Of a stretch of DNA of 64,000 nt, positions 1-64,000 are shown one piece after another. Within the stretch, counting starts at the first letter, position 1, and every line of letters starts with the position of its first letter. The notes under the pieces are model-generated. The model saw only the letters and a program-made list of their open reading frames with translations, did not search any database and had not been told where the DNA came from. The translations under genes and the position numbers were made by a program. This DNA comes from Deltaproteobacteria bacterium (GTDB lineage: Bacteria > UBA10199 > JACPAL01), in the NCBI GenBank assembly GCA_016180845.1, contig JACPAK010000001.1, positions 489,497-553,496 on the forward strand, read 5' to 3'.

Positions 1-81
1 GAAGGAATCTTCCGTGAGCTAGTCAGTACCTATTTTGACATCGATTCTGCCTTTGGTCCTCCTGCTCCACAAGATCCGTAG
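1..81 (+). CDS. 3' end of an unidentified gene (partial)
   Basis: The frame starting at base 1 stays open for 26 codons to a TAG at 79-81 and ends with a Pro-rich tail (PPAPQDP). The next ORF begins 15 nt later on the same strand, so the two may be co-transcribed. Too little is present to name a family, and the frame could be open by chance. Confidence 0.4.
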   Translation, partial: EGIFRELVSTYFDIDSAFGPPAPQDP

Positions 82-96
82 AGAAAATCGACTGTC

Positions 97-489
97 ATGT
101 TTTCTATGACAAATCTAGACCCCTTAAGCTCCGCCTTCGAGCGAATGATCGACTTAGCCTTCTCAACTTACTCTTCGGGGAAGAATGGTTTGGTTTTTTG
201 GCGGGGGATAAAAGAAAATTACAGCACGGAACCGATTGAATCGGCTCATTGGTTATCCCCTGTGCCTAAAAAATCAGAAGAGGGTGAATGGAATCCCGAC
301 GGTAGTGCCAATCCGTTGCATTTCTACAATCAGCTCTGGCGAATTCCTGCAGAGAAATCTCTCAGTGAGCGGTCCGTCATGCAGATCGCCTTGAATATTG
401 GACAAGGGCTCGCCTCGGGATCGGTCAACAAAAGATGGTCGCTTCGGGATTTTGTTTTGTTCGACCAGTTGTCCACAGGGGAATTTTAA
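97..489 (+). CDS. hypothetical protein, 130 aa
   Basis: A 130-residue soluble protein with no signal peptide or membrane segment and no motif that I recognise. It is rich in Trp and Ser (for example the segment LVFWRGIKENY around residue 34 and NQLWRIPAEK around 79). The ATG at 97 and a second ATG at 106 are both possible starts; no strong ribosome site decides between them. It follows a truncated gene by 15 nt and is followed by more than 500 bases without a convincing gene. It is kept because the frame is long for this length of DNA and the amino-acid composition looks protein-like. Function unknown. Confidence 0.5.
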   Translation: MFSMTNLDPLSSAFERMIDLAFSTYSSGKNGLVFWRGIKENYSTEPIESAHWLSPVPKKSEEGEWNPDGSANPLHFYNQLWRIPAEKSLSERSVMQIALNIGQGLASGSVNKRWSLRDFVLFDQLSTGEF

Positions 490-499
490 CTGTTCTCTT

Positions 500-551
500 G
501 ATTCTGGGGACACGATATTAATTAGGAGTTAGGTGTTGTGTCCCCGGAATC
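500..551. repeat. REP-like imperfect palindrome (GGGGACAC arms)
   Basis: Fourteen-base arms at 500-513 (GATTCTGGGGACAC) and 538-551 (GTGTCCCCGGAATC) are reverse complements apart from one G-T pair, with a 24-base AT-rich centre. Palindromes with GGGGACAC/GTGTCCCC arms are often seen beside REP-associated Y1 tyrosine transposase genes. No transposase is present here, so this would be a solo copy. Confidence 0.45.
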
Positions 552-987
552 TAGAGAGTCTTTACATAATCCCGTTTTTTGTATCTTGCGTTATACTAAT
601 GTAGCGCGAACAAGCGCAAATGGGGCTACTATGAATCCCGCAAGAAAAATGGAGAAGATTGCCTCGTGACGTGCGTTTCTAACTCGCTTCCTTTGTGTTG
701 CCTGCTAGACTTGGGGTCCATCACTCATCCACCCTACAAAACCACCCGCCAACTGTCCATTCTCGAATCTAAATTCAATTGTCACATTCAAGGCTTCCTC
801 ACCCCCAACACCACTAGGATACAGGAAAGTCGCCCGTCGACTTTTGACCGAAAATAGTTCAAAAACCGGACGCGAGTGTCCGGAAATCAGATATTCAGAC
901 CCCTTGTAACGTCCTCATCATCAGCTCCACCTGGCATGACAATTGCTCTAACCCATACTACATGAGTGAGTTCCACAGAAAACTAGC

Positions 988-1016
988 TTGAAAAGTTCAC
1001 CTCAATGGTGTACTAA
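988..1016 (+). promoter_or_regulatory. possible sigma-70 promoter of the HigBA-like pair
   Basis: TTGAAA at 988-993, a 17-nt spacer, then TACTAA at 1011-1016. A start site about 7 nt downstream would fall inside the GGGAGG ribosome site (1018-1023) of the toxin gene, which would give a nearly leaderless message. Either the true promoter lies further upstream or toxin translation is weak. Confidence 0.35.
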
Positions 1017-1028
1017 TGGGAGGGATTC

Positions 1029-1310
1029 ATGATAACGCAGGTCGCGCTTTCGCGGCAGGTAGAGAAGGATCTAGAGAGAGTTCCGGCGCATATTAAGGTC
1101 AAACTCCTCTCTTGGGTCGAGGCCGTAGAAAACGATGGCCTGGAAAAAGTCAGAAAGATCCCGAGTTATCACGATGAACCCTTGAAAGGGTCTCGAATCG
1201 GGCAAAGGTCGATCCGGTTGAGCCTGAGCTATCGGGCGATTTACGAGGTTCGATCGGAGGGGCCTCCACGGATTATCGAGATTCAGGAGGTAACGAAGCA
1301 TGACTACTAA
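1029..1310 (+). CDS. higB: RelE/HigB-type toxin
   Basis: A 93-aa basic protein of the RelE/ParE toxin superfamily. These act as ribosome-dependent mRNA endonucleases that stop translation. The family pattern is visible: a helical N-terminus (VEKDLERVPAHIKVKLLSW), the strand segment GSRIGQRSIRLSLSYRAIY around residues 56-74, and a basic C-terminal strand ending in VTKHDY. The ribosome site GGGAGG sits 5 nt before the ATG. It overlaps the following helix-turn-helix gene by 11 nt, and the toxin-first order is typical of HigBA rather than RelBE. The exact subfamily is inferred from that order and the XRE partner. Length matches the family. Confidence 0.85.
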   Translation: MITQVALSRQVEKDLERVPAHIKVKLLSWVEAVENDGLEKVRKIPSYHDEPLKGSRIGQRSIRLSLSYRAIYEVRSEGPPRIIEIQEVTKHDY

Positions 1311-1599
1311 AGCGAGAAAGTTTCTGGAATCAAAAGTCGGCCCCTTAACCTTGGGAAAACTCCTCATGTCGATTCGCCTGGGTGACGAGATGAGCCAGAC
1401 TGAATTTGCCGAGAAACTCCGGATCTCCAAGTCCCACCTCTGCGACATTGAACAAGACCGCAAGAGCATCAGTCCCGAACGCGCTGCCCGCTTTGCCCGC
1501 CTCTTGGGATATTCCGAGGAACAGTTTGTCCGATTGACGCTTCAAGGGATGTTAGATGATGCAAAAATACCGATGACAGTTAGCGTGAAGGCGGCGTGA
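1300..1599 (+). CDS. higA: XRE-family antitoxin (HigA-like)
   Basis: A 99-aa protein with a Cro/CI helix-turn-helix at about residues 17-70: LTLGKLLMSIR, MSQTEFAEKLRISKSHLCDI and the family tail in DRKSISPERAARFARLLGY. HigA antitoxins bind their toxin and repress their own promoter. The start overlaps the toxin gene by 11 nt, so translation is probably coupled. The ATG at 1300 is preceded by GGAGG at 1286-1290. There is no C-terminal metallopeptidase domain, so this is the plain DNA-binding form. Confidence in the pairing is high; the target and physiological role are not visible. Confidence 0.85.
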   Translation: MTTKARKFLESKVGPLTLGKLLMSIRLGDEMSQTEFAEKLRISKSHLCDIEQDRKSISPERAARFARLLGYSEEQFVRLTLQGMLDDAKIPMTVSVKAA

Positions 1600-1659
1600 G
1601 GCCGGGCCTATAGCGACTCCGGCTATCCACATTTGAGAATTTGTTATCCAAAGTAAATT

Positions 1660-2085
1660 ATGTTACCAATCCATCGCGTGAACTGGGAAGATTTTATTAA
1701 GGAACTGAAATGCTTAGCGGGAAAGATCGAGGAAGCACCCGATCTGATCGTCGGTATTTCTAGAGGAGGCTTGGTCCCCGCGAGGCTCTTGGCAACGTAT
1801 CTCAAGGTCAAAGACCTGCACTGTTTATCTGTTCGAAAAATTGGGGGTGAGAGGAAAGTTGTTACCGAGATAACGGATGACATCCGTGGAAAGAGGATTC
1901 TTTTAGTGGAGGATATGCTGGAGACCGGAAAAAGCCTTATTGTGGCTAAGAAGCATCTTGAATCAAAAGCGGCTCTTGTGAAGACCGCATGTCTCTACAC
2001 AATGCCAGTTTCTGAGATAGAACCTGATTTTTTTCTGAGACAAGTAAAAGAGATAGAGAAATTTCCGTGGGAATCCGAATCATGA
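1660..2085 (+). CDS. phosphoribosyltransferase-fold protein
   Basis: A 141-aa type I phosphoribosyltransferase. The PRPP-binding loop ILLVEDMLETGKS lies at about residues 80-92, and the family's first glycine-rich loop VGISRGGLVPARLLA at 31-45. These enzymes move a phosphoribosyl group from PRPP to a base; Gpt-like xanthine/guanine enzymes are the nearest in length and layout, but the hood region that fixes the substrate is too short to assign one. The loop has VED in place of the usual VDD, which is common in uncharacterised members. It lies 60 nt after the antitoxin gene and converges with the next operon. Substrate unknown. Confidence 0.75.
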   Translation: MLPIHRVNWEDFIKELKCLAGKIEEAPDLIVGISRGGLVPARLLATYLKVKDLHCLSVRKIGGERKVVTEITDDIRGKRILLVEDMLETGKSLIVAKKHLESKAALVKTACLYTMPVSEIEPDFFLRQVKEIEKFPWESES

Positions 2086-2101
2086 GGATTTAAAGGTAAC
2101 C

Positions 2102-2506
2102 TCACCTCCTCCTCAACCCCAGCACCACGATGATACAACTCCCATCAGCGATCACGTTGAGCCCATGTTTGCGGGCGTAGGCAACCGCGGCGGGACTTTC
2201 GGCGCCGGGTTGCATCCAGATATTTTGAATTCCTTTCTCGACCGCCTCCCGCACCACTCGCTCCGTCACGGGTGGCGGCGTGATGATCGAAATGCTCTGC
2301 ACCTCCTCCGGCAATTCCTTCACGCTCGCAAAACAGGTGACCCCTTCCACCTCTCGCTCCTTGGGATTGATCGGATACGCCTTGAGATGATGCTGAAGGT
2401 ACGTCTTCAAAACGCGATTGCCGTATTTGGCAGGGTCTCTCGAGGCCCCGACCACTCCAAAGGCGGGGGATTTAAGAAATTGTTCGATCTGTTCTTCGGG
2501 GGTCAT
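2102..2506 (-). CDS. CoA-binding domain protein (YccU-like)
   Basis: A 134-aa single-domain Rossmann protein of the CoA_binding family (YccU type). Visible marks are FGVVGASRDPAKYGNRV near residues 16-32, the segment AYPINPKEREVEGV, and the end VIADGSCIIV. Family members bind CoA; their cellular role is poorly known. The start overlaps the stop of the upstream TfoX-like gene by 4 nt (ATGA), making it the last gene of a three-gene minus-strand operon with the DUF167 gene. Length agrees with the family and the protein looks intact. Confidence 0.85.
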   Translation of the reverse strand: MTPEEQIEQFLKSPAFGVVGASRDPAKYGNRVLKTYLQHHLKAYPINPKEREVEGVTCFASVKELPEEVQSISIITPPPVTERVVREAVEKGIQNIWMQPGAESPAAVAYARKHGLNVIADGSCIIVVLGLRRR

Positions 2507-2839
2507 TTTTTTAGTCTCTTCTGCTCACGAACCTCTTGATACGCCTTCTCCGCCCAAACTTTCAACATCTCCGGGTCTTCCAATATTTCCTCGGGTACTT
2601 GCCAGTAGGACATCGTGACCTGCTTGCCCTTGGATTCGTACGTAAAAGGAGACGCCCCCGCCGCTTCATAGTCAGGGCGATTGGTGTCGCCCACTTTTGA
2701 AGTAAAGGGTGTCATCGACGATGATCGCAAACATTTTTCCCTGTCGGTAGATGCCGTAGCCGCCGAACATTTTTCGTGCGGTCACCTTGGCCCAAGGAGA
2801 GAGGAGGTCGATCGCATAATCACAATAGTCGCGGCTCAT
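2503..2839 (-). pseudogene. TfoX N-terminal domain gene, frameshifted by one base
   Basis: Read from the ATG at 2839, the first frame gives a TfoX_N start (MSRDYCDYAIDLLSPW, then RKMFGGYGIYRQGKMF) to about residue 50, then stops early. The following frame carries the remainder: KVGDTNRPDYEAAG, MSYWQVPEEILEDPEML. The frames join at the TTTT run at 2695-2698: removing one T gives a continuous 111-aa protein that reads LYFKVGDTNR. The gene overlaps both neighbours by ATGA junctions, so it was recently a working operon member. Family members with this domain include the competence regulator TfoX/Sxy, but small single-domain versions have unknown roles. The shift could be a real mutation or a sequence error in a homopolymer. 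Confidence 0.85.
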
Positions 2840-3054
2840 CTGATTTCCACTAACTTCTTTCTCCCCCGTGCTCCTTTTACAATCAACACCGCCGATTTTG
2901 GGACCGAAAAATAATCCGCTAGGGTTTCGACCACCGCCTCATTCGCCTTCCCCTCCACCGGCGCCGCGCGAACCAACACACGGTACGAACCATCCGCGCA
3001 TTTCTCAACCCCTTCTTTTCTGGCATTGGGTTTGACGGTGATTGAGATTTTCAT
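2836..3054 (-). CDS. DUF167 / YggU family protein
   Basis: A 72-aa protein of the DUF167 (YggU) family. It shows the family's core ITVKPNARKEGVEK, then RVLVRAAPVEGKANEAVVE and VLIVKGARGRKKLVEI. Function is unknown, although members are widespread and often lie beside housekeeping genes. Its TGA overlaps the ATG of the TfoX-like gene (2836-2839), so it leads the three-gene operon. Length is at the lower end for the family, but both conserved blocks are present. Confidence 0.85.
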   Translation of the reverse strand: MKISITVKPNARKEGVEKCADGSYRVLVRAAPVEGKANEAVVETLADYFSVPKSAVLIVKGARGRKKLVEIR

Positions 3055-3064
3055 TCTGTTGTCG

Positions 3065-3601
3065 TCAACTTGTCTTAAGCAAATGATTGAGAAACTCTAG
3101 ATCCTGAGCATCCGAGGCGGAATGACGATCCGCATAAGCGAGTTTTTTGAGATGGAGGAGGTCCTCGGCAGAAGCAACTCGCAAAGAACTTGATTTAATC
3201 TTGACCTTGGTGGCCCGTAACTCAATCTCCTTTGCCGGAAGGGGGAAGTCGAGAAGGAGGTCTACTTTAAGTCTCGTTTCCCAATCGAAAAAAAAGAGAG
3301 AGTCTGGCAAATTTGACTTCAGCCTGATTGAAGCGATTTTCTGATTGTCGATGGTTCTGAGAACCTCCCCCTGCTGATTAAATTTTGTAACCAATTCAAA
3401 GCCCTGTTTGTAGAAAACTTCCAGAAGGCTATCGACCGACAAGTTTTGAAGTGAAACCAGAAAATCAAAGTCTTTGGTGACTCGCTGAGATCCAAGAATT
3501 ACCAAGGCAACACCGCCAACCAGAACCGGTTTGAACCCCCTTTTTTTGAGAGCTTGTGAGAGAGTAATGACTCTACTGAGATGATCGATTTTATCTGCCA
3601 T
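3065..3601 (-). CDS. nucleotidyltransferase-fold protein
   Basis: A 178-aa protein with a minimal nucleotidyltransferase core. VLVGGVALVILGSQRVTKDF at about residues 27-46 gives the GG/GS motif followed by the metal-binding Asp pair in KDFDFLV, and a further acidic residue is likely in LKVDLLLDF near 113-121. The C-terminal helix (ASAEDLLHLKKLAYADRHSA) is typical of DUF6036/AbiEii-like enzymes. Such proteins transfer NMPs to RNA or protein, and several are toxins of MNT/HEPN or AbiE systems. It begins 6 nt after a small Gly/Arg-rich gene, and the two look co-transcribed. Whether it is a toxin, an antitoxin or something else is not visible. Confidence 0.75.
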   Translation of the reverse strand: MADKIDHLSRVITLSQALKKRGFKPVLVGGVALVILGSQRVTKDFDFLVSLQNLSVDSLLEVFYKQGFELVTKFNQQGEVLRTIDNQKIASIRLKSNLPDSLFFFDWETRLKVDLLLDFPLPAKEIELRATKVKIKSSSLRVASAEDLLHLKKLAYADRHSASDAQDLEFLNHLLKTS

Positions 3602-3607
3602 AAATGT

Positions 3608-3802
3608 TCAAGTTTTTCTCAAGGCTACGAACGCCTCAAGGTATCTGAAGTTGTCTTCAATCCGACGCTCGGCATGAAAAGAGAGCGACTTGGCCCTGCC
3701 ACCCAGCGAGGCGATTTTTCGCCTCTCGTGAGATGAAAGATTTCGGGCCCGCGCCCGTCCGCCACGTCGACCCAATGCCTTGGCTAGAGCTTTGGTATTC
3801 AT
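3608..3802 (-). CDS. small Gly/Arg-rich protein paired with nucleotidyltransferase
   Basis: A 64-aa basic protein with two KGG-like repeats: KALGRRGGRARARNLSSHER and then IASLGGRAKSLS, followed by a short helix (RRIEDNFRYLEAFVALRK). An ATG at 3802 preceded by GGAG-type sequences is preferred over a TTG at 3823. The repeats resemble the GGxxxxxxx repeats of stress-induced KGG proteins. It lies 6 nt before the nucleotidyltransferase gene, and a hairpin and a palindrome lie upstream. The fixed pairing of a small basic protein with a nucleotidyltransferase suggests a two-gene module, possibly toxin-antitoxin; this is inference. Confidence 0.65.
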   Translation of the reverse strand: MNTKALAKALGRRGGRARARNLSSHERRKIASLGGRAKSLSFHAERRIEDNFRYLEAFVALRKT

Positions 3803-3837
3803 GGTTTCCGACTCCGTCTCCAACCATTTCTTCGTCC

Positions 3838-3854
3838 ACCCGCTGTAGGCGGGT
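3838..3854. promoter_or_regulatory. hairpin in the leader of the nucleotidyltransferase pair
   Basis: Six-base arms ACCCGC / GCGGGT with a 5-nt loop, next to a GGGTACCC palindrome (3851-3858). It lies between the palindromic promoter region and the first gene, so it would form in the 5' leader. Role unknown. Confidence 0.4.
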
Positions 3855-3877
3855 ACCCGAACTTAGTCATACAAATT

Positions 3878-3901
3878 ATTATACTTAGCGCTAAGCATAA
3901 T
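3878..3901. promoter_or_regulatory. 24-bp palindrome overlapping a TATAAT box
   Basis: The sequence is self-complementary over 24 bp apart from one pair, with the perfect core CTTAGCGCTAAG at 3884-3895. On the minus strand its right half merges into TATAAT, a perfect -10 box for the downstream pair of genes. A palindrome covering a -10 box is the usual design of an autorepressed toxin-antitoxin-type operator. Confidence 0.55.
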
Positions 3902-3920
3902 TACAAGGGGGTTTAAGCGG

Positions 3921-4103
3921 CTATTCATTCTCCCGCCGCGCTGAAACCTCACTGCCTTCCTCTGAGTAGGTTACTGTCATTATAATCGGCCGGCAGCAGA
4001 CGTGACAATCCTCAACATACTCGATCGTTTCATCGGACGGTTCCGGTTCCATAATGATCGACTCACCGCAGTAAGGACACGAGACGGAGATTGATTCGTT
4101 CAT
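3921..4103 (-). CDS. CPXCG-type zinc-ribbon protein
   Basis: A 60-aa protein of the Cys_rich_CPXG family. Two Cys pairs are in place: SCPYCGESI at residues 8-16 and DCHVCCRPI at about 32-40, enough to bind one zinc. The stretch between them is acidic (PEPSDETIEYVE). Members are small, cytosolic and of unknown function. It reads toward the palindromic promoter of the next genes and begins 29 nt downstream of the aquaporin gene's stop. Confidence 0.85.
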   Translation of the reverse strand: MNESISVSCPYCGESIIMEPEPSDETIEYVEDCHVCCRPIIMTVTYSEEGSEVSARRENE

Positions 4104-4131
4104 CTGTCAACATTTGCCCGAAAATCAACTT

Positions 4132-4794
4132 TCATGTTGTTTTATTCGGGGAGAGAAAGCGGAATAAAGACATTGCCAAAAAGGCACCCACGAATTGAGC
4201 CACAATAAACCCGGGGATATCTTCGGGGCGTATTCCCGTAAATGTGTCTGTCAGACCTCTTGCCAAGGTGACTGCCGGATTCGCAAAAGAGGTGGATGAG
4301 GTAAACCAATAGGCGGCCATGATGTAGAGGCCGACCGCCGCAGGAACAGCACGAGGGTGATCCCGAGCACAACTCAAGATGGTCAAAAGCAACCCGAAGG
4401 TGGCGACAGACTCCCCAAAGATCTGGTGATACCCGTCGCGGGCATGGGTCGAGACCATTAAGATCGGCTCACCGAACATGAGATGAGCGATCCAGACCCC
4501 CCCCATAGCACCGAGCACCTGAGCCATTATGTAGTAAAGGATCTGGCCCCATGACATATCAGCTCGTCGTCCCAGAACGAGCGTGACCGCTGGGTTGAAG
4601 TGGGCCCCGGAAACATTTCCGAAAATCAGAATCAAGACAACGAGAGCCGCGCCCGTGGCAAGACTATTGGCCAACAAGGCGATCGCTACATTCCCGCCAG
4701 CGAGTCGCTCCCCCATAATTCCTGACCCGACAACGGCCGTCAGCAGCAGGGCAGTACCGATCGCCTCGGCAATCACTTTACGCAGAGTCATCAT
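4132..4794 (-). CDS. aquaporin / MIP family channel
   Basis: A 220-aa six-helix membrane channel. Both NPA boxes are intact, at residues 67-69 (SGAHFNPAVT) and 172-174 (SFANPAVTLAR), and Arg179 of the selectivity filter follows the second. It transports water or small neutral solutes across the inner membrane. The short loops suit an AqpZ-like protein, although arsenite-conducting AqpS relatives look similar; the arsC in this window is 16 kb away, so that link is weak. The start overlaps the end of the Dph6-like gene by 17 nt, so the two are translated as an operon. Length is slightly under AqpZ. Confidence 0.9.
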   Translation of the reverse strand: MMTLRKVIAEAIGTALLLTAVVGSGIMGERLAGGNVAIALLANSLATGAALVVLILIFGNVSGAHFNPAVTLVLGRRADMSWGQILYYIMAQVLGAMGGVWIAHLMFGEPILMVSTHARDGYHQIFGESVATFGLLLTILSCARDHPRAVPAAVGLYIMAAYWFTSSTSFANPAVTLARGLTDTFTGIRPEDIPGFIVAQFVGAFLAMSLFRFLSPNKTT

Positions 4795-5509
4795 CGATCA
4801 CCTTTTGATCTCTTGACTGAGAACAATGCAAGAATTTAATAAGGCGCACATCCGTAAACACAAAACCGTCCCGTTCTACGGTCTTCCCAACCTTTACCGG
4901 TATCCTCTCTTTAAAGATCGGGGCGGCGTGGACCATGGAATGGAATTCTCCATTTTCACCGCAGGGATCAATATGAGGAGGAAGAGAGGCGAGAAACTTG
5001 TGATCAAACGCGCTCCCGCAAAATTTCTTGGGGAGTTTTTTGGGATCGATACAGGTGATGACCGCCTCAAAACGATCTTCGATCATCTTCAAGGCAAGTC
5101 CCTTGGTATCCCGAAGCCAAAGCGGAAAGACTCCTTGGAGCCCGAGCTTGGCAAGGTTTTGTTCCCGATATCTCCGGAGATTTTCCAAAAAGAGATCACC
5201 AAAGATAACGTGAGTCACCCCTTCTTGTTTCATCGATCTTAAAAATGTCTCCATCTTCTCTTCGTAGAGTTGATTCGGGCAGGGGCTTGGGATCTTGATC
5301 TTGTGGAGGGGAATGCCAACCGACTCTGCCTGACGGTCGAGGATCTCCTCTCGAACCCCGTGCATGCTTACCCTGCCAAAGGTCTCGGTGACGGTGGTGA
5401 CTAACCCGACAACATCATACAAACCGTCCTTCAAAACCTCAAAGAGGGTATAGGCGCTATCCTTTCCGCTGCTCCAGGAAAGGAGGGCTTTTGTTTTTGA
5501 AGTGGACAT
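4778..5509 (-). CDS. Dph6-like ATP-pyrophosphatase (DUF71)
   Basis: A 243-aa N-type ATP pyrophosphatase. The PP-loop LLSWSSGKDSAYTLFE lies at residues 9-24, and the family motif FGDLFLENLRRYRE at about 104-117. The C-terminal part (FHSMVHAAPIF) is also typical of the family. The eukaryotic relative is diphthine-ammonia ligase; bacteria lack diphthamide, so bacterial members are usually listed as adenosine nucleotide alpha-hydrolase-like or unknown amide ligases. It lies 6 nt downstream of an ABC-F gene and overlaps the aquaporin start by 17 nt. The protein looks complete; the substrate is unknown. Confidence 0.85.
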   Translation of the reverse strand: MSTSKTKALLSWSSGKDSAYTLFEVLKDGLYDVVGLVTTVTETFGRVSMHGVREEILDRQAESVGIPLHKIKIPSPCPNQLYEEKMETFLRSMKQEGVTHVIFGDLFLENLRRYREQNLAKLGLQGVFPLWLRDTKGLALKMIEDRFEAVITCIDPKKLPKKFCGSAFDHKFLASLPPHIDPCGENGEFHSMVHAAPIFKERIPVKVGKTVERDGFVFTDVRLIKFLHCSQSRDQKVIDDDSA

Positions 5510-5515
5510 AAGGAA

Positions 5516-7309
5516 TTATGCATCGTCTATCTTGGCAGCCATATCCAGCTTTTTATATTTCTCAGCGATTTTTTTCTGAAGAGCCTTGATCGTTTTGGAG
5601 AGGGCCACAAATTGGTCCACGGCCTTGGCCTTCGAGGCCTCGATGACCTGTTGATTCGCCGCACTCAATTCGACCTCCAGTGCGATGATTTCATTCTCCA
5701 GGGAGCTCAACTCTTCCTTTGAGGGGTGTCGCTTACGGGCCGTTTTTTTGTTTTCAATTTTAGCGATTTTTTCGGGCGTTTCCACTACGGTCTCGGGCAA
5801 GGGAGCCGGTTTTGGGATATCCCCTTCCTCTTCCCAGCCGATCTTTTCAAGGAAATCATCGTAGCTGCCATTAAAAACTTCGGCCGTTCCATGTTGGAAC
5901 AGAACCAGGCGCGTTGCCACCTCCCGCAGGATCATTTCGCTGTGGGTCACAATGACAACCGCCCCTTCAAACTCCCTGATTCCTTCAATAAGCGCTTCAA
6001 TCGATTGCATGTCCAGATGGTTGGTTGGTTCATCCAGAAAAAGGAGGTTGGCCGGTGAGGCCAGGATTTTTCCCAGAAGAACGCGACTTTTTTCACCCCC
6101 GGAGAGGACGGAAATCTTCTTTTCCGCATGGTCGCCGGAAAACATCATGATCCCGCAGAGCGTCCGGACGGCGGTCCGGTTGAGAGTCATGTTCGAAGAG
6201 CCTATTTCATCCTCCACGGTCTGATCGGGATGCAGGCGGTCGATGTTCGTCTGGCCAAAATGGCCGAGTTGCAGATGGTCATGGGACCGGATGGTGCCAT
6301 GCAACGGAGTGAGGTTGCCCGCCATCAGGTTTAAAAGGGTCGACTTTCCATAACCATTTTTCCCGATCACGGCGATCCGATCCCTGGCATGGATGGAGAG
6401 ATTAAAATTACGGATCAGCGGTTTTTGCGGGTCAAAATGGAAGGATAGATCATGAACCTCCATCAGTTTTTTTGCCCCGAGTGGGGCATAGTGAAAGGAA
6501 AAATCAAGATCGGCGATGCGGCCCAATCGCCGCGTCGCAGACATCTTTTCCAGCTGTTTGATGCGGGACTGTACCGAGGAAGCCTTGGTTGCCTGGGCAC
6601 GAAAGCGATTGATAAAGGTTTCCACCTGCTTTCTCTTCTTCTCTTCGTTGACCCGCGTTTTTTCGTGGATCTCCTCGTCCTGGGCGATTTGGGCGTAAAG
6701 TTTTCCGGTACCGCCGGGAAGTTTCTGGATCGTATGCCTGTGGATGGCGGCCGTATGGGTCGTGACGCTATCCATAAATTCCCGGTCGTGTGAGATCACA
6801 ATCAGCTCGTTTTTCCACGAGCGTAAAAACTGTGTGATCCATCGGATGGAGAGGATATCCAGATGGTTGGTCGGTTCATCCAGCAGCAGGAGGTTGGGGT
6901 TGGAAACCAGCACCTTGGCCAAGTTCAACCGGATCTGAAAACCGCCGGAAAATGTGGTGGGGGATTTTGCCATATCCTCCTCCAGAAACCCCAGACCAAA
7001 AAGGATCCGTTCCACCTTGTAATGATCCCACTCTTCCCCTTCCGGCAGACCGAGACAGCCTTCTTCCAGAACGGTCGGTTCCGTAAAATGAATGTGTTGG
7101 GCCAAATGTCCTATCCGGTAGTTGCGCGGGATGGAAATCTTTCCGGAATCGGGTTCCTCCTCTCCCAGCAGGAGGCGAAACAGGGTCGATTTGCCATGAC
7201 CATTTCTTCCGACAAGGCCCAAACGCTCACCGGGAGACATCTGCAGGGTCGCCCCCTCAAACAGGATTTGCGAGCCATAGGATTTGTAGAGATTCTGAAC
7301 GCTCAACAT
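5516..7309 (-). CDS. ABC-F family ATPase
   Basis: A 597-aa protein with two ABC ATPase domains and no membrane segments. Domain 1 has Walker A GRNGHGKST at about 34-42, the signature SGGFQIRLNLAKV and LLLDEPTNHLD. A charged linker (EKKRKQVETFINRFRAQATK) follows. Domain 2 has GKNGYGKST, LSGGEKSRVLLG and LFLDEPTNHLD. The C-terminal 90 residues form a coiled coil like Uup/YheS. ABC-F proteins bind the ribosomal E site and relieve stalled translation or give antibiotic resistance. The layout and C-terminal coil suit the YheS/Uup group; the exact subtype is not certain. It leads a run with the Dph6-like and aquaporin genes. Confidence 0.92.
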   Translation of the reverse strand: MLSVQNLYKSYGSQILFEGATLQMSPGERLGLVGRNGHGKSTLFRLLLGEEEPDSGKISIPRNYRIGHLAQHIHFTEPTVLEEGCLGLPEGEEWDHYKVERILFGLGFLEEDMAKSPTTFSGGFQIRLNLAKVLVSNPNLLLLDEPTNHLDILSIRWITQFLRSWKNELIVISHDREFMDSVTTHTAAIHRHTIQKLPGGTGKLYAQIAQDEEIHEKTRVNEEKKRKQVETFINRFRAQATKASSVQSRIKQLEKMSATRRLGRIADLDFSFHYAPLGAKKLMEVHDLSFHFDPQKPLIRNFNLSIHARDRIAVIGKNGYGKSTLLNLMAGNLTPLHGTIRSHDHLQLGHFGQTNIDRLHPDQTVEDEIGSSNMTLNRTAVRTLCGIMMFSGDHAEKKISVLSGGEKSRVLLGKILASPANLLFLDEPTNHLDMQSIEALIEGIREFEGAVVIVTHSEMILREVATRLVLFQHGTAEVFNGSYDDFLEKIGWEEEGDIPKPAPLPETVVETPEKIAKIENKKTARKRHPSKEELSSLENEIIALEVELSAANQQVIEASKAKAVDQFVALSKTIKALQKKIAEKYKKLDMAAKIDDA

Positions 7310-7368
7310 ACGGGTTAATTATGCTAAGGGACACGCCTTGAACTGATAGAGCGCCAGACCCGGCATTC

Positions 7369-8028
7369 TCAATTTCCTTTAAGAAATTTCTGGCCCTTCA
7401 GAATAAGGGCAAGGGTAAGGCCGTCCTGAATCTCATCTTTCTCTACCCTCTTCATGACCTCGGCCCAGGAAAATAATTTTAGACGAATCCTCTTGGATTC
7501 CTCCGGATCCGTTGCCTCTCCTGCTTTTGTGCAATGTTGTGCCAAAAATAGTTTTTGTTTGTAAGAGATGGCGCTACTAGCCGGCAGTATGGAACCGAGA
7601 TCCTGCCAGCGAGGACAGGTAAAGCCGGTTTCTTCTCCCAGCTCTCGCTTCGCGGTTTGTAAGAGCGATTCATTCGGTTCCCAACTACCATGAGGAGCCT
7701 CGAGTAACCATTTGCGAGGTGCGTGACGGAAGATCCGCTCCAAAATTACTTGGCCCTTTTCAGTAATTGCCAAAACACCAGCACCGCTGAAGCCCTGAGG
7801 AGAAACTTGGGAAGGTACCAGACGAATATAGGTTCCTTCCTTTCCGTTCGGGAACTTCACCTTGTCATTGTAGAACCGAACCCATTTGTTGCTAAAAACA
7901 AGCTCCTCCTTGAGTATTTGGATCTCGCCTTTTTTAGCATCTCCTAAATAGAGTCCTTTGGCCGCCCCAATGGAACTCATACCGAGCGACAGGATCAAAA
8001 GGCCCAAAATCCAGCGGATGATTTTCAT
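7369..8028 (-). CDS. Nudix hydrolase with signal peptide
   Basis: A 219-aa Nudix hydrolase. The Nudix box is complete at about residues 114-136: G, five residues, E, seven residues, then RELGEETGF. The layout (strand GVLAITEKGQVILERIF before the box) is close to ADP-ribose pyrophosphatases, which split ADP-ribose to AMP and ribose-phosphate. The oddity is the N-terminus: MKIIRWILGLLILSLGMSSI then GAAKG reads as a cleavable signal peptide, so the enzyme is probably exported to the periplasm, where free nucleotide sugars are rare. No other in-frame start skips this segment without losing the N-terminal domain. Substrate unproven. Confidence 0.85.
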   Translation of the reverse strand: MKIIRWILGLLILSLGMSSIGAAKGLYLGDAKKGEIQILKEELVFSNKWVRFYNDKVKFPNGKEGTYIRLVPSQVSPQGFSGAGVLAITEKGQVILERIFRHAPRKWLLEAPHGSWEPNESLLQTAKRELGEETGFTCPRWQDLGSILPASSAISYKQKLFLAQHCTKAGEATDPEESKRIRLKLFSWAEVMKRVEKDEIQDGLTLALILKGQKFLKGN

Positions 8029-8076
8029 GGGGTTGATCGCATATCCCAGGCATTACGGAAAGGCAAGTGGCGTTGA

Positions 8077-8150
8077 TTACATCTGTTTCTTCGATACCAA
8101 CGCCTCTTTTTTACCCCGACTCCAACTTTTAATCTCGGCCTCGCGCTGCA
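8077..8150 (-). pseudogene. relic of a GIY-YIG nuclease C-terminus
   Basis: Reading down the minus strand to a TAA at 8077-8079 gives MQREAEIKSWSRGKKEALV and a few further residues. This matches the end of the intact GIY-YIG gene at 8898-9152 (RREAQIKGWDRSKKEALIS) at most positions. Only the last 24 codons survive; upstream the frame is closed. It is therefore the tail of a second, deleted copy. Confidence 0.65.
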
Positions 8151-8220
8151 TCCCAACGCAACCAAACCCGCCAGACGACTAGGACTTAACTCGCTCATCT
8201 TGAGCTCGTCCTGAACCTTT

Positions 8221-8901
8221 TTAATCTTTCGGGTCAGTTTCATGACTCGCTTTCCCTGCTTCTTTCTCCAGATTCTTAAAAACATCCGGGGTTGTAGATT
8301 TCACGCCAATTTTGGTGACCCAGTTGGGAACATGCCCGCCCAAATCGACGATCTCTTCATAATATACCAGGGAGTGTCCGGATTTCTCGTCTGACTGAAC
8401 GAGAAAGCAACCTCGAACGAAGTCGACGTTGGCGGCGATCATTTCCCAGCATTGTTTGAAGATCTGTCTCCCGGCCAGGGTCTCATCGTTCGTGTAACGC
8501 AGGACGAACCAGCGGTTTTTCACCGGGAAAGGTGTGCTAACTATCTGAAAAACGGCCCCTTGCCATAGACCCCCAGACTGGCGGGGAACTTCGGTCCGAT
8601 ATTTTTCTGAAACTTTCTTCAGGAGATTGGCCTCTCGGGTCCCGGCTGTCTGGATCGCTGAGATCCCCTCGTCGGTGATGTAAAAACTCGCTGGCATCCG
8701 GGGCATGAACGAGGACCAGTCGTTGAGCCGAACAATAGCGTCCCAGACTTTTTCCGGCGATGCCTTAATCGTCCCTTGGGCATGCATCTCATTCGGCTTT
8801 CCAGAACTACCCTTAATGTAGCGGATTGACAGATTCTCATGGGCAATTGCATTGCCAGCTGCAGATACCCCGAGGAATACTATGACAACGAGTAATTTCA
8901 C
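8221..8901 (-). CDS. exported SRPBCC (START-like) protein
   Basis: A 226-aa protein with a signal peptide (start region KLLVVIVFLGVSAAGNAIA) followed by a Bet v1/SRPBCC domain: GTIKASPEKVWDAIVRLNDW is the usual first strand and helix, and the domain closes with VYYEEIVDLGGHVPNWVTK. Such domains bind lipids or other hydrophobic ligands in a deep pocket. A GTG at 8901 is chosen because it overlaps the stop of the GIY-YIG gene as GTGA and starts exactly at the signal peptide; an ATG at 8949 would add 16 residues lying inside that gene. No ligand can be named. Confidence 0.75.
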   Translation of the reverse strand: MKLLVVIVFLGVSAAGNAIAHENLSIRYIKGSSGKPNEMHAQGTIKASPEKVWDAIVRLNDWSSFMPRMPASFYITDEGISAIQTAGTREANLLKKVSEKYRTEVPRQSGGLWQGAVFQIVSTPFPVKNRWFVLRYTNDETLAGRQIFKQCWEMIAANVDFVRGCFLVQSDEKSGHSLVYYEEIVDLGGHVPNWVTKIGVKSTTPDVFKNLEKEAGKASHETDPKD

Positions 8902-9152
8902 TGTTTGAGGTTTCCGGAAATCAGCGCTTCTTTCTTGCTCCGATCCCATCCTTTTATCTGTGCTTCGCGTCGCATCGCCTTTGCCCTTGTTCGGTGTTTT
9001 TCATGGTACAAAAGTTTTCTGAATCCAAAGCTTTTGGTGAATTTGGCGCCGGTTCCGTTGCGATGCTGTTCCATGCGCCGATCCAGATCGCTTGTGTAAC
9101 CGGTGTAGTATTTCCCATCAGAAGACTCGAGAATGTAGACAATATAAGGCAT
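8898..9152 (-). CDS. small GIY-YIG nuclease
   Basis: An 84-aa single-domain GIY-YIG endonuclease. The two hallmark strands are YIVYILESSDGKYYTGYTS (residues 3-21), the conserved Arg lies in DLDRRMEQH, and the C-terminal helix REAQIKGWDRSKKEAL is typical of the short UvrC/Slx1-like bacterial group. The ATG at 9152 follows the terminator of the tRNA-Asn gene. An upstream extension would run back through that terminator and the tRNA, so it is not used. The next gene is coupled by a GTGA overlap. Proximity to an intron-containing tRNA raises the question of a link to intron mobility, though this type lacks the DNA-recognition domains of homing enzymes. Confidence 0.88.
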   Translation of the reverse strand: MPYIVYILESSDGKYYTGYTSDLDRRMEQHRNGTGAKFTKSFGFRKLLYHEKHRTRAKAMRREAQIKGWDRSKKEALISGNLKQ

Positions 9153-9163
9153 CAGTTTAAACA

Positions 9164-9190
9164 AAAATACCCCCATGAAGGGGGTATTTT
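9164..9190 (-). terminator. rho-independent terminator after tRNA-Asn
   Basis: A perfect 11-bp stem (9164-9174 with 9180-9190) and a 5-nt loop. On the minus strand the stem ends in a T-rich run (TTTTTGTTT). It lies 6 nt beyond the 3' end of the tRNA-Asn gene. Confidence 0.85.
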
Positions 9191-9196
9191 GTTCTA

Positions 9197-9563
9197 CTCC
9201 GGGGGTGGGATTCGAACCCACGACCAAGTGATTACAGGTTCCCACCACTTTCATGATGGCCTGGACTATCTCTTTACCCTCCGCATTGTGCGGATTGGGT
9301 AGTGGGCGCTCGAGGGGAGATTATTCTTTCGTCACTCCCTAGTCTCTGCACCTTCCTCCCACCTTTATATTGGGAGGCTTGGCTCAGGATTCCCTTATCC
9401 TCTGGCGTGGACGTAGGGTTCCCTGAGTTCACCCACTTTTCGACCGCAGTTACCTGCGGAAGCTGCATATGGGCATGGGTTTCGCGGGTTTACTTCTCGT
9501 CTCCCGTTTAGCCACCATGCCTCCTTTCTACAGTCACCTACTCTGCCGCTGAGCTACCCCGGA
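9197..9563 (-). tRNA. tRNA-Asn(GUU) interrupted by a group I intron
   Basis: On the minus strand the 5' exon covers 9563-9530 and the 3' exon 9234-9197. Joined, they make a 72-nt tRNA: acceptor TCCGGGG with CCCCGGA, D-stem GCTC/GAGT, anticodon stem GGTGA/TCACT, 7-nt loop CTGTTAA with anticodon GTT, T-arm GTGGG-TTCGAAT-CCCAC and discriminator G. The short variable loop excludes tRNA-Tyr. Only a junction after T at 9530 and before T at 9234 gives a 7-base loop, so the intron splits the anticodon between its second and third bases. No 3' CCA is encoded. A terminator follows 6 nt downstream. Confidence 0.9.
9235..9529 (-). ncRNA. group I self-splicing intron in tRNA-Asn anticodon
   Basis: A 295-nt insertion with group I features: the preceding exon base is U, the last intron base is G, and the core sequences are present. 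These are CAGAGACTAG (minus strand of 9340-9349, the P7/S element) and AAAGAGATAGTCC (minus strand of 9263-9275, the P7 3' element). A GC stem CCGCAG/CTGCGG capped by a GTAA tetraloop (9444-9459) and a CCGCA/TGCGG hairpin (9281-9293) fit peripheral helices. It has no ORF. Size and host site resemble the compact IC3 introns of bacterial tRNA genes. I could not settle the P1 pairing by eye. Confidence 0.87.
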
Positions 9564-9698
9564 AATTGGTTCAAGTTTTTAGCATCGAAGATCTCCGTTG
9601 TAAACACGGTTTGTTGATCCCCGATCCAAGACTGGACATATGGATACGAGTTGTTGTAGTTTAATGGGCAACTTAATCGTCCAACAAAGGAGGAGATC

Positions 9699-9893
9699 AT
9701 GGAAACCGGTACCGTAAAGTTTTTCAGTGAAGAAAAGGGTTTTGGATTCATCACGCCCGACAAAGGTGGAAAGGATCTCTTCGTCCACTCTAGCGCCATC
9801 GTGAATGGTCCTATTGCCAAAGATGATAAGGTTGAGTTCGAAATCGGCCAAGGGAAAAAAGGTCCTTGCGCTGAAAAAGTAAGTCGTAAGTAG
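9699..9893 (+). CDS. cspA: cold shock protein (CspA family)
   Basis: A 64-aa OB-fold RNA-binding protein. RNP1 (KGFGFI) is at residues 13-18 and RNP2 (DLFVHSS) at 26-32; [17 protein letters not shown] is the standard family start. Such proteins melt RNA secondary structure at low temperature and act as RNA chaperones. AGGAGG lies 8 nt before the ATG. About 130 nt separate it from the divergent tRNA gene; a long 5' leader is common for cold-inducible csp genes, but I cannot identify a specific leader element here. Whether it is cold-induced cannot be told from sequence. Confidence 0.95.
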
Positions 9894-9982
9894 TTAAAAA
9901 CCGATAAAAAAACGACGACTGTGATAAGGTCGAGCGACCTTGACTTGCGGAAGCTCGTTACGACAGTGAACGTAAAAATTTC

Positions 9983-11482
9983 ATGTCTGGCAGCATCAAC
10001 ATCGCCATCTTAATTTTGTCACTTGTGTTAACTTTTGCCCTGGGACTTTATCTGTCTCGCCGCCAAAAAAATGTTAAAGACTATTTTTTGGCAGGTCGCA
10101 ATATGCCTTTTTGGGCCGTTGGATTCTCAATTATTGCAACGCAGATAAGCGGCATTTCCTATTTAGGCATACCGGCCTTTGTTTTCCAGAAGGATTTAAC
10201 GATTTTTTTGCGTTCTTTGACTATTCTTTGTGCGACAATCGTCATCGCCTTTACTTTAGCTCCTCTCTTTTATCGCATGAACATTACCAGTATCTATGAA
10301 TATTTAGAGCGTCGTTTTAGTATTCACGTGAGAGTTGTCAGTTCACTTATTTTGGTTATTACCAAACTTACGTGGTTGTCGATGGTGATCTACGCCTCTG
10401 GCCTGTTGCTTTCCACACAATTTGAGATCCCGCTGACTTCATGTATTATTTTCTCGGGTTTATTCACAACACTTTATACAGCGTGGGGAGGCATGAAGGC
10501 TGATATCTGGACTGATGTGATACAATTTTTCCTTATGTCGATGGGACTAATTGTTGCGATCGCTATTATCTTGTATCACTTTAATGGAGATGTTGGCGAG
10601 ATATGGCGCATCGCTAGCGCAGGCGGTCATACCGTTATGGTTCGTGATATGGCCAACTTCAATACAGAATACTCCATTTGGGCAATTCTAATCGGTTCAT
10701 TTATTCTAAATCTTTTTGATTACGGGGGTAACCAGATAACAGTCCAGAGATATCTGACCACATCTTCGGTTAAGGGGACTATTAAAAGTTTATTATTAAG
10801 CGCCGTCTTTACACTCCCCTTTATTATAGTTATCTCGCTACTCGGATTGGGTCTTTTCGCTTACTACAATCAACACCCCCAAATGATGCAATCCTTGTTA
10901 AGTTTTTCACCTGACAATCCTACAAAGGCCATGGATCGAGTTTTTGCACATTTTATAGTTAATGTTATTCCCGTTGGGTTAAGCGGGCTTGTTGTCTCTG
11001 GTATTGTCGCTGCGGGCATGTCGAGTGCTGATTCGGGTTTTAACTCATTATCTGCTATATGTTTCACCGATTATTATAAAAGATTTTTTAAAAAAGGGAA
11101 AATGGGCGAGCATGTAGAATTAAACATTGCCAAAAAACTGAGTTTGTTTTGGGGTTTAATCTGCACGGTCATGGCTTTATTTATCAATAAAATTGGTCTT
11201 TTGATGGAGGTTGCAAATAAAATATATAGTTATTTTGTTGGTCCAATTATCGCCCTCTTTTTTATGGGGTTATTTATTAAAATGATTGATGCAACCGCAG
11301 CTATTGTTGGCATGTTGCTTGGTCTATCAATGAGTTTTGTGCTCATAAAATGGACCAATGTTCATTTTCTATGGCATGCCCCATTCTGTTTCGGCGTAAC
11401 GATTTTTTCCGCTGTCCTATTTAGTCTCTTGAACAAGATTATTTTAAATAGGTTTAGTTTCGCTAAATCAAGCTGTTCCTAA
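9983..11482 (+). CDS. sodium:solute symporter (SSS family)
   Basis: A 499-aa membrane protein of the sodium:solute symporter family with about 13 predicted helices. Family marks include the N-terminal YFLAGRNMPFWAVGFSIIAT, the conserved AWGGMKADIWTDVIQFFLM around 165-185 and SGIVAAGMSSADSGFNSLSA around 345-365, the sodium-site region. The layout resembles SMVT/sialic-acid-type members; substrate is not deducible. The gene is visibly more AT-rich than its neighbours (many TTT, ATT and TTA codons) and sits near a tRNA gene, which points to lateral acquisition. It starts 89 nt after cspA with a weak ribosome site. Confidence 0.88.
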   Translation: MSGSINIAILILSLVLTFALGLYLSRRQKNVKDYFLAGRNMPFWAVGFSIIATQISGISYLGIPAFVFQKDLTIFLRSLTILCATIVIAFTLAPLFYRMNITSIYEYLERRFSIHVRVVSSLILVITKLTWLSMVIYASGLLLSTQFEIPLTSCIIFSGLFTTLYTAWGGMKADIWTDVIQFFLMSMGLIVAIAIILYHFNGDVGEIWRIASAGGHTVMVRDMANFNTEYSIWAILIGSFILNLFDYGGNQITVQRYLTTSSVKGTIKSLLLSAVFTLPFIIVISLLGLGLFAYYNQHPQMMQSLLSFSPDNPTKAMDRVFAHFIVNVIPVGLSGLVVSGIVAAGMSSADSGFNSLSAICFTDYYKRFFKKGKMGEHVELNIAKKLSLFWGLICTVMALFINKIGLLMEVANKIYSYFVGPIIALFFMGLFIKMIDATAAIVGMLLGLSMSFVLIKWTNVHFLWHAPFCFGVTIFSAVLFSLLNKIILNRFSFAKSSCS

Positions 11483-11499
11483 AACAGGTTCGAGCCTGG

Positions 11500-11966
11500 T
11501 CAAGCTGGAAAGAAAAATCTAATTTCTCTTTCTGCTATCGAACGCAACTTCGCAATCAAGGCATCACGATCATCGTAAGTCAGGCCTACCGTTGGTATCG
11601 CTTCGCAAAAAATGACTTTGACCTTACCCCACCCCTCAACCAGGTCAGCCAACCGATAAACGGCAGAAGTGCGTATCCAAAATTCATCAGGACATAACAC
11701 TCCTCGGAAATCACATGGTTCACAATAAGCGTCTCGCTGAGACTCGTTTGATTGAGCAGAAGATAGAGATAGGGAGGAGAGTTGTATTGACCCTTGTTCC
11801 GATCCTCGACCGTTACTTCAATGCCAAAAATCTTTAATTGGGTCTCCGCCCATTTCTTGAGAAGGCGTTCCGATTTTTTCGGTGCCAAGCGACAAAGAAG
11901 AAGCGCCGGTGTTAACCAGAGAAGGGTGGCGATGGAGGAGAGGATCCAGTGAATGAGACTTCTCAT
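11500..11966 (-). pseudogene. plsC-like acyltransferase, internally deleted and frameshifted
   Basis: The first frame (11966 to 11586) gives an acyltransferase N-terminus with a membrane segment and ends NFGYALLPFIGWLTW before running into unrelated residues. The overlapping second frame (11700 to 11500) carries the family's C-terminal part: GWGKVKVIFCEAIPT then GLTYDDRDALIAKLRSIAE. The usual central 80-100 residues (EGTRS block) are missing between them. The catalytic NHxSxxD motif is also gone: the site reads NQTSLSET. The gene overlaps the acyl-CoA dehydrogenase stop by 4 nt, so it was once co-translated with it. It cannot encode a working enzyme. Confidence 0.75.
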
Positions 11967-13561
11967 GAGAAAAGAAATTCTAACAAACCCGCTTCGCGGG
12001 AGCGAGGACCGGCAGGCAGGGCGGCCAGATCAGCGTAAAACGCAACCTCCAGGAGGGAGCCGAGACGATCGGTGAGGCGTCTTGCCTCACGGGCTACCCA
12101 GTTTGAATCAGTCAGCCGATCCAAGAGTGGTGTGGTTTCTTTCCAAGAATGGATCAACCACTCACTGGTCGAAGCAAACCCCCTTTTTCCAAGACGTTCC
12201 GCTCGCTTGAGGATGTTTTCCTGGAGATAATTTCGGAACGGAAACCGGAGACCATCGCGCGCGATCTGAAGCACGAGTGTATTGTGGGTCCCTTCCCAGG
12301 TTTCGATCACGAGACTGTCACGATAGAGTCGCGGAAGGATCGAGAAGGTTTCGATCGTTCCATTCCCTGCCAGAATCAAGATCGCCTCATGGCTGCATTC
12401 GGTCGCGCCGATCGAGGTTCGGTATTTACAGATGTTGATCAGGAATCGCTGCCAGAGCGCCTCATCGCTCGTGAAATTTTTTAGCGGGTTTCGGTCACGC
12501 TCCGAAACGAGATAAAAATAAAGTGCCCTGCGGGATTCCAGAATCGCCCGGATCTTATTCAGGCTCTCTCCCACCATCGGGTATTCGATAATCTTCCGAC
12601 CAAAGGCACTTCGGTTTTGCGCATAATGAGTTGCCTCGAGCGAGGCCCGCGCCATGACCCCGCAGGCGCTCGCGGCGTTCATGATGCGGGAGGTGTTGAT
12701 CACGTAGTTCATCAGATTCTTGAACCCCTGTTCGACGGGGCCGATATTGTAGGCGAGCGCACCGTTCAGATCGATCTCCGCCGTCGGCAGTTCCTTCGTC
12801 CCGATCTTTTGCTTCAGTCGCTTGATTCGGAGATTGTTGAGCTTCCCTTCAACTGTCCTCGGTACGAAAAAGATCGCGACACCATCGGTCCCTTCGGCGG
12901 ACCCCTCGGGCCGCGCTGCGATCAGGAAAAATTCGTCAATCGCGGAACAAAACCATTTCTCCCCGTAGAGGCGCCAACTCCCTTCTCCCTCCGGTACCGC
13001 ACGGGTGGTCAAGGCACCGACATCGGATCCCATATCCTGCTCGGTGATGAACTGGGATCCGGCGAGCGGTGTCTCGGCCGAACGAAGTTTCGGGAGAAAT
13101 TCCTTCTTAAGGAAATCCGAACCGACCGCCTCGATCACCCGAATCAATCCCTCGGTGCAAGCGAGAGGACATGTGAGAGACGCCTCTCCGAGATGTGCGA
13201 GCAGATAGACCTTTGCGAAGCGTTCCAGTTCCGATCCGTTTTCAAAAATACCGGCCTCGACCACCTCGCGTCGGAGTTGACGAACCGGTGGTGGAAGCCA
13301 AACCTGATCGATTGGATTGCCAACCCGATCGTACGACTCGATCCGTGGGCCGTCGTAATCTTGTGCTGACTCACGGGCCAATTGATCCCATTCCCCCGAA
13401 ACGTGGCGTGAAAAGTCGGCTAGTCTTTCTGAAAGCTGTTTTTTCTGGTCTGCCAGACAAAGCGAATTAAATAGCGACTGAAGCCCCTCGTCAGACTGAA
13501 GGAAATCAAGATCCAGAGGTCGAAGACAATTTAGTTCCTTTAAGTTTGTAGACACACACAT
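11963..13561 (-). CDS. acyl-CoA dehydrogenase (AidB-like)
   Basis: A 532-aa flavoprotein of the acyl-CoA dehydrogenase family. The FAD/substrate segment GSQFITEQDMGSDVGALTTR lies around 168-187 and the C-terminal signature ETWEGTHNTLVLQIARDGL around 428-446. The length, the early extension and the ETWEGTHN motif place it with AidB/isovaleryl-CoA-dehydrogenase-like members rather than short-chain enzymes. Such proteins oxidise acyl-CoA to enoyl-CoA, or in AidB's case bind DNA during alkylation stress. The gene is divergent from srkA with 30 nt between starts, which include an AAGGAG-like site before its own ATG. Substrate uncertain. Confidence 0.88.
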   Translation of the reverse strand: MCVSTNLKELNCLRPLDLDFLQSDEGLQSLFNSLCLADQKKQLSERLADFSRHVSGEWDQLARESAQDYDGPRIESYDRVGNPIDQVWLPPPVRQLRREVVEAGIFENGSELERFAKVYLLAHLGEASLTCPLACTEGLIRVIEAVGSDFLKKEFLPKLRSAETPLAGSQFITEQDMGSDVGALTTRAVPEGEGSWRLYGEKWFCSAIDEFFLIAARPEGSAEGTDGVAIFFVPRTVEGKLNNLRIKRLKQKIGTKELPTAEIDLNGALAYNIGPVEQGFKNLMNYVINTSRIMNAASACGVMARASLEATHYAQNRSAFGRKIIEYPMVGESLNKIRAILESRRALYFYLVSERDRNPLKNFTSDEALWQRFLINICKYRTSIGATECSHEAILILAGNGTIETFSILPRLYRDSLVIETWEGTHNTLVLQIARDGLRFPFRNYLQENILKRAERLGKRGFASTSEWLIHSWKETTPLLDRLTDSNWVAREARRLTDRLGSLLEVAFYADLAALPAGPRSREAGLLEFLFS

Positions 13562-13591
13562 CTCCTTAAATTAAAACAGGGAGAAGACAAT

Positions 13592-14596
13592 ATGAAAATG
13601 ATGCCTTTTGACCATCTCCTGCCTGAGACAATCTTCGGAACTATTTCAGAACAAGGTTTCAGACCGACCGGAGTGCTGTTCCCACTCAACAGCTATGAAA
13701 ACCGCGTTTATGAAGTCGGAATCGAAACAGAAGATGTCGGGTCTCGGGATTCGGTGATCGCGAAGTATTACCGACCGGGACGGTGGTCAAAAGAGGCGAT
13801 CGCCGATGAACATCGATTCGTTCGGATGCTGGCAGAGGCGGAGATTCCGGTGATTCGCCATTTGACGCTGAAAAAGCACCTCCCTGGCGTCGAGACACTG
13901 GGCCGGACCGATTCTGACGGGGTTTTCTACGCCATTTTTCAAAAATTTCGGGGACGCGAGCATGCAGAGGTGACGAACGACGACCGACGTTGGCTTGGTC
14001 GGACACTGGCGCGCATTCACAATGTCGGCGAACACTTTCAGGCAAACCATCGCCTGCATTTGACACCCGAGACTTATGGAACCGACAGTCTCTCGTTCAT
14101 CTTGTCTCAAGAGTTTCTCCCTTCGGATCTGAAGCAGGCGATCGAGACGCACCTATTCCAAGCCCTCAAGCTCGTTGCCCCACATTTCAAGACGGGACCC
14201 AAGTCGATCCCGCTCCATGGCGACTGTCATCCAGGCAATATCTTATGGAACCGCGAAGGGCCGCATCTCCTCGACTTTGATGATATGGTGATTGCGCCGC
14301 CGGTTCAGGATCTCTGGATGCTCTTCAACGGAAATGAGGAGGAGAAGCGGGAACAGAGAAAATTTTTTTTGGAAGGGTATGAAACGTTCCGAAAATTTGA
14401 TATCGACACCTTGATTCTTGCCGAACCGTTGCGCACGCTGCGGATGATCCGGTACGCTGCATGGATCGGTCAGCGCTACGGAGAGCCGATATTTCAGTCT
14501 GCCTTTCCGTATTATCGGGAACGTCGCTATTGGGAGGAGTTTCTTCAGTCGATCAAGGAACAGATCGGCCTTCTGCAGGAACTGGATTGGGCTTAG
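13592..14596 (+). CDS. srkA: stress response kinase A (SrkA/YihE)
   Basis: A 334-aa member of the YihE/SrkA (RdoA) group of protein kinase-like enzymes. Visible marks are FPLNSYENRVYEVGIE near 30-45 (nucleotide loop), VIAKYYRPGRWSKE (conserved Lys), the catalytic loop LHGDCHPGNILW at 208-219, and the metal-binding LLDFDDM at 226-232. In E. coli SrkA is a Ser/Thr kinase that counters the MazEF-linked death pathway and helps survival of envelope stress. Length is essentially that of the E. coli protein (about 330 aa). It converges with a metallopeptidase gene, the stops overlapping by 4 nt. Confidence 0.92.
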   Translation: MKMMPFDHLLPETIFGTISEQGFRPTGVLFPLNSYENRVYEVGIETEDVGSRDSVIAKYYRPGRWSKEAIADEHRFVRMLAEAEIPVIRHLTLKKHLPGVETLGRTDSDGVFYAIFQKFRGREHAEVTNDDRRWLGRTLARIHNVGEHFQANHRLHLTPETYGTDSLSFILSQEFLPSDLKQAIETHLFQALKLVAPHFKTGPKSIPLHGDCHPGNILWNREGPHLLDFDDMVIAPPVQDLWMLFNGNEEEKREQRKFFLEGYETFRKFDIDTLILAEPLRTLRMIRYAAWIGQRYGEPIFQSAFPYYRERRYWEEFLQSIKEQIGLLQELDWA

Positions 14597-15912
14597 GGGA
14601 GTGGCTCACTGTGCAGGATTCCCTCGAGGCCCAATTCTTTCAGAACTCCACGGGTAAAATCACCCCTCGTTTCCCCACTTCTCACAAAATAGGAATCCTG
14701 ATCAGCAGCGAGGTGATGGAAGAGTTGTCTTTCAAAGCCTGGTGCCAGATCGCTGCGAATTGATCTGTCTTTAATCGGATACGCGCATTTGAGATTCCCC
14801 GCCAGACCATACAACAAATTTATACGGTAGAAACGGAAGAGGGGGATCAGCCCCTCAATCTTATCTGGTGAGGGTCCCCTTGCAACTCGATGACGAATCA
14901 TTTGCCCCAAGACATCGGCCTGTAAAAGATGGGCGTTTCTCTCATTGAGGGTAGAATATCCAACATAAAGCTCATTTCGAAAAGACAGAGTTGTCGCATA
15001 AAACCGATGATAGGTTTCATGGGCCAGCGTGGCGAGCAGTCCGCTTGGAAAAACTCGACCCATTTTCGCCTTCATCGACTCGACATTTAAAGCGACGACA
15101 CCGAAAAAAGGTGACTTCAACTCTCCCAAGAGCTCTCGTTCGTTTGATTGAGGGAGGTCATGGGCAAAAACAACCGTTTCATTGTAACGAAGGAGAAAAT
15201 CCCATAACGTTGAATTCTCCGGCAGAGAGAATTCCCTGGCCACCTCTGCGGAGAGCGGAATTTCTCGAGCTTCTGCTTGCATATCTGATGGGATTTCCTC
15301 AATCCTCACCTCGACAGGATCACGCGAAGCAGAGACCTCTTCCCAGGTGAGGGCATTCTCCCTTTTTGGAGGGATATGACTTTTCCCTGTCCGACGACGA
15401 ACCGCTTCCATGAGTCTCTCCATCTCGACTTTTTGAAGGGGTGGTCCAAAGGTTTGAGTCAGGAGAATTTCGGCAAGGGTAAAATGACGGATATAATTGA
15501 GCGCCATGACACGTTCTTGAGGGGTTTGTCCCAAGTATTCTTCATAGAGTTTTGGGAGTTCGCCAATGGCCCATCGGCGCATCTCTGATAGATCATAAGA
15601 ATCAGGAAATTCAGCTGCCGCTATTGAAGAGGCGAACAAGGGGCACCCCGTCTGAGGGAGAGACATCGTCGCTTCCTGACAAACGCGGGAAATCGCTAAA
15701 AGGGGCCCCGAGGCTTCTGCATCACGCCAGGGATCCTTCTGAAAAAAAGAGTTTGGTATTCCTTGAAGAAGTTTTCGAAATCTCTCTTCAAGTTCTTTTA
15801 ATTGGTTTGAATCACTTGGTGGACCCTCTTTTCTCGTGCGAAGGCTATCCCAAGCAACGACCGCACCGGTGGCAAAAACAGATCCTGCCAAGATGACTCT
15901 CGAAAGCTGCAT
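14593..15912 (-). CDS. putative exported zinc metallopeptidase
   Basis: A 439-aa protein whose N-terminus (MQLSRVILAGSVFATGAVVA) reads as a signal peptide or anchor. The key motif is HETYH at residues 298-302 in ATLAHETYHRFYA, the HExxH zinc site; a possible third ligand is Glu324 in TLNERNAHLLQAD. The region before it (YNETVVFAHDLPQSNE) is not a family I recognise. The rest is mostly helical, with no other domain. The simplest reading is a periplasmic or inner-membrane-anchored metalloprotease, perhaps with a gluzincin-type ligand set, but the motif alone does not prove activity. No neighbour suggests a substrate. Confidence 0.65.
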   Translation of the reverse strand: MQLSRVILAGSVFATGAVVAWDSLRTRKEGPPSDSNQLKELEERFRKLLQGIPNSFFQKDPWRDAEASGPLLAISRVCQEATMSLPQTGCPLFASSIAAAEFPDSYDLSEMRRWAIGELPKLYEEYLGQTPQERVMALNYIRHFTLAEILLTQTFGPPLQKVEMERLMEAVRRRTGKSHIPPKRENALTWEEVSASRDPVEVRIEEIPSDMQAEAREIPLSAEVAREFSLPENSTLWDFLLRYNETVVFAHDLPQSNERELLGELKSPFFGVVALNVESMKAKMGRVFPSGLLATLAHETYHRFYATTLSFRNELYVGYSTLNERNAHLLQADVLGQMIRHRVARGPSPDKIEGLIPLFRFYRINLLYGLAGNLKCAYPIKDRSIRSDLAPGFERQLFHHLAADQDSYFVRSGETRGDFTRGVLKELGLEGILHSEPLP

Positions 15913-15989
15913 GGGCTTATCTTCGATCCCTGATGGGAAAAGTTGCGTATGACCTGGTGACTGGAGTTCGAGCTAAGCACATTTTTTTA

Positions 15990-16928
15990 CTAAAAAACAA
16001 CCCAGCCCGATCCCTTAAATCCAAAGTTAAAGACCTCGGGATGAAAGATTTCCGCTAAGATTTCAAGTGATTCGACCAACCTTGGTCCGGGTCGATTGAA
16101 GTATTGGTTCCCATCCAGAAGATAGACCTTCTTGTTCCGAACCGCCTTGAGTTGAGCCCATCCCCTCCGTTCGGTAAGAACCGCCATCTCACTTCGAACC
16201 TTTTCAATCCCCCATCCACAGGGAAGACAAAGAATGATATCTGGATCCTTTTTAACAAGATCCTCCCACGTCATCCATGGCGAATGCTTTCCCGCCTCGC
16301 CAAAGAGATTCACTCCTCCGGCCATTTCCACAAGCTCCGGCATCCAGTTTCCTGCCGCCATGAGGGGATCGAGCCACTCGATACAGGCGACGGCCGGTTT
16401 TGATGATATATTCATGGAGCGGTTGGCTCGGGTCGGGCGCCCGCCCTGAGATAGGACCCGCTCCATTCTTTCTTTAAGCTCGGTGACCAATATTTTTCCA
16501 TGCTCCGCAATCCCCAACGCCTCCGCCACCTTTTGGATATCCCTCCAAAGATCGGCGAGAGATTCTGTCTTCAGAGAAACAATCTTCGGTCGCGATGGAA
16601 TAATCTCACAGACCGCCGCCTCCACATCCTTGAGGCTCACCGCGCAGACCTCGCATTGATCTTGGGTAACAATGACGTCGGGTTTTAATTTCCGTAAGAG
16701 ATCGGCATCGACACGATAAACAGAAATCCCTTCCTGGACGATCGCCTTGACCCGTTGGTCAATCTCATAGCTTGTTCCATCTGTATTGAATTTGGGTTCG
16801 GTACAGACCGGAAGTTTGCTGACCCATTTAGGATAATCACACTCATGGGAACGACCGACAAGTTGATCGCCACAACCTAAGGCACAGACAATTTCCGTAC
16901 TACTCGCAATCAAGGAGAGAATTCTCAT
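15990..16928 (-). CDS. cobalamin-binding-type solute-binding protein
   Basis: A 312-aa protein with the two-lobed TroA/BtuF fold: the start RILSLIASSTEIVCALGCG, then LVGRSHECDYP and PDVIVTQDQCEVCAVS, and in the second half the segment LDPLMAAGNWMPELVEMAGG. The family binds vitamin B12 or metal chelates for ABC import. The protein begins directly with the mature fold and has no signal peptide, so it may act in the cytoplasm or be a distinct cobalamin-related protein. Its start overlaps the stop of the symporter gene by 4 nt, and no btuC or btuD lies nearby. Ligand is inferred from the family only. Confidence 0.75.
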   Translation of the reverse strand: MRILSLIASSTEIVCALGCGDQLVGRSHECDYPKWVSKLPVCTEPKFNTDGTSYEIDQRVKAIVQEGISVYRVDADLLRKLKPDVIVTQDQCEVCAVSLKDVEAAVCEIIPSRPKIVSLKTESLADLWRDIQKVAEALGIAEHGKILVTELKERMERVLSQGGRPTRANRSMNISSKPAVACIEWLDPLMAAGNWMPELVEMAGGVNLFGEAGKHSPWMTWEDLVKKDPDIILCLPCGWGIEKVRSEMAVLTERRGWAQLKAVRNKKVYLLDGNQYFNRPGPRLVESLEILAEIFHPEVFNFGFKGSGWVVF

Positions 16929-18343
16929 ATTTTACGTGGGAAAATTTGACCAAAAAGCCAGATCAGGAAAAGTCCGGCAAAAAAGATAACTGTTAGCGAA
17001 TCCCCCCAGATATGGATCGCGACGGTCCCGAAAACCATCCCGGCGACAAGTCCCAAGCTGGTTACCCTTTTCCAAAAAAGTGCCATCAAGACCGCCGGGC
17101 CAAGACCAGACGCCAATCCTCCCCAAGCGTTAAAGACCTGACCGAAGACGTCAGTTCGGCGCCAGGAAATCAGAATCGCTGCAACACCTAACGCGAGACA
17201 AATCGCACGACTCAAGACGAGGGCTGTCTTCCCCTCCGGATTTCCCCCGAAGAGTTTGACATAAATATCCTCAACAAGCGCTGAGATCGCGACGAGGAGT
17301 TGGGAGTCGACTGTCGACATCATCGCCGCCACAGCTGCCGACATCAAGACTCCGGAAAACCAGGGTGGGAGATTCGCAACAGACAAGAGCGGAAAGATCT
17401 GATCAGGATCTGTCATGCCCGGACCGTACTGTGCGAGTCCCACAAAACCGAGCGCTGCCGCCCCATACATGACGAGGATCGCCCAGACGATCGCGATCAG
17501 CGCTGACATCCTGAGCTTCTGTGTCTCACGGATTGCCATGAAGTTGACCAGGATATGCGGCTGCCCGGGATAACCAAGTCCCCACGAAAGGCTTCCGATC
17601 ACAACACCTGTCAAAAGCGCCATTCCCTCCTTGCCGCCGGTGATTGTTAGAGAAGTGGGATTGGCGGCTTGCATCGCCTGAAAGAGTTCGCCAAAGCCAC
17701 CCAGATTCAGGATTGCAATCGTCGGGAGGATGATCAGCGCGACTGCCATCATCATCCCCTGTATAAAATCAGTGTAGGCTGCGGCGAGAAACCCACCCGC
17801 CATTGTGTAGGCGAGGATCACGATCGAGCCAATCAGAACCCCTTGATGATAGGTTAGTGAAACGGTTCCCCACGGCGTTTGCACATTCGAAAAGATTGTC
17901 TCAAAAATCTTCCCCGCCGCGATATACTGGGCCGCGATATAGGAGGCGTAAAAAATTAGGATGATCAGCACGGAGACAATTCGAACGGCCGGAAATTTTC
18001 CACGACCGACACGTGACTCAAGGAAATCAGGGATCGTAAGCGAACCGCTTGCCTCAGTCATCTGCCGCATCGGGATCGCCATCACGAGCCAGCTGAAAAC
18101 AATGCCGACCAGGAGACCGACAATGACCCAGAGGATTGAAAAACCAGCCAAGTAAGCGGCTGCCGGCAAGCCAATAAAGAGCCAGCCACTCATGTCAGAG
18201 GCTTGTGCCGAGATGGCGGTCAGCCAGGTTCCAAGACGCCTCCCTCCGAGAATATAGTCTGAGAGATTACGATTGAGACGGGTACAGGCAAGCCCCACGG
18301 CAAGGAGAACGAAGAGATAGATAAGGAAAACAACCAGAATCAT
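16925..18343 (-). CDS. sodium/proline-type symporter (PutP-like)
   Basis: A 472-aa SSS-family carrier with about 13 membrane helices. The PutP-type marks are the N-terminal YILGGRRLGTWLTAISAQAS, DMSGWLFIGLPAAAY at about 50-64, the AYTDFIQGMMM region and MSAAVAAMMSTVDSQLL near 320-336 (sodium site). PutP carriers import proline with sodium; related carriers take other substrates. The start overlaps the stop of a 28-codon membrane ORF (ATGA), and the stop overlaps the BtuF-like gene, giving a three-gene operon. Homology to PutP is clear, but the substrate is not certain. Confidence 0.88.
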   Translation of the reverse strand: MILVVFLIYLFVLLAVGLACTRLNRNLSDYILGGRRLGTWLTAISAQASDMSGWLFIGLPAAAYLAGFSILWVIVGLLVGIVFSWLVMAIPMRQMTEASGSLTIPDFLESRVGRGKFPAVRIVSVLIILIFYASYIAAQYIAAGKIFETIFSNVQTPWGTVSLTYHQGVLIGSIVILAYTMAGGFLAAAYTDFIQGMMMAVALIILPTIAILNLGGFGELFQAMQAANPTSLTITGGKEGMALLTGVVIGSLSWGLGYPGQPHILVNFMAIRETQKLRMSALIAIVWAILVMYGAAALGFVGLAQYGPGMTDPDQIFPLLSVANLPPWFSGVLMSAAVAAMMSTVDSQLLVAISALVEDIYVKLFGGNPEGKTALVLSRAICLALGVAAILISWRRTDVFGQVFNAWGGLASGLGPAVLMALFWKRVTSLGLVAGMVFGTVAIHIWGDSLTVIFFAGLFLIWLFGQIFPRKI

Positions 18344-18426
18344 CGTTTTCTAAAAAACCAAATAGCTAAACCAACAGAAACAAGTGGTGGAAGAATCAAG
18401 AAAAGAAGAGTCGATGTTGGCAACAT
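18340..18426 (-). CDS. 28-aa membrane microprotein upstream of the symporter
   Basis: A 28-codon frame from an ATG at 18426, with a GAAAGAGAG site upstream, encoding a short N-terminus, one hydrophobic helix (LLFLILPPLVSVGLAIWFF) and a basic end (RKR). The TGA at 18340-18342 overlaps the symporter ATG as ATGA. Small single-helix proteins placed directly before SSS or NSS transporters are known as small accessory subunits (MetS-like). The size, hydrophobic helix, basic C-terminus and overlap fit such a subunit. That it is translated is an inference. Confidence 0.65.
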   Translation of the reverse strand: MLPTSTLLFLILPPLVSVGLAIWFFRKR

Positions 18427-18458
18427 CTCTCTTTCGTTCTCATGACTTTTGATCGATG

Positions 18459-19169
18459 TCAAAAGTTTCGGGTAATTTTTTCTATTTCCGATGGCGTGAG
18501 GGACCGATACTGTCCTGGACGCAAATCACCAAGCTGCAACGAGCCTATCGATACCCGTATCAAACGAATCACATCAAGTCCCACCGCCTCACACATCCGA
18601 CGGATCTGCCGGTTTTTCCCCTCGGTGATCGTGATTTCCAACCAGTCATCGTCCAGAATTTTTACCTGACACGGCGCCGTTACATAGCCACCGATGTCAA
18701 CGCCTCCGGATAATTTCCTAATAACGTCCCCTCTCCCCCTTATCTTCACCCGATACGTTTTCGGAATCCCCTTACTCGGATGCGTCATCCGATGATGCAG
18801 CTCCCCATCATTGGTCAGGAAGACAAGCCCTTCAGAATCAAAATCAAGTCGTCCGACATAATTAACACGCTCAGGGATCTCTTTGAGATAGTCATAGATC
18901 GTCGGTCTTCCCTCCGGATCATGGCGAGTCACCATCACATTTTTTGGTTTGTGGAAAATGTAGTAGACGAGGTGCGGCCTCTCCCGAATCTCCTTCCCAT
19001 CCACCACCACATGATCCTTCTCTGGGTCGATGGAGATCCCCATCTCTTTGATGACCTGTCCATTCAGCGAGACCCTGCCGGCGAGAATCATTTTCTCCCC
19101 CTCGCGCCTCGAACAAACCCCTGCCTGGGAGAGAAATTTCTGGAGCCTCATTTTTCTTTTGCCATTCAT
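18459..19169 (-). CDS. rluB: 23S rRNA pseudouridine synthase (RluB/RsuA family)
   Basis: A 236-aa pseudouridine synthase. An N-terminal S4 RNA-binding domain (MRLQKFLSQAGVCSRREGE, LNGQVIKEMG) is followed by the catalytic domain with YVGRLDFDSEGLVFLTNDG at about 101-119, where the Asp of GRLDFDSEG is the nucleophile, and the KNRQIRRMCEAVGL motif near 192-205. RluB modifies U2605 of 23S rRNA in E. coli; RsuA and RluE/F are near relatives, and the length and S4 start favour RluB. The start at 19169 or an internal ATG six codons later are both possible. It diverges from the histone gene by 46 nt. Confidence 0.9.
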   Translation of the reverse strand: MNGKRKMRLQKFLSQAGVCSRREGEKMILAGRVSLNGQVIKEMGISIDPEKDHVVVDGKEIRERPHLVYYIFHKPKNVMVTRHDPEGRPTIYDYLKEIPERVNYVGRLDFDSEGLVFLTNDGELHHRMTHPSKGIPKTYRVKIRGRGDVIRKLSGGVDIGGYVTAPCQVKILDDDWLEITITEGKNRQIRRMCEAVGLDVIRLIRVSIGSLQLGDLRPGQYRSLTPSEIEKITRNF

Positions 19170-19215
19170 TTTAAACTTGCTATATCAGTTTTCTAACAAA
19201 CTAAGGAGGAATTCA

Positions 19216-19431
19216 ATGAGTGATCTTCTTGTCGTCGCTTCAAAAATTAAGAAATATATTAAAGAAAAATCGCAGATGAGCACCGCAGCCTCAACCCTCA
19301 ATGTCCTTTCAGAAATTATTAAAGGGGTCTGTGACAAGGCGATCACGAACGCCCAGTCAGACGGCCGGAAGACGGTAATGGACCGAGATGTTCCACAATC
19401 GTCTTCGGGTTCTTCTCCGTCTCTTGATTAA
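19216..19431 (+). CDS. bacterial histone-fold protein
   Basis: A 71-aa basic protein with the layout of a single histone fold: a first helix (LVVASKIKKYIKEKSQ), a long central helix (STAASTLNVLSEIIKGVCDKAI), then DGRKTVMDRDV at residues 49-59 carrying the Arg-Thr loop 2 motif seen in histones. A short Ser-rich tail follows. This matches the small one-fold histones of Bdellovibrio and relatives, which bind DNA and form dimers. AAGGAGGA at 19203-19210 sits 5 nt before the ATG. A longer frame starting at 19030 is not used, as its extra part overlaps rluB. Confidence 0.82.
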   Translation: MSDLLVVASKIKKYIKEKSQMSTAASTLNVLSEIIKGVCDKAITNAQSDGRKTVMDRDVPQSSSGSSPSLD

Positions 19432-19480
19432 ATTATAACCCTCGCGGCGGATCTCTTCGAGTCGCTGCCTTTGATTGTTA

Positions 19481-20494
19481 TTATCGACCCAGACCAAAAA
19501 AAGGATTCCCAAGGATGTGGCTCCTCATCTGGCCTGCTTTTTCTGAATCCGTTCTGTCATTCCGAAAGACGAAATAATATTGGTATGGAACAAACAAAAG
19601 ATCAGAGAAAAGGCCGAATTTGAATGTGCCAGGCTTGAAGAGCATCATCGCAATGAGCCTGCGGGTCCATCCCCACTTAATGTTGGTCCAAAAAATATCG
19701 CACATATAGTCATACCGTACCTCTTGGCGGTCGACGGGCTCGATCCCACGCCATATTCTGTCAAATGAGTGAGTCAGACTATCCCAAAAGGCATCGGGCC
19801 CTGAATAGCCATCGAATTTTTCCCGACCCCTTCGGATGTTTTCATAGCTGGCCATACCGAGGAGGACACTGAGGCTGATGAAGATTCCCATAACAAAGAT
19901 TTGCCAAATAGAATGAATACCGCCCAAGGCAAGTCTTGAACGATCCATCCAGCTCTTGCCCGGCCTGAAGAGGTTCAGGTACTCACGCCCTTTGTGCCAA
20001 GGGAACTTCGTTGGGACAAACCCCTTGTGGATACGCCATGGAGCCGAGAGAAATCCAAAGAGTCGTGTTCCTGAAACAGAAAGTGCGGTGACATTGGCTA
20101 AGTAGGTCAAGAGATGGCAACCAGCGAAACCGACTGGATCCCATTGGGAATTTGTTAGCTCATGCTGGAGCATCGATTCCACGGCGATAGCGGTGATAAG
20201 ATTCGACAGGGCACCAGTATGGGGATGTTCAGCGTTTGTCTTCCAGATTTCCCCAAATCGTTTTAGGGTATTAGCAGACGATACCCTGGAACGTTGTTCG
20301 AGGAAACACGGAAGGGATTCGAAGAGGCCACGTGTCAGAGGTGTGCGGGAAAAGGAGAGGTAGAGTCCTAACATTGCAAGTCCGGAGAGAGCGGTTCTTT
20401 GAAAGGTCAGGTAAGGTGAACGGGGTTTCGGTATAGAATCATCAGCGGGTAAGGCTGCTTGCCCCGTCACCCCCAAGGTTGGAACAAACACCAT
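19481..20494 (-). CDS. hypothetical membrane protein, 337 aa
   Basis: An integral membrane protein of unknown family. Hydrophobic segments lie near residues 35-48 (SGLAMLGLYLSF), 125-145 (FAGCHLLTYLANVTALSVSG), 195-215 (IWQIFVMGIFISLSVLLGM) and in the C-terminal quarter (RLIAMMLF, LLFVPYQYYFVF). No signature motif is visible. It lies 17 nt downstream of arsC on the same strand, so it could end that operon. Function cannot be proposed. Confidence 0.6.
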   Translation of the reverse strand: MVFVPTLGVTGQAALPADDSIPKPRSPYLTFQRTALSGLAMLGLYLSFSRTPLTRGLFESLPCFLEQRSRVSSANTLKRFGEIWKTNAEHPHTGALSNLITAIAVESMLQHELTNSQWDPVGFAGCHLLTYLANVTALSVSGTRLFGFLSAPWRIHKGFVPTKFPWHKGREYLNLFRPGKSWMDRSRLALGGIHSIWQIFVMGIFISLSVLLGMASYENIRRGREKFDGYSGPDAFWDSLTHSFDRIWRGIEPVDRQEVRYDYMCDIFWTNIKWGWTRRLIAMMLFKPGTFKFGLFSDLLFVPYQYYFVFRNDRTDSEKAGQMRSHILGNPFFGLGR

Positions 20495-20511
20495 CAGTCT
20501 TGCTCATAAAC

Positions 20512-20904
20512 CTATTGAAACGATTCGACAAGAAGTTGTTTCACCTTTTCCTCAATCAAGTCCCGCGTTTCCCTGAAAAAATCGAGGGGACGTCCAACAG
20601 GATCCGGGATATCCCATTCGATTCTCTTTTTCGCCTTGAGTGTTGGACACCGATCTCCGCACCCCATCAGGACAGCGATATCAAATTCGATGTCCGGAAG
20701 ATCATTGATCCCCTTGGACCGATGACGGGAAATATCGATCCCCTTCTCCTTCATGACCTTTACCGTCTCCGAAACAACAAAACCGAGCGGGTGGGAACCG
20801 GCGCTATATATAAGGTAGGTGTCCCCTGCATAATGTCGGGAAAAACCTTCGGCCATCTGGCTCCGACAGGCATTTCCGATACAGACAAAGACGATTGATT
20901 TCAT
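20512..20904 (-). CDS. arsC: arsenate reductase, LMW-phosphatase type
   Basis: A 130-aa protein of the low-molecular-weight phosphatase / ArsC family. The P-loop is FVCIGNACRSQMAEGFSRHY with the catalytic Cys8 and Arg14 of the CX5R motif. Later comes LMGCGDRCPTL, with two Cys in the region where thioredoxin-coupled ArsC carries its redox pair, then WDIPDPVGR, whose Asp is the general acid. It reduces arsenate to arsenite, or may dephosphorylate tyrosine. The ATG at 20904 is preferred because it overlaps the stop of the Opu gene (ATGA); a start 10 codons earlier lies inside that gene. No arsB or acr3 lies near. Confidence 0.83.
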   Translation of the reverse strand: MKSIVFVCIGNACRSQMAEGFSRHYAGDTYLIYSAGSHPLGFVVSETVKVMKEKGIDISRHRSKGINDLPDIEFDIAVLMGCGDRCPTLKAKKRIEWDIPDPVGRPLDFFRETRDLIEEKVKQLLVESFQ

Positions 20905-22373
20905 AACACCCTCAGCCCCCGCGGTGTAATCCATTTCTCTAACGTTTCAAAGAAAATTTCAGCCAGTATCGCCAAAAGCGCTGCCGGGATTGCCCCACGA
21001 AAGACGATTCGCATGTCATTTAAAGCAAGGCCGGTCACGATCGGTTCACCGAGACCACCGGCACCGATGAAAGCGGCGAGTGTGGCTGTTCCAATATTGG
21101 TCACGGTGCTGATCCGAATCCCCGCCATAATAAATCGCGCCGCCATCGGGATCTCGACATAACGGAGCCTCTGCCACTTCGTGAGCCCGAGGCCATCGGC
21201 TGATTCAAGAATCAGTGGGGAAATCTCCCGGATCCCGACACAACTGTTCCGTACAATCGGAAGCAACCCATAGATAAAGAGCGCTGTGATCGCCGGGACC
21301 GTACCGATTCCCAAAATAGGGATCATAAAAACAAGCAGGGCGATTCCCGGAATTGTTTGGGCCACGCCAGCGATACTCAAAACCACTTGGGCTAATTTCT
21401 TTCGTCGACTCACGAGGATTCCTGCCGGGAGACCGATGAGTGTGGCCAATCCGACAGAGACAAAAGTCAGTAAGAGATGTTCGAAAATGAGCTGACCGAT
21501 CCCGCGAGAGACCACTGTCTGCTGTTTTGGAATCAGCCCCTCTTCGACCAAAAAAGAGGTTGTCGCCTCCGAAAAACTCTTTCCATCCAGTTCGACTGCG
21601 GCGTTGAGATGCTGCATTTTCTCTTCGGAAATTTTTCCTGCCACAAGATTTAAAACATCCCTTACCTCCGGATGATGCAGCAGAAAATCGTTTCGAACCA
21701 AAGGGGCCGCAAGATATTTTTGAAAAAACTGTCGGTCGTCTTCCAGGAGCCGTAAATCGAACTTCCGAATCTTGGCGTCGGTCGAATAGGCGTCGATGAC
21801 ATCGACCTTACCCGCTGCAATCGATTCATAGGCCAATCCATGATCGAGGCCTCTGACCTCCTTGGGCGTCAAGAAATAGGCCTGACTCAAAGAGGGCCAG
21901 CCATCGCCCCTCTCCAAAAACTCATGACTCAACCCATAGCGATATTCCGGATGGGGGCGGAGATCGGAAATTCGTGAAACGGTCTCCGGCACCTGCCCTT
22001 TCGAAACCGCAAGGGCGTAGGTGTTGTTGAAACCAAACGGCTCGAGCCACTCGAGCCGAAATTCTTTTAGAAAAATCTTTTTCAATCCCTGAAAATCCAG
22101 AATTCCTTGACCATGGAGCAAGACTTCGATCGCGGTGCCCGTGTATTCCGGATAGAGATCGATCGACCCGTTCTTCAGCGCCTCGAAACAGACAACCGTC
22201 CCCCCGAGACCGAATTTTCTCTCGACCTTGAGATTTGTCTTCGCCTCGATCAGTTGGGCCGTGATCTCCGAGAGGAGATACCCTTCGGTGAATTTTTTGG
22301 AGCCGATCCGGATCACATCATTGGCATCCAACAAGGAGGGCAACAACATGAAAAGAATCAAAAGAGTCTTCAT
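20901..22373 (-). CDS. OpuC/EgtU-type binding protein-permease fusion
   Basis: A 490-aa fusion of a solute-binding protein and an ABC permease. After a signal sequence (MKTLLILFMLLPSLLDAND) the binding part begins IRIGSKKFTEGYLLSEITAQ, typical of OpuBC/ProX, and runs to about 285. The permease follows, with GQLIFEHLLLTFVSVGLATL and the coupling loop ADGLGLTKWQRLRYVEIPMA. The family imports quaternary ammonium osmolytes or ergothioneine. The order binding protein then permease is the reverse of the usual fused systems (permease first). It lies between the ATPase and arsC with 4-nt overlaps on both sides. Confidence 0.88.
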   Translation of the reverse strand: MKTLLILFMLLPSLLDANDVIRIGSKKFTEGYLLSEITAQLIEAKTNLKVERKFGLGGTVVCFEALKNGSIDLYPEYTGTAIEVLLHGQGILDFQGLKKIFLKEFRLEWLEPFGFNNTYALAVSKGQVPETVSRISDLRPHPEYRYGLSHEFLERGDGWPSLSQAYFLTPKEVRGLDHGLAYESIAAGKVDVIDAYSTDAKIRKFDLRLLEDDRQFFQKYLAAPLVRNDFLLHHPEVRDVLNLVAGKISEEKMQHLNAAVELDGKSFSEATTSFLVEEGLIPKQQTVVSRGIGQLIFEHLLLTFVSVGLATLIGLPAGILVSRRKKLAQVVLSIAGVAQTIPGIALLVFMIPILGIGTVPAITALFIYGLLPIVRNSCVGIREISPLILESADGLGLTKWQRLRYVEIPMAARFIMAGIRISTVTNIGTATLAAFIGAGGLGEPIVTGLALNDMRIVFRGAIPAALLAILAEIFFETLEKWITPRGLRVL

Positions 22374-23095
22374 GAGAAAAAGTCCTTGATGAAATCGGTC
22401 TGTGGGTTATTTCGAATCTCCTCCGGTGCCCCGATCTGCAAAAATTTACCCTGATCCATAATGGCAATCTGATTTCCCATGAGACAGGCCTCCTGCATGT
22501 CGTGGGTCACAAAGAGGATCGTTTTTCGTGTGATCTTTTTCTGAAGCCCCAAAAAATCCCTCTGGATCTGTCGACGTGTGATCGGATCGAGAGCGCCGAA
22601 TGGCTCATCCATCAGGAGAATCGGTGGATCGAGCATCAGCGCTCGTGCGACACCGACACGCTGCTGTTCCCCACCGGAAAGTTCCCTCGGATATTTTGAG
22701 GTATAGATTTCAGGATCGAGATTCACCATCTGGAGGAGCTGTCGAACCCGGTCTTCTTTCCTAAACTTTTCCCAACCCTCAATCTTTGCAACGAGGGAGA
22801 TGTTCTCAAAAACATTGAGATGCGGGAAAAGTCCGCCTTGTTGAATGACGTAACCGATTCCTCGACGGATCTGGTGAATTCTTGAAAAATCGAGCTGCTG
22901 CCCATTGATTTGCACCTCCCCTTCGTCGGGTCGGATGAGACCATTCATCATCTTGAGGAGTGTTGATTTCCCGCAACCACTCTTTCCGACGAGGACGAGA
23001 CATTCTCCCTCCTTAAGATCGAAGGTGAGGTGATCGACCACCGTGCCGTGGCCCCCATAGCTTTTTACGAGATCTCTGACCGAAATCATATTCAT
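22370..23095 (-). CDS. ABC transporter ATPase for osmoprotectant-type uptake
   Basis: A 241-aa ABC ATPase. Walker A is GKSGCGKST at about 37-45, the signature LSGGEQQRVGVARAL at 139-153, Walker B ILLMDEPFGALDP just after, and the H-loop ILFVTHDMQEA. It lacks the C-terminal CBS domains that make OpuAA/ProV sensitive to ionic strength, so salt gating by this protein is unlikely. Its stop overlaps the start of the binding protein-permease gene by 4 nt, which fixes them as one import system. The operon runs on into arsC and diverges from aconitase. Confidence 0.9.
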   Translation of the reverse strand: MNMISVRDLVKSYGGHGTVVDHLTFDLKEGECLVLVGKSGCGKSTLLKMMNGLIRPDEGEVQINGQQLDFSRIHQIRRGIGYVIQQGGLFPHLNVFENISLVAKIEGWEKFRKEDRVRQLLQMVNLDPEIYTSKYPRELSGGEQQRVGVARALMLDPPILLMDEPFGALDPITRRQIQRDFLGLQKKITRKTILFVTHDMQEACLMGNQIAIMDQGKFLQIGAPEEIRNNPQTDFIKDFFS

Positions 23096-23141
23096 CTCCC
23101 CACTAGACGAGATAACTTTTTTTGACTAGTCTTAACCCACT

Positions 23142-25436
23142 GTGAAAAAAACCGGTCCAAAAAATCATGTCGTTGAAACAACCCCCGAACTTGTCCGAAC
23201 GGTTTACGAAAGGATTGACTCAAACCTCAAGATCATCCGAAAGCGTCTCGGTCGTCCCCTGACGTTGGCCGAAAAGATTCTCCTCGGTCATCTCGAAGAT
23301 CCGAAGGGACAGGCGCTCGCTCCTGGGAAGGCGATCCTGAATCTCAAGGTCGATCGCGTTGCCCTGCAAGATGCGACCGCCCAGATGTGTCTGCTCCAAT
23401 TCATGCTCGCCGGACGCGATCGAACAGCGGTGCCAACGACGGTCCACTGCGATCATCTGATCCGTGCCCACAGTGGAGCCCGAGAGGACATGGCTGTTGC
23501 GATGACAGAAAATCGCGAGGTGTATGAATTTCTAAAAACAGTCTCCAAAAAATATGGGATTGGCTTCTGGGGTCCGGGTGCCGGGATTATTCATCAGGTG
23601 GTTCTCGAACAATATGCTTTTCCCGGCGGGATGATGATCGGGACCGACTCTCATACCCCGAATGCTGGCGGACTCGGAATGATTGCGATCGGTGTCGGAG
23701 GGGCCGATGCGGTCGACGTAATGGTCGGGATGAGCTGGGAGGTCCTGCAACCCAAGCTGGTCGGTGTCAAGTTGACCGGGGAATTGAACGGCTGGACCGC
23801 CCCGAAGGATGTGATCCTGAAGGTCTGTGAGATTCTCACGACAAAGGGGGGGACCAATAACATCGTCGAATATTTCGGACCGGGCGCCCGTTCCCTCTCG
23901 GCGACAGGAAAAGGAACGATTACGAACATGGGGGCCGAACTCGGGGCGACCACCTCCATCTTCCCTTATGATCAGGCGACACGAGATTATCTTGTTGCGA
24001 CCCAACGGGAAAAGATCGCTTCCATCGCCGATTCCTGCCGAGAGATACTTCAGGCCGATCCGGAGGTAGAGAAAAATCCGGGAAAATTCTTTGACCATCT
24101 GATCGAGATTGATCTCTCGACTCTCGAGCCGCATATTGTCGGTCCCCATTCTCCCGATCTGGCCCGACCGATTTCAAAGTTAAAAAAAGATGTTCGTGAG
24201 AAAAACTATCCGGACACTATCAAATATGCCTTGATCGGGAGCTGTACCAATTCCTCCTACGAAGACATCGAGCGGGCGGCAGAAGTGGCGCGGCAGGCGA
24301 AGGAGCTCGGACTCAAGACACAAATCCCGCTTTTGATTACCCCCGGCTCGGAACAGGTCCGTGCGACGATCGAACGAGACGGCCAGATGGCGATCCTCGA
24401 AGAGATCGGTGGAACTGTCTTGGCCAATGCCTGTGGCCCTTGTATCGGGCAGTGGAAGCGGGATGACATCCAGAAGGGGGATCGAAATTCTATTCTCACC
24501 TCTTATAATCGAAACTTTCCGCGTCGGAATGACGGCAATCCTGAAACCTATGCCTTTATCGGGAGTCCCGAGATCGTCGTCGCGATGAGTCTCGTCGGAA
24601 ATCTCTCGTTTGATCCACTCCATGATCCCCTCTCAACCCCAAGCGGGAAAAAGATTGGCCTCAGGCCGCCGCGTCGCGCCGATCCGCTTCCAAAAAAGGG
24701 TTTCATCTTTTCAAAAGTCGGATACTTACCCCCCGCTGAGGAGGGGCAGAAGATCGAGGTGGCAATCGATCCGAAAAGTAATCGTTTACAAAAGTTGACA
24801 CCCTTTCCCGCCTGGGACGGAAACGATTTTGAAAAGTTGCCGGTCTTGGCCAAGGCAAAAGGAAAATGTACGACTGATCATATCTCACCTGCAGGACCGT
24901 GGTTGAAATTTCGAGGCCATCTCGATCATATCAGTGACAACGCCTTCACGGGTGTTCACAACGCCTTTTCTCATGAGGCCGGGAAGGGGATCAATATCCT
25001 GACGGGAGAGAAGGATCATGAGCTCCCGAAGATCGCGCGCTATTATAAGGAGAAGGGGGAGCGGTGGGTGATGGTCGGCGATGAAAACTACGGCGAAGGG
25101 TCGAGTCGCGAACATGCGGCGATGAGCCCGCGCTTTCTGGGGTGTGCCGCCGTCGTCACGAAGAGTTTTGCGAGGATTCACGAAACGAATCTCAAGAAGC
25201 AGGGGATTCTGCCACTCACCTTTGCCGATCCGAAGGATTACGAAAAAATCGAGGCGACCGATCGGGTCAGCATCCGAGGTCTCAAGGCCCTCAAACCACA
25301 CAAACCTCTCGAGATGATTCTGTATCATCAGGATGGAAAAGAAGAAACTCTCTCCGTCCTCCACAGTATGACCGAGACACAACTCACTTGGTTCAAGGCC
25401 GGTTCAGCCCTCAATGCCCTGAAGTCAAAGGCCTAA
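23142..25436 (+). CDS. acn: aconitate hydratase (mitochondrial-type)
   Basis: A 764-aa aconitase that isomerises citrate to isocitrate in the TCA cycle. The Fe-S cluster ligands are visible: Cys in LIGSCTNSSYEDIERA and the CxxC of ANACGPCIGQW. Other marks are MIGTDSHTPNAGGLGM and the swivel-domain GDENYGEGSSREHAA. The length and sequence resemble the mitochondrial-type AcnA group (about 760 aa), not bacterial AcnB. The start is a GTG at 23142, 46 nt from the divergent ABC operon. A possible relic of a second C-terminus lies at 27362-27421. Confidence 0.95.
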   Translation: MKKTGPKNHVVETTPELVRTVYERIDSNLKIIRKRLGRPLTLAEKILLGHLEDPKGQALAPGKAILNLKVDRVALQDATAQMCLLQFMLAGRDRTAVPTTVHCDHLIRAHSGAREDMAVAMTENREVYEFLKTVSKKYGIGFWGPGAGIIHQVVLEQYAFPGGMMIGTDSHTPNAGGLGMIAIGVGGADAVDVMVGMSWEVLQPKLVGVKLTGELNGWTAPKDVILKVCEILTTKGGTNNIVEYFGPGARSLSATGKGTITNMGAELGATTSIFPYDQATRDYLVATQREKIASIADSCREILQADPEVEKNPGKFFDHLIEIDLSTLEPHIVGPHSPDLARPISKLKKDVREKNYPDTIKYALIGSCTNSSYEDIERAAEVARQAKELGLKTQIPLLITPGSEQVRATIERDGQMAILEEIGGTVLANACGPCIGQWKRDDIQKGDRNSILTSYNRNFPRRNDGNPETYAFIGSPEIVVAMSLVGNLSFDPLHDPLSTPSGKKIGLRPPRRADPLPKKGFIFSKVGYLPPAEEGQKIEVAIDPKSNRLQKLTPFPAWDGNDFEKLPVLAKAKGKCTTDHISPAGPWLKFRGHLDHISDNAFTGVHNAFSHEAGKGINILTGEKDHELPKIARYYKEKGERWVMVGDENYGEGSSREHAAMSPRFLGCAAVVTKSFARIHETNLKKQGILPLTFADPKDYEKIEATDRVSIRGLKALKPHKPLEMILYHQDGKEETLSVLHSMTETQLTWFKAGSALNALKSKA

Positions 25437-26579
25437 TTCACGAAGCCCCTGATCCCAAGGGAGTACCGATACGGAACCGATTTTTTTTGGCCATGGATCA
25501 CGGGAAAGGCAAAACGCCTCTGCCTTTTTGAAATCAGGGAGAAATCGTTCCAAAGTTCTCGTGTCCCTTTCATCTGCATGATCGGTTGATTTGATCTCGA
25601 TCAAGGCGGTTGGCATCCCCGGTCTTTCGACAATCAGGTCAATTTCAGAATCATCTTTTGTCCTGAGGTAGAAAAATCGAAAGTCTTTCCGGTGATAACT
25701 ATTCAACCGGTACGCTTCCAAAATCACGAAATGTTCAAACGCGAGCCCATAGGCGTAAGAGCCGGGAGTTAGGGAAGATTCAAGTGTCCTTTCCATGGCC
25801 CGCCTGACCCCAAGGTCAAAGAGATAAAATTTCGGATTATGTCGTTGGCGTTTTCGAACTGAATAATGGAATGGTTCCAAGAGGACTCCCACCAGGGTAT
25901 CTTCCAGAATGGAAAAATAGGATTGAACGGTAGGGGTCTCGACGCCCACATCCCGGGCTACGTTTGAATAGTTGACAATCTGCCCGCTGGTTTGGGCGGC
26001 GATTTCCAAAAAACGCCGGAACGGCTCCAGTTGCCGAATCAGATGTTCCGCCCAAATTTCCTCCTTCAGGTAGGTGTGCGCGTAGGCCCGCAGAAACTCG
26101 TTTTTCTCCTCCGGCAAAGAAAGCTGTGTCACGCGGGGGAGTGAACCGTAGTGCAATGCCGCAGTGAGATCGAATTGATTCCCCATTTCAGTGTGGGTCA
26201 GGGGAAAAAGGTGGTTCAGGAAGGCGCGGCCGGCCAATAAGTTCGCTCCCTCTTTTTTCAATTTGCGAGGACTTGATCCCGTCAGGGCAAACTTTTTGCC
26301 AGAGGATTCTATGTGGTGATGAACAAGATCGAGGAGCTTTGGTGCCTTCTGGATTTCGTCAATGACGATCCAGGCAAACTCCTTCAGTGCCTCGCTCTGG
26401 TAAGATAGGGGACCGGCCTCGCGGGAATAGGCCTCCTCCACCTTTGGGTCGAGGAGATCAATCCATAGAACCTTTTCCTTCTCAAAGAACCTCTTGAGAA
26501 ATGTCGTTTTACCCGTACCACGTGGCCCAAATATAAAAAAACTGTTTGATTTCAATGGTCTTATAACTCTATTTATCAT
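25425..26579 (-). CDS. DUF4143-type AAA ATPase
   Basis: A 384-aa protein of the AAA_14/DUF4143 family. The N-terminal ATPase has Walker A FIFGPRGTGKTTFLKRF at about 15-31 and Walker B WIVIDEIQKAPKLLDL near 70-85, then sensor ALTGSSPRKLKK. The C-terminal half has a winged-helix-like part and ends in a restriction-like domain (EIDLIVERPGM, then ALIEIKSTDHAD) that has the D-ExK nuclease pattern. These are common in bacteria and archaea, have variable neighbours and no firm function. The stop overlaps the aconitase end by 12 nt. Its start region is AT-rich, which fits a mobile accessory gene. Confidence 0.85.
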   Translation of the reverse strand: MINRVIRPLKSNSFFIFGPRGTGKTTFLKRFFEKEKVLWIDLLDPKVEEAYSREAGPLSYQSEALKEFAWIVIDEIQKAPKLLDLVHHHIESSGKKFALTGSSPRKLKKEGANLLAGRAFLNHLFPLTHTEMGNQFDLTAALHYGSLPRVTQLSLPEEKNEFLRAYAHTYLKEEIWAEHLIRQLEPFRRFLEIAAQTSGQIVNYSNVARDVGVETPTVQSYFSILEDTLVGVLLEPFHYSVRKRQRHNPKFYLFDLGVRRAMERTLESSLTPGSYAYGLAFEHFVILEAYRLNSYHRKDFRFFYLRTKDDSEIDLIVERPGMPTALIEIKSTDHADERDTRTLERFLPDFKKAEAFCLSRDPWPKKIGSVSVLPWDQGLRELGL

Positions 26580-26729
26580 GGTATATATTTGTACGCCATT
26601 TATATAGTTAAGTCAACTCTTCATACCGTAAATAGATCGTACGAGATTTTTTATATTTTGTTAGCAACGAGGAGGTCCTGTCAGTCGATAACTAAAACGA
26701 CAGATGTTTGCTTAAACAAGGAGGTGTTT

Positions 26730-27305
26730 ATGGGAGATACATCGAGAGCTTTTAAAGTGTTTGAATCTTCCGATTGCGTAAGCGTTGGCGGTAGTCTTTA
26801 CAGCCAGATTGTTTGTAAGAATGAGTCGGCTCGGATACTGTTCGGTCCTGGGGGTAAGGCCCAGGGAGCCGTTGTTCAACGAGATACCACTATTACGGAC
26901 CCGATGGGGGTTACCTTGGAACAGGCACAGACCCAGTTTATAAGTCCCGATGGCGAAGTTATTGTTGTTGCAGGTGATGGAAGAAGTATCACTTTTGATT
27001 TAAGGCGAGCTGTTTCTTTTGTGAGAGAGCCATTGGAAGGAGTTCCGCAACCACCGGCGGTTGTTTTGGCAGCCAAGGATCATCCAAGATTCAGAGACGG
27101 GGTGAGGGATGCAACCCGTGCCTATCGTCTGGAAAAAGTTGTAGATCCTGTCGGGAAGAGGATGGAACGAGTCAGTGAGTGCGAAGAAAGTCGAGATCCC
27201 TACTCTTGTGGAGCGGCCATGGCCCATTACGAAGCATTAAAGTCAAGTGCCCAAGATGATGCGGCCTGGCGATTGTTGGGTCTTGGTGCCGTTGGATCGT
27301 GTTGA
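26730..27305 (+). CDS. hypothetical protein, 191 aa
   Basis: A 191-aa protein of no family that I recognise. It starts MGDTSRAFKVFESSDCVSV after a strong AAGGAGG site (26718-26724), so the ATG at 26730 is chosen over upstream starts, which lie in an AT-rich leader. The N-terminal half is strand-rich (ARILFGPGGKAQGAVVQR, GEVIVVAGDGRSITFDL); the C-terminal half is helical with four Cys (SECEESRDPYSCG, and one in the last residue). There is no signal peptide. Neighbours give no clue; it lies between two accessory modules. Confidence 0.6.
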   Translation: MGDTSRAFKVFESSDCVSVGGSLYSQIVCKNESARILFGPGGKAQGAVVQRDTTITDPMGVTLEQAQTQFISPDGEVIVVAGDGRSITFDLRRAVSFVREPLEGVPQPPAVVLAAKDHPRFRDGVRDATRAYRLEKVVDPVGKRMERVSECEESRDPYSCGAAMAHYEALKSSAQDDAAWRLLGLGAVGSC

Positions 27306-27361
27306 GTTTCATTTCGACTTTTAATCCTTGAGTCATTCTGTACGAGCGATGAAATCTCTGT

Positions 27362-27421
27362 CGTACCAAAGCCGGCTCGGTACTCAATGCCTTGAGCCAA
27401 AATTCGTTGTCGATCTAAAAA
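27362..27421 (+). pseudogene. possible relic of an aconitase C-terminus
   Basis: The frame reads TKAGSVLNALSQN close to a TAA, matching the aconitase end FKAGSALNALKSK, and the DNA agrees at about 22 of 27 positions over GCCGG...CTTGAG. Upstream the frame is closed at 27350. With so short a match this may be chance, but it is the last block of the acn gene some 2 kb away. Confidence 0.3.
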
Positions 27422-27684
27422 ACAATCCCCTGATAGACATCTTTGCGATGACGGACCCTTAAGACAAAAACGACAAGTTGCGCCTGTTCAATCGAATAAA
27501 TAATTCGAAAATCTCCGATACGGTATTTCCAAAGACCCTTATACGGCCCGGAGAGCGGTTTCCCCATCGTTGGAATCTTGGCAAGAATATCTTCGATGAC
27601 ATGGAGGGCTTTTTCTTTAACCTGTTTTGGGAGGTTTTTTAGGTCCTTCGCCACTCCGGCGGCATATTGAACTTTATAGACCAA
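27415..27684 (-). CDS. relE: RelE-family toxin
   Basis: An 89-aa basic toxin of the RelE/ParE superfamily: YKVQYAAGVAKDLKNLPKQV at the start, then LSGPYKGLWKYRIGDFRIIY at about 44-63 and a strand ending VFVLRVRHRKDVYQ. In RelE proteins the basic end cuts ribosome-bound mRNA. The start overlaps the stop of the RHH antitoxin gene by 11 nt, so the pair is translated together, antitoxin first. Sequence suits the RelE rather than the ParE branch, but the target is inferred. Confidence 0.88.
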   Translation of the reverse strand: MVYKVQYAAGVAKDLKNLPKQVKEKALHVIEDILAKIPTMGKPLSGPYKGLWKYRIGDFRIIYSIEQAQLVVFVLRVRHRKDVYQGIVF

Positions 27685-27886
27685 TTTCTTTTCTCAAACC
27701 CTTTGGAGTCAACCTTTTATCCTCTAGTCTCCCTAAAGCAACGCGAACATCTTCTGTCTCCTCAAAGTAATTCTCTAGCGCCTTTCCGATCAGCCAAGAA
27801 CGGTTTCTCTCTGTTTCTTTAGCTAAATCGTCCAGCTTCTTTAAAAGCCCCTCATCCAATGTAGCACTGACATTCTGTTTTGCCAT
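27674..27886 (-). CDS. relB: ribbon-helix-helix antitoxin
   Basis: A 70-aa RHH (CopG/RelB-type) antitoxin. The N-terminal strand KQNVSATLDEGLLKKLDDLA and helix NRSWLIGKALENYFEE form the DNA-binding unit; the C-terminal part (RVALGRLEDKRLTPKGLRK) would wrap the toxin. GGAGGG sits 7 nt before the ATG, and an inverted repeat at 27904-27926 may be its operator. It forms a type II toxin-antitoxin module with the following gene. The gene symbol is by analogy. Confidence 0.85.
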   Translation of the reverse strand: MAKQNVSATLDEGLLKKLDDLAKETERNRSWLIGKALENYFEETEDVRVALGRLEDKRLTPKGLRKEIGL

Positions 27887-27903
27887 AAACCCTCCAAAAA
27901 ATA

Positions 27904-27926
27904 ATAGTTATATTATTCTATACTAT
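27904..27926. promoter_or_regulatory. inverted repeat in front of RHH/RelE operon
   Basis: ATAGT at 27904-27908 and ACTAT at 27922-27926 flank an AT-rich centre in which the outer arms continue as near-symmetric TATA steps. It lies 18-40 nt upstream of the antitoxin ATG and overlaps the probable -10 region, so it is a candidate autoregulatory operator. Confidence 0.4.
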
Positions 27927-28056
27927 TTATCATGTCAAATACTACGGCCTCTTCTCTCCGCTCCAACCACACTGGGTTATGCAGAAGAATGAATTTTGAG
28001 ACAACCTCTCTTGATCCCTGTCGATCTCAACGGCAAATGGTTAGAGGGGGTCAAGT

Positions 28057-28902
28057 ATGCAAGCAATTTTGAAGAAGGCTATTGTTGTTCTGTATCATGA
28101 GGCATGTGACGACGGCTTTGGGGCCGCGTGGGCCGCTTGGCGAAAATTTGGGGATAGGGCCCGCTATGTCGCCGTTCGTTATCAAGAGTCGCTCCCAAAA
28201 GGTCTTTCCGGGAAAGATGTCTACCTCCTCGACTTTTCCTACCCCCCGGATAAAATGCGTGAATTGCTCAGCCGAGCCAGGCGGGTCGTCGCGATCGATC
28301 ATCACAAAACAGCCGATGTTTCAACCAGGATGGCACAAGTAGGCATTTTTGATCTCAACCACGCCGGAGCGGTCCTCGCCTGGCGCCATTTCCATCCGCG
28401 AGTTGAGGTACCACGCCTTCTTCGGCATGTTGAGGACCGTGATCTGTGGCGCTTTAAGCTACCCGCCACGAACCAGATCCGCGCCGTATTGAGTTCCCAT
28501 CGAAAGGATTTCGAGACGTGGGATCAGATTGCCGGCAAACTCGAGACGGGGGCAGGAAAAAGGGCCCTCATACAAGAAGGGAGTGCGATACTCCGCTATC
28601 AGGAAAGGGTCGTCGAACAGATGGTTGCCTCTGCACAACTCGTTCACTTTTGTGGAACGCCAACCTACGTTGTTAATTCCCCCCTTTTATCGTCAGAGGT
28701 CGGCCATGCGTTGTCAGAGAGACTCCCCCCTATGGGAATTGCCTGGTCCCAAAGAGGCGACGTCGTCAAAGTGGAGCTTCGCTCGATAGGCGAATTTGAC
28801 GTCTCAAGTTTTGCCAAAAGATTCGGTGGTGGTGGACACAAAAATGCGGCGGGCTTCAGTCTCCCCGCGGGAACCCCGTTCCCATGGGAACCAATCGTCT
28901 AA
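28057..28902 (+). CDS. DHH/DHHA1 family phosphoesterase
   Basis: A 281-aa phosphoesterase of the DHH superfamily. Metal-binding motifs are YHEACDDGFGAAWAA near residues 13-27 (DDG) and AIDHHKTADV at about 79-88 (DHH); the DHHA1 tail FGGGGHKNAAGF lies at 256-267. Family members include nanoRNases (NrnA), c-di-AMP phosphodiesterases and others; without membrane or regulatory domains it is closest to a nanoRNase or oligonucleotide phosphatase. GGGGG at 28045-28049 may serve the ATG. No neighbour narrows the substrate. Confidence 0.88.
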   Translation: MQAILKKAIVVLYHEACDDGFGAAWAAWRKFGDRARYVAVRYQESLPKGLSGKDVYLLDFSYPPDKMRELLSRARRVVAIDHHKTADVSTRMAQVGIFDLNHAGAVLAWRHFHPRVEVPRLLRHVEDRDLWRFKLPATNQIRAVLSSHRKDFETWDQIAGKLETGAGKRALIQEGSAILRYQERVVEQMVASAQLVHFCGTPTYVVNSPLLSSEVGHALSERLPPMGIAWSQRGDVVKVELRSIGEFDVSSFAKRFGGGGHKNAAGFSLPAGTPFPWEPIV

Positions 28903-28975
28903 ACCGCCCCTTTTCGTTTCAGAAATTTTTTTGGAACCAATTTCCGAGCCTCCGGTGTCGCCGCCTCCATTGAGA
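28899..28975 (-). pseudogene. relic of a nuclease/lamin-tail protein C-terminus
   Basis: The minus strand reads GKEISMEAATPEARKLVPKK then FLKRKGAV and TAG (28899-28901). The C-terminus of the intact gene at 31078-33465 is EISMEASTPEARKLVPKKFL then KRKGAIAK. Upstream the match fades within a few codons. It is the tail of a third copy, overlapping the dhh stop codon. Confidence 0.8.
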
Positions 28976-29107
28976 TCTCTTTGCCGTTATGGGGTGGCCT
29001 ATCCCCGATCCGTCTCAAGCAAACCCTACTTCCGAAAGGGTCACCCCAATGCCTCATAGATTAACAAGTTATATCAATAGGTTATTGGTCAAATTTCCTT
29101 CTCTCCT

Positions 29108-29122
29108 TGGCATGCCGATTGC
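29108..29122 (+). promoter_or_regulatory. sigma-54-like promoter before the lipoprotein gene
   Basis: TGGCATG, four bases, TTGC at 29108-29122 matches the -24/-12 consensus TGGCACG-N4-TTGC except one base. The start site would be near 29134, only a few bases before the ATG at 29137, which leaves almost no leader; an internal ATG at 29155 is the alternative. The match is good but function is unproven. Confidence 0.45.
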
Positions 29123-29136
29123 TTCATTAAGAAGGC

Positions 29137-31074
29137 ATGGTCCATCGGTATTGCATGATCCTGTGTCTCTTGATTGTCGGGCTGACCGCCTGTCGATCAA
29201 AAAATATCACAAACCCTGAGATGGTCAGGGACCAAAATAACCAACAGGAACCAGCAACCTCTCCGACACCTCCACCCCCAGAGAATCCTCCCCCACCTCC
29301 AGCCCCTTGTACCGGAGATGCGGAATGCCCAGAGGGACAGGTTTGTCGTGAGGGGAGTTGTCGCCTGCCAGACCCACCTCCGCCTGAGTGCACGACTGAT
29401 TCTGATTGTGACGAAGATCAAATTTGTGTCGAAGGTATGTGCGCTATAACAGAGCCAGATGATCAAACCGCTCCAGAAATCGTCACGCTCGATCCTGGCA
29501 ATGGTTCCTTGGGTGTCTCTCGTACCAGCTCTTTTTCCGTCACTTTTTCGGAGCCGATTGATCCCACAACGGTTAATGCAACAAATTTTCTCGTCCTCGA
29601 CGCCGAAGAATTACCGGTTAGCGGCACACTTACCCAAGATGGATCGGTCGTCACGTTTACCCCCTCAACCTCCTTGGGGATGTTTCAGAACTATACCATT
29701 CGTTTATCTCAAGATCTGAAGGATCTTGCCGGTAACTCGCTCTCGACGGTACCTGCTTGGAGCTTTAGTACCGCTGATGGGACCTGGGAGGCACCACAGG
29801 AGATCGAAAACTTGCCGACATCACGAGTCGCCTCGCAGCCGGCCTTGGCAATCGATCCCGAACGCGGAAATATTGTCGCTGTTTGGAGGCAAAGAGATGG
29901 TGATGCCCCCACATCCCCCTCCAGCATCTACGCAAACCATCTCTTTATGGATTACATGGATGAATCGATTCTGGGAAATTTCAGTAATGAACCAACCCTG
30001 CTGGATTCGATTTCCGGTCATACCGCAGATCCGCAAGTGGCGTTTGATTTTGAATCAGGCAATCATACGGTGGTTTGGCGCGCGACATCGACAACGACGA
30101 GTTCCGATTACAATGTTTATGCGACCGCCTTCTCCCTCTCGATGGGGACCTGGACGAATCAAATGACGGTCGATCTTTCTGTCGGTACGGCAACCTCCCC
30201 TACCGTTGTGATGGACGATGACGATAACGCCCTCGTCGTTTGGTCCCAAATGAACAGCGGCGCCAGTAGAATTTTTATTAATGAACTCTCAAATCTCTTT
30301 GATTCATTTTCATCGACAGGTCCCATCCGTCTCTCTCAACTCGGTACCGTTGGTAACGCCTCACGTCCCCAGATCGCCGTCTCAGAATCTGATTCAAATG
30401 CCCTCATTGTCTGGGAACAACTCGCCGGCTCGGGCGCGACCCTCACAAGCAACCTCCATTATAATGTCTATGACAACAGCTTTGCTGGTGCCGGATGGGA
30501 AATCGATAACAGAACCGAAGCGGTCACAACACCACGCATCGGAAGAGATGTCGAAGGAGATGCGGTCGTCGTCTGGGACGGTGATGGAAGCATCTATTCC
30601 CGATCATACACCATCTCTGCTGGCGGTAGCACCACTTGGGGAGATGTCGCGTCTGTGGAATCGAATACGGGGCTTGCCTCTCAACCCCAGATTGCTGTTG
30701 CCCCGAGTGGAAATGCGATCGCCGTCTGGAGACAGAGAGATGATGCAGGTACCGCCTTTCATATTTATGCACGACGCTATCAGGGGAGCGGATGGATCGG
30801 TGACAGGGTTCAGATCGATCTTCCGACCGGATCCTCTTCGAATCACCAAATCACGATGAATTCAGATGGTCATGCAACCGCTGTCTGGACTCAGGCGGGA
30901 CACGTCTATGCAAGTCGATTCTTTTCCTCGACCGGAATCTGGCAGACACCGATCCAGTTGGATCTTGCCCTGACCGGCACGGCCTCCGATCCTCGAGTTG
31001 TCTTGGATGAGGAGAATCGTGCCACCGCGATTTGGATTCAGAGCAGTAGTGTCTACGCCGCCCGGCTCGAATAA
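29137..31074 (+). CDS. secreted lipoprotein with Cys-rich and Ig-like domains
   Basis: A 645-aa lipoprotein. The signal peptide ends in the lipobox LTAC with Cys19. A Pro-rich linker (SPTPPPPENPPPPPAP) leads to two small Cys clusters (CTGDAECPEGQVCREGSC, CTTDSDCDEDQICVEGMC), then a Big_5-type Ig domain (APEIVTLDPGNGSLGVS, FSVTFSEPIDPTTVNATNFL). The rest is built of about seven blade-like repeats of the form QPALAIDPERGNIVAVWRQ / SPTVVMDDDDNALVVWSQ, consistent with a beta-propeller. It sits on the outer membrane or cell surface. No enzyme motif is seen. The ATG at 29137 has an AGAAGG site. A sigma-54-like promoter lies just upstream. Confidence 0.8.
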   Translation: MVHRYCMILCLLIVGLTACRSKNITNPEMVRDQNNQQEPATSPTPPPPENPPPPPAPCTGDAECPEGQVCREGSCRLPDPPPPECTTDSDCDEDQICVEGMCAITEPDDQTAPEIVTLDPGNGSLGVSRTSSFSVTFSEPIDPTTVNATNFLVLDAEELPVSGTLTQDGSVVTFTPSTSLGMFQNYTIRLSQDLKDLAGNSLSTVPAWSFSTADGTWEAPQEIENLPTSRVASQPALAIDPERGNIVAVWRQRDGDAPTSPSSIYANHLFMDYMDESILGNFSNEPTLLDSISGHTADPQVAFDFESGNHTVVWRATSTTTSSDYNVYATAFSLSMGTWTNQMTVDLSVGTATSPTVVMDDDDNALVVWSQMNSGASRIFINELSNLFDSFSSTGPIRLSQLGTVGNASRPQIAVSESDSNALIVWEQLAGSGATLTSNLHYNVYDNSFAGAGWEIDNRTEAVTTPRIGRDVEGDAVVVWDGDGSIYSRSYTISAGGSTTWGDVASVESNTGLASQPQIAVAPSGNAIAVWRQRDDAGTAFHIYARRYQGSGWIGDRVQIDLPTGSSSNHQITMNSDGHATAVWTQAGHVYASRFFSSTGIWQTPIQLDLALTGTASDPRVVLDEENRATAIWIQSSSVYAARLE

Positions 31075-31077
31075 ATC

Positions 31078-33465
31078 CTACTTAGCTATCGCCCCCTTCC
31101 GTTTCAGGAATTTTTTTGGGACCAGTTTTCGCGCCTCTGGTGTCGATGCCTCCATCGAGATCTCATCCCCTTTCGGATTGAGAAGAACCATCGGGAGGTT
31201 GTTGTCCCAAATCGGATCATCGGCACGCGTTTCTTTGAGATAGAGGCGCAGATGACTGGCAGGATCAAAACTGCTTTTGCCCGAGCAGGTAAAGAGCTGA
31301 ACGGCCCGGTAGGGCGGAATGACGGTCCCCGGAGGCAGTTTGATCTCCCTCTTCCCGTTTCTCAATGTCCAACCGGAGAGATCGACCTCCTCGTCGCTAT
31401 GATTGTAAAGACGCGTATTTTCCTTCAGATCACGAAACCCTGAAACATGTTGAAGGGGATTGAGTGCCATCACATGGACCCCTGCTTCACGTTCATGGCG
31501 GTATTCGACAGAAACCTTCTCATTCGCTTCACTTCCAGGGATATGAACCGAAACGACCTTCTTCTCCGGTCCCGCCTCCAACAACTCGACCGGTGAGCTT
31601 GAATCGAGGAGCTGATGGCGTTTTTGGCGCGCCCCTTCCCTTGCCGTGATCGATAATTCACGATTGATATTGTCATTGAATCCTGTTCCGCAGAAGAAGA
31701 CTTTCACCACCTCTCCCGGTTGAAGGAGTAGGTCAGGTAGCGTCACCGTCATTTTACCATTACGGACTTTCATCCCCCCGAGAGGATAGGCGCGATCGGC
31801 GGAAAGATTGCAAACCCTGACATAGTCAATATGGGGATGGGCGTCGGGATCATTCGTAAAGGTCCGGTATCCCGTCACGTGGAGTCCTCTCCGGTAGTGC
31901 GGATATTGCCAGATTCCAAGCCCTTGTTCCTGTACCTTCAGTTGCAGCCCCAGGAAGCGATTTCTCTTCCCCGTGATATCGGGCGTGATGCAATAGACAT
32001 GTGCATGTCCCGCCTCGATTAGTGCGCGATTGACATCGAGCCAGTGACCCTCCTTTGTCTGCACAAAGACATGGACCACAGGTCTCCCATACGCATCTGA
32101 TCGATGAAGCCGAACACGGACTGTTCGTCCATGCATTTCGATCAGATCCGATAAAAACCAGTAAGCCTCCAGAGCCCCCAGCTCTCCTTTCGCATTCCTC
32201 GTCTCGGGGTGTCCGCTTCCTTTGGCTGCCTCGGGGCTATTGGCGAGGATCAATCGTAATGGGACAGATTCCTTCATCCCCTCAACCACCACCTCCATCG
32301 TATCCCCATCGGTGATTCCATACCCCTCTTCCTTGCCCGCTCGCATCCTGATGACCTTCAACGGTTCCTCAGAGGCATAGGGGACCCGGTTTTCGGTCAG
32401 TCCCGCCTTTCGTGTACTTTTCAGTTTTCTAATGAGAGCCGCAGCGGCCTTTTCATCACGACCCAAGCGACGTTTGGGTGGGGCAACCAACGGGAGATCC
32501 CGAAGGAGATCCGGTCCCGGCTCAAAAACGACAATCTCTGGTGGTTCCGGCAAGATTTCCGCGACTCTTTCGGCATCTGTGGCCTCTCCCCCTCTTCGGG
32601 TGAGAAGAAGGGTATCATCAGCGGCAGGAACAGCGGCCCCTTCATCAAAGGGTTGTGCCAGAATAACCCTCTCTTCCGAAAATGCCTGTTCTCTCGCGAA
32701 TCGCCTTTCTTCGAACCAAAGATCCAGATGACATCGTGTTGCCTGTCCCACCTTTTCACCGGAGGCCCAGGTAAACGGCTGTTTGGTCGGCTCGTAGGCC
32801 TCGATATACCCGCGGGCAGTTCCCCCGACAAACCGCCCCATCCCCATGTACAAGAGACCGTTCCCCAGCTCTTCCCCGATTCTCTGCCACGCGGTGAGAT
32901 CCCTTTTTTGTTGAAGACCGGTCGATTCGAGTGTCGATCCGATCCCGGCAGAGGCGAACGCCTGCACGACTTCCGTACCGGCATCGAAGACCAAGAGCTG
33001 ACTGATATTCCGGAAGACCTGCGCCCCTCCCATCCCGAGCATTGTTGAGGGGATGGAATAAAGAAGACCGATCAGCCACTGATTCAGATTTTCGCGGGTC
33101 CTGTCTGGGGGTTCCGCCCACCCGTGCTCACCCGTTGCACGCGGGGGGGCGCCCGACCCCCAGACACCCGCTCTGACAATGGTCATCAATCCGGAAGTGA
33201 CGACTGAGATCGTTGCGGATGAGAGAAAGAGTGGGAGCCAGAAACCACGGACTCCCAGATTGTTAAGTCCCCCCGTAATCCGGGGCATCAGAAACCGATT
33301 GATTCCGAAGAAGGCGGCCGAGGTCCCGGCGATTTCTGTCAGACCACCAGCGGTCAGGTGTTGGGCAAGGCCTGCCTGACCTCTGTTGAAAGAATTCGCC
33401 GCCTGAAGCCCTGTGGCTAAGGCGTAATCGCGTGTGGTGGGTGAAAATGAATCGGGGACACCCAT
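31078..33465 (-). CDS. membrane-anchored SNase/lamin-tail protein, paralog 1
   Basis: A 795-aa multidomain protein. Residues 1-240 form an Ala/Gly-rich N-module with hydrophobic segments (FWLPLFLSSATISVVTSGLM, GLLYSIPSTMLGMGG). A variable acidic/Pro-rich region follows, then a staphylococcal-nuclease domain at about 390-540: ITDGDTMEVVVEG, VPLRLILANSPE, SDAYGRPVVHVFV, NRALIEAGHAHVY. It keeps the family's catalytic Arg, Glu and Arg, but the second Asp of the metal site is Asn or Ala. Two lamin-tail beta domains follow (VRVCNLSADRAYPLGG; TRLYNHSDEEVDLSGWTLRN). It lies 18 nt after paralog 2, sharing a nearly identical N-module with it. Likely a surface or exported DNA-processing enzyme; this is inference. 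Confidence 0.75.
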   Translation of the reverse strand: MGVPDSFSPTTRDYALATGLQAANSFNRGQAGLAQHLTAGGLTEIAGTSAAFFGINRFLMPRITGGLNNLGVRGFWLPLFLSSATISVVTSGLMTIVRAGVWGSGAPPRATGEHGWAEPPDRTRENLNQWLIGLLYSIPSTMLGMGGAQVFRNISQLLVFDAGTEVVQAFASAGIGSTLESTGLQQKRDLTAWQRIGEELGNGLLYMGMGRFVGGTARGYIEAYEPTKQPFTWASGEKVGQATRCHLDLWFEERRFAREQAFSEERVILAQPFDEGAAVPAADDTLLLTRRGGEATDAERVAEILPEPPEIVVFEPGPDLLRDLPLVAPPKRRLGRDEKAAAALIRKLKSTRKAGLTENRVPYASEEPLKVIRMRAGKEEGYGITDGDTMEVVVEGMKESVPLRLILANSPEAAKGSGHPETRNAKGELGALEAYWFLSDLIEMHGRTVRVRLHRSDAYGRPVVHVFVQTKEGHWLDVNRALIEAGHAHVYCITPDITGKRNRFLGLQLKVQEQGLGIWQYPHYRRGLHVTGYRTFTNDPDAHPHIDYVRVCNLSADRAYPLGGMKVRNGKMTVTLPDLLLQPGEVVKVFFCGTGFNDNINRELSITAREGARQKRHQLLDSSSPVELLEAGPEKKVVSVHIPGSEANEKVSVEYRHEREAGVHVMALNPLQHVSGFRDLKENTRLYNHSDEEVDLSGWTLRNGKREIKLPPGTVIPPYRAVQLFTCSGKSSFDPASHLRLYLKETRADDPIWDNNLPMVLLNPKGDEISMEASTPEARKLVPKKFLKRKGAIAK

Positions 33466-33483
33466 CTGTCAGCGCCTTTGTTT

Positions 33484-35904
33484 TTAGAAGACGTGTCCTC
33501 TTAACGCCCTGAATTTAGGATCGAGTTTTGCGAACGCCGCAGCGCTCGCAGCCTCTTGACACATGAGATGCCCATCGGGATGGATCAATTCGAGGGGATC
33601 ATCCTGGTGCCAGAAGTGATGGTCTTTTCTCCTTGATCCAAACTCCTGGAGATCCAATTCGAGGTCGATAAACATCTCAGCCCGCCCGTTCATATTATAA
33701 GGCGTCCCATCGTAGACGGAAGAGTGACTGTAGAGTTTGACCCCGTGGGCGGGTGGGAGCCAGAAATCACGCTTAATCTCGGTGACACGATCACCAACCT
33801 TTACCTTATATCCTTTGAGATTGACGTAATGGGTGCTCGTATTAAAGACGCGCAAATATTCCTTGTTTGCAGGGGATTTTCTGTCATTGCGTGATGGCTT
33901 CCAAGCGGGATCCATTTGATGCGCATATCCATGATAGCTTGTGACAAAAAGATCCTCACTCGCGAGGACTGGATGTTGCCAGATCCCACGTCGCGCCGCG
34001 CGGGCCTCTTCCTGGGCCGCAATATACTCATGAATCATCCCAGAGCTATCGGGGGTAATAAAATAGGCATGCGCCCAGCCTGCCCTGACCAGTTCCAGAT
34101 TGACATTGATATACGGGTCTTCTCCCTTCGGGACCTCTCCCTTTTTCTTGAGATAGACCTCACAGACGGGGCGTCCGTAGTCATCCACCTCATAGACCCT
34201 CAGATAGACCTTATTATCATGGGCTGCGAGCAGGTCTTGCAAGAATTTCCAGCCGCCGTATGCCCCAAACTCTCCTCGCAGGCATCGCCACTCCGGTGGG
34301 AGGACTTGGTCACCGAGATATTCGTGGGTCGCCTCCAGCGTATTCGCACAGGCGAAGCGGATTGAAATCGATTCCCGCATCCCCTCCGCCCAGACATGGA
34401 TCGTATCCCCATCGACGACAGGGAAGAAAAACGGATTTTCGGCCGGGTCCATATACTTCCCATCCCGGACCCTTCGAACCTGAAATTCAAGATCGGCAAT
34501 ATAGGGGACATCGGTATAGATTGTCTGTCCCTTGCGAAGCCCCATCCGAATAAGATTATCAGACAACTGCGCACGCAGCCGCCCCTTAACCCTTGTATCT
34601 GTGATATTTGCCGTCAGGCGATTAATCATCTCCCAAATCTGATCCTCCAAGGCTACCTTCCCCTGACGTGCTTCACCACCACCCCTGGAGGCAGGACCGA
34701 GAAGCGCCTCGGCTAATTGACCCCGCGCCCTTCTTTTCTCTCCAGGATCGCCAATCCCCTTTGTCAGATCATTAATAACATTCCAGACCTTGTCCCTCGG
34801 ATTAGAGCCCAGTTTGTCGGTGATGAAGGCCTTCTCCAATCGGGTTCGGAGTTGCGCCCTCAGATCGTCACTCCTGATACCGGAGCAGACCCGATCAATC
34901 ATCGTCCCAAGTTCCCGTTCGAGGGCGAGTCGTTCCCTGGGAGATTTTGTGGCAGCTGCTGCTTGAGCATCGGCAGTAGGTGCCTTTGACCTCACATCCC
35001 GTGCGCCAGGACCAAGCAACGCCTCGGCCAGTTCCGCCCTGACCCTTTGTTTCTCAGCAGGGTTCCGGATCGACCGCGTCGACTCATCGATCATATGCCA
35101 GATGCGAGTCCTCAGATTATTTCGGGTATGTCGTCGGACAAGGGTCCGTAATGCATAGGCCGCAATCCGGTTTGCTCGAACCTGTTTGATATCATCGGTC
35201 CGCTCCGGGTACCACCTCGCCTGATCCTCGCTCCCCCTTTTCCAGGGGGCGGAGATCCAAGGGGGGTTATCGAGATCGATACCGGGGGGGAGATCAGGTC
35301 GAAGAGGGAGAGCCCCCACCTCCATTGCTGCCATCTCTGCAAGTCTGATTTCTTCTGTGGACCGAAGTCGATCGACCAGAGTATCGATTCCAAACCGTAG
35401 TCGCTGCCCAACCTTCTCACCAGAGACCCAGGTAAACGGCTGTTTGGTCGGTTCGTAGGCCTCGATATACCCGCGAGCAGTTCCCCCGACAAACCGCCCC
35501 ATCCCCATGTACAAGAGACCGGTCGCCAGCTCTTCCCCGATTCTCTGCCACGCGGTGAGATCCCTCTTTTGTTGAAGACCGGTCGACTCGAGTGTCGATC
35601 CGATACCGGCAGAGGCAAACGCCTGGACGACTTCCGTCCCGGCATCGAAGACCAAGAATTGACTGATATTCCGGAAAACTTGAGAGCCCCCCATCCCGAG
35701 CATTGTTGAGGGGATCGACATGAGGAGACCGACAGACCACTGCTGAAGCCCATTTTGTCCCGGGGCAAATTGATCGTATTTTAAACGCTGCCAGCCGGTC
35801 ATCAAGGTATTGGTGACGACTGAGATCGCTGCAGATGAGAGAAAGAGTGGGAGCCAGAATCCACGGACTCCCAGATTATTAAGTCCCCCCGTGATCCGGG
35901 GCAT
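33484..35904 (-). CDS. SNase/lamin-tail protein, paralog 2 (5' end damaged)
   Basis: An 806-aa frame from an internal ATG at MPRITGGLNNLGVRG. The N-module is almost identical to paralog 1, and the DNA agrees at about nine in ten positions, but the middle (ERLALERELGTMIDRVCSG with charged helical repeats) and nuclease domain (VVDGDTIHVWAEG, ISIRFACANTLE, VDDYGRPVCEVYL, LVRAGWAHAYFI) have diverged strongly. The SNase catalytic residues are present. One lamin-tail segment (EYLRVFNTSTHYVNLKGYKV) follows. The 5' 40 codons seen in paralog 1 are out of frame here (see 35905-36032), so the protein may begin internally or be nonfunctional. Confidence 0.65.
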   Translation of the reverse strand: MPRITGGLNNLGVRGFWLPLFLSSAAISVVTNTLMTGWQRLKYDQFAPGQNGLQQWSVGLLMSIPSTMLGMGGSQVFRNISQFLVFDAGTEVVQAFASAGIGSTLESTGLQQKRDLTAWQRIGEELATGLLYMGMGRFVGGTARGYIEAYEPTKQPFTWVSGEKVGQRLRFGIDTLVDRLRSTEEIRLAEMAAMEVGALPLRPDLPPGIDLDNPPWISAPWKRGSEDQARWYPERTDDIKQVRANRIAAYALRTLVRRHTRNNLRTRIWHMIDESTRSIRNPAEKQRVRAELAEALLGPGARDVRSKAPTADAQAAAATKSPRERLALERELGTMIDRVCSGIRSDDLRAQLRTRLEKAFITDKLGSNPRDKVWNVINDLTKGIGDPGEKRRARGQLAEALLGPASRGGGEARQGKVALEDQIWEMINRLTANITDTRVKGRLRAQLSDNLIRMGLRKGQTIYTDVPYIADLEFQVRRVRDGKYMDPAENPFFFPVVDGDTIHVWAEGMRESISIRFACANTLEATHEYLGDQVLPPEWRCLRGEFGAYGGWKFLQDLLAAHDNKVYLRVYEVDDYGRPVCEVYLKKKGEVPKGEDPYINVNLELVRAGWAHAYFITPDSSGMIHEYIAAQEEARAARRGIWQHPVLASEDLFVTSYHGYAHQMDPAWKPSRNDRKSPANKEYLRVFNTSTHYVNLKGYKVKVGDRVTEIKRDFWLPPAHGVKLYSHSSVYDGTPYNMNGRAEMFIDLELDLQEFGSRRKDHHFWHQDDPLELIHPDGHLMCQEAASAAAFAKLDPKFRALRGHVF

Positions 35905-36032
35905 CAGAAACCGATTGATTCCGAAGAAGGCGGCCGAGGTCCCGGCGATTTCTGTCAGACCACCAGCGGTCAGGTGTTGGGCAAGGCCTGCCGTGTGGTG
36001 GGTGAAAATGAATCTGGAAAACCTGCCCCCAT
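35905..36032 (-). pseudogene. frameshifted 5' end of paralog 2
   Basis: The ATG at 36032 gives GAGFPDSFSPTTR as in paralog 1, but a 55-bp segment present in paralog 1 (between GCAAGGCCTGCC and GTGTGGTGGG on the plus strand, junction near 35992) is missing. The loss is not a multiple of three, so this start stops after about 20 codons, out of frame with the main ORF. The rest of the interval matches paralog 1's GLAQHLTAGGLTEIAGTSAA. Confidence 0.75.
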
Positions 36033-36109
36033 GTTCCCAGTCCCCCTATCTGTCACTGCCATCGTCGAACCTCAAAAGAGGTTGCTCGTTATTTTGATGA
36101 AAGGAGAGA

Positions 36110-36148
36110 TCCTCCCCTGTATGAGGCATAACCTTTTACAGGGGAGGA
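36110..36148 (-). terminator. hairpin downstream of comEA
   Basis: Perfect 12-bp arms at 36110-36121 and 36137-36148 with a 15-nt loop, 10 nt beyond the comEA stop. There is no clean T run after it, so it may be a weak terminator or an mRNA-end structure. Confidence 0.4.
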
Positions 36149-36157
36149 TGAGGTGGG

Positions 36158-36481
36158 CTACTGCAGGGTCTTTTGAGGTTTGTTGGAGACCTCGTGGAGG
36201 GTGGACGGGCCGGTGACTGTCAGATACTTCTCGAGTTTCTGAAGCATCTTCGGGCCGATCCCCTTGATCTCGGAAAGTTCCTCAGATGACTTGAACGGAT
36301 GCGCCTGCCGATAGGCGACGATCGCCTCTGCCTTCGATTTTCCAATCCCTGGCAGGAGCATGAGTTCTTGCACGGAGGCGGTGTTGAGATTCACGATCCC
36401 TTCGACCTCTTTTGTTTTTGCAGAGGCGAAAGAACTGATGAGGCTGATGGCCACGAGGGCCATAAGTACTGTTTTTTTCAT
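36158..36481 (-). CDS. comEA: ComEA-like helix-hairpin-helix DNA-binding protein
   Basis: A 107-aa exported protein. The signal peptide is MKKTVLMALVAISLISSFASA. The mature part has two HhH units: NLNTASVQELMLLPGIGKSK (residues 31-50) and IKGIGPKMLQKLEKYL near 72-87. Such proteins bind double-stranded DNA at the periplasmic face of the uptake machinery in competence. It lies immediately before the nuclease/lamin-tail genes, which is of interest because DNA uptake needs nucleases, but comEC and pilus genes are not in the window. Confidence 0.85.
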   Translation of the reverse strand: MKKTVLMALVAISLISSFASAKTKEVEGIVNLNTASVQELMLLPGIGKSKAEAIVAYRQAHPFKSSEELSEIKGIGPKMLQKLEKYLTVTGPSTLHEVSNKPQKTLQ

Positions 36482-36482
36482 G

Positions 36483-36689
36483 TTATTCTTCTCCTTTTCT
36501 TTGAGTTGAGTTTTTGTCCTGTCGATCCCGAATATGAAGACGGCCGTTGAGAGGATAGGCGTCGAGAATCACATTAATCGAACTATCTCGATTCAGGAAA
36601 CCGACACCGATCTTCGTCCAACGTTGTTTCCCATCTCCTTCTCGATCGGGGATCGAAAAGACATCTTTGATGGTTATTGTTTCTTTCAT
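36483..36689 (-). CDS. small conserved hypothetical protein
   Basis: A 68-aa protein with a block KDVFSIPDREGDGKQRWTKI then GVGFLNRDSSINVILDAYPL then NGRLHIRD. This pattern recurs in uncharacterised small proteins of deltaproteobacterial genomes. There is no signal peptide; the fold looks like a small beta-barrel (strand-rich, similar to an OB or single-strand binding core). A CCCCTT/AAGGGG hairpin lies just upstream of its ribosome site (AAAAGGAG). It precedes comEA on the same strand. Confidence 0.65.
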   Translation of the reverse strand: MKETITIKDVFSIPDREGDGKQRWTKIGVGFLNRDSSINVILDAYPLNGRLHIRDRQDKNSTQRKGEE

Positions 36690-36796
36690 ATGAGACTCCT
36701 TTTCCCCTTCCGCGGTTAAGGGGATGAACAGGAGAATAGCAAAAGCGGTGCCATCGTCAGGATCGACGAGATTTGTTTTTGGGGAAACAAGAGACC

Positions 36797-36830
36797 GAAA
36801 ATCGGACGGCTCTGTTTGAAAATCGGACGG
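36797..36830. repeat. two direct copies of GAAAATCGGACGG
   Basis: Thirteen-base copies at 36797-36809 (preceded by AGACC) and 36818-36830, 21 bp apart, immediately downstream of the polyprenyl synthase stop (36831). A spacing of two helical turns would suit a protein-binding site. The function is not known and chance duplication is possible. Confidence 0.3.
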
Positions 36831-37805
36831 TTATTGTTGTCTTTGAATAACGTAGTCTGCGAGGCAGACAAGCGCCTCTTTTTCAATGGAAGGTTTAAAG
36901 GGGGTCAAGGCCTCTTTGGCCTTTTGGATATAGCTTTGTGCCAGATCCCGTGTTGCCTGGATTCCCCCGTGATACTCAATAATTGAGATGATCTCTTTAA
37001 GACGATTTTCCTCTAATCTCTCGGCAATGAGGGCGTCCTTGATAAGGCGCCTTTCCGGTTCGTTCGCCTTTTTAAGGGCAACCAGGAGCGGAAGGGTCAG
37101 TTTGCCTTCCTTAAGATCGGTTCCCTTCGTCTTTCCGAACTGGGAGGGATCGGACATATAGTCCAGCAGGTCATCTGCGAGCTGAAATGCGATCCCGATA
37201 TGGAGTCCGTATTCCCTCAAGGCCTGTGTGAATTCTTCTGAAACATTTCCCAAAATCCCGCCAATTTCACAGCAGGCGCCCATCAGTTCGGCTGTTTTAC
37301 CCCGAACGATTTTTAAGTAATCGTCCTCGGTGCAGTTTAAATCATTGGATTTTACGATCTCGAAAATCTCTCCCTCTGTCGTGATCTGCATGATGCGGGT
37401 GATGAGTTCGATCACTCTCAGATCTCTCAGCCCAACAAGAAGATCCGAGGCGCGACAGTAAAAGAAATCGCCGACCAAAACGGCAATCTGATTTCCCCAT
37501 CGTGAATTGGCCGAGGTTTTGCCCCTGCGGAGCTCCGCATTGTCAATCACATCATCATGCATGAGGGTGGCGGTGTGGAAGAACTCCATCGCGACGGCGG
37601 ATTCGATGATCCTTTTATCCCTCGCCCCCGAAATTCGCGAGGAGAGGAGGCAAAGAATCGGGCGGAGCCGCTTCCCGCCGTTTTGAGCGACGTACTGCGC
37701 AATATCGGTCACGAAGGGGCTCGAAGAGACGAGATTCGCCTGGATGGTGCGATCGACTTCGGAGAGTTCGGATTTGATCGGTAGACAAAGCTCTTCGAGA
37801 TTCAT
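36831..37805 (-). CDS. ispB: all-trans polyprenyl diphosphate synthase
   Basis: A 324-aa trans-isoprenyl diphosphate synthase. The first Asp-rich motif lies in LMHDDVIDNAELRRGKTSAN (about 81-100) and the second in AFQLADDLLDYMSD near 205-218; NGGKRLRPILCLL is the usual substrate loop. It condenses isopentenyl diphosphate into an octaprenyl-type chain for quinones. Small residues before the first motif (HTAT) set a long product; chain length is not certain. It is divergent from glpK with 70 nt between starts. Length fits IspB. Confidence 0.92.
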   Translation of the reverse strand: MNLEELCLPIKSELSEVDRTIQANLVSSSPFVTDIAQYVAQNGGKRLRPILCLLSSRISGARDKRIIESAVAMEFFHTATLMHDDVIDNAELRRGKTSANSRWGNQIAVLVGDFFYCRASDLLVGLRDLRVIELITRIMQITTEGEIFEIVKSNDLNCTEDDYLKIVRGKTAELMGACCEIGGILGNVSEEFTQALREYGLHIGIAFQLADDLLDYMSDPSQFGKTKGTDLKEGKLTLPLLVALKKANEPERRLIKDALIAERLEENRLKEIISIIEYHGGIQATRDLAQSYIQKAKEALTPFKPSIEKEALVCLADYVIQRQQ

Positions 37806-37875
37806 TGGCGAGATGGGCTAACCCAGTTTCCAAACCTTGTCAAAAGCGAATTCCCGTGCTACCGGCGATCCGTTT

Positions 37876-39345
37876 ATGAAGGATCTTATTCTTGCCATCG
37901 ATCAGGGGACGACCGGCACGACAGTCATTATTTTGGATCGTGAATTGCGGATCCTTGCCAAGAGGAACAATGAATTCCCCCAGCATTATCCGAGGCCGGG
38001 TTGGGTTGAGCATATTCCGGAAGAAATTTGGGAGGGGACGGTCAAGACGATCGGTCAGGCGATCCTTGAGGCGAATATCCGTCCTGAAAGGATCGCAGGG
38101 ATCGGCATTACGAATCAACGTGAGACGACGATCCTGTGGGATCGCAAGAGTGGTCGATCGGTTCATCCTGCGATCGTCTGGCAGGACAGGCGGACAGCAC
38201 CGCTTTGCGAAAAACTCAAGAAATCAGGGTGGGGAAAAAAGATCAGAGAAAAAACAGGTCTTGTGCTCGATCCCTATTTTTCTGGAACGAAGGTTCGGTG
38301 GCTCCTGGATAATGTCCCGGGCTTAAGGAAAAGGGCTCGAGAGATCTGTTTTGGGACGATCGATAGTTATTTGGTTTACCAATTGACCGACGGGGTTCAT
38401 CTCACTGATGTCTCAAACGCCTCCCGAACCCTGTTCATGAATCTCAAAGAGTTGGAGTGGGACGAGAAGCTTCTTCAGCTCTTTCGTGTGCCGAGGGAGA
38501 TTCTTCCTCGTATCGCCTCCTCCTCAGAGGTTTATGGTTATACAAAAGGGCTGACCGTCCTGCCCGATGGAATCCCGGTCTGTGGAATGGCCGGGGATCA
38601 GCAGGCGGCCCTTTTTGGGCAGGCCTGTTTTGGTTCTGGTGAGGCGAAGTGCACCTATGGGACAGGGTCTTTTTTGCTCATGAATACCGGCAGAAAAATT
38701 GTTCGGTCTCGTTTTGGGATGCTGACCACTGTGGCATGGAAATTGGGTGGAGAGGTGACGTATGCGCTCGAGGGGAGTGCCTTTATCGCCGGCGCGGCGG
38801 TTCAGTGGCTGCGTGACGGGCTAAAATTTATCCAGAACTCCTCGGAGATCGAGGTGCTTGCCACCTCTGTCCCAGATAGCGGCGGTGTTTCGTTTGTCCC
38901 GGCGTTTGTCGGTTTGGGGGCGCCCCATTGGAATGCCGAGGCGCGGGGTCTCATCTGTGGTCTCACCCGCGGGACAACATCGGCGCATATCGCGCGTGCG
39001 ACCTTGGAAGGGATCGCCTTCCTTCAATATGATATTTTGCAGGCGATGCAGAGGGATTTGGGAAAGAGATTGAGGATTCTTAAAGTGGACGGTGGGGCCT
39101 CGGCGAACAACCTCTTGATGCAGTTTCAATCAGACATTTTGGGGGTCGAGCTCTCGCGACCCCGGATGATCGAGACGACCGCATTAGGCGCCGCGTTTCT
39201 TGCCGGCCTTGCGGTCTCTGTCTGGAAAGATAAATCAGAGATCGCCGCTCATTGGAAAGAGGATCGACGGTTTAAGCCTCAAATGAAAAAGAGAGAGATA
39301 GCGACTCATCTGTCTCGCTGGCATGAGGCGGTCAAGAAGGCCTGA
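37876..39345 (+). CDS. glpK: glycerol kinase
   Basis: A 489-aa FGGY-family kinase. It has the start LILAIDQGTTGTTVIILDRE, HPAIVWQDRRT near 110, GIGITNQRETTILWDR, and the C-terminal KVDGGASANNLLMQFQSDIL and GAAFLAGLAV signatures. It phosphorylates glycerol to glycerol-3-phosphate in the cytosol. The ATG at 37876 is chosen because homologs begin at MKDLILAIDQ; a TTG 13 codons earlier is possible. No glpF or glpD lies nearby, although an aquaporin gene is 33 kb upstream. It converges with budA, the stops adjoining at 39345/39346. Confidence 0.95.
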   Translation: MKDLILAIDQGTTGTTVIILDRELRILAKRNNEFPQHYPRPGWVEHIPEEIWEGTVKTIGQAILEANIRPERIAGIGITNQRETTILWDRKSGRSVHPAIVWQDRRTAPLCEKLKKSGWGKKIREKTGLVLDPYFSGTKVRWLLDNVPGLRKRAREICFGTIDSYLVYQLTDGVHLTDVSNASRTLFMNLKELEWDEKLLQLFRVPREILPRIASSSEVYGYTKGLTVLPDGIPVCGMAGDQQAALFGQACFGSGEAKCTYGTGSFLLMNTGRKIVRSRFGMLTTVAWKLGGEVTYALEGSAFIAGAAVQWLRDGLKFIQNSSEIEVLATSVPDSGGVSFVPAFVGLGAPHWNAEARGLICGLTRGTTSAHIARATLEGIAFLQYDILQAMQRDLGKRLRILKVDGGASANNLLMQFQSDILGVELSRPRMIETTALGAAFLAGLAVSVWKDKSEIAAHWKEDRRFKPQMKKREIATHLSRWHEAVKKA

Positions 39346-40062
39346 TTATTTTCCTGAGGCGACCTGATGACGGGGTGTCTCGTCGATCGAGACGTTGATC
39401 TCGGCAGTCGTCAGTTCGAGCAGATGGCCGCCACCCTGTTTGTCTTCTGTCAAAAAGTGGAAGTGATAGCCGGGGATATTGGTCCCTTTTGCCGATTCTG
39501 GGCAACGAAAACCGACGAGGGTTCCTTTCACCTCTTTAAATTCAAAGGTTCGTTCTGTCTTCAAGGCCTCTTCGAGAGGCGGATACGGTTTTTTCTGGGC
39601 CACAGGGGTTCTTGCTTTGAGGTAGGAAAAACTCCCCTCAATCTTTACGGCATAGAAGGTTTCTTTATTCAGGAGCAGACTGTCCAGAAACGCCTTGAGC
39701 TGTTCGAAGTTGAGTGGTTGATCCGTCGTTGCCTTTCGATCAGTCTCAAAAAATGTCACCGTGGCAAAAGGGGTCTTCAGGGAATCGGCCATGGCAGGGC
39801 TAATCGCGTACACCTTCCCATCTTCCTTGACCTGATAGAAGCTCCCATCGAGTTCGATCATTTCTCCATCCAGACGATTAAAGGTGCCAAGTCCGAAGTC
39901 CCCCTGTTTCTTGACCGTGCTGAGTTTGATTTTTCCATCATAACGACCTGCGATAAGGTCATCTAGCTTTGAGGTTTGATAGATCAGGTCGGTATCCGGC
40001 TCGGCCCAGGCGATCGGTATTGCCGCCAGCAAAAGAAGTAAAAGGGATAAGACTTGTTTCAT
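39346..40062 (-). CDS. budA: exported alpha-acetolactate decarboxylase
   Basis: A 238-aa enzyme that converts 2-acetolactate to acetoin. Motifs are GDFGLGTFNRLDGEMIELDG (active-site Glu and Arg region), then GFRCPESAKGTNIPGYHFHF with the zinc-binding HFH and a third His in GGGHLLEL. It carries a signal peptide, MKQVLSLLLLLLAAIPIAWA, so it is exported, which is unusual but known for some Bacillus enzymes. The ATG at 40062 is chosen because the signal peptide starts there. Acetolactate would have to leave the cell to meet it. No budB lies nearby, though ilvD is 3.6 kb away. Confidence 0.88.
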   Translation of the reverse strand: MKQVLSLLLLLLAAIPIAWAEPDTDLIYQTSKLDDLIAGRYDGKIKLSTVKKQGDFGLGTFNRLDGEMIELDGSFYQVKEDGKVYAISPAMADSLKTPFATVTFFETDRKATTDQPLNFEQLKAFLDSLLLNKETFYAVKIEGSFSYLKARTPVAQKKPYPPLEEALKTERTFEFKEVKGTLVGFRCPESAKGTNIPGYHFHFLTEDKQGGGHLLELTTAEINVSIDETPRHQVASGK

Positions 40063-40168
40063 GGTGAGTCCCTTTAACCTGAAGTGGTTGGATTCTGTCA
40101 AATGAAAAAGCTTGGTGATGGAGTTGCGTTCCTTGACTCACTGGATGAAGTTTCTTATGAGGTCAACC

Positions 40169-41560
40169 ATGTCTCAGAATTTGAATTCGTCTTCAGCGAA
40201 AGTCTCAATCCCGGTATTCCCCGGTTTATTGAAAATGTTGGGCCCCGGTATTGTCTGGATGGCGTTTGCGCAAGGGTCCGGGGAACTGATCTGGTGGCCC
40301 TATCTCACGGCAAAATACGGTCTCTTCTTTCTCTTTTTGATCATTCCGGCAGCCCTCCTTCAATATCCGATTGCTTACGAGATTGGCCGTTACACCCTCT
40401 GTACTGGTGAAGGGATCTGGCAAGGATTCATCCGCCTCAGCAAGGGTTTCTCATTTCTTCTTTGGCTGCTCATGCTTGTCACCTTTTTCTGGTTCGGGGC
40501 CTATGCCTCGGCGGGCGGGACGGCATTGGCAGAGATCACCGGGTTTCCCAACGGTTGGAGCCAAAAGGGGCAATCCCTCTTTTGGGCCTACGTCTCGATG
40601 GCCGTTTTTCTCTTCCCACTCCTTTTGAGTCGACGCGTCTACCGATTCATTGAAGGTTTGATGTGGTTTGTGGCAATCTTTACGGTTGTTGGTCTCATCG
40701 TTGCCTCTCTACACCCTTCCGTCTTGGCGGTTGCCCCTGAATTTTTGCGAGGGTTGATCGGGCTCTCTGGCCCGATCGCTCGCCCGTGGGAATCTAAAGA
40801 TGCCGCGCTCTTGGTGACCGCCATTACCTTCATGGGGCTCGGGGGATTTTTTAATCTCTTTTACTCCTATTGGCTCAAGGAAAAAGGGATTGGCATGGCG
40901 CGGGTCCAGGATGCTGCAGGGGTTTCCCAGGTTATGGCTGATTCCTCAGAGAATCGGAGAGAACTTTTTCGCTGGCTTCGATTTCTACGGTTTGACGCGA
41001 GTGTCGGCATTGTCGGAAATTTATTCACGACTCTGATAGTTTGCCTCTTGGCCTACGCGGTGCTGTTTCCTCAAGGGGTTTATCCCGATAAGTGGGAGAT
41101 CGCCGTGGTTCAATCTCGTTTTTTTGAGTTTCAGTGGGGTGCCATCGGAAAGGTCCTTTTTCTCTTTGTCGCTGCCGCCTTTCTTGTCGATAGTTGGTTG
41201 ACCGCGATTGACGGACTCAGTCGGATCAATACCGATGTTGTTTCTCATCTTTTCCCAAGTGCTTCGAAAAAAACGCCTCGCTGGTGGTACCTTTTCTTTC
41301 TCCTGCTCTTTACGGTGATTACCGTCGTCACGATGCCCCTGGCCCAACCTGGCACCCTCATCTTGATGACAGGGATTTTGAATTTCACCGGGACCGTTCT
41401 CTACGCGATTCCGCTCTGGATCCTTAACTATCGCTGGTTGCCGAGGCAGAACCCCTCTTTTGTCCGACCGAGTTCTTGGGCCTCGACCTTTCTATGGATT
41501 TCTATTATTGCCTACTTTGTGTTGATGATCGCCTTTCTCTGGGTGAAGTTTTTAGGTTAG
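40169..41560 (+). CDS. Nramp-like transporter lacking the DPGN motif
   Basis: A 463-aa membrane protein with about 11-12 helices. The start MLGPGIVWMAFAQGSGELIW corresponds to the Nramp first helix, but the metal-binding DPGN of true Nramp proteins is replaced (the Asp and Asn are missing), and the helix 6 motif AxMPHN is TFMGLGGFFN. So it belongs to the Nramp-related group of uncertain substrate and is unlikely to carry Mn or Fe in the usual way. The ATG at 40169 is used because the region upstream overlaps the budA start; GAGGTC lies 5 nt before it. Divergent from budA. Confidence 0.7.
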   Translation: MSQNLNSSSAKVSIPVFPGLLKMLGPGIVWMAFAQGSGELIWWPYLTAKYGLFFLFLIIPAALLQYPIAYEIGRYTLCTGEGIWQGFIRLSKGFSFLLWLLMLVTFFWFGAYASAGGTALAEITGFPNGWSQKGQSLFWAYVSMAVFLFPLLLSRRVYRFIEGLMWFVAIFTVVGLIVASLHPSVLAVAPEFLRGLIGLSGPIARPWESKDAALLVTAITFMGLGGFFNLFYSYWLKEKGIGMARVQDAAGVSQVMADSSENRRELFRWLRFLRFDASVGIVGNLFTTLIVCLLAYAVLFPQGVYPDKWEIAVVQSRFFEFQWGAIGKVLFLFVAAAFLVDSWLTAIDGLSRINTDVVSHLFPSASKKTPRWWYLFFLLLFTVITVVTMPLAQPGTLILMTGILNFTGTVLYAIPLWILNYRWLPRQNPSFVRPSSWASTFLWISIIAYFVLMIAFLWVKFLG

Positions 41561-41594
41561 AGATGGCCGGGGCGCCCCTTTAAATTTTTCTAAG

Positions 41595-42284
41595 ATGTCA
41601 CCGAGAACCAGCACAAAATATTTCCGGCACACGATAGCTCAAGAATACGACGGTCATGTGAAGAGCATGATTCACCATTATGAAGAGATGCAATCGGCGA
41701 TTTTGGATCCGATCTTTCATTCGCCGAGGAGAAAGTTGAAATTTCTTGATCTGGGGATGGGGACTGGCAACTTGAGCAAGCTTATTTTGGAAAGGTATTC
41801 CAATTCACAAGTCACAGGGATCGAGGTCTCATCGGATATGATGGATATCGCCAGGCGGAAATTAAGGAAATTTGGCAAAAGAATCCAATGTGTTCATAGC
41901 GACTTCACACAGATGGCGTTTCCGGATTGTCGTTACGATGTGATTGCCTCCTGCATGTCTCTCCATCATATTGAGTCGCCCGCTGCTAAACAGAGATACT
42001 ATCGCCAGTTGTATCATTCATTGAGGAAGGGCGGCATTCTTACATTTGGTGAACCGATAAAGGGTGAGAGCCGGTTTTTGGATCGATACTATTGGGGTCG
42101 GATGGTCTTGTTTATAAAACAAAACTACAGGCACCCTCAATGGATCCTCAAGCATGAACGAGAGGAAGATTTTCCGGAGAAGATTGCTGATCATATGCGA
42201 TGGCTTACCAAAACCGGATTTAGAGATTCTCATGTTGTCTGGCGACGGTGGAACTACGCCGTCATAGCGGCGTACAAAAAATGA
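41595..42284 (+). CDS. class I SAM-dependent methyltransferase
   Basis: A 229-aa methyltransferase. Motif I is KFLDLGMGTGNLSKLILE at about 49-66, the acidic end of strand 2 is TGIEVSSDMMDIARRKL, and motif IV lies in YDVIASCMSLHHIESP near 114-129. There is no domain for substrate choice and no target can be named. It begins 34 nt after the Nramp-like gene. A basic, Tyr-rich C-terminus (LDRYYWGRMVLFIKQNYRHP) may bind the acceptor. It looks complete. Confidence 0.88.
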   Translation: MSPRTSTKYFRHTIAQEYDGHVKSMIHHYEEMQSAILDPIFHSPRRKLKFLDLGMGTGNLSKLILERYSNSQVTGIEVSSDMMDIARRKLRKFGKRIQCVHSDFTQMAFPDCRYDVIASCMSLHHIESPAAKQRYYRQLYHSLRKGGILTFGEPIKGESRFLDRYYWGRMVLFIKQNYRHPQWILKHEREEDFPEKIADHMRWLTKTGFRDSHVVWRRWNYAVIAAYKK

Positions 42285-42373
42285 CTCACTAAGAAAATTA
42301 ATCTTAAAAGAACTGATTAAGATAACTTTCTTTGCTAATGAAGTGTTCTGAAAATGGTTATTTTGGTATAATA

Positions 42374-42420
42374 TATGGTATGTTTTTTGGTTAATTATTG
42401 ATTTATGGTATATTTTTTAG
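42374..42420. repeat. two 17-bp AT-rich direct repeats before fic
   Basis: TATGGTATGTTTTTTGG at 42374-42390 and TATGGTATATTTTTTAG at 42404-42420, 30 bp apart, follow a TATAAT box at 42367-42372. Together they form the promoter region of the fic gene and may be a binding site for a regulator. Confidence 0.4.
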
Positions 42421-42433
42421 TATATTTTATGGA

Positions 42434-43492
42434 ATGAAGAGACTTATTCAGACCCCTTTAAATCCTGAGGTCTTAAGATACCTCCAGGAGATCGCTACCT
42501 TTAATGAACGTTGGAAGGTGGTGAACACATCCCCGGATTTTTATTCGGACCTTAAAAAAACGACGATCATTACTTCCGCCGGAGCTTCAACACGAATCGA
42601 AGGGGCCCATCTCTCCGATAAGGAGATCCTTAAACGTCTCGATGGAATAAGAATTCAGAAAATTCAGGATAGAGACGAGGCTGAAGTTGCCGGATATATC
42701 GACTCGATGAAATATATTTTCGATCAATTCAGGGAACTTGCCATCTCGGAACACACCATTCGATCCCTTCATCAGATGATGTGCCAGTATCTCTCCCATG
42801 ACATTCTTCCGCCCAATCAACGGGGTGTCTATAAAAACATTACAAATGCCGTTATTCGAGTCGATCCTTCAACCGGAAGTCGGGAAACCATGTTTGAAAC
42901 AACCCCTCCCGGTCCTCAAACGGAGACCGCGATGAGAGAGTTGGTGGAGGACTACACTCATTTTATAGAAGACCCAAATTTTTCAGATCTGGAGGTCATC
43001 GCAGCATTTATTGTCAAATTTTTGGCGATCCATCCTTTCCGGGATGGAAACGGCCGGATCTCCAGACTACTGACCACTCTTTGTCTTCTCCAACAGGGGT
43101 ATGAGTTTAGTATGTTCGCCTCCCATGAAAAGATTATTGAAGAGAACAAGGATCAATATTACGTTGCCCTGCGTCAAACCCAAGCGACATTCAAGGACTC
43201 GCCCGACCTGAATCCATGGTTTCTTTTTTTTCTGAAGGTCTTGGAGAAACAAACGGATTTTCTCGAAGGTAAATTAATGCCTAAAAAGCTGGGGAGAATG
43301 ACCGCCTTGGAGGATAAGGTATTGAAGTTAATTCAGGCACATCAGCCTGTCTCTATCGGATTTTTGGAGCGCGAATCAAAGATCAAGAGGGTAACTCTAA
43401 AAAACATCCTCAGTCGCCTCAAACAACAGGGCGTTATTGAGATGTCAGGTGAGAGGAAGGGGAGTTCCTACAAATTAGCCACCTCGTTATAA
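42434..43492 (+). CDS. Fic family AMPylation enzyme
   Basis: A 352-aa Fic protein. The active-site motif HPFRDGNGRISR is complete at residues 200-211. An inhibitory (S/T)xxxEG motif, STRIEG at 52-57, lies N-terminal to it, so it is a class II Fic that controls itself by its own helix. The C-terminus (MTALEDKVLKLIQAHQPV, IGFLERESKIKRVTLKNILS) forms a winged helix. Fic enzymes add AMP from ATP to target proteins; the target is unknown. Start at MKRLIQTPLNPEV; no strong ribosome site. The promoter region has AT-rich repeats, and the gene looks laterally acquired. Confidence 0.9.
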   Translation: MKRLIQTPLNPEVLRYLQEIATFNERWKVVNTSPDFYSDLKKTTIITSAGASTRIEGAHLSDKEILKRLDGIRIQKIQDRDEAEVAGYIDSMKYIFDQFRELAISEHTIRSLHQMMCQYLSHDILPPNQRGVYKNITNAVIRVDPSTGSRETMFETTPPGPQTETAMRELVEDYTHFIEDPNFSDLEVIAAFIVKFLAIHPFRDGNGRISRLLTTLCLLQQGYEFSMFASHEKIIEENKDQYYVALRQTQATFKDSPDLNPWFLFFLKVLEKQTDFLEGKLMPKKLGRMTALEDKVLKLIQAHQPVSIGFLERESKIKRVTLKNILSRLKQQGVIEMSGERKGSSYKLATSL

Positions 43493-43592
43493 TCCTCAAG
43501 CATGAAAGAGAAGAAGTGCCCTTACCCGCCGTTGGCCGGATAATTTGAGAGGTTGAGGAGGATGACAGGACTCTTGATTTCTTGAGGGGGCG

Positions 43593-45314
43593 ATGCTTAA
43601 GAGAATAAACATGTTCCTCAACAAATATAGTTCTCGCATCACGCAAGATCGCGAACAGCCCGCCTCACAGGCGATGCTGTATGGGATCGGACTCACGAAG
43701 GAAGATCTCACGAAGCCTTTTGTCGGGATTGCGAGCACCTGGTACGAGGGGAACACCTGCAACATGCACCTCCTCGATCTGGCGCAACTGGCAAAGAAGG
43801 GGTGTCAGGAGGCCGGTCTCGTCGGATTGATCTTTGGGGCGATCGGGGTCAGCGACGGAATCTCGATGGGGACCGACGGGATGAATTACTCGCTGCAGTC
43901 CCGCGAGATCATCGCCGATTCGATCGAGACGGTCATGGCGGCGCATTGGTATGATGCCAACATCTCCGTAGTCGGTTGTGACAAGAATATGCCTGGCTCA
44001 GTGATCGCAATGGGACGGCTGAATCGTCCCAGCATCATGGTCTACGGCGGGACGATCCGTCCCGGTCATTGGCAGGGGAAGACACTGGATATCGTCTCTT
44101 CCTTTGAGGGATTGGGCCAGTTTCTGGCGGGCAAGATTCAGGAAGCTGAGCTGGATTGTATTTTGCAAAATTCCTGTCCGGGGGCCGGTGCCTGTGGCGG
44201 GATGTACACAGCGAACACGATGGCCTCCGCGATCGAGGCGCTCGGGATGAGTCTGCCTTACAGTTCCTCTTATCCGGCGGTCAGTGAGGAAAAAAGATCA
44301 GAGTGTTTGAAGGTTGGATCAGCGATCCGGAATCTCTTGGAAAAAGAGATGACTCCGAAAAAGATCATGACAAAGAGGGCGTTTGAAAATGCGATGACGA
44401 TCGTGATGGCGCTCGGGGGGTCGACCAATGCGGTCCTCCACCTGATCGCAATGGCGAAGTCAGTCGGTGTGAAATTGATACTCGATGATTTTCAGCGGAT
44501 CAGTGATCGAACCCCTTTTCTTGCCGATCTAAAGCCGTCCGGAAAATATGTGATGGAGGACCTTTGCGAGGCAGGAGGTGTTCCTGCTGTCATGAAGCTC
44601 TTGCTCAAAGAAGGCTACCTTCATGGGGAATGTCTGACGGTGACCGGCAAGACCTTGGCAGAGAATCTCGAACCTCTCCCCGGTCTGAAAGAGGGGCAAA
44701 AAACTATCTTTCCGTTAACGAATCCGATCAAAAAATCTGGTCACATCCAGATCCTCTATGGAAATCTTGCGCCAAAAGGGGCGGTCGCGAAGATTACCGG
44801 AAAAGAAGGGACCTCATTTACAGGGAAGGCGAAGGTCTTCAACAGTGAAGAGGCGGCGATCAAGGCGCTCGAAAAAAAGAGGATCAAAAAGGGGGATGTT
44901 ATTGTGATCCGATACGAAGGTCCGAAGGGGGGTCCCGGGATGAGTGAGATGCTCAAGGTGACGGCGGTTGTGATGGGGGCCGGGCTCGGGAAGGATGTTG
45001 CGTTGATCACCGACGGCCGATTTTCGGGCGGGACGCATGGGTTTGTGGTCGGTCATATCACACCCGAGGCCCAGGAAGGTGGGGCGATCGCGCTGATTGA
45101 AAATGGGGATGAAATCACGATCGATGCGGTAAAAAGAAAATTGACCCTGAATCTCCCTGCAAAAGAGATCAAGATGCGGCTCAAAAAATGGAAGGCCCCA
45201 CCCCTCAAGGCGACGCAAGGGACCCTTTACAAGTACATCCGGAATGTTTCCTCCGCCTCCGAAGGGGCCGTGACGGACGGACCCTCAGGGGGGAGGATTC
45301 AACATTATGTTTGA
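43593..45314 (+). CDS. ilvD: dihydroxy-acid dehydratase
   Basis: A 573-aa dehydratase of the valine/isoleucine pathway. The Fe-S ligands are visible in [10 protein letters not shown] (about 127) and [20 protein letters not shown] (about 190), and [20 protein letters not shown] lies near 475. The length matches bacterial IlvD. GAGGGGG (43584-43590) lies very close to the ATG at 43593, so the second ATG at 43611 ([11 protein letters not shown]) may be the real start. A palindrome begins 2 nt before its stop codon. No other ilv gene is nearby. Confidence 0.92.
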
Positions 45315-45321
45315 CAAACAT
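45307..45321. promoter_or_regulatory. ATGTTT-GAC-AAACAT palindrome
   Basis: A perfect 6-bp inverted repeat spaced by GAC, overlapping the stop of ilvD and a TTGACA box (-35-like, 45311-45316). A second TTGACA lies at 45331-45336. It is placed to control the following ATPase gene, 32 nt upstream of its start. Putative. Confidence 0.4.
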
Positions 45322-45352
45322 CATGTTTATTTGACAGCATCTTGTCCAAACC

Positions 45353-46636
45353 GTGTTTTGGAATCGCAAACAGGAACTTCTTCAAATCAGAAAACAGAGG
45401 GGGAAGCCCTCGCTTGGTTATGTGACTGGTCGGCGTCGCGTGGGAAAAACCGCTCTTCTGGTCAAGGCATGTGAAGAGTATAACGGGCTGTATCATCAGG
45501 CGGTTGAGGGAGCGCCGTCGCAGCAGCTCCTTCATCTCTCAGAGGAGATAGGACAAAAGCTCCCTCTTTTTCGAGAAATTATTCCAAAAAACTGGAATGA
45601 ATTTTTTTCCCTTCTTTCCAGAGAAAAACTTCCTCCCTTGATCGTTTTTGACGAGTTTCCATATTGGGTTCAAGGGGACGACACGTTACCGAGCCTTCTC
45701 CAGAAGTGGGTTGACCATGAGCTCCCCAAGAAGAAAACCTGCCTCTTTATTTCCGGATCATCCCAATCAATGTTTTTTTCGCAGTTTTTACGTCACGAGG
45801 TCCCACTTTATGGTCGTGTCCAAATCCATCTACCTCTCGAGCCGATGGGTTATTCCTGGTTTTGCAAGGCGCTGAGGCATCGTGTGGGAGATCCAGGCTC
45901 CTTTCTACGTTTTTCCCTTGTTGGTGGCATCCCGCATTACTGGAAATTGATGTCAGAGGGAGATCCGATCAAACAGGCGGATTCTCTTTATTTTGCTCCA
46001 GGCGCCCTTCTCTCGGATGAGCCGAGCCAGATGTTGCGGGATGAAGGGATTAACGGGTCTGTTCCAAAAGCAATTTTGGATCTTGTGGGACGCGGGGTCT
46101 CAAAACCGAGCGAGTTAGCCTCTCGTCTGGGAATCCCGCAAGGAAACCTCTCACGTCCATTAGCCCTTCTTTTAGAGCTCTCTTTCCTTAAAAGAGAACT
46201 CCCCTTCGGAGAGTCTCTTCGAACGACCAAAAAGCTTCTTTACCGGATCGAAGATCCTGTTCTTTCATTTTACTATGGTATCTTTCTGCCCTTCCGGAGC
46301 CGGTGGCCTATGATGAAAAGGGAAGAGAAGATGGGCTTGTTGAAACAGCATGCCGCCCGGCAATGGGAGATTTTTTGCAGGCGTTGCTATCCGGGATCGG
46401 GTCGCTATTGGGAAAAAGGAGCAGAAATTGACCTTGTTGCCCCTCAAGTTCAGAACAGTTATCTGATTGCAGAGTGCAAGTGGACAGCGCTGAAGTTCCA
46501 AATGGAGAAGAAACTTCTCCGTGAGTTAGAGGAGAAATTTCGTCGGTCTTCCTTGGCCGAAAAAATGACAGGAAAGAAGATCATCTTCCGTGTTTTTTCG
46601 CAGAAAGACTTGGCATTTTTGGCGTCAAACCGGTAA
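45353..46636 (+). CDS. DUF234-type AAA ATPase
   Basis: A 427-aa protein of the ATPase/DUF234 family often seen in archaea. The Walker A is YVTGRRRVGKTALLVKACEE at about 23-42 and Walker B LPPLIVFDEFPYWVQGD near 93-109. The C-terminal half has a winged helix (PSELASRLGIPQGNLSRPLA) and a restriction-like end (EKGAEIDLVAPQVQNSYLIA, then AECKW) with the D-ExK pattern. It starts with a GTG at 45353; MFWNRKQELLQIRKQ is the usual start. Function of the family is unknown. It follows ilvD by 38 nt and is its own unit. Confidence 0.85.
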   Translation: MFWNRKQELLQIRKQRGKPSLGYVTGRRRVGKTALLVKACEEYNGLYHQAVEGAPSQQLLHLSEEIGQKLPLFREIIPKNWNEFFSLLSREKLPPLIVFDEFPYWVQGDDTLPSLLQKWVDHELPKKKTCLFISGSSQSMFFSQFLRHEVPLYGRVQIHLPLEPMGYSWFCKALRHRVGDPGSFLRFSLVGGIPHYWKLMSEGDPIKQADSLYFAPGALLSDEPSQMLRDEGINGSVPKAILDLVGRGVSKPSELASRLGIPQGNLSRPLALLLELSFLKRELPFGESLRTTKKLLYRIEDPVLSFYYGIFLPFRSRWPMMKREEKMGLLKQHAARQWEIFCRRCYPGSGRYWEKGAEIDLVAPQVQNSYLIAECKWTALKFQMEKKLLRELEEKFRRSSLAEKMTGKKIIFRVFSQKDLAFLASNR

Positions 46637-46670
46637 GAATTTCAAACGACCCAATTTGGTCCAAATCCTC

Positions 46671-46696
46671 TCAAAATGATAATTTTATCGTTTTGA
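46671..46696. promoter_or_regulatory. 26-bp palindrome upstream of sigma-54-like promoters
   Basis: Twelve-base arms (46671-46682 and 46685-46696) around a TT centre, one G-T pair only. It lies about 130 nt upstream of the inferred start of the cysteine-rich operon and could serve as an enhancer site for a sigma-54 activator. It could equally be a terminator of the ATPase gene, as it ends 60 nt after that gene. Confidence 0.35.
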
Positions 46697-46700
46697 TAAT

Positions 46701-46715
46701 TGGCACGACCCTTGG
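46701..46715 (+). promoter_or_regulatory. weak sigma-54-like site
   Basis: TGGCACG, four bases, TTGG. The -24 part is perfect, but the -12 part has G for C. It lies 73 bp upstream of the better site at 46774-46788. Confidence 0.25.
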
Positions 46716-46773
46716 TGTTTCTTGAAGTAGCTTATTTTATTAGGAAATTTTAAAATCTCCTTGCTCTTTGGTT

Positions 46774-46788
46774 TGGCACGGGGATTGC
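46774..46788 (+). promoter_or_regulatory. sigma-54 promoter of the cysteine-rich operon
   Basis: TGGCACG (46774-46780), GGGA, TTGC (46785-46788) followed by T is an exact match to the sigma-54 consensus. The start would lie near 46800, leaving a leader of about 16 nt with the GGAGG site (46804-46808) before the ATG at 46816. That geometry supports a real promoter. An activator protein is needed; none is in the window. Confidence 0.65.
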
Positions 46789-46815
46789 TCAGATAACATA
46801 CTTGGGAGGATAGTT

Positions 46816-49299
46816 ATGCTAGAGGGTTGCTCACTGAAGATAATCCTGATCACATCATTTCTTGTCTTTGGCCAGATGATGCTAAACGGTGAGGCACAGG
46901 CGGCGCCAGATCCAAGACTGAGCGGTGGCAGTGGATCTCCCGCGTCTGTTTTTGTGGGTGCGGGTATAGACTCCGGTGTCTTTGTCCAAAACACCGGTGA
47001 TGCAGAGACGACCGGTCTTACCCTCCAATTTAACTATTCATTGAATGTCAATTCTCCCACGACGAGCGCATCAGGTGTTATCTGTTCTAACTCATCGCCA
47101 AACCAGGTGACCTGCACCATGAGTGGCTCGATGTTGGCTGGAGGGAGCAGATTTGTCACGATAAGGGTTGTGACTGCGCAGAGGGGAAGTCTTGGTTGTA
47201 ATGTTGTTCTTAACACCACGGGGGAGGACTCAGATCCGACAAACAATACCCGAACCATTCCGGATTTAGAGGTCCGTGAATGGGGTCTTGAAACCGTCTT
47301 TGGTCTGGATCCGCTTGAAGAGGGGGACCCCAATGCCGCCATCGGGGAGTTTGCTCAGATCGCCCTCGGCCTGAACGAACTTCCGCTCGTCTCCTCCTAT
47401 CTGGATGTCGAGAGGAATCTGATTTTTTTCAGGCGAGACGGTTCTGGTTGGGATAATGAAATGGTCATCCAGACTAATAACGTTGGCCGGAACAGCCGGT
47501 TTGCCGCTTCCACGACGGCGGCGGGCGAAAGTCGTTTCCATTTCATTTTTACGCGCATGACGAGTGAAGGCGAGAATCCATTGCGATATGTCCAGACTGA
47601 TCTCAACGGTCAGCCGTCAGTGACCTACGATCTTCCCCAGGCTCAAAATAATAACTTCAGGGATCTGGTGTTGGACGCGTCCGGATCCCCGAACATCAGT
47701 TATCCGAGAGGAGGCGCGGCAGGTATTGACTGTTTTGACACCAGTGCCGCAGCGACAACCTCGGTGACGACAGCAAACCTGCTGATCCACTCGTGGTACA
47801 ACGGCACCGCCTGGAGATGCGCGCGTGTCACGACCGGCCCTATTTCCGGACCCAACGCCTTAGCGATTGCCAGTGATGGGAGGGGTCATTCGGCCTATAT
47901 TTTCGAGAACTCTGAAGGTGACACCGCCCTTGGCTACCGTCGCTCAGCAGCTCCAACAGCAGAAGGTGTGATCCTCTGGCGAGCAGGAGCAGGAAGCTTT
48001 TCTAGGAATCGCGTTTTAGGAGGTGATCCAGCCCCAACAGCTGTTCAGCTTTCAATTGCGACAGATGGCTCAAATCGAGCCCACATCTGTCTCTATGATC
48101 CAGTCGGGAAGCAACTCCTTTATTTTCTCCCTGCAGTGGCCGATGGTGCACTTCCAGCGGGAGCGACAGTGGATGGCACCGCCTCATCGACAGACGCAAC
48201 AGATGTCGGTCAATTCTGTGATATTACCGTACGTGGCGATCTGATTCATATCAGCTATTACGATGCCGAGAATAAGGCCCTGAAATATGCCTGGAAAACC
48301 CTTTCAGGACTGGCTTGGAGCAAAACGATTGTTGATGACGCTGTAGACCCCGCCGATGTCGGTCAATACCCATCGATTGCGGTTGATTCGAAGGGGTTTG
48401 TCCATATCGGCTATTATGACGCCACCAATCAAGATCTGAAATATGCGGTTACCGCAGGGTGTGGCAGCTGGAGGGTCGACTCGGCTGAAACCTGTGACGA
48501 TGGCAATACCACCACCGGGGATGGGTGTAGCGCCACTTGCCAGACAGAAGCAGGAGGTGGCGGCGGTGTGTGCAACAACAACGGCACCTGCGATGCTGGT
48601 GAAACAAATGCGACGTGCCCAGCCGATTGTCCTCTGTCTGCCGTTTGTCCGAACGGGGTTTGTGAGAGTGGTGAGAACAATGCGAACTGTGCGGCCGATT
48701 GTCCGACCTCGTGCGGGAATGGGGCCTGCGATCCCGGTGAAACGAATGCGACGTGCCCAGCCGATTGTCCTCTGCTTGCCGTTTGCCCTAATGGGGTTTG
48801 TGAGACGGGTGAGGACAGTACAAGTTGTGTCGCTGACTGCCCGACCTCTTGCGGGAATGGCGCCTGCGATAATAGTGAGACCAATGCGACTTGCGCCCGA
48901 GACTGCCCACCGCCAGTTTGTGACAATGATGGAACCTGTGAGGCTGGGGAAAACAACCAGAATTGTGCCCAGGATTGCCCGGCCGGCCCTGTTTGTGGCA
49001 ACAATCAGAAAGAGGGGGACGAGCAGTGCGACGACGGGAATATGAATTCAGGGGATGGTTGCAGCGCGACCTGTCGGACGGAGGGGGGAGGAGGTCCCGT
49101 TTGTGGGAATGGCAGCAAAGAGAGTGGTGAAGAGTGTGATGATGGTAACACGACGGCAGGAGATGGTTGCAGCGCAGCCTGTAGGAACGAGACGCTCCCA
49201 CCGCCACCGACACCATCGCCGATTGTGTCGCCTCCAGGGACCGGAAAACCGGCACGAGGGGGATGTTCGCTCACTCATGATGGGAGGATAAATCGATGA
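46816..49299 (+). CDS. secreted cysteine-rich repeat protein A
   Basis: An 827-aa exported protein. The signal peptide ([20 protein letters not shown] then AQAAPD) leads to a CARDB/DUF11-like beta domain ([20 protein letters not shown]) and a central part made of repeats such as [20 protein letters not shown], suggesting beta-propeller blades. The last third is Cys-rich: repeats of [20 protein letters not shown] type and myxo-type repeats ([19 protein letters not shown]). A Pro-rich spacer ends in [14 protein letters not shown]. The ATG at 46816 has GGAGG upstream; a longer start would overlap the promoter. Its stop overlaps gene B (ATGA). Confidence 0.82.
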
Positions 49300-51992
49300 A
49301 AAGAAAATCGCAGATAGCTTCGCTGCTTATTTTTCTCTTAATTTTCTTAGGGCCGATTCCTGTCCAAGCTGTCGTGGATCTTGTCATTAATTTTGACAAT
49401 GTGAGCACAAGGTCGCTTCGAGTGGGAGAGATCGCGACGATTAATTATCGATTTACCAATACTCCTCCATCCTCATCAGAAACAGCAACAGCGGTTGGGG
49501 TTATTATCAGTTTTGATAAGCCCTTTGCCCTTATTTCTTCCCAATTTTCTTCACGATCTATAGGGGAGATCCCGAACCCCTGCAGGAGAGCATCCGACCA
49601 AAATGCACGGCAGCTGACTTGTTCTTTGCCCAGTCTCCCTTATAACGAAGTGGCATCTTTGCAGATTCAGTTTTCTCCATTAGAAAATGGTACTGCTCGT
49701 ATGATTGGATTTATTGTTTCTTCGACACCTGCGGAGCCTGACACGGAAGAAGCACTTGGAAATAATCAGGCGGTTTCCCCAAGTATAACGGTTGATACAG
49801 CTCCCTCCACCGTCAATGATCAGTGGTCAATGAATACTGTCGATCAAACAGGGGATGTAGGACAATTCTCTTCCCTCGATCTTTTTGCCGGGACACCTTA
49901 TATCTCTTATTACGACGCCACCAATAAATCTCTTAAATACACAGTCCTTTCTCCGTCGGATATGGGAGTATGGAACACCGTGACCGCCGTTTCTCCAGTC
50001 GATGCTACGCAAGATGTCGGTAAATTTTCCAGGATTGCCTTGGGGGTCGATGCGATGGGAGATCCCCTGATTCACCTTACGGGGCAATTGATCGATTCGG
50101 ATGCCTCCGACCTTATTCGTTTTTGGTCCACAAACTCGGCGGGTACCACGAGGGTAAATATTGATGTCGACACAACAGTTAGTTTAAGTGCCATTGACGT
50201 TGCCCCTGATAATCGTGCGAGTGTTGTGTATAAGAATACAGGTGTTGTGGCAGATCCCTGCCCTAGGCCAGTAACAGTCGATGGAATCCTCTATCATAAG
50301 TGGTACAACCTCGATGGCACGGTGGGGTGTGCTAATATTACGACAGGGGTTGTCGCTGGGCCGATGTTTTTCAAGATCGATTCGGCAGGAGCCGCCCATA
50401 TTGTTTACTCTTATACCTCAGGATCGAGGGCGTATATTCGCTATAGAAGATCAACCGCTCCTGCGCCAGGAGGTGCTTATTCTTGGACTGGCGATGGGAC
50501 CGTTGCTTCACAATCTATCGAATTCCAAAATCGAAGTTCCTCCGAGTTCCCAGCTGGTGTTCCTGCTGATCAAATTTATCTTGGTTTAGATGTCCAAGGG
50601 AGTGGCAGCACAAGCCGTGCGCACATATGTGCCTATGACCCTTCCAGCAATAGACTTCTTTATTACTATTCCAATGGGACATCTTTAATTCCTGAACAAA
50701 TTGATGGGACTTTTTCTGCCACAGACAGCAATGACATTGGGAGGTACTGCAGTATCACCGTAGATGAAGCTGGGGGGTTGGTTCACGTAGCTTACTACGA
50801 TGACATAGCCAACACATTAAAGTACGCGCGGAAACTTTTTTCATGGTTGGCGGGATGGAGGATTTTTACTATCGATTCTTTATCGAGCGGTGATGTGGGG
50901 AGTTTTACTTCGCTTAAACAGGATCCTCTGGGGCTTCTCCATCTGAGCTATTATGATGCCACAAACGGCGACTTGAAGTATGCCACCAATATTCGTTGTG
51001 GCAACTTTCTTACCGAGACCGGGGAGCAATGTGACGACGGGAACACTACCGCTGGTGATGGGTGCAGTGCGACCTGTCAGACAGAAGGGGGAGGCGGTGG
51101 GGCGTGCAACAACAACGGTACCTGCGATGCTGGTGAAACAAATGCGACGTGCTCAGCGGATTGTCCAGCCATCTGCGGAAACGGCATGATCGATATAGGC
51201 GAGCAGTGTGATGATGGTGGTGTCGTCGCTGGTGATGGCTGTAACAACAATTGTCAAAATGAATGTGGCAATGGCACGTGTGATGCGTGGGAAAATCGGG
51301 CTTCCTGTCCTGCGGATTGCCCCATTAGTTGTGGTGACAGGATCTGCGAAGGCAGTGAGACCAATTTAACCTGTGCGGCCGATTGCCTAGACTCTTGTGG
51401 GAATAGAACGTGCGATACGGGCGAAACAAGTGTGACTTGTCCCGCTGACTGTCCTGTTGTTTGCGGTAACGGAAACTGTGAAACGGGTGAAAGTAACGCC
51501 TCTTGTGCCGCTGATTGTCCCACCTCTTGTGGAAACAACGTCTGTGATTCTGGTGAGACAGCCTCAACCTGTCTACGTGATTGCGCGGCGGTTTGTGGAA
51601 ACCGAATCCAGGAGGGAACCGAGCAGTGCGACGATGGGAATACCACTTCAGGAGATAACTGCAGCGCCACCTGCCAGACAGAGGCGGCCGGGGGGGCTGT
51701 TTGCGGCAACAATCAGAAAGAAGGGGACGAGCAGTGTGACGACGGGAATATGAACTCCGGAGATGGTTGTAGTGCGACCTGCCGGACGGAGGGAGGAGTG
51801 GGGGCCGTTTGTGGGAATGGGAGCAAAGAGGGTGGTGAAGAGTGTGATGATGGTAACACGACGGCGGGAGATGGTTGCAGCGCAGCCTGTAGGAACGAGA
51901 CGCCTCCTCCGCCACCGACACCGACGACGGTTGTGCCGCGGACCGGACGACCGACGCGAGGAGGATGTACGCTGATTCCGGAGGTTTTTTGA
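49296..51992 (+). CDS. secreted cysteine-rich repeat protein B
   Basis: An 898-aa paralog of protein A. Signal peptide [17 protein letters not shown]; then a CARDB-like domain ([20 protein letters not shown]), the propeller-like centre ([20 protein letters not shown]), the tandem Cys repeats ([28 protein letters not shown]), then several EQCDDGN repeats and the tail [14 protein letters not shown]. The last repeats are nearly identical in DNA to those of A, a sign of gene conversion. It starts inside the stop of A and precedes C by 19 nt with an AAGGGAG site. Confidence 0.8.
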
Positions 51993-52011
51993 ATGGGGCT
52001 AAGGGAGTTTC

Positions 52012-54153
52012 ATGAAGAGAAGGTTTCAAAAGAAGTATGCCTTGTTGGTTTTGCTGCTCGTGATTGTCGCCACTCCTCTTCAAGTTGAGGAGATCTGGGC
52101 CCAGGCAGCAGGTAGTGGATCAACCCAATGGACGATTGAGACGATCCAGAGTTCTGTTTCAGGGCTGAATAGCCTCACCCTCTTCGCAGTTCCAGATGGA
52201 TCGAGTGTTTCGCCATCAGTTGCCTTTACCCAGAATGGGACCTTCTTGCGATTTTCACCGCGTCGTTCAGGGAGTTGGACAACCGAAAGCCTTTTGACGG
52301 GGGTCAGCTTTTCTGCGCTTCAAGACCTTTCCCTGATTTCATCGAGTACCGGTGTTATGTATCTCGGGTTCTACTTCGACATTTCAACCGATTCGAACTT
52401 TCCCTCTCTCGGGTCTATAACACGAAATCGTTTTTCAGGTTCCTGGCCTTCTTCCTCCTCGGTAATTGCTGGCGGCAAGACCTACCAGGCGGGTCTTCAC
52501 GAAGTCTTTTCGTTTGATCAGAATAACAGCGCCCCATGTGTCGCCTATCGTCGGATTACCGCCGATGCCTCGAGTGCGGACCGTCTTTATTTTACCTGTT
52601 ACAGCACAGGGCTTGGTGACTGGGTCAACCCGGCCCCGACAGCGATTTCTACCGGTGCGATTGCGAGTCATATCGCCTTTGGAATGGGGCCCAGAAGCAG
52701 CATCGCACACTTTGCCTACACGCAGGCAACAGGAGGGACTTATTACCTGAGATATCTGAACAGGAGCTCAGCAGGGACGTTCGGTATCGTTGCCTCAACA
52801 GAGATCGGTCCTACAGCAACGGTGCCTGATAATTTTTACAAGGACCTGTTTGTGGACTCTGATGGGAGGGCCCATATCTTTTATTATGATCCGAACGGGG
52901 GTGATCTGAAATATGCCGCGCAGGAAGAAGTGACTGATACAAGTTTAACAATTCGCTCGGTTATTGACAATGGAGGGACTGCAGATGTTGGCCAGTTTGT
53001 TTCTGCGGCACTCTGCCCCAATGGTTCGGCGCACCTTGCCTATTATGATGCGTCAAATCGGGTCTTGAAATATGCCCGTTGCATTTCCCCCACATGCAAT
53101 GGAGAAACCGGCTGGCAAGTCAGTTTTGTCGATCCAGTGACGCCAGCTCCTGCCACGATCAATAGAGGTCAGTACGCCCAGATCACCTGCGATTCGAACA
53201 ATATTGTCCATATCGCCTACTACGATGATGATCCTGTCACCTCTTTTGCAAAGGCGGTGAAATATGCGACGCCACGGATCTGTGGGAATAGTCTGATTGA
53301 GACGGGGGAAACGTGTGATGATAATGATGCGAACGACAATAATAATTGTACCAATAGCTGCCAGACAGCCAGGTGCGGGGATCGTATTTTATGGAATCAG
53401 GGAACCGGCACGGAGACCTGTGAAGACGGGAATAACACCTCTGGAGACGGTTGTAGTTCGACCTGTTCTTCTGAAATACCATCTCCCGTCTGCGGCAACA
53501 ATATCCTTGAAGTTAATGAGGGGTGTGACGACGGGAACAGGACAACGGAGACCTGTGTTTACGGACAGCTCTCTTGTACCATCTGTTCGGCCAATTGTCA
53601 GAATGCTGCTGGCGCGATCTCACTCTGCGGTGATGGGGTTCTGAATGCAGCAGCCGGTGAAACCTGTGACGATGGCAACACCATCAATGGGGATCGTTGC
53701 AGCTCCTCATGCCTTGTTGAACCGCCTACCTGCGGAGACACGACCTGCGATCCGGCGGAAGCCTGCGCCAACTGTTCCGCAGATTGTGGCGCTTGCCCGA
53801 CAATTTGCGGGAACAATGTTTTGGAAGCGGGAGAAGAATGCGATGATGGGAACATAAGAAGTGGTGATGGATGTACGGAACGGTGTGCCAATGAGCGCCC
53901 GGCCATCTGTGGGAATAATCTGAAAGAAGAGGGTGAGGCGTGTGATGACGGTAACCTGAATTCAGGAGACGGTTGTAGTGCTTCCTGTCAGATAGAAATG
54001 CCACCTCCCCTTCCGATAACTCCACCCTCGCCAATATCCCCCGATCCCAATGTTGGGGCAACGACCGGGGATGCCAGCACGGGTAACGTGACACCCGACC
54101 AAAGTCGTCGCGGGATTCTCAAGGCAAAGGGCGGCTGTGCGCTAGAAAAATAG
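52012..54153 (+). CDS. secreted cysteine-rich repeat protein C
   Basis: A 713-aa paralog. Signal peptide KKYALLVLLLVIVATPLQV; it lacks the N-terminal CARDB domain but keeps the propeller-like segments (DLFVDSDGRAHIFYYDPNGG, QYAQITCDSNNIVHIAYYDD), then myxo-type repeats of CDDGN form and a Cys-rich run (CGDTTCDPAEACANCSADCG). It ends KAKGGCALEK, the same Gly-Gly-Cys tail as A and B. The three genes form one operon. It converges with a porin gene, the ends overlapping by 12 nt. Role: probably surface or extracellular binding proteins. Confidence 0.8.
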   Translation: MKRRFQKKYALLVLLLVIVATPLQVEEIWAQAAGSGSTQWTIETIQSSVSGLNSLTLFAVPDGSSVSPSVAFTQNGTFLRFSPRRSGSWTTESLLTGVSFSALQDLSLISSSTGVMYLGFYFDISTDSNFPSLGSITRNRFSGSWPSSSSVIAGGKTYQAGLHEVFSFDQNNSAPCVAYRRITADASSADRLYFTCYSTGLGDWVNPAPTAISTGAIASHIAFGMGPRSSIAHFAYTQATGGTYYLRYLNRSSAGTFGIVASTEIGPTATVPDNFYKDLFVDSDGRAHIFYYDPNGGDLKYAAQEEVTDTSLTIRSVIDNGGTADVGQFVSAALCPNGSAHLAYYDASNRVLKYARCISPTCNGETGWQVSFVDPVTPAPATINRGQYAQITCDSNNIVHIAYYDDDPVTSFAKAVKYATPRICGNSLIETGETCDDNDANDNNNCTNSCQTARCGDRILWNQGTGTETCEDGNNTSGDGCSSTCSSEIPSPVCGNNILEVNEGCDDGNRTTETCVYGQLSCTICSANCQNAAGAISLCGDGVLNAAAGETCDDGNTINGDRCSSSCLVEPPTCGDTTCDPAEACANCSADCGACPTICGNNVLEAGEECDDGNIRSGDGCTERCANERPAICGNNLKEEGEACDDGNLNSGDGCSASCQIEMPPPLPITPPSPISPDPNVGATTGDASTGNVTPDQSRRGILKAKGGCALEK

Positions 54154-55311
54154 CTGCAACTGCGCCCTTATCCGCTGATCGTTTTGATTCTGGTTAAATC
54201 CCGGGGCACCACCGGTCGTGATAATGTTGTTTGGTCCACCGGTCCCTGCGGTACCGCCGGCGCCGAGTGTCAGGGGGCTATTCCAGAGGATGCTGTAGTC
54301 GGTCCCAAGTTTCAGGTTGTGACCACGGAAGTAATAATTAAGTCCAGCGGTTGATTCGTAACCGTTTGTGACGCCGGCAGCGGCAGGGATCACACCGGCG
54401 AACCGACCGGCCACCTCAAATTTCTTTGGTATCAAGAAATAACCGGCCTGTCCCATGAAGCCATACGTATTCGCATCGGTTGTCGTGTTTCTCATGTAGT
54501 GCCATTCCCCGATAAACGAGGCACCCAGGTAGCGGTAGGCGATGTCTGCGGTATTGGTGATCAGTGACTGGTCTGCAGCCGGGGCGTTGCCGACTTTGTT
54601 ATAGCTCGACGCAAGTCCCAAGGCCAATTGGACCTCCTCGGAATGATCGACATCGCTCATTGTATAACCATGGTCTCCTGAGATATTGAACAATATCCGT
54701 CCGCCGAGTAGGAGCTCGTTGTTGTTGTTTGTGACGTTTCGATTGTTCCCCTCGTTCATCGCGAAGAGCGCATACTCCAGTTTTTTATCCGGAAGATTTC
54801 CGAACAGGGTTAGCCCGATATCCCGTTCATAACTGAAGACTTCGTTGGCGAGGGAAAGATCGACGAGCTGATGTCTCCATGAGGCGGTCAGTTCCTCACG
54901 ATTGTAAGGGGTCTTGAACTGGCCGGCCCGGATCGCAAACCACTCTTGAAGGTGGAATTCGATGAAGGCATCGCGCAGATTGGGCCCGCCCTGAATGCTC
55001 GCCTCTGAGGCGATTGTGGGCCGACCGGCGACCGGTTCGAATTCGATCTTGTATTTGAAATCCTCTGAAAAGAGATGCCCCGAAAAACCGATCCGCGTCC
55101 GGCGTGATTGAAAACCGTTTGTCTTCCCCTGTCCCTCGATCGCAACGAACTGGTACTGCGGCTGGATCTGCAGGTTTGCCTTCAGTTCGAACTGGTCATC
55201 GTCGGTTCGGAAGAAGAGGCCGTTTTTGTAGCCGGATTCGAGGGTTTCTGCGGAATGAATCAAACAGAAAAAAGCGACGAGGGAGAAGGAAAGGATTTTA
55301 AAAGTTTTCAT
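54142..55311 (-). CDS. phosphate-selective porin (OprO/OprP-like)
   Basis: A 389-aa outer-membrane beta-barrel of the Porin_O_P family. Signal peptide KILSFSLVAFFCLIHSAETL; the barrel starts LKANLQIQPQYQFVAIEGQG and FQSRRTRIGFSGHLF; conserved FAIRAGQFKTPYNREELTAS and WYMRN-like blocks follow, and it ends in Phe (LQLFF), the outer-membrane sorting signal. OprP-type pores admit phosphate or pyrophosphate. It follows phoU by 31 nt, so it is the last gene of the pst operon. Confidence 0.88.
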   Translation of the reverse strand: MKTFKILSFSLVAFFCLIHSAETLESGYKNGLFFRTDDDQFELKANLQIQPQYQFVAIEGQGKTNGFQSRRTRIGFSGHLFSEDFKYKIEFEPVAGRPTIASEASIQGGPNLRDAFIEFHLQEWFAIRAGQFKTPYNREELTASWRHQLVDLSLANEVFSYERDIGLTLFGNLPDKKLEYALFAMNEGNNRNVTNNNNELLLGGRILFNISGDHGYTMSDVDHSEEVQLALGLASSYNKVGNAPAADQSLITNTADIAYRYLGASFIGEWHYMRNTTTDANTYGFMGQAGYFLIPKKFEVAGRFAGVIPAAAGVTNGYESTAGLNYYFRGHNLKLGTDYSILWNSPLTLGAGGTAGTGGPNNIITTGGAPGFNQNQNDQRIRAQLQLFF

Positions 55312-55342
55312 GTGACTCCTTTCTCAGGACGGTTAAGGGGTG

Positions 55343-56014
55343 TCAAGGTTTTCTGCCATGACGGATATCTCTGCCTTGCACCATGAAGATCACCTCTTCC
55401 GCGATGTTGGTGGCATGATCGGCGATCCGCTCGAGCTGCTTTGAGATCCAGATCAGATGCATCCCGCGCAGGACTGCGGCGGAATCTTTTTGCATCATTG
55501 TGATCAACTCTTGAAAGACCTTGCGGTTCAGGTCATCCACTTCGTCGTCAAGCTCACAGATGCGCTCCGCTCGTTTTGCGTCCCGATTCACAAAGGATTC
55601 GAGAACGCTTCTGACCATCTGCTGGACCTTTTGTCCCATGAGTGGGAGGTCAATGTACGGCTTGAGTTGCGGCTCCCGGTTCAGCTCCATCGATTGCTCC
55701 GCGATATTCACGGCCAGATCGCCGATCCTCTCCAGATCCTTGCTGATCTTGAGCCCGATTGTGATGAAACGGAGATCCGAGGCAGTTGGTTGACGTAACG
55801 CAAGCAACTGGAGACAGCGGTCATCAATCTCCATCTCCAGTTGATTGACCGTCCCCTCCTGAATCGTTACCTCGCCTGCCAGACGACTGTCCCTTTCGAT
55901 CAGAGATTTCATCGATCGCGCGATCATCTCCTCGATAATCGCACCCATCTTGAGGATCGCGTCTTTCAGATTTTTCAATTCTTGCTCATAATGTTTGTCG
56001 GTATGTTCAGTCAT
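55343..56014 (-). CDS. phoU: phosphate transport regulator PhoU
   Basis: A 223-aa two-repeat helical bundle: LKDAILKMGAIIEEMIARSM and IGDLAVNIAEQSMELNREPQ in the first half, VNRDAKRAERICELDDEVDD and LERIADHATNIAEEVIFMVQ in the second. The second metal cluster E/DxxxD is visible in ICELDDEVDD and RIADHATN. PhoU links the Pst transporter to PhoR, keeping the Pho regulon silent when phosphate is plentiful. It follows pstB by 11 nt and is followed by the porin. Length is typical. Confidence 0.93.
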   Translation of the reverse strand: MTEHTDKHYEQELKNLKDAILKMGAIIEEMIARSMKSLIERDSRLAGEVTIQEGTVNQLEMEIDDRCLQLLALRQPTASDLRFITIGLKISKDLERIGDLAVNIAEQSMELNREPQLKPYIDLPLMGQKVQQMVRSVLESFVNRDAKRAERICELDDEVDDLNRKVFQELITMMQKDSAAVLRGMHLIWISKQLERIADHATNIAEEVIFMVQGRDIRHGRKP

Positions 56015-56025
56015 AGATCCCCTCC

Positions 56026-56787
56026 TTACCCAAACCTCCCCGTGATGTAATCTTCAGTTCGCTTTTCTTTCGGATTTGTAAATATTTTTCTCGTTTCATC
56101 AAACTCTATAAGCTCCCCCAGATAAAGAAAGGCGGTTTTGTCGGAGACACGAGCTGCCTGTTGCATATTATGGGTTACGATAATGATCGTCACCTGTTGC
56201 TTCAGTTCTCCAATCAATTCCTCAATTCGTGTTGTTGCGATCGGATCGAGGGCGGAAGTCGGTTCATCGAAAAGGAGGATCTCCGGGTCAGTTGCCAAGG
56301 CGCGGGCGATACAGAGCCGTTGTTGCTGACCACCGGAGAGATTGAAGGCGAGGTCATGCAGACGGTCCTTCACCTCATTCCAGAGGGCGGAAGAACGAAG
56401 CGCTTTTTCCGCCTGCTCCTCAAGAAACTGTTTCTTCCAGACCCCGCGTACTTTGAGGCCATAGACGACATTTTCAAAAATTGATTTCGGAAATGGGTTT
56501 GGTTTCTGAAAGACCATCCCGATCCGCATCCGGATCTCGATCGGCTCTACCTCCGGATCCAGGATATTTTTTCTGTCGGGGAAAAGGAGGATCTCTCCCT
56601 CGTAGCGGTTTCCGGGATAGAGATCATGCATCCGGTTGAAACAGCGGAGAAGGGTGCTCTTGCCACAACCCGACGGCCCAATGACCGCTGTCACCTTTTT
56701 CTCCTCGAACTCAAGGGTCAGATCCTTCAAGGCGAGGACGGTATTGTAATAAAAATTAAGATTCTTTACGGCCGCTTTAATTACCAT
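56026..56787 (-). CDS. pstB: phosphate ABC transporter ATPase PstB
   Basis: A 253-aa ABC ATPase: Walker [21 protein letters not shown] at about 34-53, the signature [20 protein letters not shown] around 149-168, Walker [14 protein letters not shown], and [16 protein letters not shown]. The conserved Pst features [17 protein letters not shown] and [17 protein letters not shown] are there. It provides energy for high-affinity phosphate import. It overlaps pstA's end by 7 nt. Confidence 0.95.
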
Positions 56788-57689
56788 CGGATCCTCCTGC
56801 GGAAGCGATAGCGGAGAAAGATGGCGAGACCATTCATTGCCAGCGTCATGAAAATCAGAACAAGCCCCGCCGCCGCGGCATTACGATGGAAATCAGCTTG
56901 AGGACGGGAGAGCCAGTTAAACATCTGAATCGGGAGCACCGTAAAAGGGGAGCGGAGCCAGGTCAACGAAACAAACGGAAATTCACCCGAAATCGGGGCC
57001 TCCGGTAAAAAGGCGATGAAGGTCAGCGCCCCAATCGTAAGTAACGGGGCGGTTTCTCCAATCGCACGAGAGAGGGCGATGATGATCCCGGTCAAGATCC
57101 CTCCCGAACCGTAAGGGATCAGGTGGTCTTTAATCATTTGCCACTTGGTCGCACCGAGTGCCTGGGCCGCCTCTCGAATCCCACAGGGGATCGCCCGGAT
57201 CGCTTCGCGTGTGGCAACAATCACAATCGGCAAAATCAGAAGGGCAAGGGTCAGTCCTGCCGTCAGGATGCTTTGTCCCAACCGGAGGCGGTAGACAAAA
57301 AGTCCCAGCGCCATCAGTCCATAGACGATCGATGGCACCCCAGCGAGATTCGCAATATTAATTTCAATCAACGTGCTCAGCCAATTTTTTTTCGCATATT
57401 CTTCGAGGTAGATTCCGGCGGCGACACCGAGCGGGACGACACTGCAGGCGGTGACTAGCATCACAAGGGTTGTCCCGACCCAGGCCGAGAGGATGCCCGC
57501 CTGGTCTGAGAAGCGGGAGGGGAAAGAGATGAAAAATTTCCAGGAGAGTTGTGGCAGGCCATCCGAGGCGAGGTCTATCAATAAGGCGAGTAGCGTTAAC
57601 AATCCACTGAAGGTTGCCAGAATCCCAAGGAGGCCAAATAAAAGGTCCCATCGCTTCTGTCGCCGAATCAGCTTTTTGATTTCAGCCAT
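56781..57689 (-). CDS. pstA: phosphate ABC transporter permease PstA
   Basis: A 302-aa permease with about six membrane helices: [20 protein letters not shown] near 15-34, and the coupling loop [20 protein letters not shown] near 173-192, followed by [20 protein letters not shown], the Pst-family motif. It pairs with PstC to form the membrane pore. Its stop overlaps the pstB start by 7 nt and its start meets the pstC stop by one base. The gene is complete. Confidence 0.94.
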
Positions 57690-58582
57690 TAATAAACCTC
57701 ACGGAATCTCTTTCTTAAAATAGAACCGGCGATGTTAAAGCCCAACGTCATTAAAAACAGAACCAATCCAGCGGCAAAAATCGTCTGATACCCGATGCTC
57801 CCGTGCGGGAGATCACCCAGGCTGACCTGAACAATATAAGCCGTGAGCGTTGCCGCCGGCTGGCGCGGGTCGAGAGTCAAGTTTGGTTGCATCCCTGCTG
57901 CGACCGCGACGACCATCGTCTCCCCGACCGCCCGTGAGAAGGCGAGGATATAAGCCGAGGTCATTCCGGAAAAGGCGGAGGGGACGACCGCCCCGAGGGC
58001 GGTCTGGAGTCGTGTTGCCCCCATCGCATACGACGCCTCACGGATCGCATGGGGAACCGCCCGCATCGCATCCTCACTTAATGAACTGACGTACGGGATG
58101 ACCATAACACCGATCACGAGACCGGCAGAGAGCATGTTGAATCCGGGCAATTCCGGCATCAGTCGTTGGAGAAGTGGAGTGACGAAAAGAAGGGCGAAGT
58201 AGCCGTAGATGATTGTCGGAATGGCCCCCAGAAGTTCAAGAATCGGTTTGACGATCTCGCGTACCCGGTACGGAGCATATTCGGAGAGATAGATCGCAAT
58301 CACGGTCCCGACCGGAAGCGCCAGTAAGAGTGCAACGATCGATGTGACCAAGGTTCCGGTGACGAGAGGCATAATTCCAAAGTGTGCCGACTCGAAGAGA
58401 GGGGTCCATTCGGTATCGGTCAGAAAGTCAACAAGGGGAACTGCCTTGAAGAAGATGCTCGATTCGTAGAGGAGAATTCCAATAATCCCTGCGGTAATCG
58501 CAATAGAGGAAAAGGCAGCGAGGAAGAGAGACACCCTCACTGCCTTTTCTCGCCAAAGTCTAAAAGTGAAATTCCGGTTCAC
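57689..58582 (-). CDS. pstC: phosphate ABC transporter permease PstC
   Basis: A 297-aa permease. The first helix is LFLAAFSSIAITAGIIGILL; the Pst motif EWTPLFESAHFGIMPLVTGT follows near 65-84, and the coupling loop REASYAMGATRLQTALGAVV with AFSRAVGETMVVAVAAGMQP lies near 180-235. It is the partner of PstA. Its start overlaps the pstS stop by 4 nt (ATGA junction), so all pst genes form one message. Confidence 0.94.
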   Translation of the reverse strand: MNRNFTFRLWREKAVRVSLFLAAFSSIAITAGIIGILLYESSIFFKAVPLVDFLTDTEWTPLFESAHFGIMPLVTGTLVTSIVALLLALPVGTVIAIYLSEYAPYRVREIVKPILELLGAIPTIIYGYFALLFVTPLLQRLMPELPGFNMLSAGLVIGVMVIPYVSSLSEDAMRAVPHAIREASYAMGATRLQTALGAVVPSAFSGMTSAYILAFSRAVGETMVVAVAAGMQPNLTLDPRQPAATLTAYIVQVSLGDLPHGSIGYQTIFAAGLVLFLMTLGFNIAGSILRKRFREVY

Positions 58583-59574
58583 AATTTTGGGGCCCTCTTG
58601 AAGATCTCTTCGATCTTCAACCCCACCTCCGCAGTGCCAGCGAAGGCGGTTCCGACAACTCCCTGATCGATCCGCTTCTTCCCCTCGGTATAGGCGAGCG
58701 GGGGGAGTGGGATATATTTGACCTGAGGAATTAGCATCGGCCCATTCTTCAGATAAAACTCGGTGAATTCCCGAACCCCATGTTTTCGAAGCGACTTCTG
58801 GTTCACGTAGATGAAGATCGGTCGGGAGAGTGGCTGATAGCTCCCGTTCTCGACGGTTTGTCGTGATGGAGAAACGGGCCCTTTTCCTCCGTCAATCGGA
58901 ACCACCTTGAGCCTCGTCTTGTTCTCTTCGTAGTAGGCATAACCGAAGTAACCGATCGCGTTGATATCGTTGGTGACGCCTTGGACCAGGACATTGTCAT
59001 CTTCACTCGCGGTATAATCACCGCGGCTCGACTTTGATTTTCCCACGATCGCCTCGGTGAAATAATCAAAAGTTCCGGAGTCAGCCCCCGGGCCATAGAG
59101 TTTGATTGGTTGATCGGGCCACTTGGGGTTCACTTGATTCCACTTCGTGATCTTTCCCTGTGATTCCGGTGCCCAGATTTTTTTGAGATCTGCGACGGTT
59201 AAGGAACTGACCCATTGATTCTTTGGATTCACAACGACAGTCAAGGCATCGTAAGCGACCGGGAGTTCGATATATTTGATCCCTTGAAGAAAGCAGTCGT
59301 CCATTTCCTTCTTGAGAATTGGACGGGAGGCATTCGAGATGTCGGTTTCGCCTCGGCAGAACTTCTTGAATCCGCCACCGGTACCCGAAATACCGACCGT
59401 GACGTGCATCGCTCCTTTTTTCTCTTTTTGAAACTCTTCAGCAACCGCCTCGGTGACCGGATAGACGGTGCTCGAACCGTCGATCTTGATGATCTCTGCA
59501 GCCCGAATCTCCTTGAGAGACAGGGTTGTGATGGCAACCAGCAGCATGAGAGATAACGTGATGCTCTTTTTCAT
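58579..59574 (-). CDS. pstS: phosphate-binding protein PstS
   Basis: A 331-aa periplasmic binding protein. Signal peptide [19 protein letters not shown], then the phosphate-binding start [20 protein letters not shown] (Ser and Thr contact phosphate), [20 protein letters not shown] (about 66-85) and [19 protein letters not shown], all conserved phosphate contacts. It hands phosphate to PstCA. Three 11-bp-spaced repeats lie just upstream (59596-59624), consistent with PhoB control. Confidence 0.94.
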
Positions 59575-59595
59575 TGGATTCTCCTTATTTTCTTT

Positions 59596-59624
59596 ATGTG
59601 ACGTTGATGTGACATCGATGTGAA
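59596..59624 (-). promoter_or_regulatory. Pho-box-like repeat array before pstS
   Basis: Three copies on the plus strand of ATGTGAC-like 7-mers at 59596, 59607 and 59618 (ATGTGAC, ATGTGAC, ATGTGAA), each 11 bp apart. On the minus strand this reads TTCACAT, GTCACAT, GTCACAT before pstS, as in PhoB sites of two to three 11-bp units. The array ends 22 nt before the pstS start. Confidence 0.75.
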
Positions 59625-59639
59625 TTATTTGTTTCCCGT

Positions 59640-60806
59640 TTAAAAAATCACCTGCATCTGAGTTCTAAAACGATTGTCATTTAGATCCTGTCCCCGACTG
59701 TTCGGGAGGAATGCGTAGTCGGTCTGTAGTTTGAGGCCATGCCCTGCAATGAAGTAGTTGAAACCAACAGAGTGCTCGAACTGATTCACAACCGCATTGG
59801 AAAAAATAACGCTGGATGTCTTGGCAGCAATCTCCACCTTTTTGGGGATTAGAAATTTGCCGAGCTGCGCGTGATAGCCCCAGTTGGTCAGTTTGGCCCC
59901 TTCCATTGTTCGCGTGATCATTCCGGCCCCCTGGAAAGACCAGCCGTGGTATTTGTACCCGACGTCCAGCGTCCCGTGGCTCGCCTTGGTCCCCGCGGCG
60001 ACCGTCCCGTTTTGGGTAGCGGAGACCGCTTCATTATAGGCATACGCAAGTCCAATACCAAGATTCTGACTTTCGGAATTGTCCGTATCCGATTCGGACC
60101 AGAGATAGGTGCCAAGAATCGGCAATTCGAACCGGCTTCCCAGGAGAAATCCCCGGTTCCGATTCAAGGTATTCAGGGTGTCACCGTTCATGGCGAACAG
60201 GTGATAACCAAGATCGCGATTCGTCACGATCCCGTGAATGGTCACTCCGAGATCGCGGCCAAAGTTGAACGGACCGGTCCCGAGGGAACGGTCCACGAAT
60301 TGCTGTTTGCCGGACGAGGTCAATTCCTGAATCAGGTATCGTGCCTTGTACTGCCCTGCCAGGACGCCGAATTCACGTACCGGAACCCAGTCAAAATAAA
60401 AATCCTCAAGGAGGGGAGCTCCGCTGGTGCTCTCCGCGGTGATCGTATTGGCCGTTGCGGTGCAAGCGGCGTTGGTACAGGCGGCCGCCGTTGTTGCGCG
60501 GGCACGGGTTGCGGCATTGAGTTGCAGCCCAAACTTGAGTGTCCTTTTGAGGGTATATCCTTCAATCTTGATCTTTCCACGCTGGACGGCGAAGCCGTCG
60601 GTGTCGGTTGCTCCTTCGAGCCCCGTGTAGGTAAAGCGTCCCTGCAAGCGTGACTGGAGATGGACGAGATTATCACCGTCCCCTATCTTCAGGCCGTCAC
60701 CTGCCTTGTATTGGAGGCGAATCTCTCCTTCTGCAGCCGATGCTATTGTTCCCAGTCCGATCATCAGGGCGACCAGTATGATTCGGACCCTAGTTTTTTG
60801 TGTCAT
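59640..60806 (-). CDS. phosphate-selective porin (OprO/OprP-like), second copy
   Basis: A 388-aa Porin_O_P protein. Signal peptide VRIILVALMIGLGTIASAAE; a barrel with LQSRLQGRFTYTGLEGATDT, FAVQRGKIKIEGYTLKRT, EFGVLAGQYKARYLIQELTS, and final MQVIF. Conserved features match the first porin, but the sequence is only distantly similar, so these are old paralogs. The Thr/Ala-rich loop around 110-130 is unique to this copy. It is placed between phoR and pstS; a Pho-box-like array is directly upstream, so it is likely induced by phosphate starvation. Confidence 0.87.
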   Translation of the reverse strand: MTQKTRVRIILVALMIGLGTIASAAEGEIRLQYKAGDGLKIGDGDNLVHLQSRLQGRFTYTGLEGATDTDGFAVQRGKIKIEGYTLKRTLKFGLQLNAATRARATTAAACTNAACTATANTITAESTSGAPLLEDFYFDWVPVREFGVLAGQYKARYLIQELTSSGKQQFVDRSLGTGPFNFGRDLGVTIHGIVTNRDLGYHLFAMNGDTLNTLNRNRGFLLGSRFELPILGTYLWSESDTDNSESQNLGIGLAYAYNEAVSATQNGTVAAGTKASHGTLDVGYKYHGWSFQGAGMITRTMEGAKLTNWGYHAQLGKFLIPKKVEIAAKTSSVIFSNAVVNQFEHSVGFNYFIAGHGLKLQTDYAFLPNSRGQDLNDNRFRTQMQVIF

Positions 60807-60841
60807 TGTTTCCTCCTGTTTGGGAAGAAGATCTCAGGAAG

Positions 60842-60870
60842 TGGTGACGTTTTGATGAGGTACTTGTGAA
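60842..60870 (-). promoter_or_regulatory. Pho-box-like repeat array before second porin
   Basis: On the plus strand TGGTGAC (60842), TGATGAG (60853) and TTGTGAA (60864) lie exactly 11 bp apart. Read on the minus strand they are TTCACAA, CTCATCA and GTCACCA. They are 36 nt upstream of the porin start and fit the PhoB half-site spacing; the match is weaker than at pstS. Confidence 0.6.
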
Positions 60871-60872
60871 TT

Positions 60873-61643
60873 TTAGGTGACGATCGGGATCGTGAACCAG
60901 AATTCGGAGCCTTTGCCGGGTTCGCTTCGGACACCGACCTCCCCCCCCTGGGCCTGAACGAGATGTTTGACGATCGATAGTCCAAGGCCGGTGCCTCTCG
61001 TCGGGCTTGAGTGGGACTTGTCGGCCCGGTAAAAGCGCTCAAATATCCGGTCTTGGTCCGCATCGGAAATCCCGATGCCGGTGTCGCGCACGGTGATGCG
61101 GCAGCGATCGCCAATCGGCTCGACCTCCAGCGTCACAACACCACTCGAGGTGTATTTCACGGCATTGTCGACCAGATTACTGAGGATCTGTCGGATCACC
61201 CTTGGGTCAGAGTGGACATGAAGTTCGGCAGGGATGCGGTTTAATCCCTGAATCCCTTTTGATTCCATTCCCCGCTGGAACTGTTCCATCACCTCTGTCG
61301 CGATTTCTCGAAGTGGGAGGTTTTGGGTTTGGATCTCCATCCTTCCCGATTCGATCTCGGAGAGTTTCAGGAGATCCTCGACGAGATTCTGGAGAAGGGC
61401 CGCATTTGATTCGATCTTGTTCACGAAACGTTCAGCCGCCGCCGAGTCTCTCAGGGCGCCATTCTTCAGGGTCTCCGCGTAGCCACGAATAGAGGTGAGC
61501 GGCGTCTTTAACTCATGGGAGACGTTTGCGACAAACTCGCGTCGCATCTGTTCGAGTTGGCGACTGCCTCTATCTTTGCGGGAAAAACGTCCCAGTAAAA
61601 AACCGAACAGAATTCCCAGAACCAGAGCGGCGATAAAGATCAC
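60873..61643 (-). CDS. phoR: PhoR-type sensor histidine kinase, short form
   Basis: A 256-aa histidine kinase. A single N-terminal membrane helix (MIFIAALVLGILFGFLLGRF) is followed at once by HisKA with FVANVSHELKTPLTSIRGYA (His43) and the ATPase domain: QILSNLVDNAVKYTSSG (N box), VRDTGIGISDADQDRIFERF (G1) and TRGTGLGLSIVKHLVQAQGG (G2). It lacks the PAS domain and second helix of typical PhoR proteins, so phosphate sensing must be through the Pst/PhoU complex. Its start overlaps the phoB end by 4 nt; phosphorylates PhoB. Confidence 0.9.
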   Translation of the reverse strand: MIFIAALVLGILFGFLLGRFSRKDRGSRQLEQMRREFVANVSHELKTPLTSIRGYAETLKNGALRDSAAAERFVNKIESNAALLQNLVEDLLKLSEIESGRMEIQTQNLPLREIATEVMEQFQRGMESKGIQGLNRIPAELHVHSDPRVIRQILSNLVDNAVKYTSSGVVTLEVEPIGDRCRITVRDTGIGISDADQDRIFERFYRADKSHSSPTRGTGLGLSIVKHLVQAQGGEVGVRSEPGKGSEFWFTIPIVT

Positions 61644-62329
61644 TCGGCCTTCTCCTTGAATCGGTACCCGATCCCACGGATCGTCTCGATGTAGTCGCCC
61701 GCCTTCCCCAATTTTTCGCGAAGCCGCTTCACATGTGTGTCAACCGTTCGGGTTGTCAGAGCCGCCTCGTAACCCCAGACCTGATCGAGCAGCATATCGC
61801 GTGTGGCGACACGCCCTTTGCTGGAAAGAAGATACTGGAGGAGTTTAAATTCGATCGCCGTCAACCGAACCTCTTTCTCTCCCACCTTGGTCTGAAACTT
61901 CGATGGATCGAGCCGCAACAGGCCAAAGGTGAGCAACGCCGTTTTAGAGATCTCCTCCTTCTCCTTGATACGTCGGAGAATCGCCTTGACCCGCAGCACC
62001 AGCTCGCGCGGCGAAAATGGCTTTGCCAGATAATCGTCCGCCCCCACCTCAAAGCCGACAATTCGGTCGACCTCTTCCGCCTTGGCGGTCAGGATCAGCA
62101 CCGGAATCTTTGCGGTCTTGGGATCCCCCTTGAGCGTTTTACAAACCTCAAGCCCCCCGACGTCGGGGAGCATCAGATCCAGGATGATCAGATCCGGCAG
62201 GGTGTGGCGCGCCTTAGAAAGACCTTGATTCCCACTAAGACAAAATTCGACGAAAAATTTTTCCTGGCGCAAGTTGTATTCGATCAACTCCGCGATATCT
62301 TTTTCATCCTCGATGACCAGAATTTTCAT
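61640..62329 (-). CDS. phoB: response regulator PhoB
   Basis: A 229-aa OmpR-family regulator. The receiver has VIEDEKDIAELIEYNL, the phospho-acceptor Asp51 in LIILDLMLPD, and VGADDYLAKPFSPRELVLRV. The winged-helix domain includes LTAIEFKLLQYLLSSKGRVA and TVDTHVKRLREKLGKAGDYI. The start at 62329 gives the standard length and leaves the Pho-box-like array (62352-62380) upstream in the promoter; a longer frame would cover it. It activates pst, the porins and probably its own operon under phosphate limitation. Confidence 0.94.
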   Translation of the reverse strand: MKILVIEDEKDIAELIEYNLRQEKFFVEFCLSGNQGLSKARHTLPDLIILDLMLPDVGGLEVCKTLKGDPKTAKIPVLILTAKAEEVDRIVGFEVGADDYLAKPFSPRELVLRVKAILRRIKEKEEISKTALLTFGLLRLDPSKFQTKVGEKEVRLTAIEFKLLQYLLSSKGRVATRDMLLDQVWGYEAALTTRTVDTHVKRLREKLGKAGDYIETIRGIGYRFKEKAE

Positions 62330-62351
62330 AAAGTGATTATAGGCAGGACGA

Positions 62352-62380
62352 TTGTTACAATGTTGTGACAGGAATGTAAA
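62352..62380. promoter_or_regulatory. Pho-box-like array between phoB and the DUF47 gene
   Basis: On the plus strand TTGTTAC (62352), TTGTGAC (62363) and ATGTAAA (62374) are spaced by exactly 11 bp. The orientation relative to phoB is the same as at pstS. It lies 23 nt upstream of the phoB start and 66 nt from the divergent DUF47 gene, so it may control either or both. Confidence 0.65.
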
Positions 62381-62445
62381 ATGATTGAATCCAGTGAAAT
62401 GATTCATTGACCCTTCGTTGGAGTTTGCCTATAGGAACCGGACAA

Positions 62446-63069
62446 ATGGGTCTCTTTCCAAAAAACATCCAGTTCTTCGATCTCTTCGAGCGGGCGGCGA
62501 ACAACATGCTCCACGGGGCGAAGCTGCTCGAGGATTTTGTCCAGGACTTCAAAGATGTCGAGAGGAAGTTGAGGGCGATCGAGGATGCCGAGCATGCGGG
62601 GGATCAGATCACGCATGACACGATTGAGATGCTGAACAAGACCTTCATCACGCCGATCGATCGTGAGGATATCCATGAACTTGCCTCGGAGCTCGACGAT
62701 ATCCTCGATCTGATCTTTGGGGCGGCGAATCGGATGGTTCTCTACAAGATCGGGCAGCCGACCGATGGAATGAAAAAGGTCTCCGCCCTTTTAGCGCGAT
62801 CGGTTGAAGAGGTGAGCAAGGGAGTCCTGCGACTCCGGAATTATTCCAAAAATCCCCAGATGATCCTCGCCCAGTGTATCGAGGTGAATCGGATCGAGAA
62901 TGAGGCGGATGAGGCGACACGTGTCGCGATCGCCTCACTGTTTGAGAAGGAGAGAGACCCGATTCGCCTGATCAAAGAGAAGGAAATTCTTGAGACCCTC
63001 GAGCTCGCGACAGATCGTTGTGAGGATGTCGCCAATGTCCTTGAGGGTATCATCCTAAAAAATGCCTGA
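62446..63069 (+). CDS. DUF47 / PhoU-like regulator of Pit transport
   Basis: A 207-aa helical PhoU-domain protein: NIQFFDLFERAANNMLHGAK, IEDAEHAGDQITHDTIEMLN, then FITPIDREDIHELASELDDI, which is the DUF47 signature, and IEVNRIENEADEATRVAIAS. The ATG at 62446 has an AGGA site 9 nt upstream. Such genes are regularly followed by a PiT phosphate transporter, and probably tune its activity. It overlaps the pit start by 8 nt. Divergent from phoB across a Pho-box-like array. Confidence 0.92.
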   Translation: MGLFPKNIQFFDLFERAANNMLHGAKLLEDFVQDFKDVERKLRAIEDAEHAGDQITHDTIEMLNKTFITPIDREDIHELASELDDILDLIFGAANRMVLYKIGQPTDGMKKVSALLARSVEEVSKGVLRLRNYSKNPQMILAQCIEVNRIENEADEATRVAIASLFEKERDPIRLIKEKEILETLELATDRCEDVANVLEGIILKNA

Positions 63070-64000
63070 GCTTTCTTTGTCACTGATCGTCGTCCTCCTG
63101 CTCGTGCTGGGTGCCGAATTTGTAAACGGCTGGACCGATGCCCCGAATGCGATCGCGACGGTCGTGTCGACAAAGGTCCTGTCTCCCCGACAGGCGGTGA
63201 TACTCGCGGTCTTGCTGAATATCCTGGGGGCGATGTCCGGACAGGCGGTTGCGGCGACGATCGGTAAGGGTTTTGTCGAGGCGGATATCATCAATCTGAC
63301 AACGGTCGCGGCGGCGATGATCGCGTTGATCGGCTGGAGCTCGATCGCCGCCTATTTTGGTCTTCCGACGAGCGAGAGTCATGCACTGGTTGCCGGATTA
63401 ACGGGAGCGGGATTTGCGTCGGGAGGGCTTGAGGCCCTGCTTTCAACCGGATGGAAGAAGGTTTTCATGGGGCTCGGTTTTTCAACCTTTCTGGGATTTA
63501 TCTTTGGCTATCTGATTATTCTCATCATTTCCTGGATTTTCAGGAATATCGCCCCAGGCAAGGTGAAAAAGATCTTTGGTCGTCTCCAGATTCTCTCCGC
63601 TGCCTTCATGGCGTTTGGACACGGCTCGAATGACGGGCAAAAGTTTATCGGGGCGTTTGCGTTGGCGCTTGTTCTGGGCGGGGTGATGCCGGAGTTTCAT
63701 ATTCCGATCTGGGTTATTATTCTTTGTGCGACGGTGATGGGGATCGGAACCTCTGTTGGAGGATGGCGGATCATCAGGACGATGGGGGTGAAGCTGGTCA
63801 AGCTCGAGACCTATCATGGGTTTGCGGCGGAGACCGGTGCGGCAACGGCGATTCAGATCGCGTCGGTTTTGGGGATCCCCTTAAGCACCACACACACGAT
63901 CAACACCTCGATCATGGGTGTCGGGAGTGCGCGCCGTTTTTCGGCGGTCCGGTGGGGGGTGGCCGGGCAGATTATCGCCGCCTGGGTCTTGACCTTTCCG
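63062..64000 (+). CDS. pit: PiT family phosphate transporter (partial)
   Basis: The first 313 codons of an inorganic phosphate carrier; the frame is open to the window end. It starts MPELSLSLIVVLLLVLGAEF and has FVNGWTDAPNAIATVVSTKV, the PiT N-terminal signature, then SESHALVAGLTGAGFASGGL and, in the last part, STTHTINTSIMGVGSARRFS, the matching C-terminal signature. It takes up phosphate with sodium, protons or as a metal-phosphate. The ATG overlaps the DUF47 end by 8 nt, so both are co-translated. Confidence 0.93.
   Translation, partial: MPELSLSLIVVLLLVLGAEFVNGWTDAPNAIATVVSTKVLSPRQAVILAVLLNILGAMSGQAVAATIGKGFVEADIINLTTVAAAMIALIGWSSIAAYFGLPTSESHALVAGLTGAGFASGGLEALLSTGWKKVFMGLGFSTFLGFIFGYLIILIISWIFRNIAPGKVKKIFGRLQILSAAFMAFGHGSNDGQKFIGAFALALVLGGVMPEFHIPIWVIILCATVMGIGTSVGGWRIIRTMGVKLVKLETYHGFAAETGAATAIQIASVLGIPLSTTHTINTSIMGVGSARRFSAVRWGVAGQIIAAWVLTFP

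Follow-up and report, generated by a model that had tools for sequence, protein, structure and literature searches.

Group I introns in bacterial tRNA genes have been described from tRNAs for Leu, fMet, Ile, and Arg in reviews and surveys, and Asn is not among the hosts that they name (PMC3984707, PMC8450103, PMC4033280). The first-pass annotation of the locus described here had named the same four hosts, which matches these sources. Introns of 22-49 nt have also been claimed in the Arg, Gly, and Lys tRNAs of cyanobacteria (PMC5733544), a length too short for a group I ribozyme. Among phages, all introns known as of 2014 were located in protein genes (PMC3984707). PMC12641178 refers to a 2025 preprint (bioRxiv 2025.07.03.662931) on a 'novel insertion site' in tRNA genes of Patescibacteria. 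Since the introns described below are found to a large extent in Patescibacteria, among other groups, the preprint, to the extent that it is characterized there, may already describe the same site.

Here, we describe a group I intron that interrupts a tRNA-Asn(GUU) gene between positions 35 and 36 within a 64-kb window (the whole stretch of DNA analyzed, 64,000 nt) from an uncultured bacterium. Introns of this type resemble those in tRNA-Leu(UAA), fMet, Ile(CAU), and Arg of cyanobacteria and Proteobacteria in that they are group I introns of the anticodon loop that follow a U, end in a G, and often lack an endonuclease. They differ in their host tRNA, in their position at 35/36, in a core that bears P7.1, and in an HNH family encoded in P1. 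The group I introns of tmRNA likewise interrupt a tRNA-like gene in many bacterial phyla (PMC11915505), but they occupy a T-loop site and few of them carry endonucleases. What appears to be new here is the host tRNA, the position, the dedicated HNH family, an endonuclease remnant, and a wide distribution, whereas the type of ribozyme was already known.

The split tRNA-Asn gene and its junction

The interrupted gene and its immediate 3' flank comprise the following features:

9530-9563, minus strand: 5' exon of tRNA-Asn(GUU), positions 1-35; its last base, U35, is the splice-site U, and the same sequence is present in genome G003
9235-9529, minus strand: group I intron of 295 nt, from A (9529) to the terminal G (9235), delimited by the RF00028 match, the splice-site search, and the empty sites of relatives
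9197-9234, minus strand: 3' exon of tRNA-Asn, positions 36-73 (U36 A37 A38 through the discriminator G); CCA is not encoded
9162-9188, minus strand: intrinsic terminator directly 3' of tRNA-Asn, AATACCCCC-TTCAT-GGGGGTATT-TTTG, recognized by reading the sequence

Joining positions 9563-9530 to 9234-9197 (minus strand) yields 72 nt that ARAGORN calls as tRNA-Asn(gtt) and that adopt a cloverleaf as their minimum-energy fold (-31.7 kcal/mol). Brute-force joins submitted to ARAGORN mostly returned spurious anticodons, and a cloverleaf search with fixed splice rules was used instead, with a U before the intron, a G at its end, a 7-base anticodon loop, and paired stems specified. This search returned one solution at the locus, U/AGAAAG...CCUG/UAAUC (slashes mark the splice sites), which places an intron of 295 nt between positions 35 and 36. 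The first-pass annotation had proposed these exons with exact coordinates, as ARAGORN, the fold, and the splice-site search confirm, and its split between bases 35 and 36 agrees with both the single splice-site solution and the intact genes of relatives. It had also called the restored tRNA perfect; the 72-nt length, the 7-base loop, and the GUU anticodon stand, but the word is slightly strong for a molecule whose D stem and anticodon stem each contain a G.U pair. A terminator scan located the stem of the downstream terminator at 9183-9170, although such sites are also expected by chance.

Empty versions of the site were identified among relatives. Genome G002, from the same order, encodes an uninterrupted tRNA-Asn with 99% identity to the joined exons over all 72 nt, and further intact genes were found in G013 (97%), G004 (89%), and G001 of the same family (82%). 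When the joined tRNA was used as a query, two separate halves were recovered in the window genome and in G003. The natural intact genes of relatives indicate that the reconstructed junction exists in nature. Splicing after U33 is an alternative that the sequence allows at five other loci (L053, L057, L061, L063, and L064) but not in the window, and a shared internal guide, GCAG, favors 35/36. We also considered that the split gene is an assembly artifact or chimera, given that the genome is assembled in multiple contigs. Fourteen genomes of the class, as well as many other records, share an identical architecture at the identical site, which renders this scarcely credible. ARAGORN detects no tRNA in the unspliced window, and the site stayed hidden because tRNA finders skip genes of this kind.

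The ribozyme core and a probable dependence on splicing

Screening of the 64-kb window with cmscan revealed RF00028 as the sole Rfam match above threshold, at 9541-9242 (minus strand; E = 1.3e-16; 73 bits, where the gathering score is 50). The match is untruncated and spans model positions 1-253 of 253, and this significant full-model result substantiates the group I identity first proposed from the letters of the sequence. Helices P1-P9 were marked from the window sequence and evaluated for covariation in an alignment of 24 introns at the tRNA-Asn site:

9463-9466, minus strand: internal guide sequence GCAG, forming P1 with the 5'-exon CUGU (9533-9530), in which a U.G wobble marks the splice site; the guide does not vary among 24 related introns
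9444-9459, minus strand: P2 hairpin, CCGCAG-GUAA-CUGCGG; changes on both sides in 6 of 6 pairs, 87% of cells paired
9302-9436, minus strand: P3, 9436-9430 with 9308-9302; 100% paired in 24 introns, 2 pairs changed on both sides
9383-9427, minus strand: P4 (9427-9422 with 9388-9383) and, inside it, P5 (9418-9415 with 9395-9392); P4 97.9% paired with 3 pairs changed on both sides, outer pairs of P5 weak
9355-9377, minus strand: P6, 9377-9372 with 9360-9355; 96.5% paired, 6 of 6 pairs covary
9264-9344, minus strand: P7, the guanosine-binding helix, 9344-9340 (GACUA) with 9268-9264 (UAGUC); invariant in 24 introns
9315-9339, minus strand: P7.1 hairpin between the 5' strand of P7 and the 3' strand of P3, 9339-9335 with 9319-9315; 96.6% paired, 5 of 5 pairs covary
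9275-9301, minus strand: P8, 9301-9297 with 9279-9275; 94% paired, 4 of 5 pairs covary
9242-9259, minus strand: P9 hairpin, CCAUCAU-GAAA-GUGGUGG; 83% paired, 6 of 7 pairs covary

Across P1-P9, standard pairs occupied 92.8% of cells in the alignment, and 226 cells had changed on both sides when compared to a shuffled mean of 69, with none of 500 shuffles as high. Control helices generated by sliding were just 35-45% paired. Most pairs covary in P2, P6, P7.1, P8, and P9, and P3 and P4 covary in part; P1 and P7 never vary and are therefore uninformative on covariation, neither for nor against. RNAalifold independently recovered most of the same helices. A single-sequence fold of the window intron misses P3 and P7, which is expected for a pseudoknot. 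The P3-P7 pairing on which the first-pass annotation had staked its claim is conserved, with covariation in P3, and the U before the intron and the G at its end, which it had also reported, recur in the splice-site search and in the 24-intron alignment.

Between the 5' strand of P7 and the 3' strand of P3, a covarying P7.1 is present and P7.2 was not seen in the window intron; P7.1/P7.2 hairpins are characteristic of subgroup IA, to which the P7.1 hairpin may point. P1 of the window intron comprises 4 pairs only. P10, which is common among group I introns and not strictly required, has 0 contiguous pairs with the 3' exon in the window intron, such that its 3' splice site would rest on the terminal G and P9. 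An intron of the bulge-helix-bulge type, removed by proteins rather than by a ribozyme, would share the anticodon-loop position with the tRNA introns of Archaea and eukaryotes, and no computed result favors it. The complete and covarying group I core, the bacterial host, and a canonical archaeal and eukaryal site at 37/38 rather than 35/36 make such an intron exceedingly unlikely here. The window intron is a genuine group I intron, very likely self-splicing to judge from its sequence, and the ribozyme itself is ordinary.

In the mechanism that we propose, the gene would be transcribed as a 367-nt pre-tRNA-Asn, the intron would fold as a group I ribozyme, and the guide GCAG would pair with CUGU at the anticodon-loop end of the 5' exon. 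Guanosine bound in P7 would attack after U35, and the freed U35 would in turn attack after the terminal G of the intron, so that 35 is ligated to 36 and the GUU anticodon is re-formed.

The tRNA content of the window genome, compiled from RF00005 matches plus ARAGORN, comprises a nearly full set. No second tRNA-Asn was found by these means in the 98.3%-complete, 12-contig genome, and the intact copy that the first-pass annotation had named as contrary evidence was looked for without success. Asn accounts for 79 of 2205 codons in five genes of the window. The detection of a sole tRNA-Asn gene suggests that the cell probably depends on its splicing, which we infer is probably essential.

Alternatively, the insertion may be dead and the split gene a pseudogene, with an intact tRNA-Asn residing in the missing 1-2% of the genome. 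The distribution of the assembly over 12 contigs is compatible with such a gap, as is the absence from it of an intact tRNA-Ala(UGC) or tRNA-Ile(GAU) gene (G000). However, these two tRNAs are usually encoded in rRNA operons, which assemble poorly and usually do not include Asn, and both were probably lost with an unassembled rRNA operon (intron-split genes being the alternative). Moreover, the exons are identical over 72 nt to those of the split gene in G003 while the intron cores differ by ~13%, a pattern that needs continued selection on the exons, and the ribozyme core covaries. A dead insertion is thus improbable.

The endonuclease remnant and mobility of the intron

Some introns of tRNA-fMet carry a PD-(D/E)XK-type endonuclease (I-Ssp6803I type). 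The Asn introns are similar to them in combining a tRNA-targeting homing endonuclease with an anticodon-loop group I intron, but differ in the tRNA that is interrupted and in encoding an HNH protein in the P1 loop. Introns in tRNA-fMet with an unrelated ORF were also observed in the class of the window genome (L068 and L077-L079). Two features of the window intron, both overlooked by the first-pass annotation, relate to the HNH protein:

9493-9529, minus strand: what is left, in the P1 loop, of the beginning of an HNH homing-endonuclease ORF, with a Shine-Dalgarno sequence AAGGAGG (9526-9520) and ATG (9518-9516) followed by V A K R E T R
9472-9487, minus strand: what is left of the 3' end of that HNH ORF, which encodes ..H R E T H A in L055; the stretch matches L055 at 15 of 16 nt, with none of 2000 shuffles as high

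The first remnant is identical at 34 of 37 nt to the ORF start of L055, from the same order, and again none of 2000 shuffles scored as high. The introns of the close relatives L055 (G003) and L050 (G009) are 536 and 541 nt long, and each has an ORF in the P1 loop that begins ~11 nt past the splice site and extends to the guide; the HNH ORF is intact in the P1 loop of L050, L055, and L056. The window intron lacks an intact endonuclease ORF and holds the two ORF ends only, with ~240-250 nt deleted between them. Alignment of 19 members of this ORF family revealed 26 columns that are invariant across phyla. PF01844 (HNH) was detected in 18 of the 19 (best E = 3.4e-5), with L055 below the Pfam cut-off, and a profile of the family matched solved structures weakly, in the C-terminal region of a group II maturase (E = 0.0045).

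These observations suggest that the ancestor was a mobile intron whose P1 loop encoded an HNH homing endonuclease. The enzyme would have been taken out by an internal deletion of the length given above while its two ORF ends stayed, and the present copy would be a resident, no longer self-mobile, of a homing site common to many bacteria and phages. We consider it highly probable that the locus is a transcribed split gene with a group I intron that self-splices at 35/36 and that was once mobile and has since lost its HNH enzyme; within this account, the splicing chemistry, the essentiality, and the homing by HNH are what we infer.

A further ORF is encoded next to the split gene:

8898-9152, minus strand: ORF for a small protein of the GIY-YIG family (PF01541, E = 2.9e-18), next to tRNA-Asn on its downstream side; a possible tRNA-linked endonuclease

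The intron might still be mobile if a free-standing endonuclease, such as the product of this ORF (9152-8898), were to cut empty tRNA-Asn genes. Collaborative homing of this kind concerns mobility only and is compatible with the splicing proposed above. Besides the position of the ORF, it is consistent with similar ORFs that flank the intron-bearing tRNA-Asn in L053, L061, and L074, and with one GIY-YIG ORF that ends inside the intact tRNA-Asn of G002 (L203:1265-1510). Nevertheless, GIY-YIG genes were near only 4 of 70 intron-bearing loci among the wider-scan matches listed (see below), small genes of this family are common in bacteria, and the terminator separates the gene from tRNA-Asn in the window. 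We therefore regard continued mobility by this route as unlikely.

At least two types of ribozyme use the tRNA-Asn 35/36 site. In a tree of 99 introns, the window intron grouped with L049, L050, and L055 (97% SH-aLRT), and a separate set (99%) comprised L062, L063, L064, L066, and L074 together with introns from Omnitrophota, a Melainabacteria record, and Pseudomonadota; the tree is a quick one from a short alignment with some long branches, and its deep relations are uncertain. The introns of the second type that were inspected lack P7.1, and a P10 of 4-5 pairs is present in 11 of 12. The HNH family occurs with either type, as L111 (Omnitrophota) is of the second type, and the endonuclease may have moved between ribozymes.

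Distribution among bacteria and phages

We sampled 60 genomes (that of the window and 59 others), of which 46 belong to the class of the window genome. RF00028 matches were present in 25 of the 60, and an intron-bearing tRNA-Asn was identified in 14 of the 46, in all cases compatible with 35/36. Other RF00028 host genes in the sampled genomes were tRNA-Lys(CUU), Leu(UAA), Arg(UCU), fMet, tmRNA, 16S, and 23S, and group I introns seem to be plentiful in the class.

A wider scan with a sequence pattern, in which each of 85,000 species was represented by one genome, yielded at least 113 matching stretches. Among 80 loci in the matches listed, at least 68 were tRNA-Asn(GUU) genes split at the same place, with introns that measure 184-716 nt; the matches listed also include a single gene each for Lys(UUU) and Lys(CUU). 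The intron occurs in at least 10 phyla as named in the records (Patescibacteria, Omnitrophota, Nitrospirota, Elusimicrobiota, Pseudomonadota, Myxococcota, Planctomycetota, Bacteroidota, Cyanobacteriota, and Margulisbacteria); most of these records are draft genomes and may contain binning errors. The strict pattern was found in just 2 of ~339 other sampled bacteria outside the class, which suggests that the site is widespread but not common. The rarity that the first-pass annotation had implied does not hold, given the many phyla and phages with group I introns at this site. Collections of plasmid and phage records contained no match to the window intron itself.

Several other interrupted genes were observed in these surveys. 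The window genome contains a second group I intron (L002:1480-1786; G000 C6:18005-18222, plus strand; RF00028 38.9 bits, below the gathering score) that splits tRNA-Arg(UCU) between 34 and 35, as is also the case in G016 (L082); no other tRNA-Arg(UCU) was found in the window genome. Seven genomes of the class have group I introns in tRNA-Lys(CUU), apparently at 33/34 (CU/CUUAA; L048, L051, L052, L059, L060, L075, and L076), and two have group I introns near the 3' end of an apparent tmRNA gene (L070 and L083). In the cultured Gluconobacter sphaericus (L112), a group I intron is located between 35 and 36 of tRNA-Lys(UUU), and this strain could be a laboratory model for a 35/36 intron.

The sequence pattern of the wider scan was identified in 19 stretches of IMG/VR. 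Sixteen of these are tRNA-Asn(GUU) genes with both halves present, mostly with introns of 197-199 nt, and one further tRNA-Asn is cut by a contig end. RF00028 confirms the introns of L225, L231, and L232, and L232 additionally encodes phage-like genes and ten other tRNAs. At least one intron-bearing viral contig is thus clearly phage, and others may include bacterial DNA that was wrongly assigned to viruses. Some of the viral-contig introns look nearer to other ribozyme types than to that of the window. A match to a phage tRNA intron in a Pelagibacter phage proved to lie between two capsid genes and not in a tRNA.

Other viral records contained related elements. A 735-kb uncultured phage (L258; LR756501.1) has an apparent tRNA-Leu(UAA) with a group I intron in its anticodon loop, and viral contigs L235 and L229 have group I introns at 35/36 of tRNA-Lys(UUU), the assignment of L229 being less sure. 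A weak match to a permuted tmRNA (RF04321, 47.9 bits against 47) was detected near an intron-bearing tRNA-Asn on another viral contig (L228:1897-2363, minus strand).

Collectively, our findings extend the few intron sites listed for bacterial tRNAs by tRNA-Asn(GUU) 35/36, one that is widespread and not unique. The statement made in 2014 that all phage introns known at that time lay in protein genes (PMC3984707) would be contradicted by group I introns in phage tRNA genes. On balance, we lean toward the view that tRNA-Asn(GUU) 35/36 is a homing site across much of the bacterial tree and its phages, kept by its own P1-loop HNH family, which would have passed between distinct ribozymes such that the site is defined by the endonuclease and not by the ribozyme. 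The window intron would then represent the end of this cycle, with the enzyme deleted and the ribozyme retained because the sole tRNA-Asn cannot do without it. Such a homing cycle is open to testing, given that the site exists in full, partly deleted, and empty form and that a single endonuclease family accompanies more than one type of ribozyme. Finally, a tRNA-Asn that is 'missing' from a genome annotation, especially among Patescibacteria and Omnitrophota, can be an intron-split gene.

What the first reader, a model, noticed from the sequence alone, without database searches (positions are those of the whole stretch)
31078..36032. Tandem nuclease/lamin-tail genes with a shared N-module and diverged C-termini
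The two paralogs are roughly 90 % identical in DNA over the N-terminal ~240 codons but clearly diverged in the nuclease half. A conserved targeting module on variable nuclease ends resembles polymorphic toxins or a family under recombination. They encode SNase plus lamin-tail domains with hydrophobic N-modules and no obvious immunity gene, so an extracellular nutrient or DNA-processing role is also possible.
Basis: partly seen in the sequence, partly recalled or inferred. Interest (0 to 1): 0.75.

Follow-up and report, generated by a model that had tools for sequence, protein, structure and literature searches.

The report
Tandem nucleases with homogenised membrane-like N-module
Two neighbouring genes encode predicted DNA-cutting enzymes whose front third is kept nearly identical by DNA exchange while the enzyme parts drift apart, the same front module caps other enzymes in this lineage, and one gene carries in frame a copy of a structured, apparently mobile hairpin that also sits inside about twenty other genes, most of them housekeeping genes.

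Summary
Genes 31078-33465 and 33484-36045 (both - strand) share an N-module (most aligned blocks 92-97% identical in DNA) and diverge sharply after it (34% aa). Both carry SNase and lamin-tail domains.

The N-module heads at least five kinds of C-terminus (SNase-LTD, MBL+cNMP, HExxH peptidase-like, ExeM/NucH-like nuclease, one unknown) in two genera of one family, and was found nowhere else. C-termini are orthologous across the genera (gene 1~SN2, gene 2~SN1), but N-modules group within each genome: independent homogenisation by recombination. No member inspected has an immunity-like neighbour; one sits between obgE and proB.

It has 23 copies in this genome, 21 inside ORFs (20 with Pfam support, e.g. 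AccC, TilS, DnaX, HemB, CcmF), and relatives elsewhere in the phylum. It resembles Rickettsia palindromic elements; homology to them was not tested.

The parts
31078..33465 (-). gene 1: N-module + SNase + lamin-tail domain(s), 795 aa
   Evidence: ORF; Pfam
32746..33465 (-). N-module of gene 1 (residues 1-240)
   Evidence: alignment with gene 2 and with paralogues
33083..33182 (-). in-frame copy of the dispersed palindromic element (core 33095-33170) in a loop of the N-module, absent from gene 2
   Evidence: covariance model 94.9 bits (this copy was one of the 23 used to build the model); 23 genomic copies; alignment with gene 2
31906..32214 (-). SNase domain of gene 1 (residues 418-520)
   Evidence: PF00565, E 1.5e-8
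31156..31413 (-). C-terminal lamin-tail domain of gene 1 (residues 685-770)
   Evidence: PF00932, E 3.2e-9
33484..36045 (-). gene 2 open frame: N-module + SNase + lamin-tail domain; first in-frame ATG at 35904
   Evidence: ORF; Pfam
35401..36006 (-). N-module of gene 2
   Evidence: alignment
35992..35993 (-). junction of a 55-bp deletion relative to gene 1 that throws the ATG at 36032 out of frame
   Evidence: DNA alignment, reading frames
33976..34245 (-). SNase domain of gene 2
   Evidence: PF00565, E 9e-12
33691..33879 (-). lamin-tail domain of gene 2 (below gathering score)
   Evidence: PF00932, E 9.9e-4
28905..28988 (-). 84-bp remnant copy (82%) of the 3' end of gene 1
   Evidence: direct repeat; 86% aa match

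Best explanation
Genes 1 and 2 are two old paralogues of a SNase-lamin-tail DNase that, in this bacterial family only, carry a ~215-240-residue hydrophobic helical N-module. The module is a shared delivery/anchoring part used by several large enzymes of the lineage (two DNase types, a metallopeptidase-like protein, an MBL hydrolase with cyclic-nucleotide domains). Shown: the shared module, its several C-termini, and that within each genome the N-modules of the SNase pair have been homogenised by recombination (gene conversion the simplest form) independently of their C-termini. Inferred: the module sits in or crosses the cell envelope, and genes 1 and 2 degrade or trim DNA at or outside the cell surface (scavenging or DNA processing); the adjacent ComEA-like gene is circumstantial. 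Separately shown: gene 1 carries, in frame in a loop of the N-module, one copy of a mobile-looking palindromic element that also interrupts about twenty other protein genes in this genome.
For: Five kinds of C-terminus behind one profile. Reciprocal pattern: C-termini gene 1~SN2 51% aa and gene 2~SN1 44%, against 30-34% for all other pairs; N-modules gene 1~gene 2 86%, SN1~SN2 93%, against 32-33% between genera. Trees: own N-modules together 100/100, G001 group 100/99; C-termini gene 1+SN2 98/95. N-module dS 0.10-0.27 against pN 0.01-0.02. SNase catalytic positions DGDT, Arg, Glu and YGR kept in both (residue roles from established knowledge of staphylococcal nuclease). LTD in surface nucleases: Xds of V. 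cholerae (PMC6746945). Element.
Against: No signal peptide is evident and the hydrophobic stretches are weak (maximum Kyte-Doolittle mean 1.0-1.95), so membrane location is not demonstrated. The MBL member has cNMP domains, which are usually cytosolic. The Asp that binds calcium in staphylococcal nuclease (D40) is Asn in all four SNase members, so activity is not certain. Gene 2 may be losing its N-terminus (55-bp deletion). Only two genomes carry the module, and the G001 SNase genes lie at contig ends, so their N-modules are partial (about 106 aligned residues).
Confidence: 0.6

Rival explanations
1. Polymorphic-toxin-like system: a conserved trafficking module on variable effector ends, used against competitors.
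For: Conserved N-module with at least five different C-termini, three of them nuclease or peptidase types; hydrophobic N-module; an orphan gene-1 tail at 28905-28988.
Against: No immunity gene next to genes 1/2 (the downstream gene is convergent and codes a 645-aa Ig-like/BNR-like protein); no other member inspected has an immunity-like neighbour (obgE, proB, DUF1646, sigma-70); C-termini are 350-800 aa and orthologous across genera; not on plasmids or phages.
Confidence: 0.1
2. A single recent duplication of the whole gene, with the C-termini diverging fast under selection and the N-module conserved by constraint, without gene conversion.
For: Tandem arrangement; N-modules nearly identical.
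Against: C-termini are each orthologous to a different gene in another genus, so the duplication predates the split, while N-modules are far closer within each genome. Synonymous sites in the N-module are also little diverged (dS 0.10-0.27), which constraint on the protein does not explain.
Confidence: 0.05
3. Both genes are non-functional leftovers: gene 2 frameshifted at its 5' end, gene 1 interrupted by a mobile repeat, with N-module identity reflecting a recent segmental copy.
For: 55-bp frameshifting deletion in gene 2; element in gene 1; remnant gene end at 28905-28988.
Against: Open frames of 795 and 806-853 codons are preserved; N-module changes are mostly synonymous (20 against 5); the element keeps the frame in gene 1 and the same element sits in genes expected to be essential; catalytic motifs largely kept.
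Confidence: 0.2

Closest known systems
Staphylococcal-nuclease-like secreted DNases (Pfam SNase PF00565; NCBIfam EcnA NF047969 far below cut-off)
   Same: SNase motifs DGDT, Arg, Glu and YGR
   Different: about 800 aa with an unknown N-module and lamin-tail domain(s); D40 replaced by Asn; no signal peptide evident
ExeM/NucH/Xds extracellular nucleases with lamin-tail domain (PMC6746945)
   Same: LTD on a nuclease; a G001 paralogue with the same N-module matches the ExeM/NucH model (E 7e-34, below that model's cut-off)
   Different: the window genes use an SNase, not an EEP, catalytic domain; the N-module is new
Polymorphic toxins (from general knowledge)
   Same: conserved N-terminal part with different enzymatic C-termini; recombination in the N-part
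   Different: no immunity genes, no toxin-cassette arrangement, large stable orthologous C-termini, one member in the obgE-proB region
Rickettsia palindromic elements (Ogata et al., described in PMC10969869 and PMC2229807)
   Same: about 100-bp palindromic repeat inserted in frame in many unrelated housekeeping genes of one genome
   Different: unrelated lineage; read in all three sense frames and in antisense, with strong covariation of the stems; homology to RPE sequences was not tested

Membership tests
SNase nuclease | SNase domain above gathering score | tested here: met
   35.5 and 45.8 bits against a cut-off of 21
SNase nuclease | catalytic and metal-binding residues | tested here: inconclusive
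   DGDT, Arg, Glu and YGR kept; the Asp at the D40 position is Asn in all four
SNase nuclease | nuclease activity | not testable with these tools
   needs an assay
Lamin-tail-domain protein | LTD above gathering score | tested here: inconclusive
   gene 1 met (37.6 against 34.3); gene 2 below (19.9)
Polymorphic toxin | conserved N-module on different C-termini | tested here: met
Polymorphic toxin | adjacent immunity gene | tested here: not met
   neighbours
Polymorphic toxin | known trafficking or secretion module | tested here: not met
   N-module has no significant Pfam or PDB match
RPE-like protein-coding palindromic element | palindromic ~100-bp repeat, many dispersed copies | tested here: met
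   23 copies; 96.8% of pair cells paired
RPE-like protein-coding palindromic element | in-frame insertion in unrelated conserved genes | tested here: met
   20 copies in Pfam-supported genes plus gene 1; extra or unaligned residues at the element against PDB homologues in TilS, AccC and QueG
RPE-like protein-coding palindromic element | mobility (presence/absence between close genomes) | tested here: met
   only for a relative of the element in another family: sites occupied in G019 and empty in congener G043; not tested for the window copy
RPE-like protein-coding palindromic element | sequence homology to Rickettsia elements | not tested
   no Rickettsia element was compared

The most novel reading that the evidence does not exclude
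The repeat in gene 1 belongs to an undescribed phylum-wide family of mobile hairpins whose core loops stay conserved while the stems, including outer arms of up to ~30 bp, change freely but stay complementary. It would be recognised by its folded shape, and in this order it has repeatedly become in-frame protein sequence inside essential genes.
Probability: 0.4. Interest if true: 0.75.

Novelty: new variant of a known kind. Interest (0 to 1): 0.55.

Why it matters
It documents, in a little-known small-genome lineage, concerted evolution confined to one module of a multidomain enzyme family, seen independently in two genera. It also suggests that protein-coding palindromic elements, known from Rickettsia and Wolbachia, have a counterpart in an unrelated lineage, where genes expected to be essential carry inserts of about 24-26 residues read in different frames; this makes the tolerance and the spreading mechanism testable.

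Tried and rejected
Polymorphic toxin (no immunity gene). Recent whole-gene duplication (contradicted by C-terminal orthology). The element as a known RNA family: Rfam found only chance microRNA hits. The element as a transcription terminator or fixed regulatory RNA: rejected as the general explanation in this genome because copies lie inside genes in both orientations, although several copies in other families are intergenic. The outer arms as inverted copies of host sequence: one dnaE site hinted at it, but two empty sites lack both arms; those intergenic alignments are gapped, so the point is not fully settled. The species was not identified; the phylum is represented by only 46 genomes here.

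Full report
OBSERVATION. The two genes share long direct repeats, 300 bp at 92% and 180 bp at 97%. DNA similarity starts near the 5' ends and stops abruptly after the codons for GEKVGQ. The proteins then share only 34% identity in the SNase-LTD part. Both hold SNase and lamin-tail domains, the latter below the curated score in gene 2. The long frame is open from 36045 to 33484 with its first usual start codon at 35904. Either the protein is N-terminally shortened or the gene is beginning to decay.

N-MODULE IN OTHER PROTEINS. A profile of the module (A1) finds four genes in the window's genome and nine matches (some of them fragments) in the one other held genome of the same family, and none in the other 44 genomes of the class. 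It was not found in genome contigs, viral contigs, plasmids or phages, nor significantly in Pfam or PDB. C-termini: MBL plus two cNMP domains (both genomes), a peptidase-like protein with an HExxH motif (weak M36 match in the own copy; both genomes), an ExeM/NucH-like EEP nuclease, an unidentified 910-aa protein, and two SNase-LTD proteins. A SNase-LTD homologue in the same order (G003) lacks the module.

CONCERTED EVOLUTION. The C-terminal halves pair across genera: gene 1 with SN2 (51%) and gene 2 with SN1 (44%), against 30-34% otherwise. The N-modules pair within genomes: 86% and 93%, against 32-33% across. Trees agree (N-module: own pair 100/100, G001 group 100/99; C-terminus: gene 1+SN2 98/95). 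MBL orthologues, by contrast, keep their N-modules together across genera (99/99), so homogenisation affects some members only. In the window pair, synonymous divergence in the N-module is 0.10-0.27 and non-synonymous 0.01-0.02. Gene conversion or equivalent recombination is the simplest cause; the number of events is not resolved.

FUNCTION. Catalytic motifs of SNase are kept except that the D40-equivalent is Asn in all four members. The N-module has four or five weakly hydrophobic stretches. LTDs occur in surface nucleases such as Xds, though there the LTD is dispensable for localisation (PMC6746945). A ComEA-like helix-hairpin-helix gene lies directly upstream (36158-36481). An envelope-associated DNase is the best guess; it is inference. 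Neighbours give no sign of immunity genes.

THE ELEMENT IN GENE 1. Matches of gene 1 elsewhere in the genome exposed a dispersed repeat. It has 23 strong copies. Folded and aligned, it forms three stems; 96.8% of cells are paired and 14 pairs show changes on both sides, reached by none of 500 shuffles. Twenty-one copies lie inside ORFs: gene 1 plus twenty with Pfam support, including AccC, QueG, DnaX, YgfZ-like, IspE, TilS, CcmF, MurG, PurL-like, HemB, RsmE-like, NagZ-like, an IleRS-like synthetase and others, read in all three sense frames and in antisense. In two of these (the MurG and NagZ-like genes) the reading frame ends within the element; in the rest it stays open through it. TilS and AccC carry extra residues there against PDB homologues, and in QueG the stretch is left unaligned. 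The window holds a second, internally deleted copy at 16408-16472 inside another gene.

RELATIVES OF THE ELEMENT. The covariance model finds strong copies in the same order (G003, G005), where the four inspected are also inside ORFs, and weaker ones in other families of the class. Many weak hits may be chance hairpins. In family f13 the core is flanked by arms of about 30 bp that are complementary but differ between copies. Comparison of congeners shows occupied and empty sites, so that relative has moved or been lost recently. This resembles Rickettsia palindromic elements in behaviour (PMC10969869, PMC2229807); sequence homology was not tested.

LIMITS. Two genomes carry the N-module, one with its SNase genes broken at contig ends. 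No species name was obtained. Gene names given for element-bearing ORFs rest on Pfam domains and the look of the sequence, not on curated orthology.

Noticed in passing
window 16408-16472 (+): Internally deleted copy of the palindromic element (34.8 bits), inside a 312-aa ORF on the - strand (15990-16928).
   Followed up: partly
window 28905-28988 (-): 84-bp decayed copy of the 3' end of gene 1 just past the DHHA1-domain gene, 2185 bp from the original, with the 29137-31074 gene in between.
   Followed up: partly
L141 (G019:C46): The related element with ~30-bp arms sits in frame inside dnaE of a class member; dnaE of two relatives lacks it.
   Followed up: partly
L142 and L146: Two copies in one genome have recognisably related ~27-bp arms that differ at several places with compensation on the other arm.
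   Followed up: no
L073 3114-6134: A 1006-aa MBL + two-cNMP-domain protein with the N-module lies between obgE and proB; its cNMP part matches Pycsar effector models only through that domain.
   Followed up: no
L027 163-1314: In G001 a DUF4143 AAA ATPase gene follows the SNase gene; a similar-looking AAA ATPase ORF lies at window 25425-26579 (by eye, not tested).
   Followed up: no
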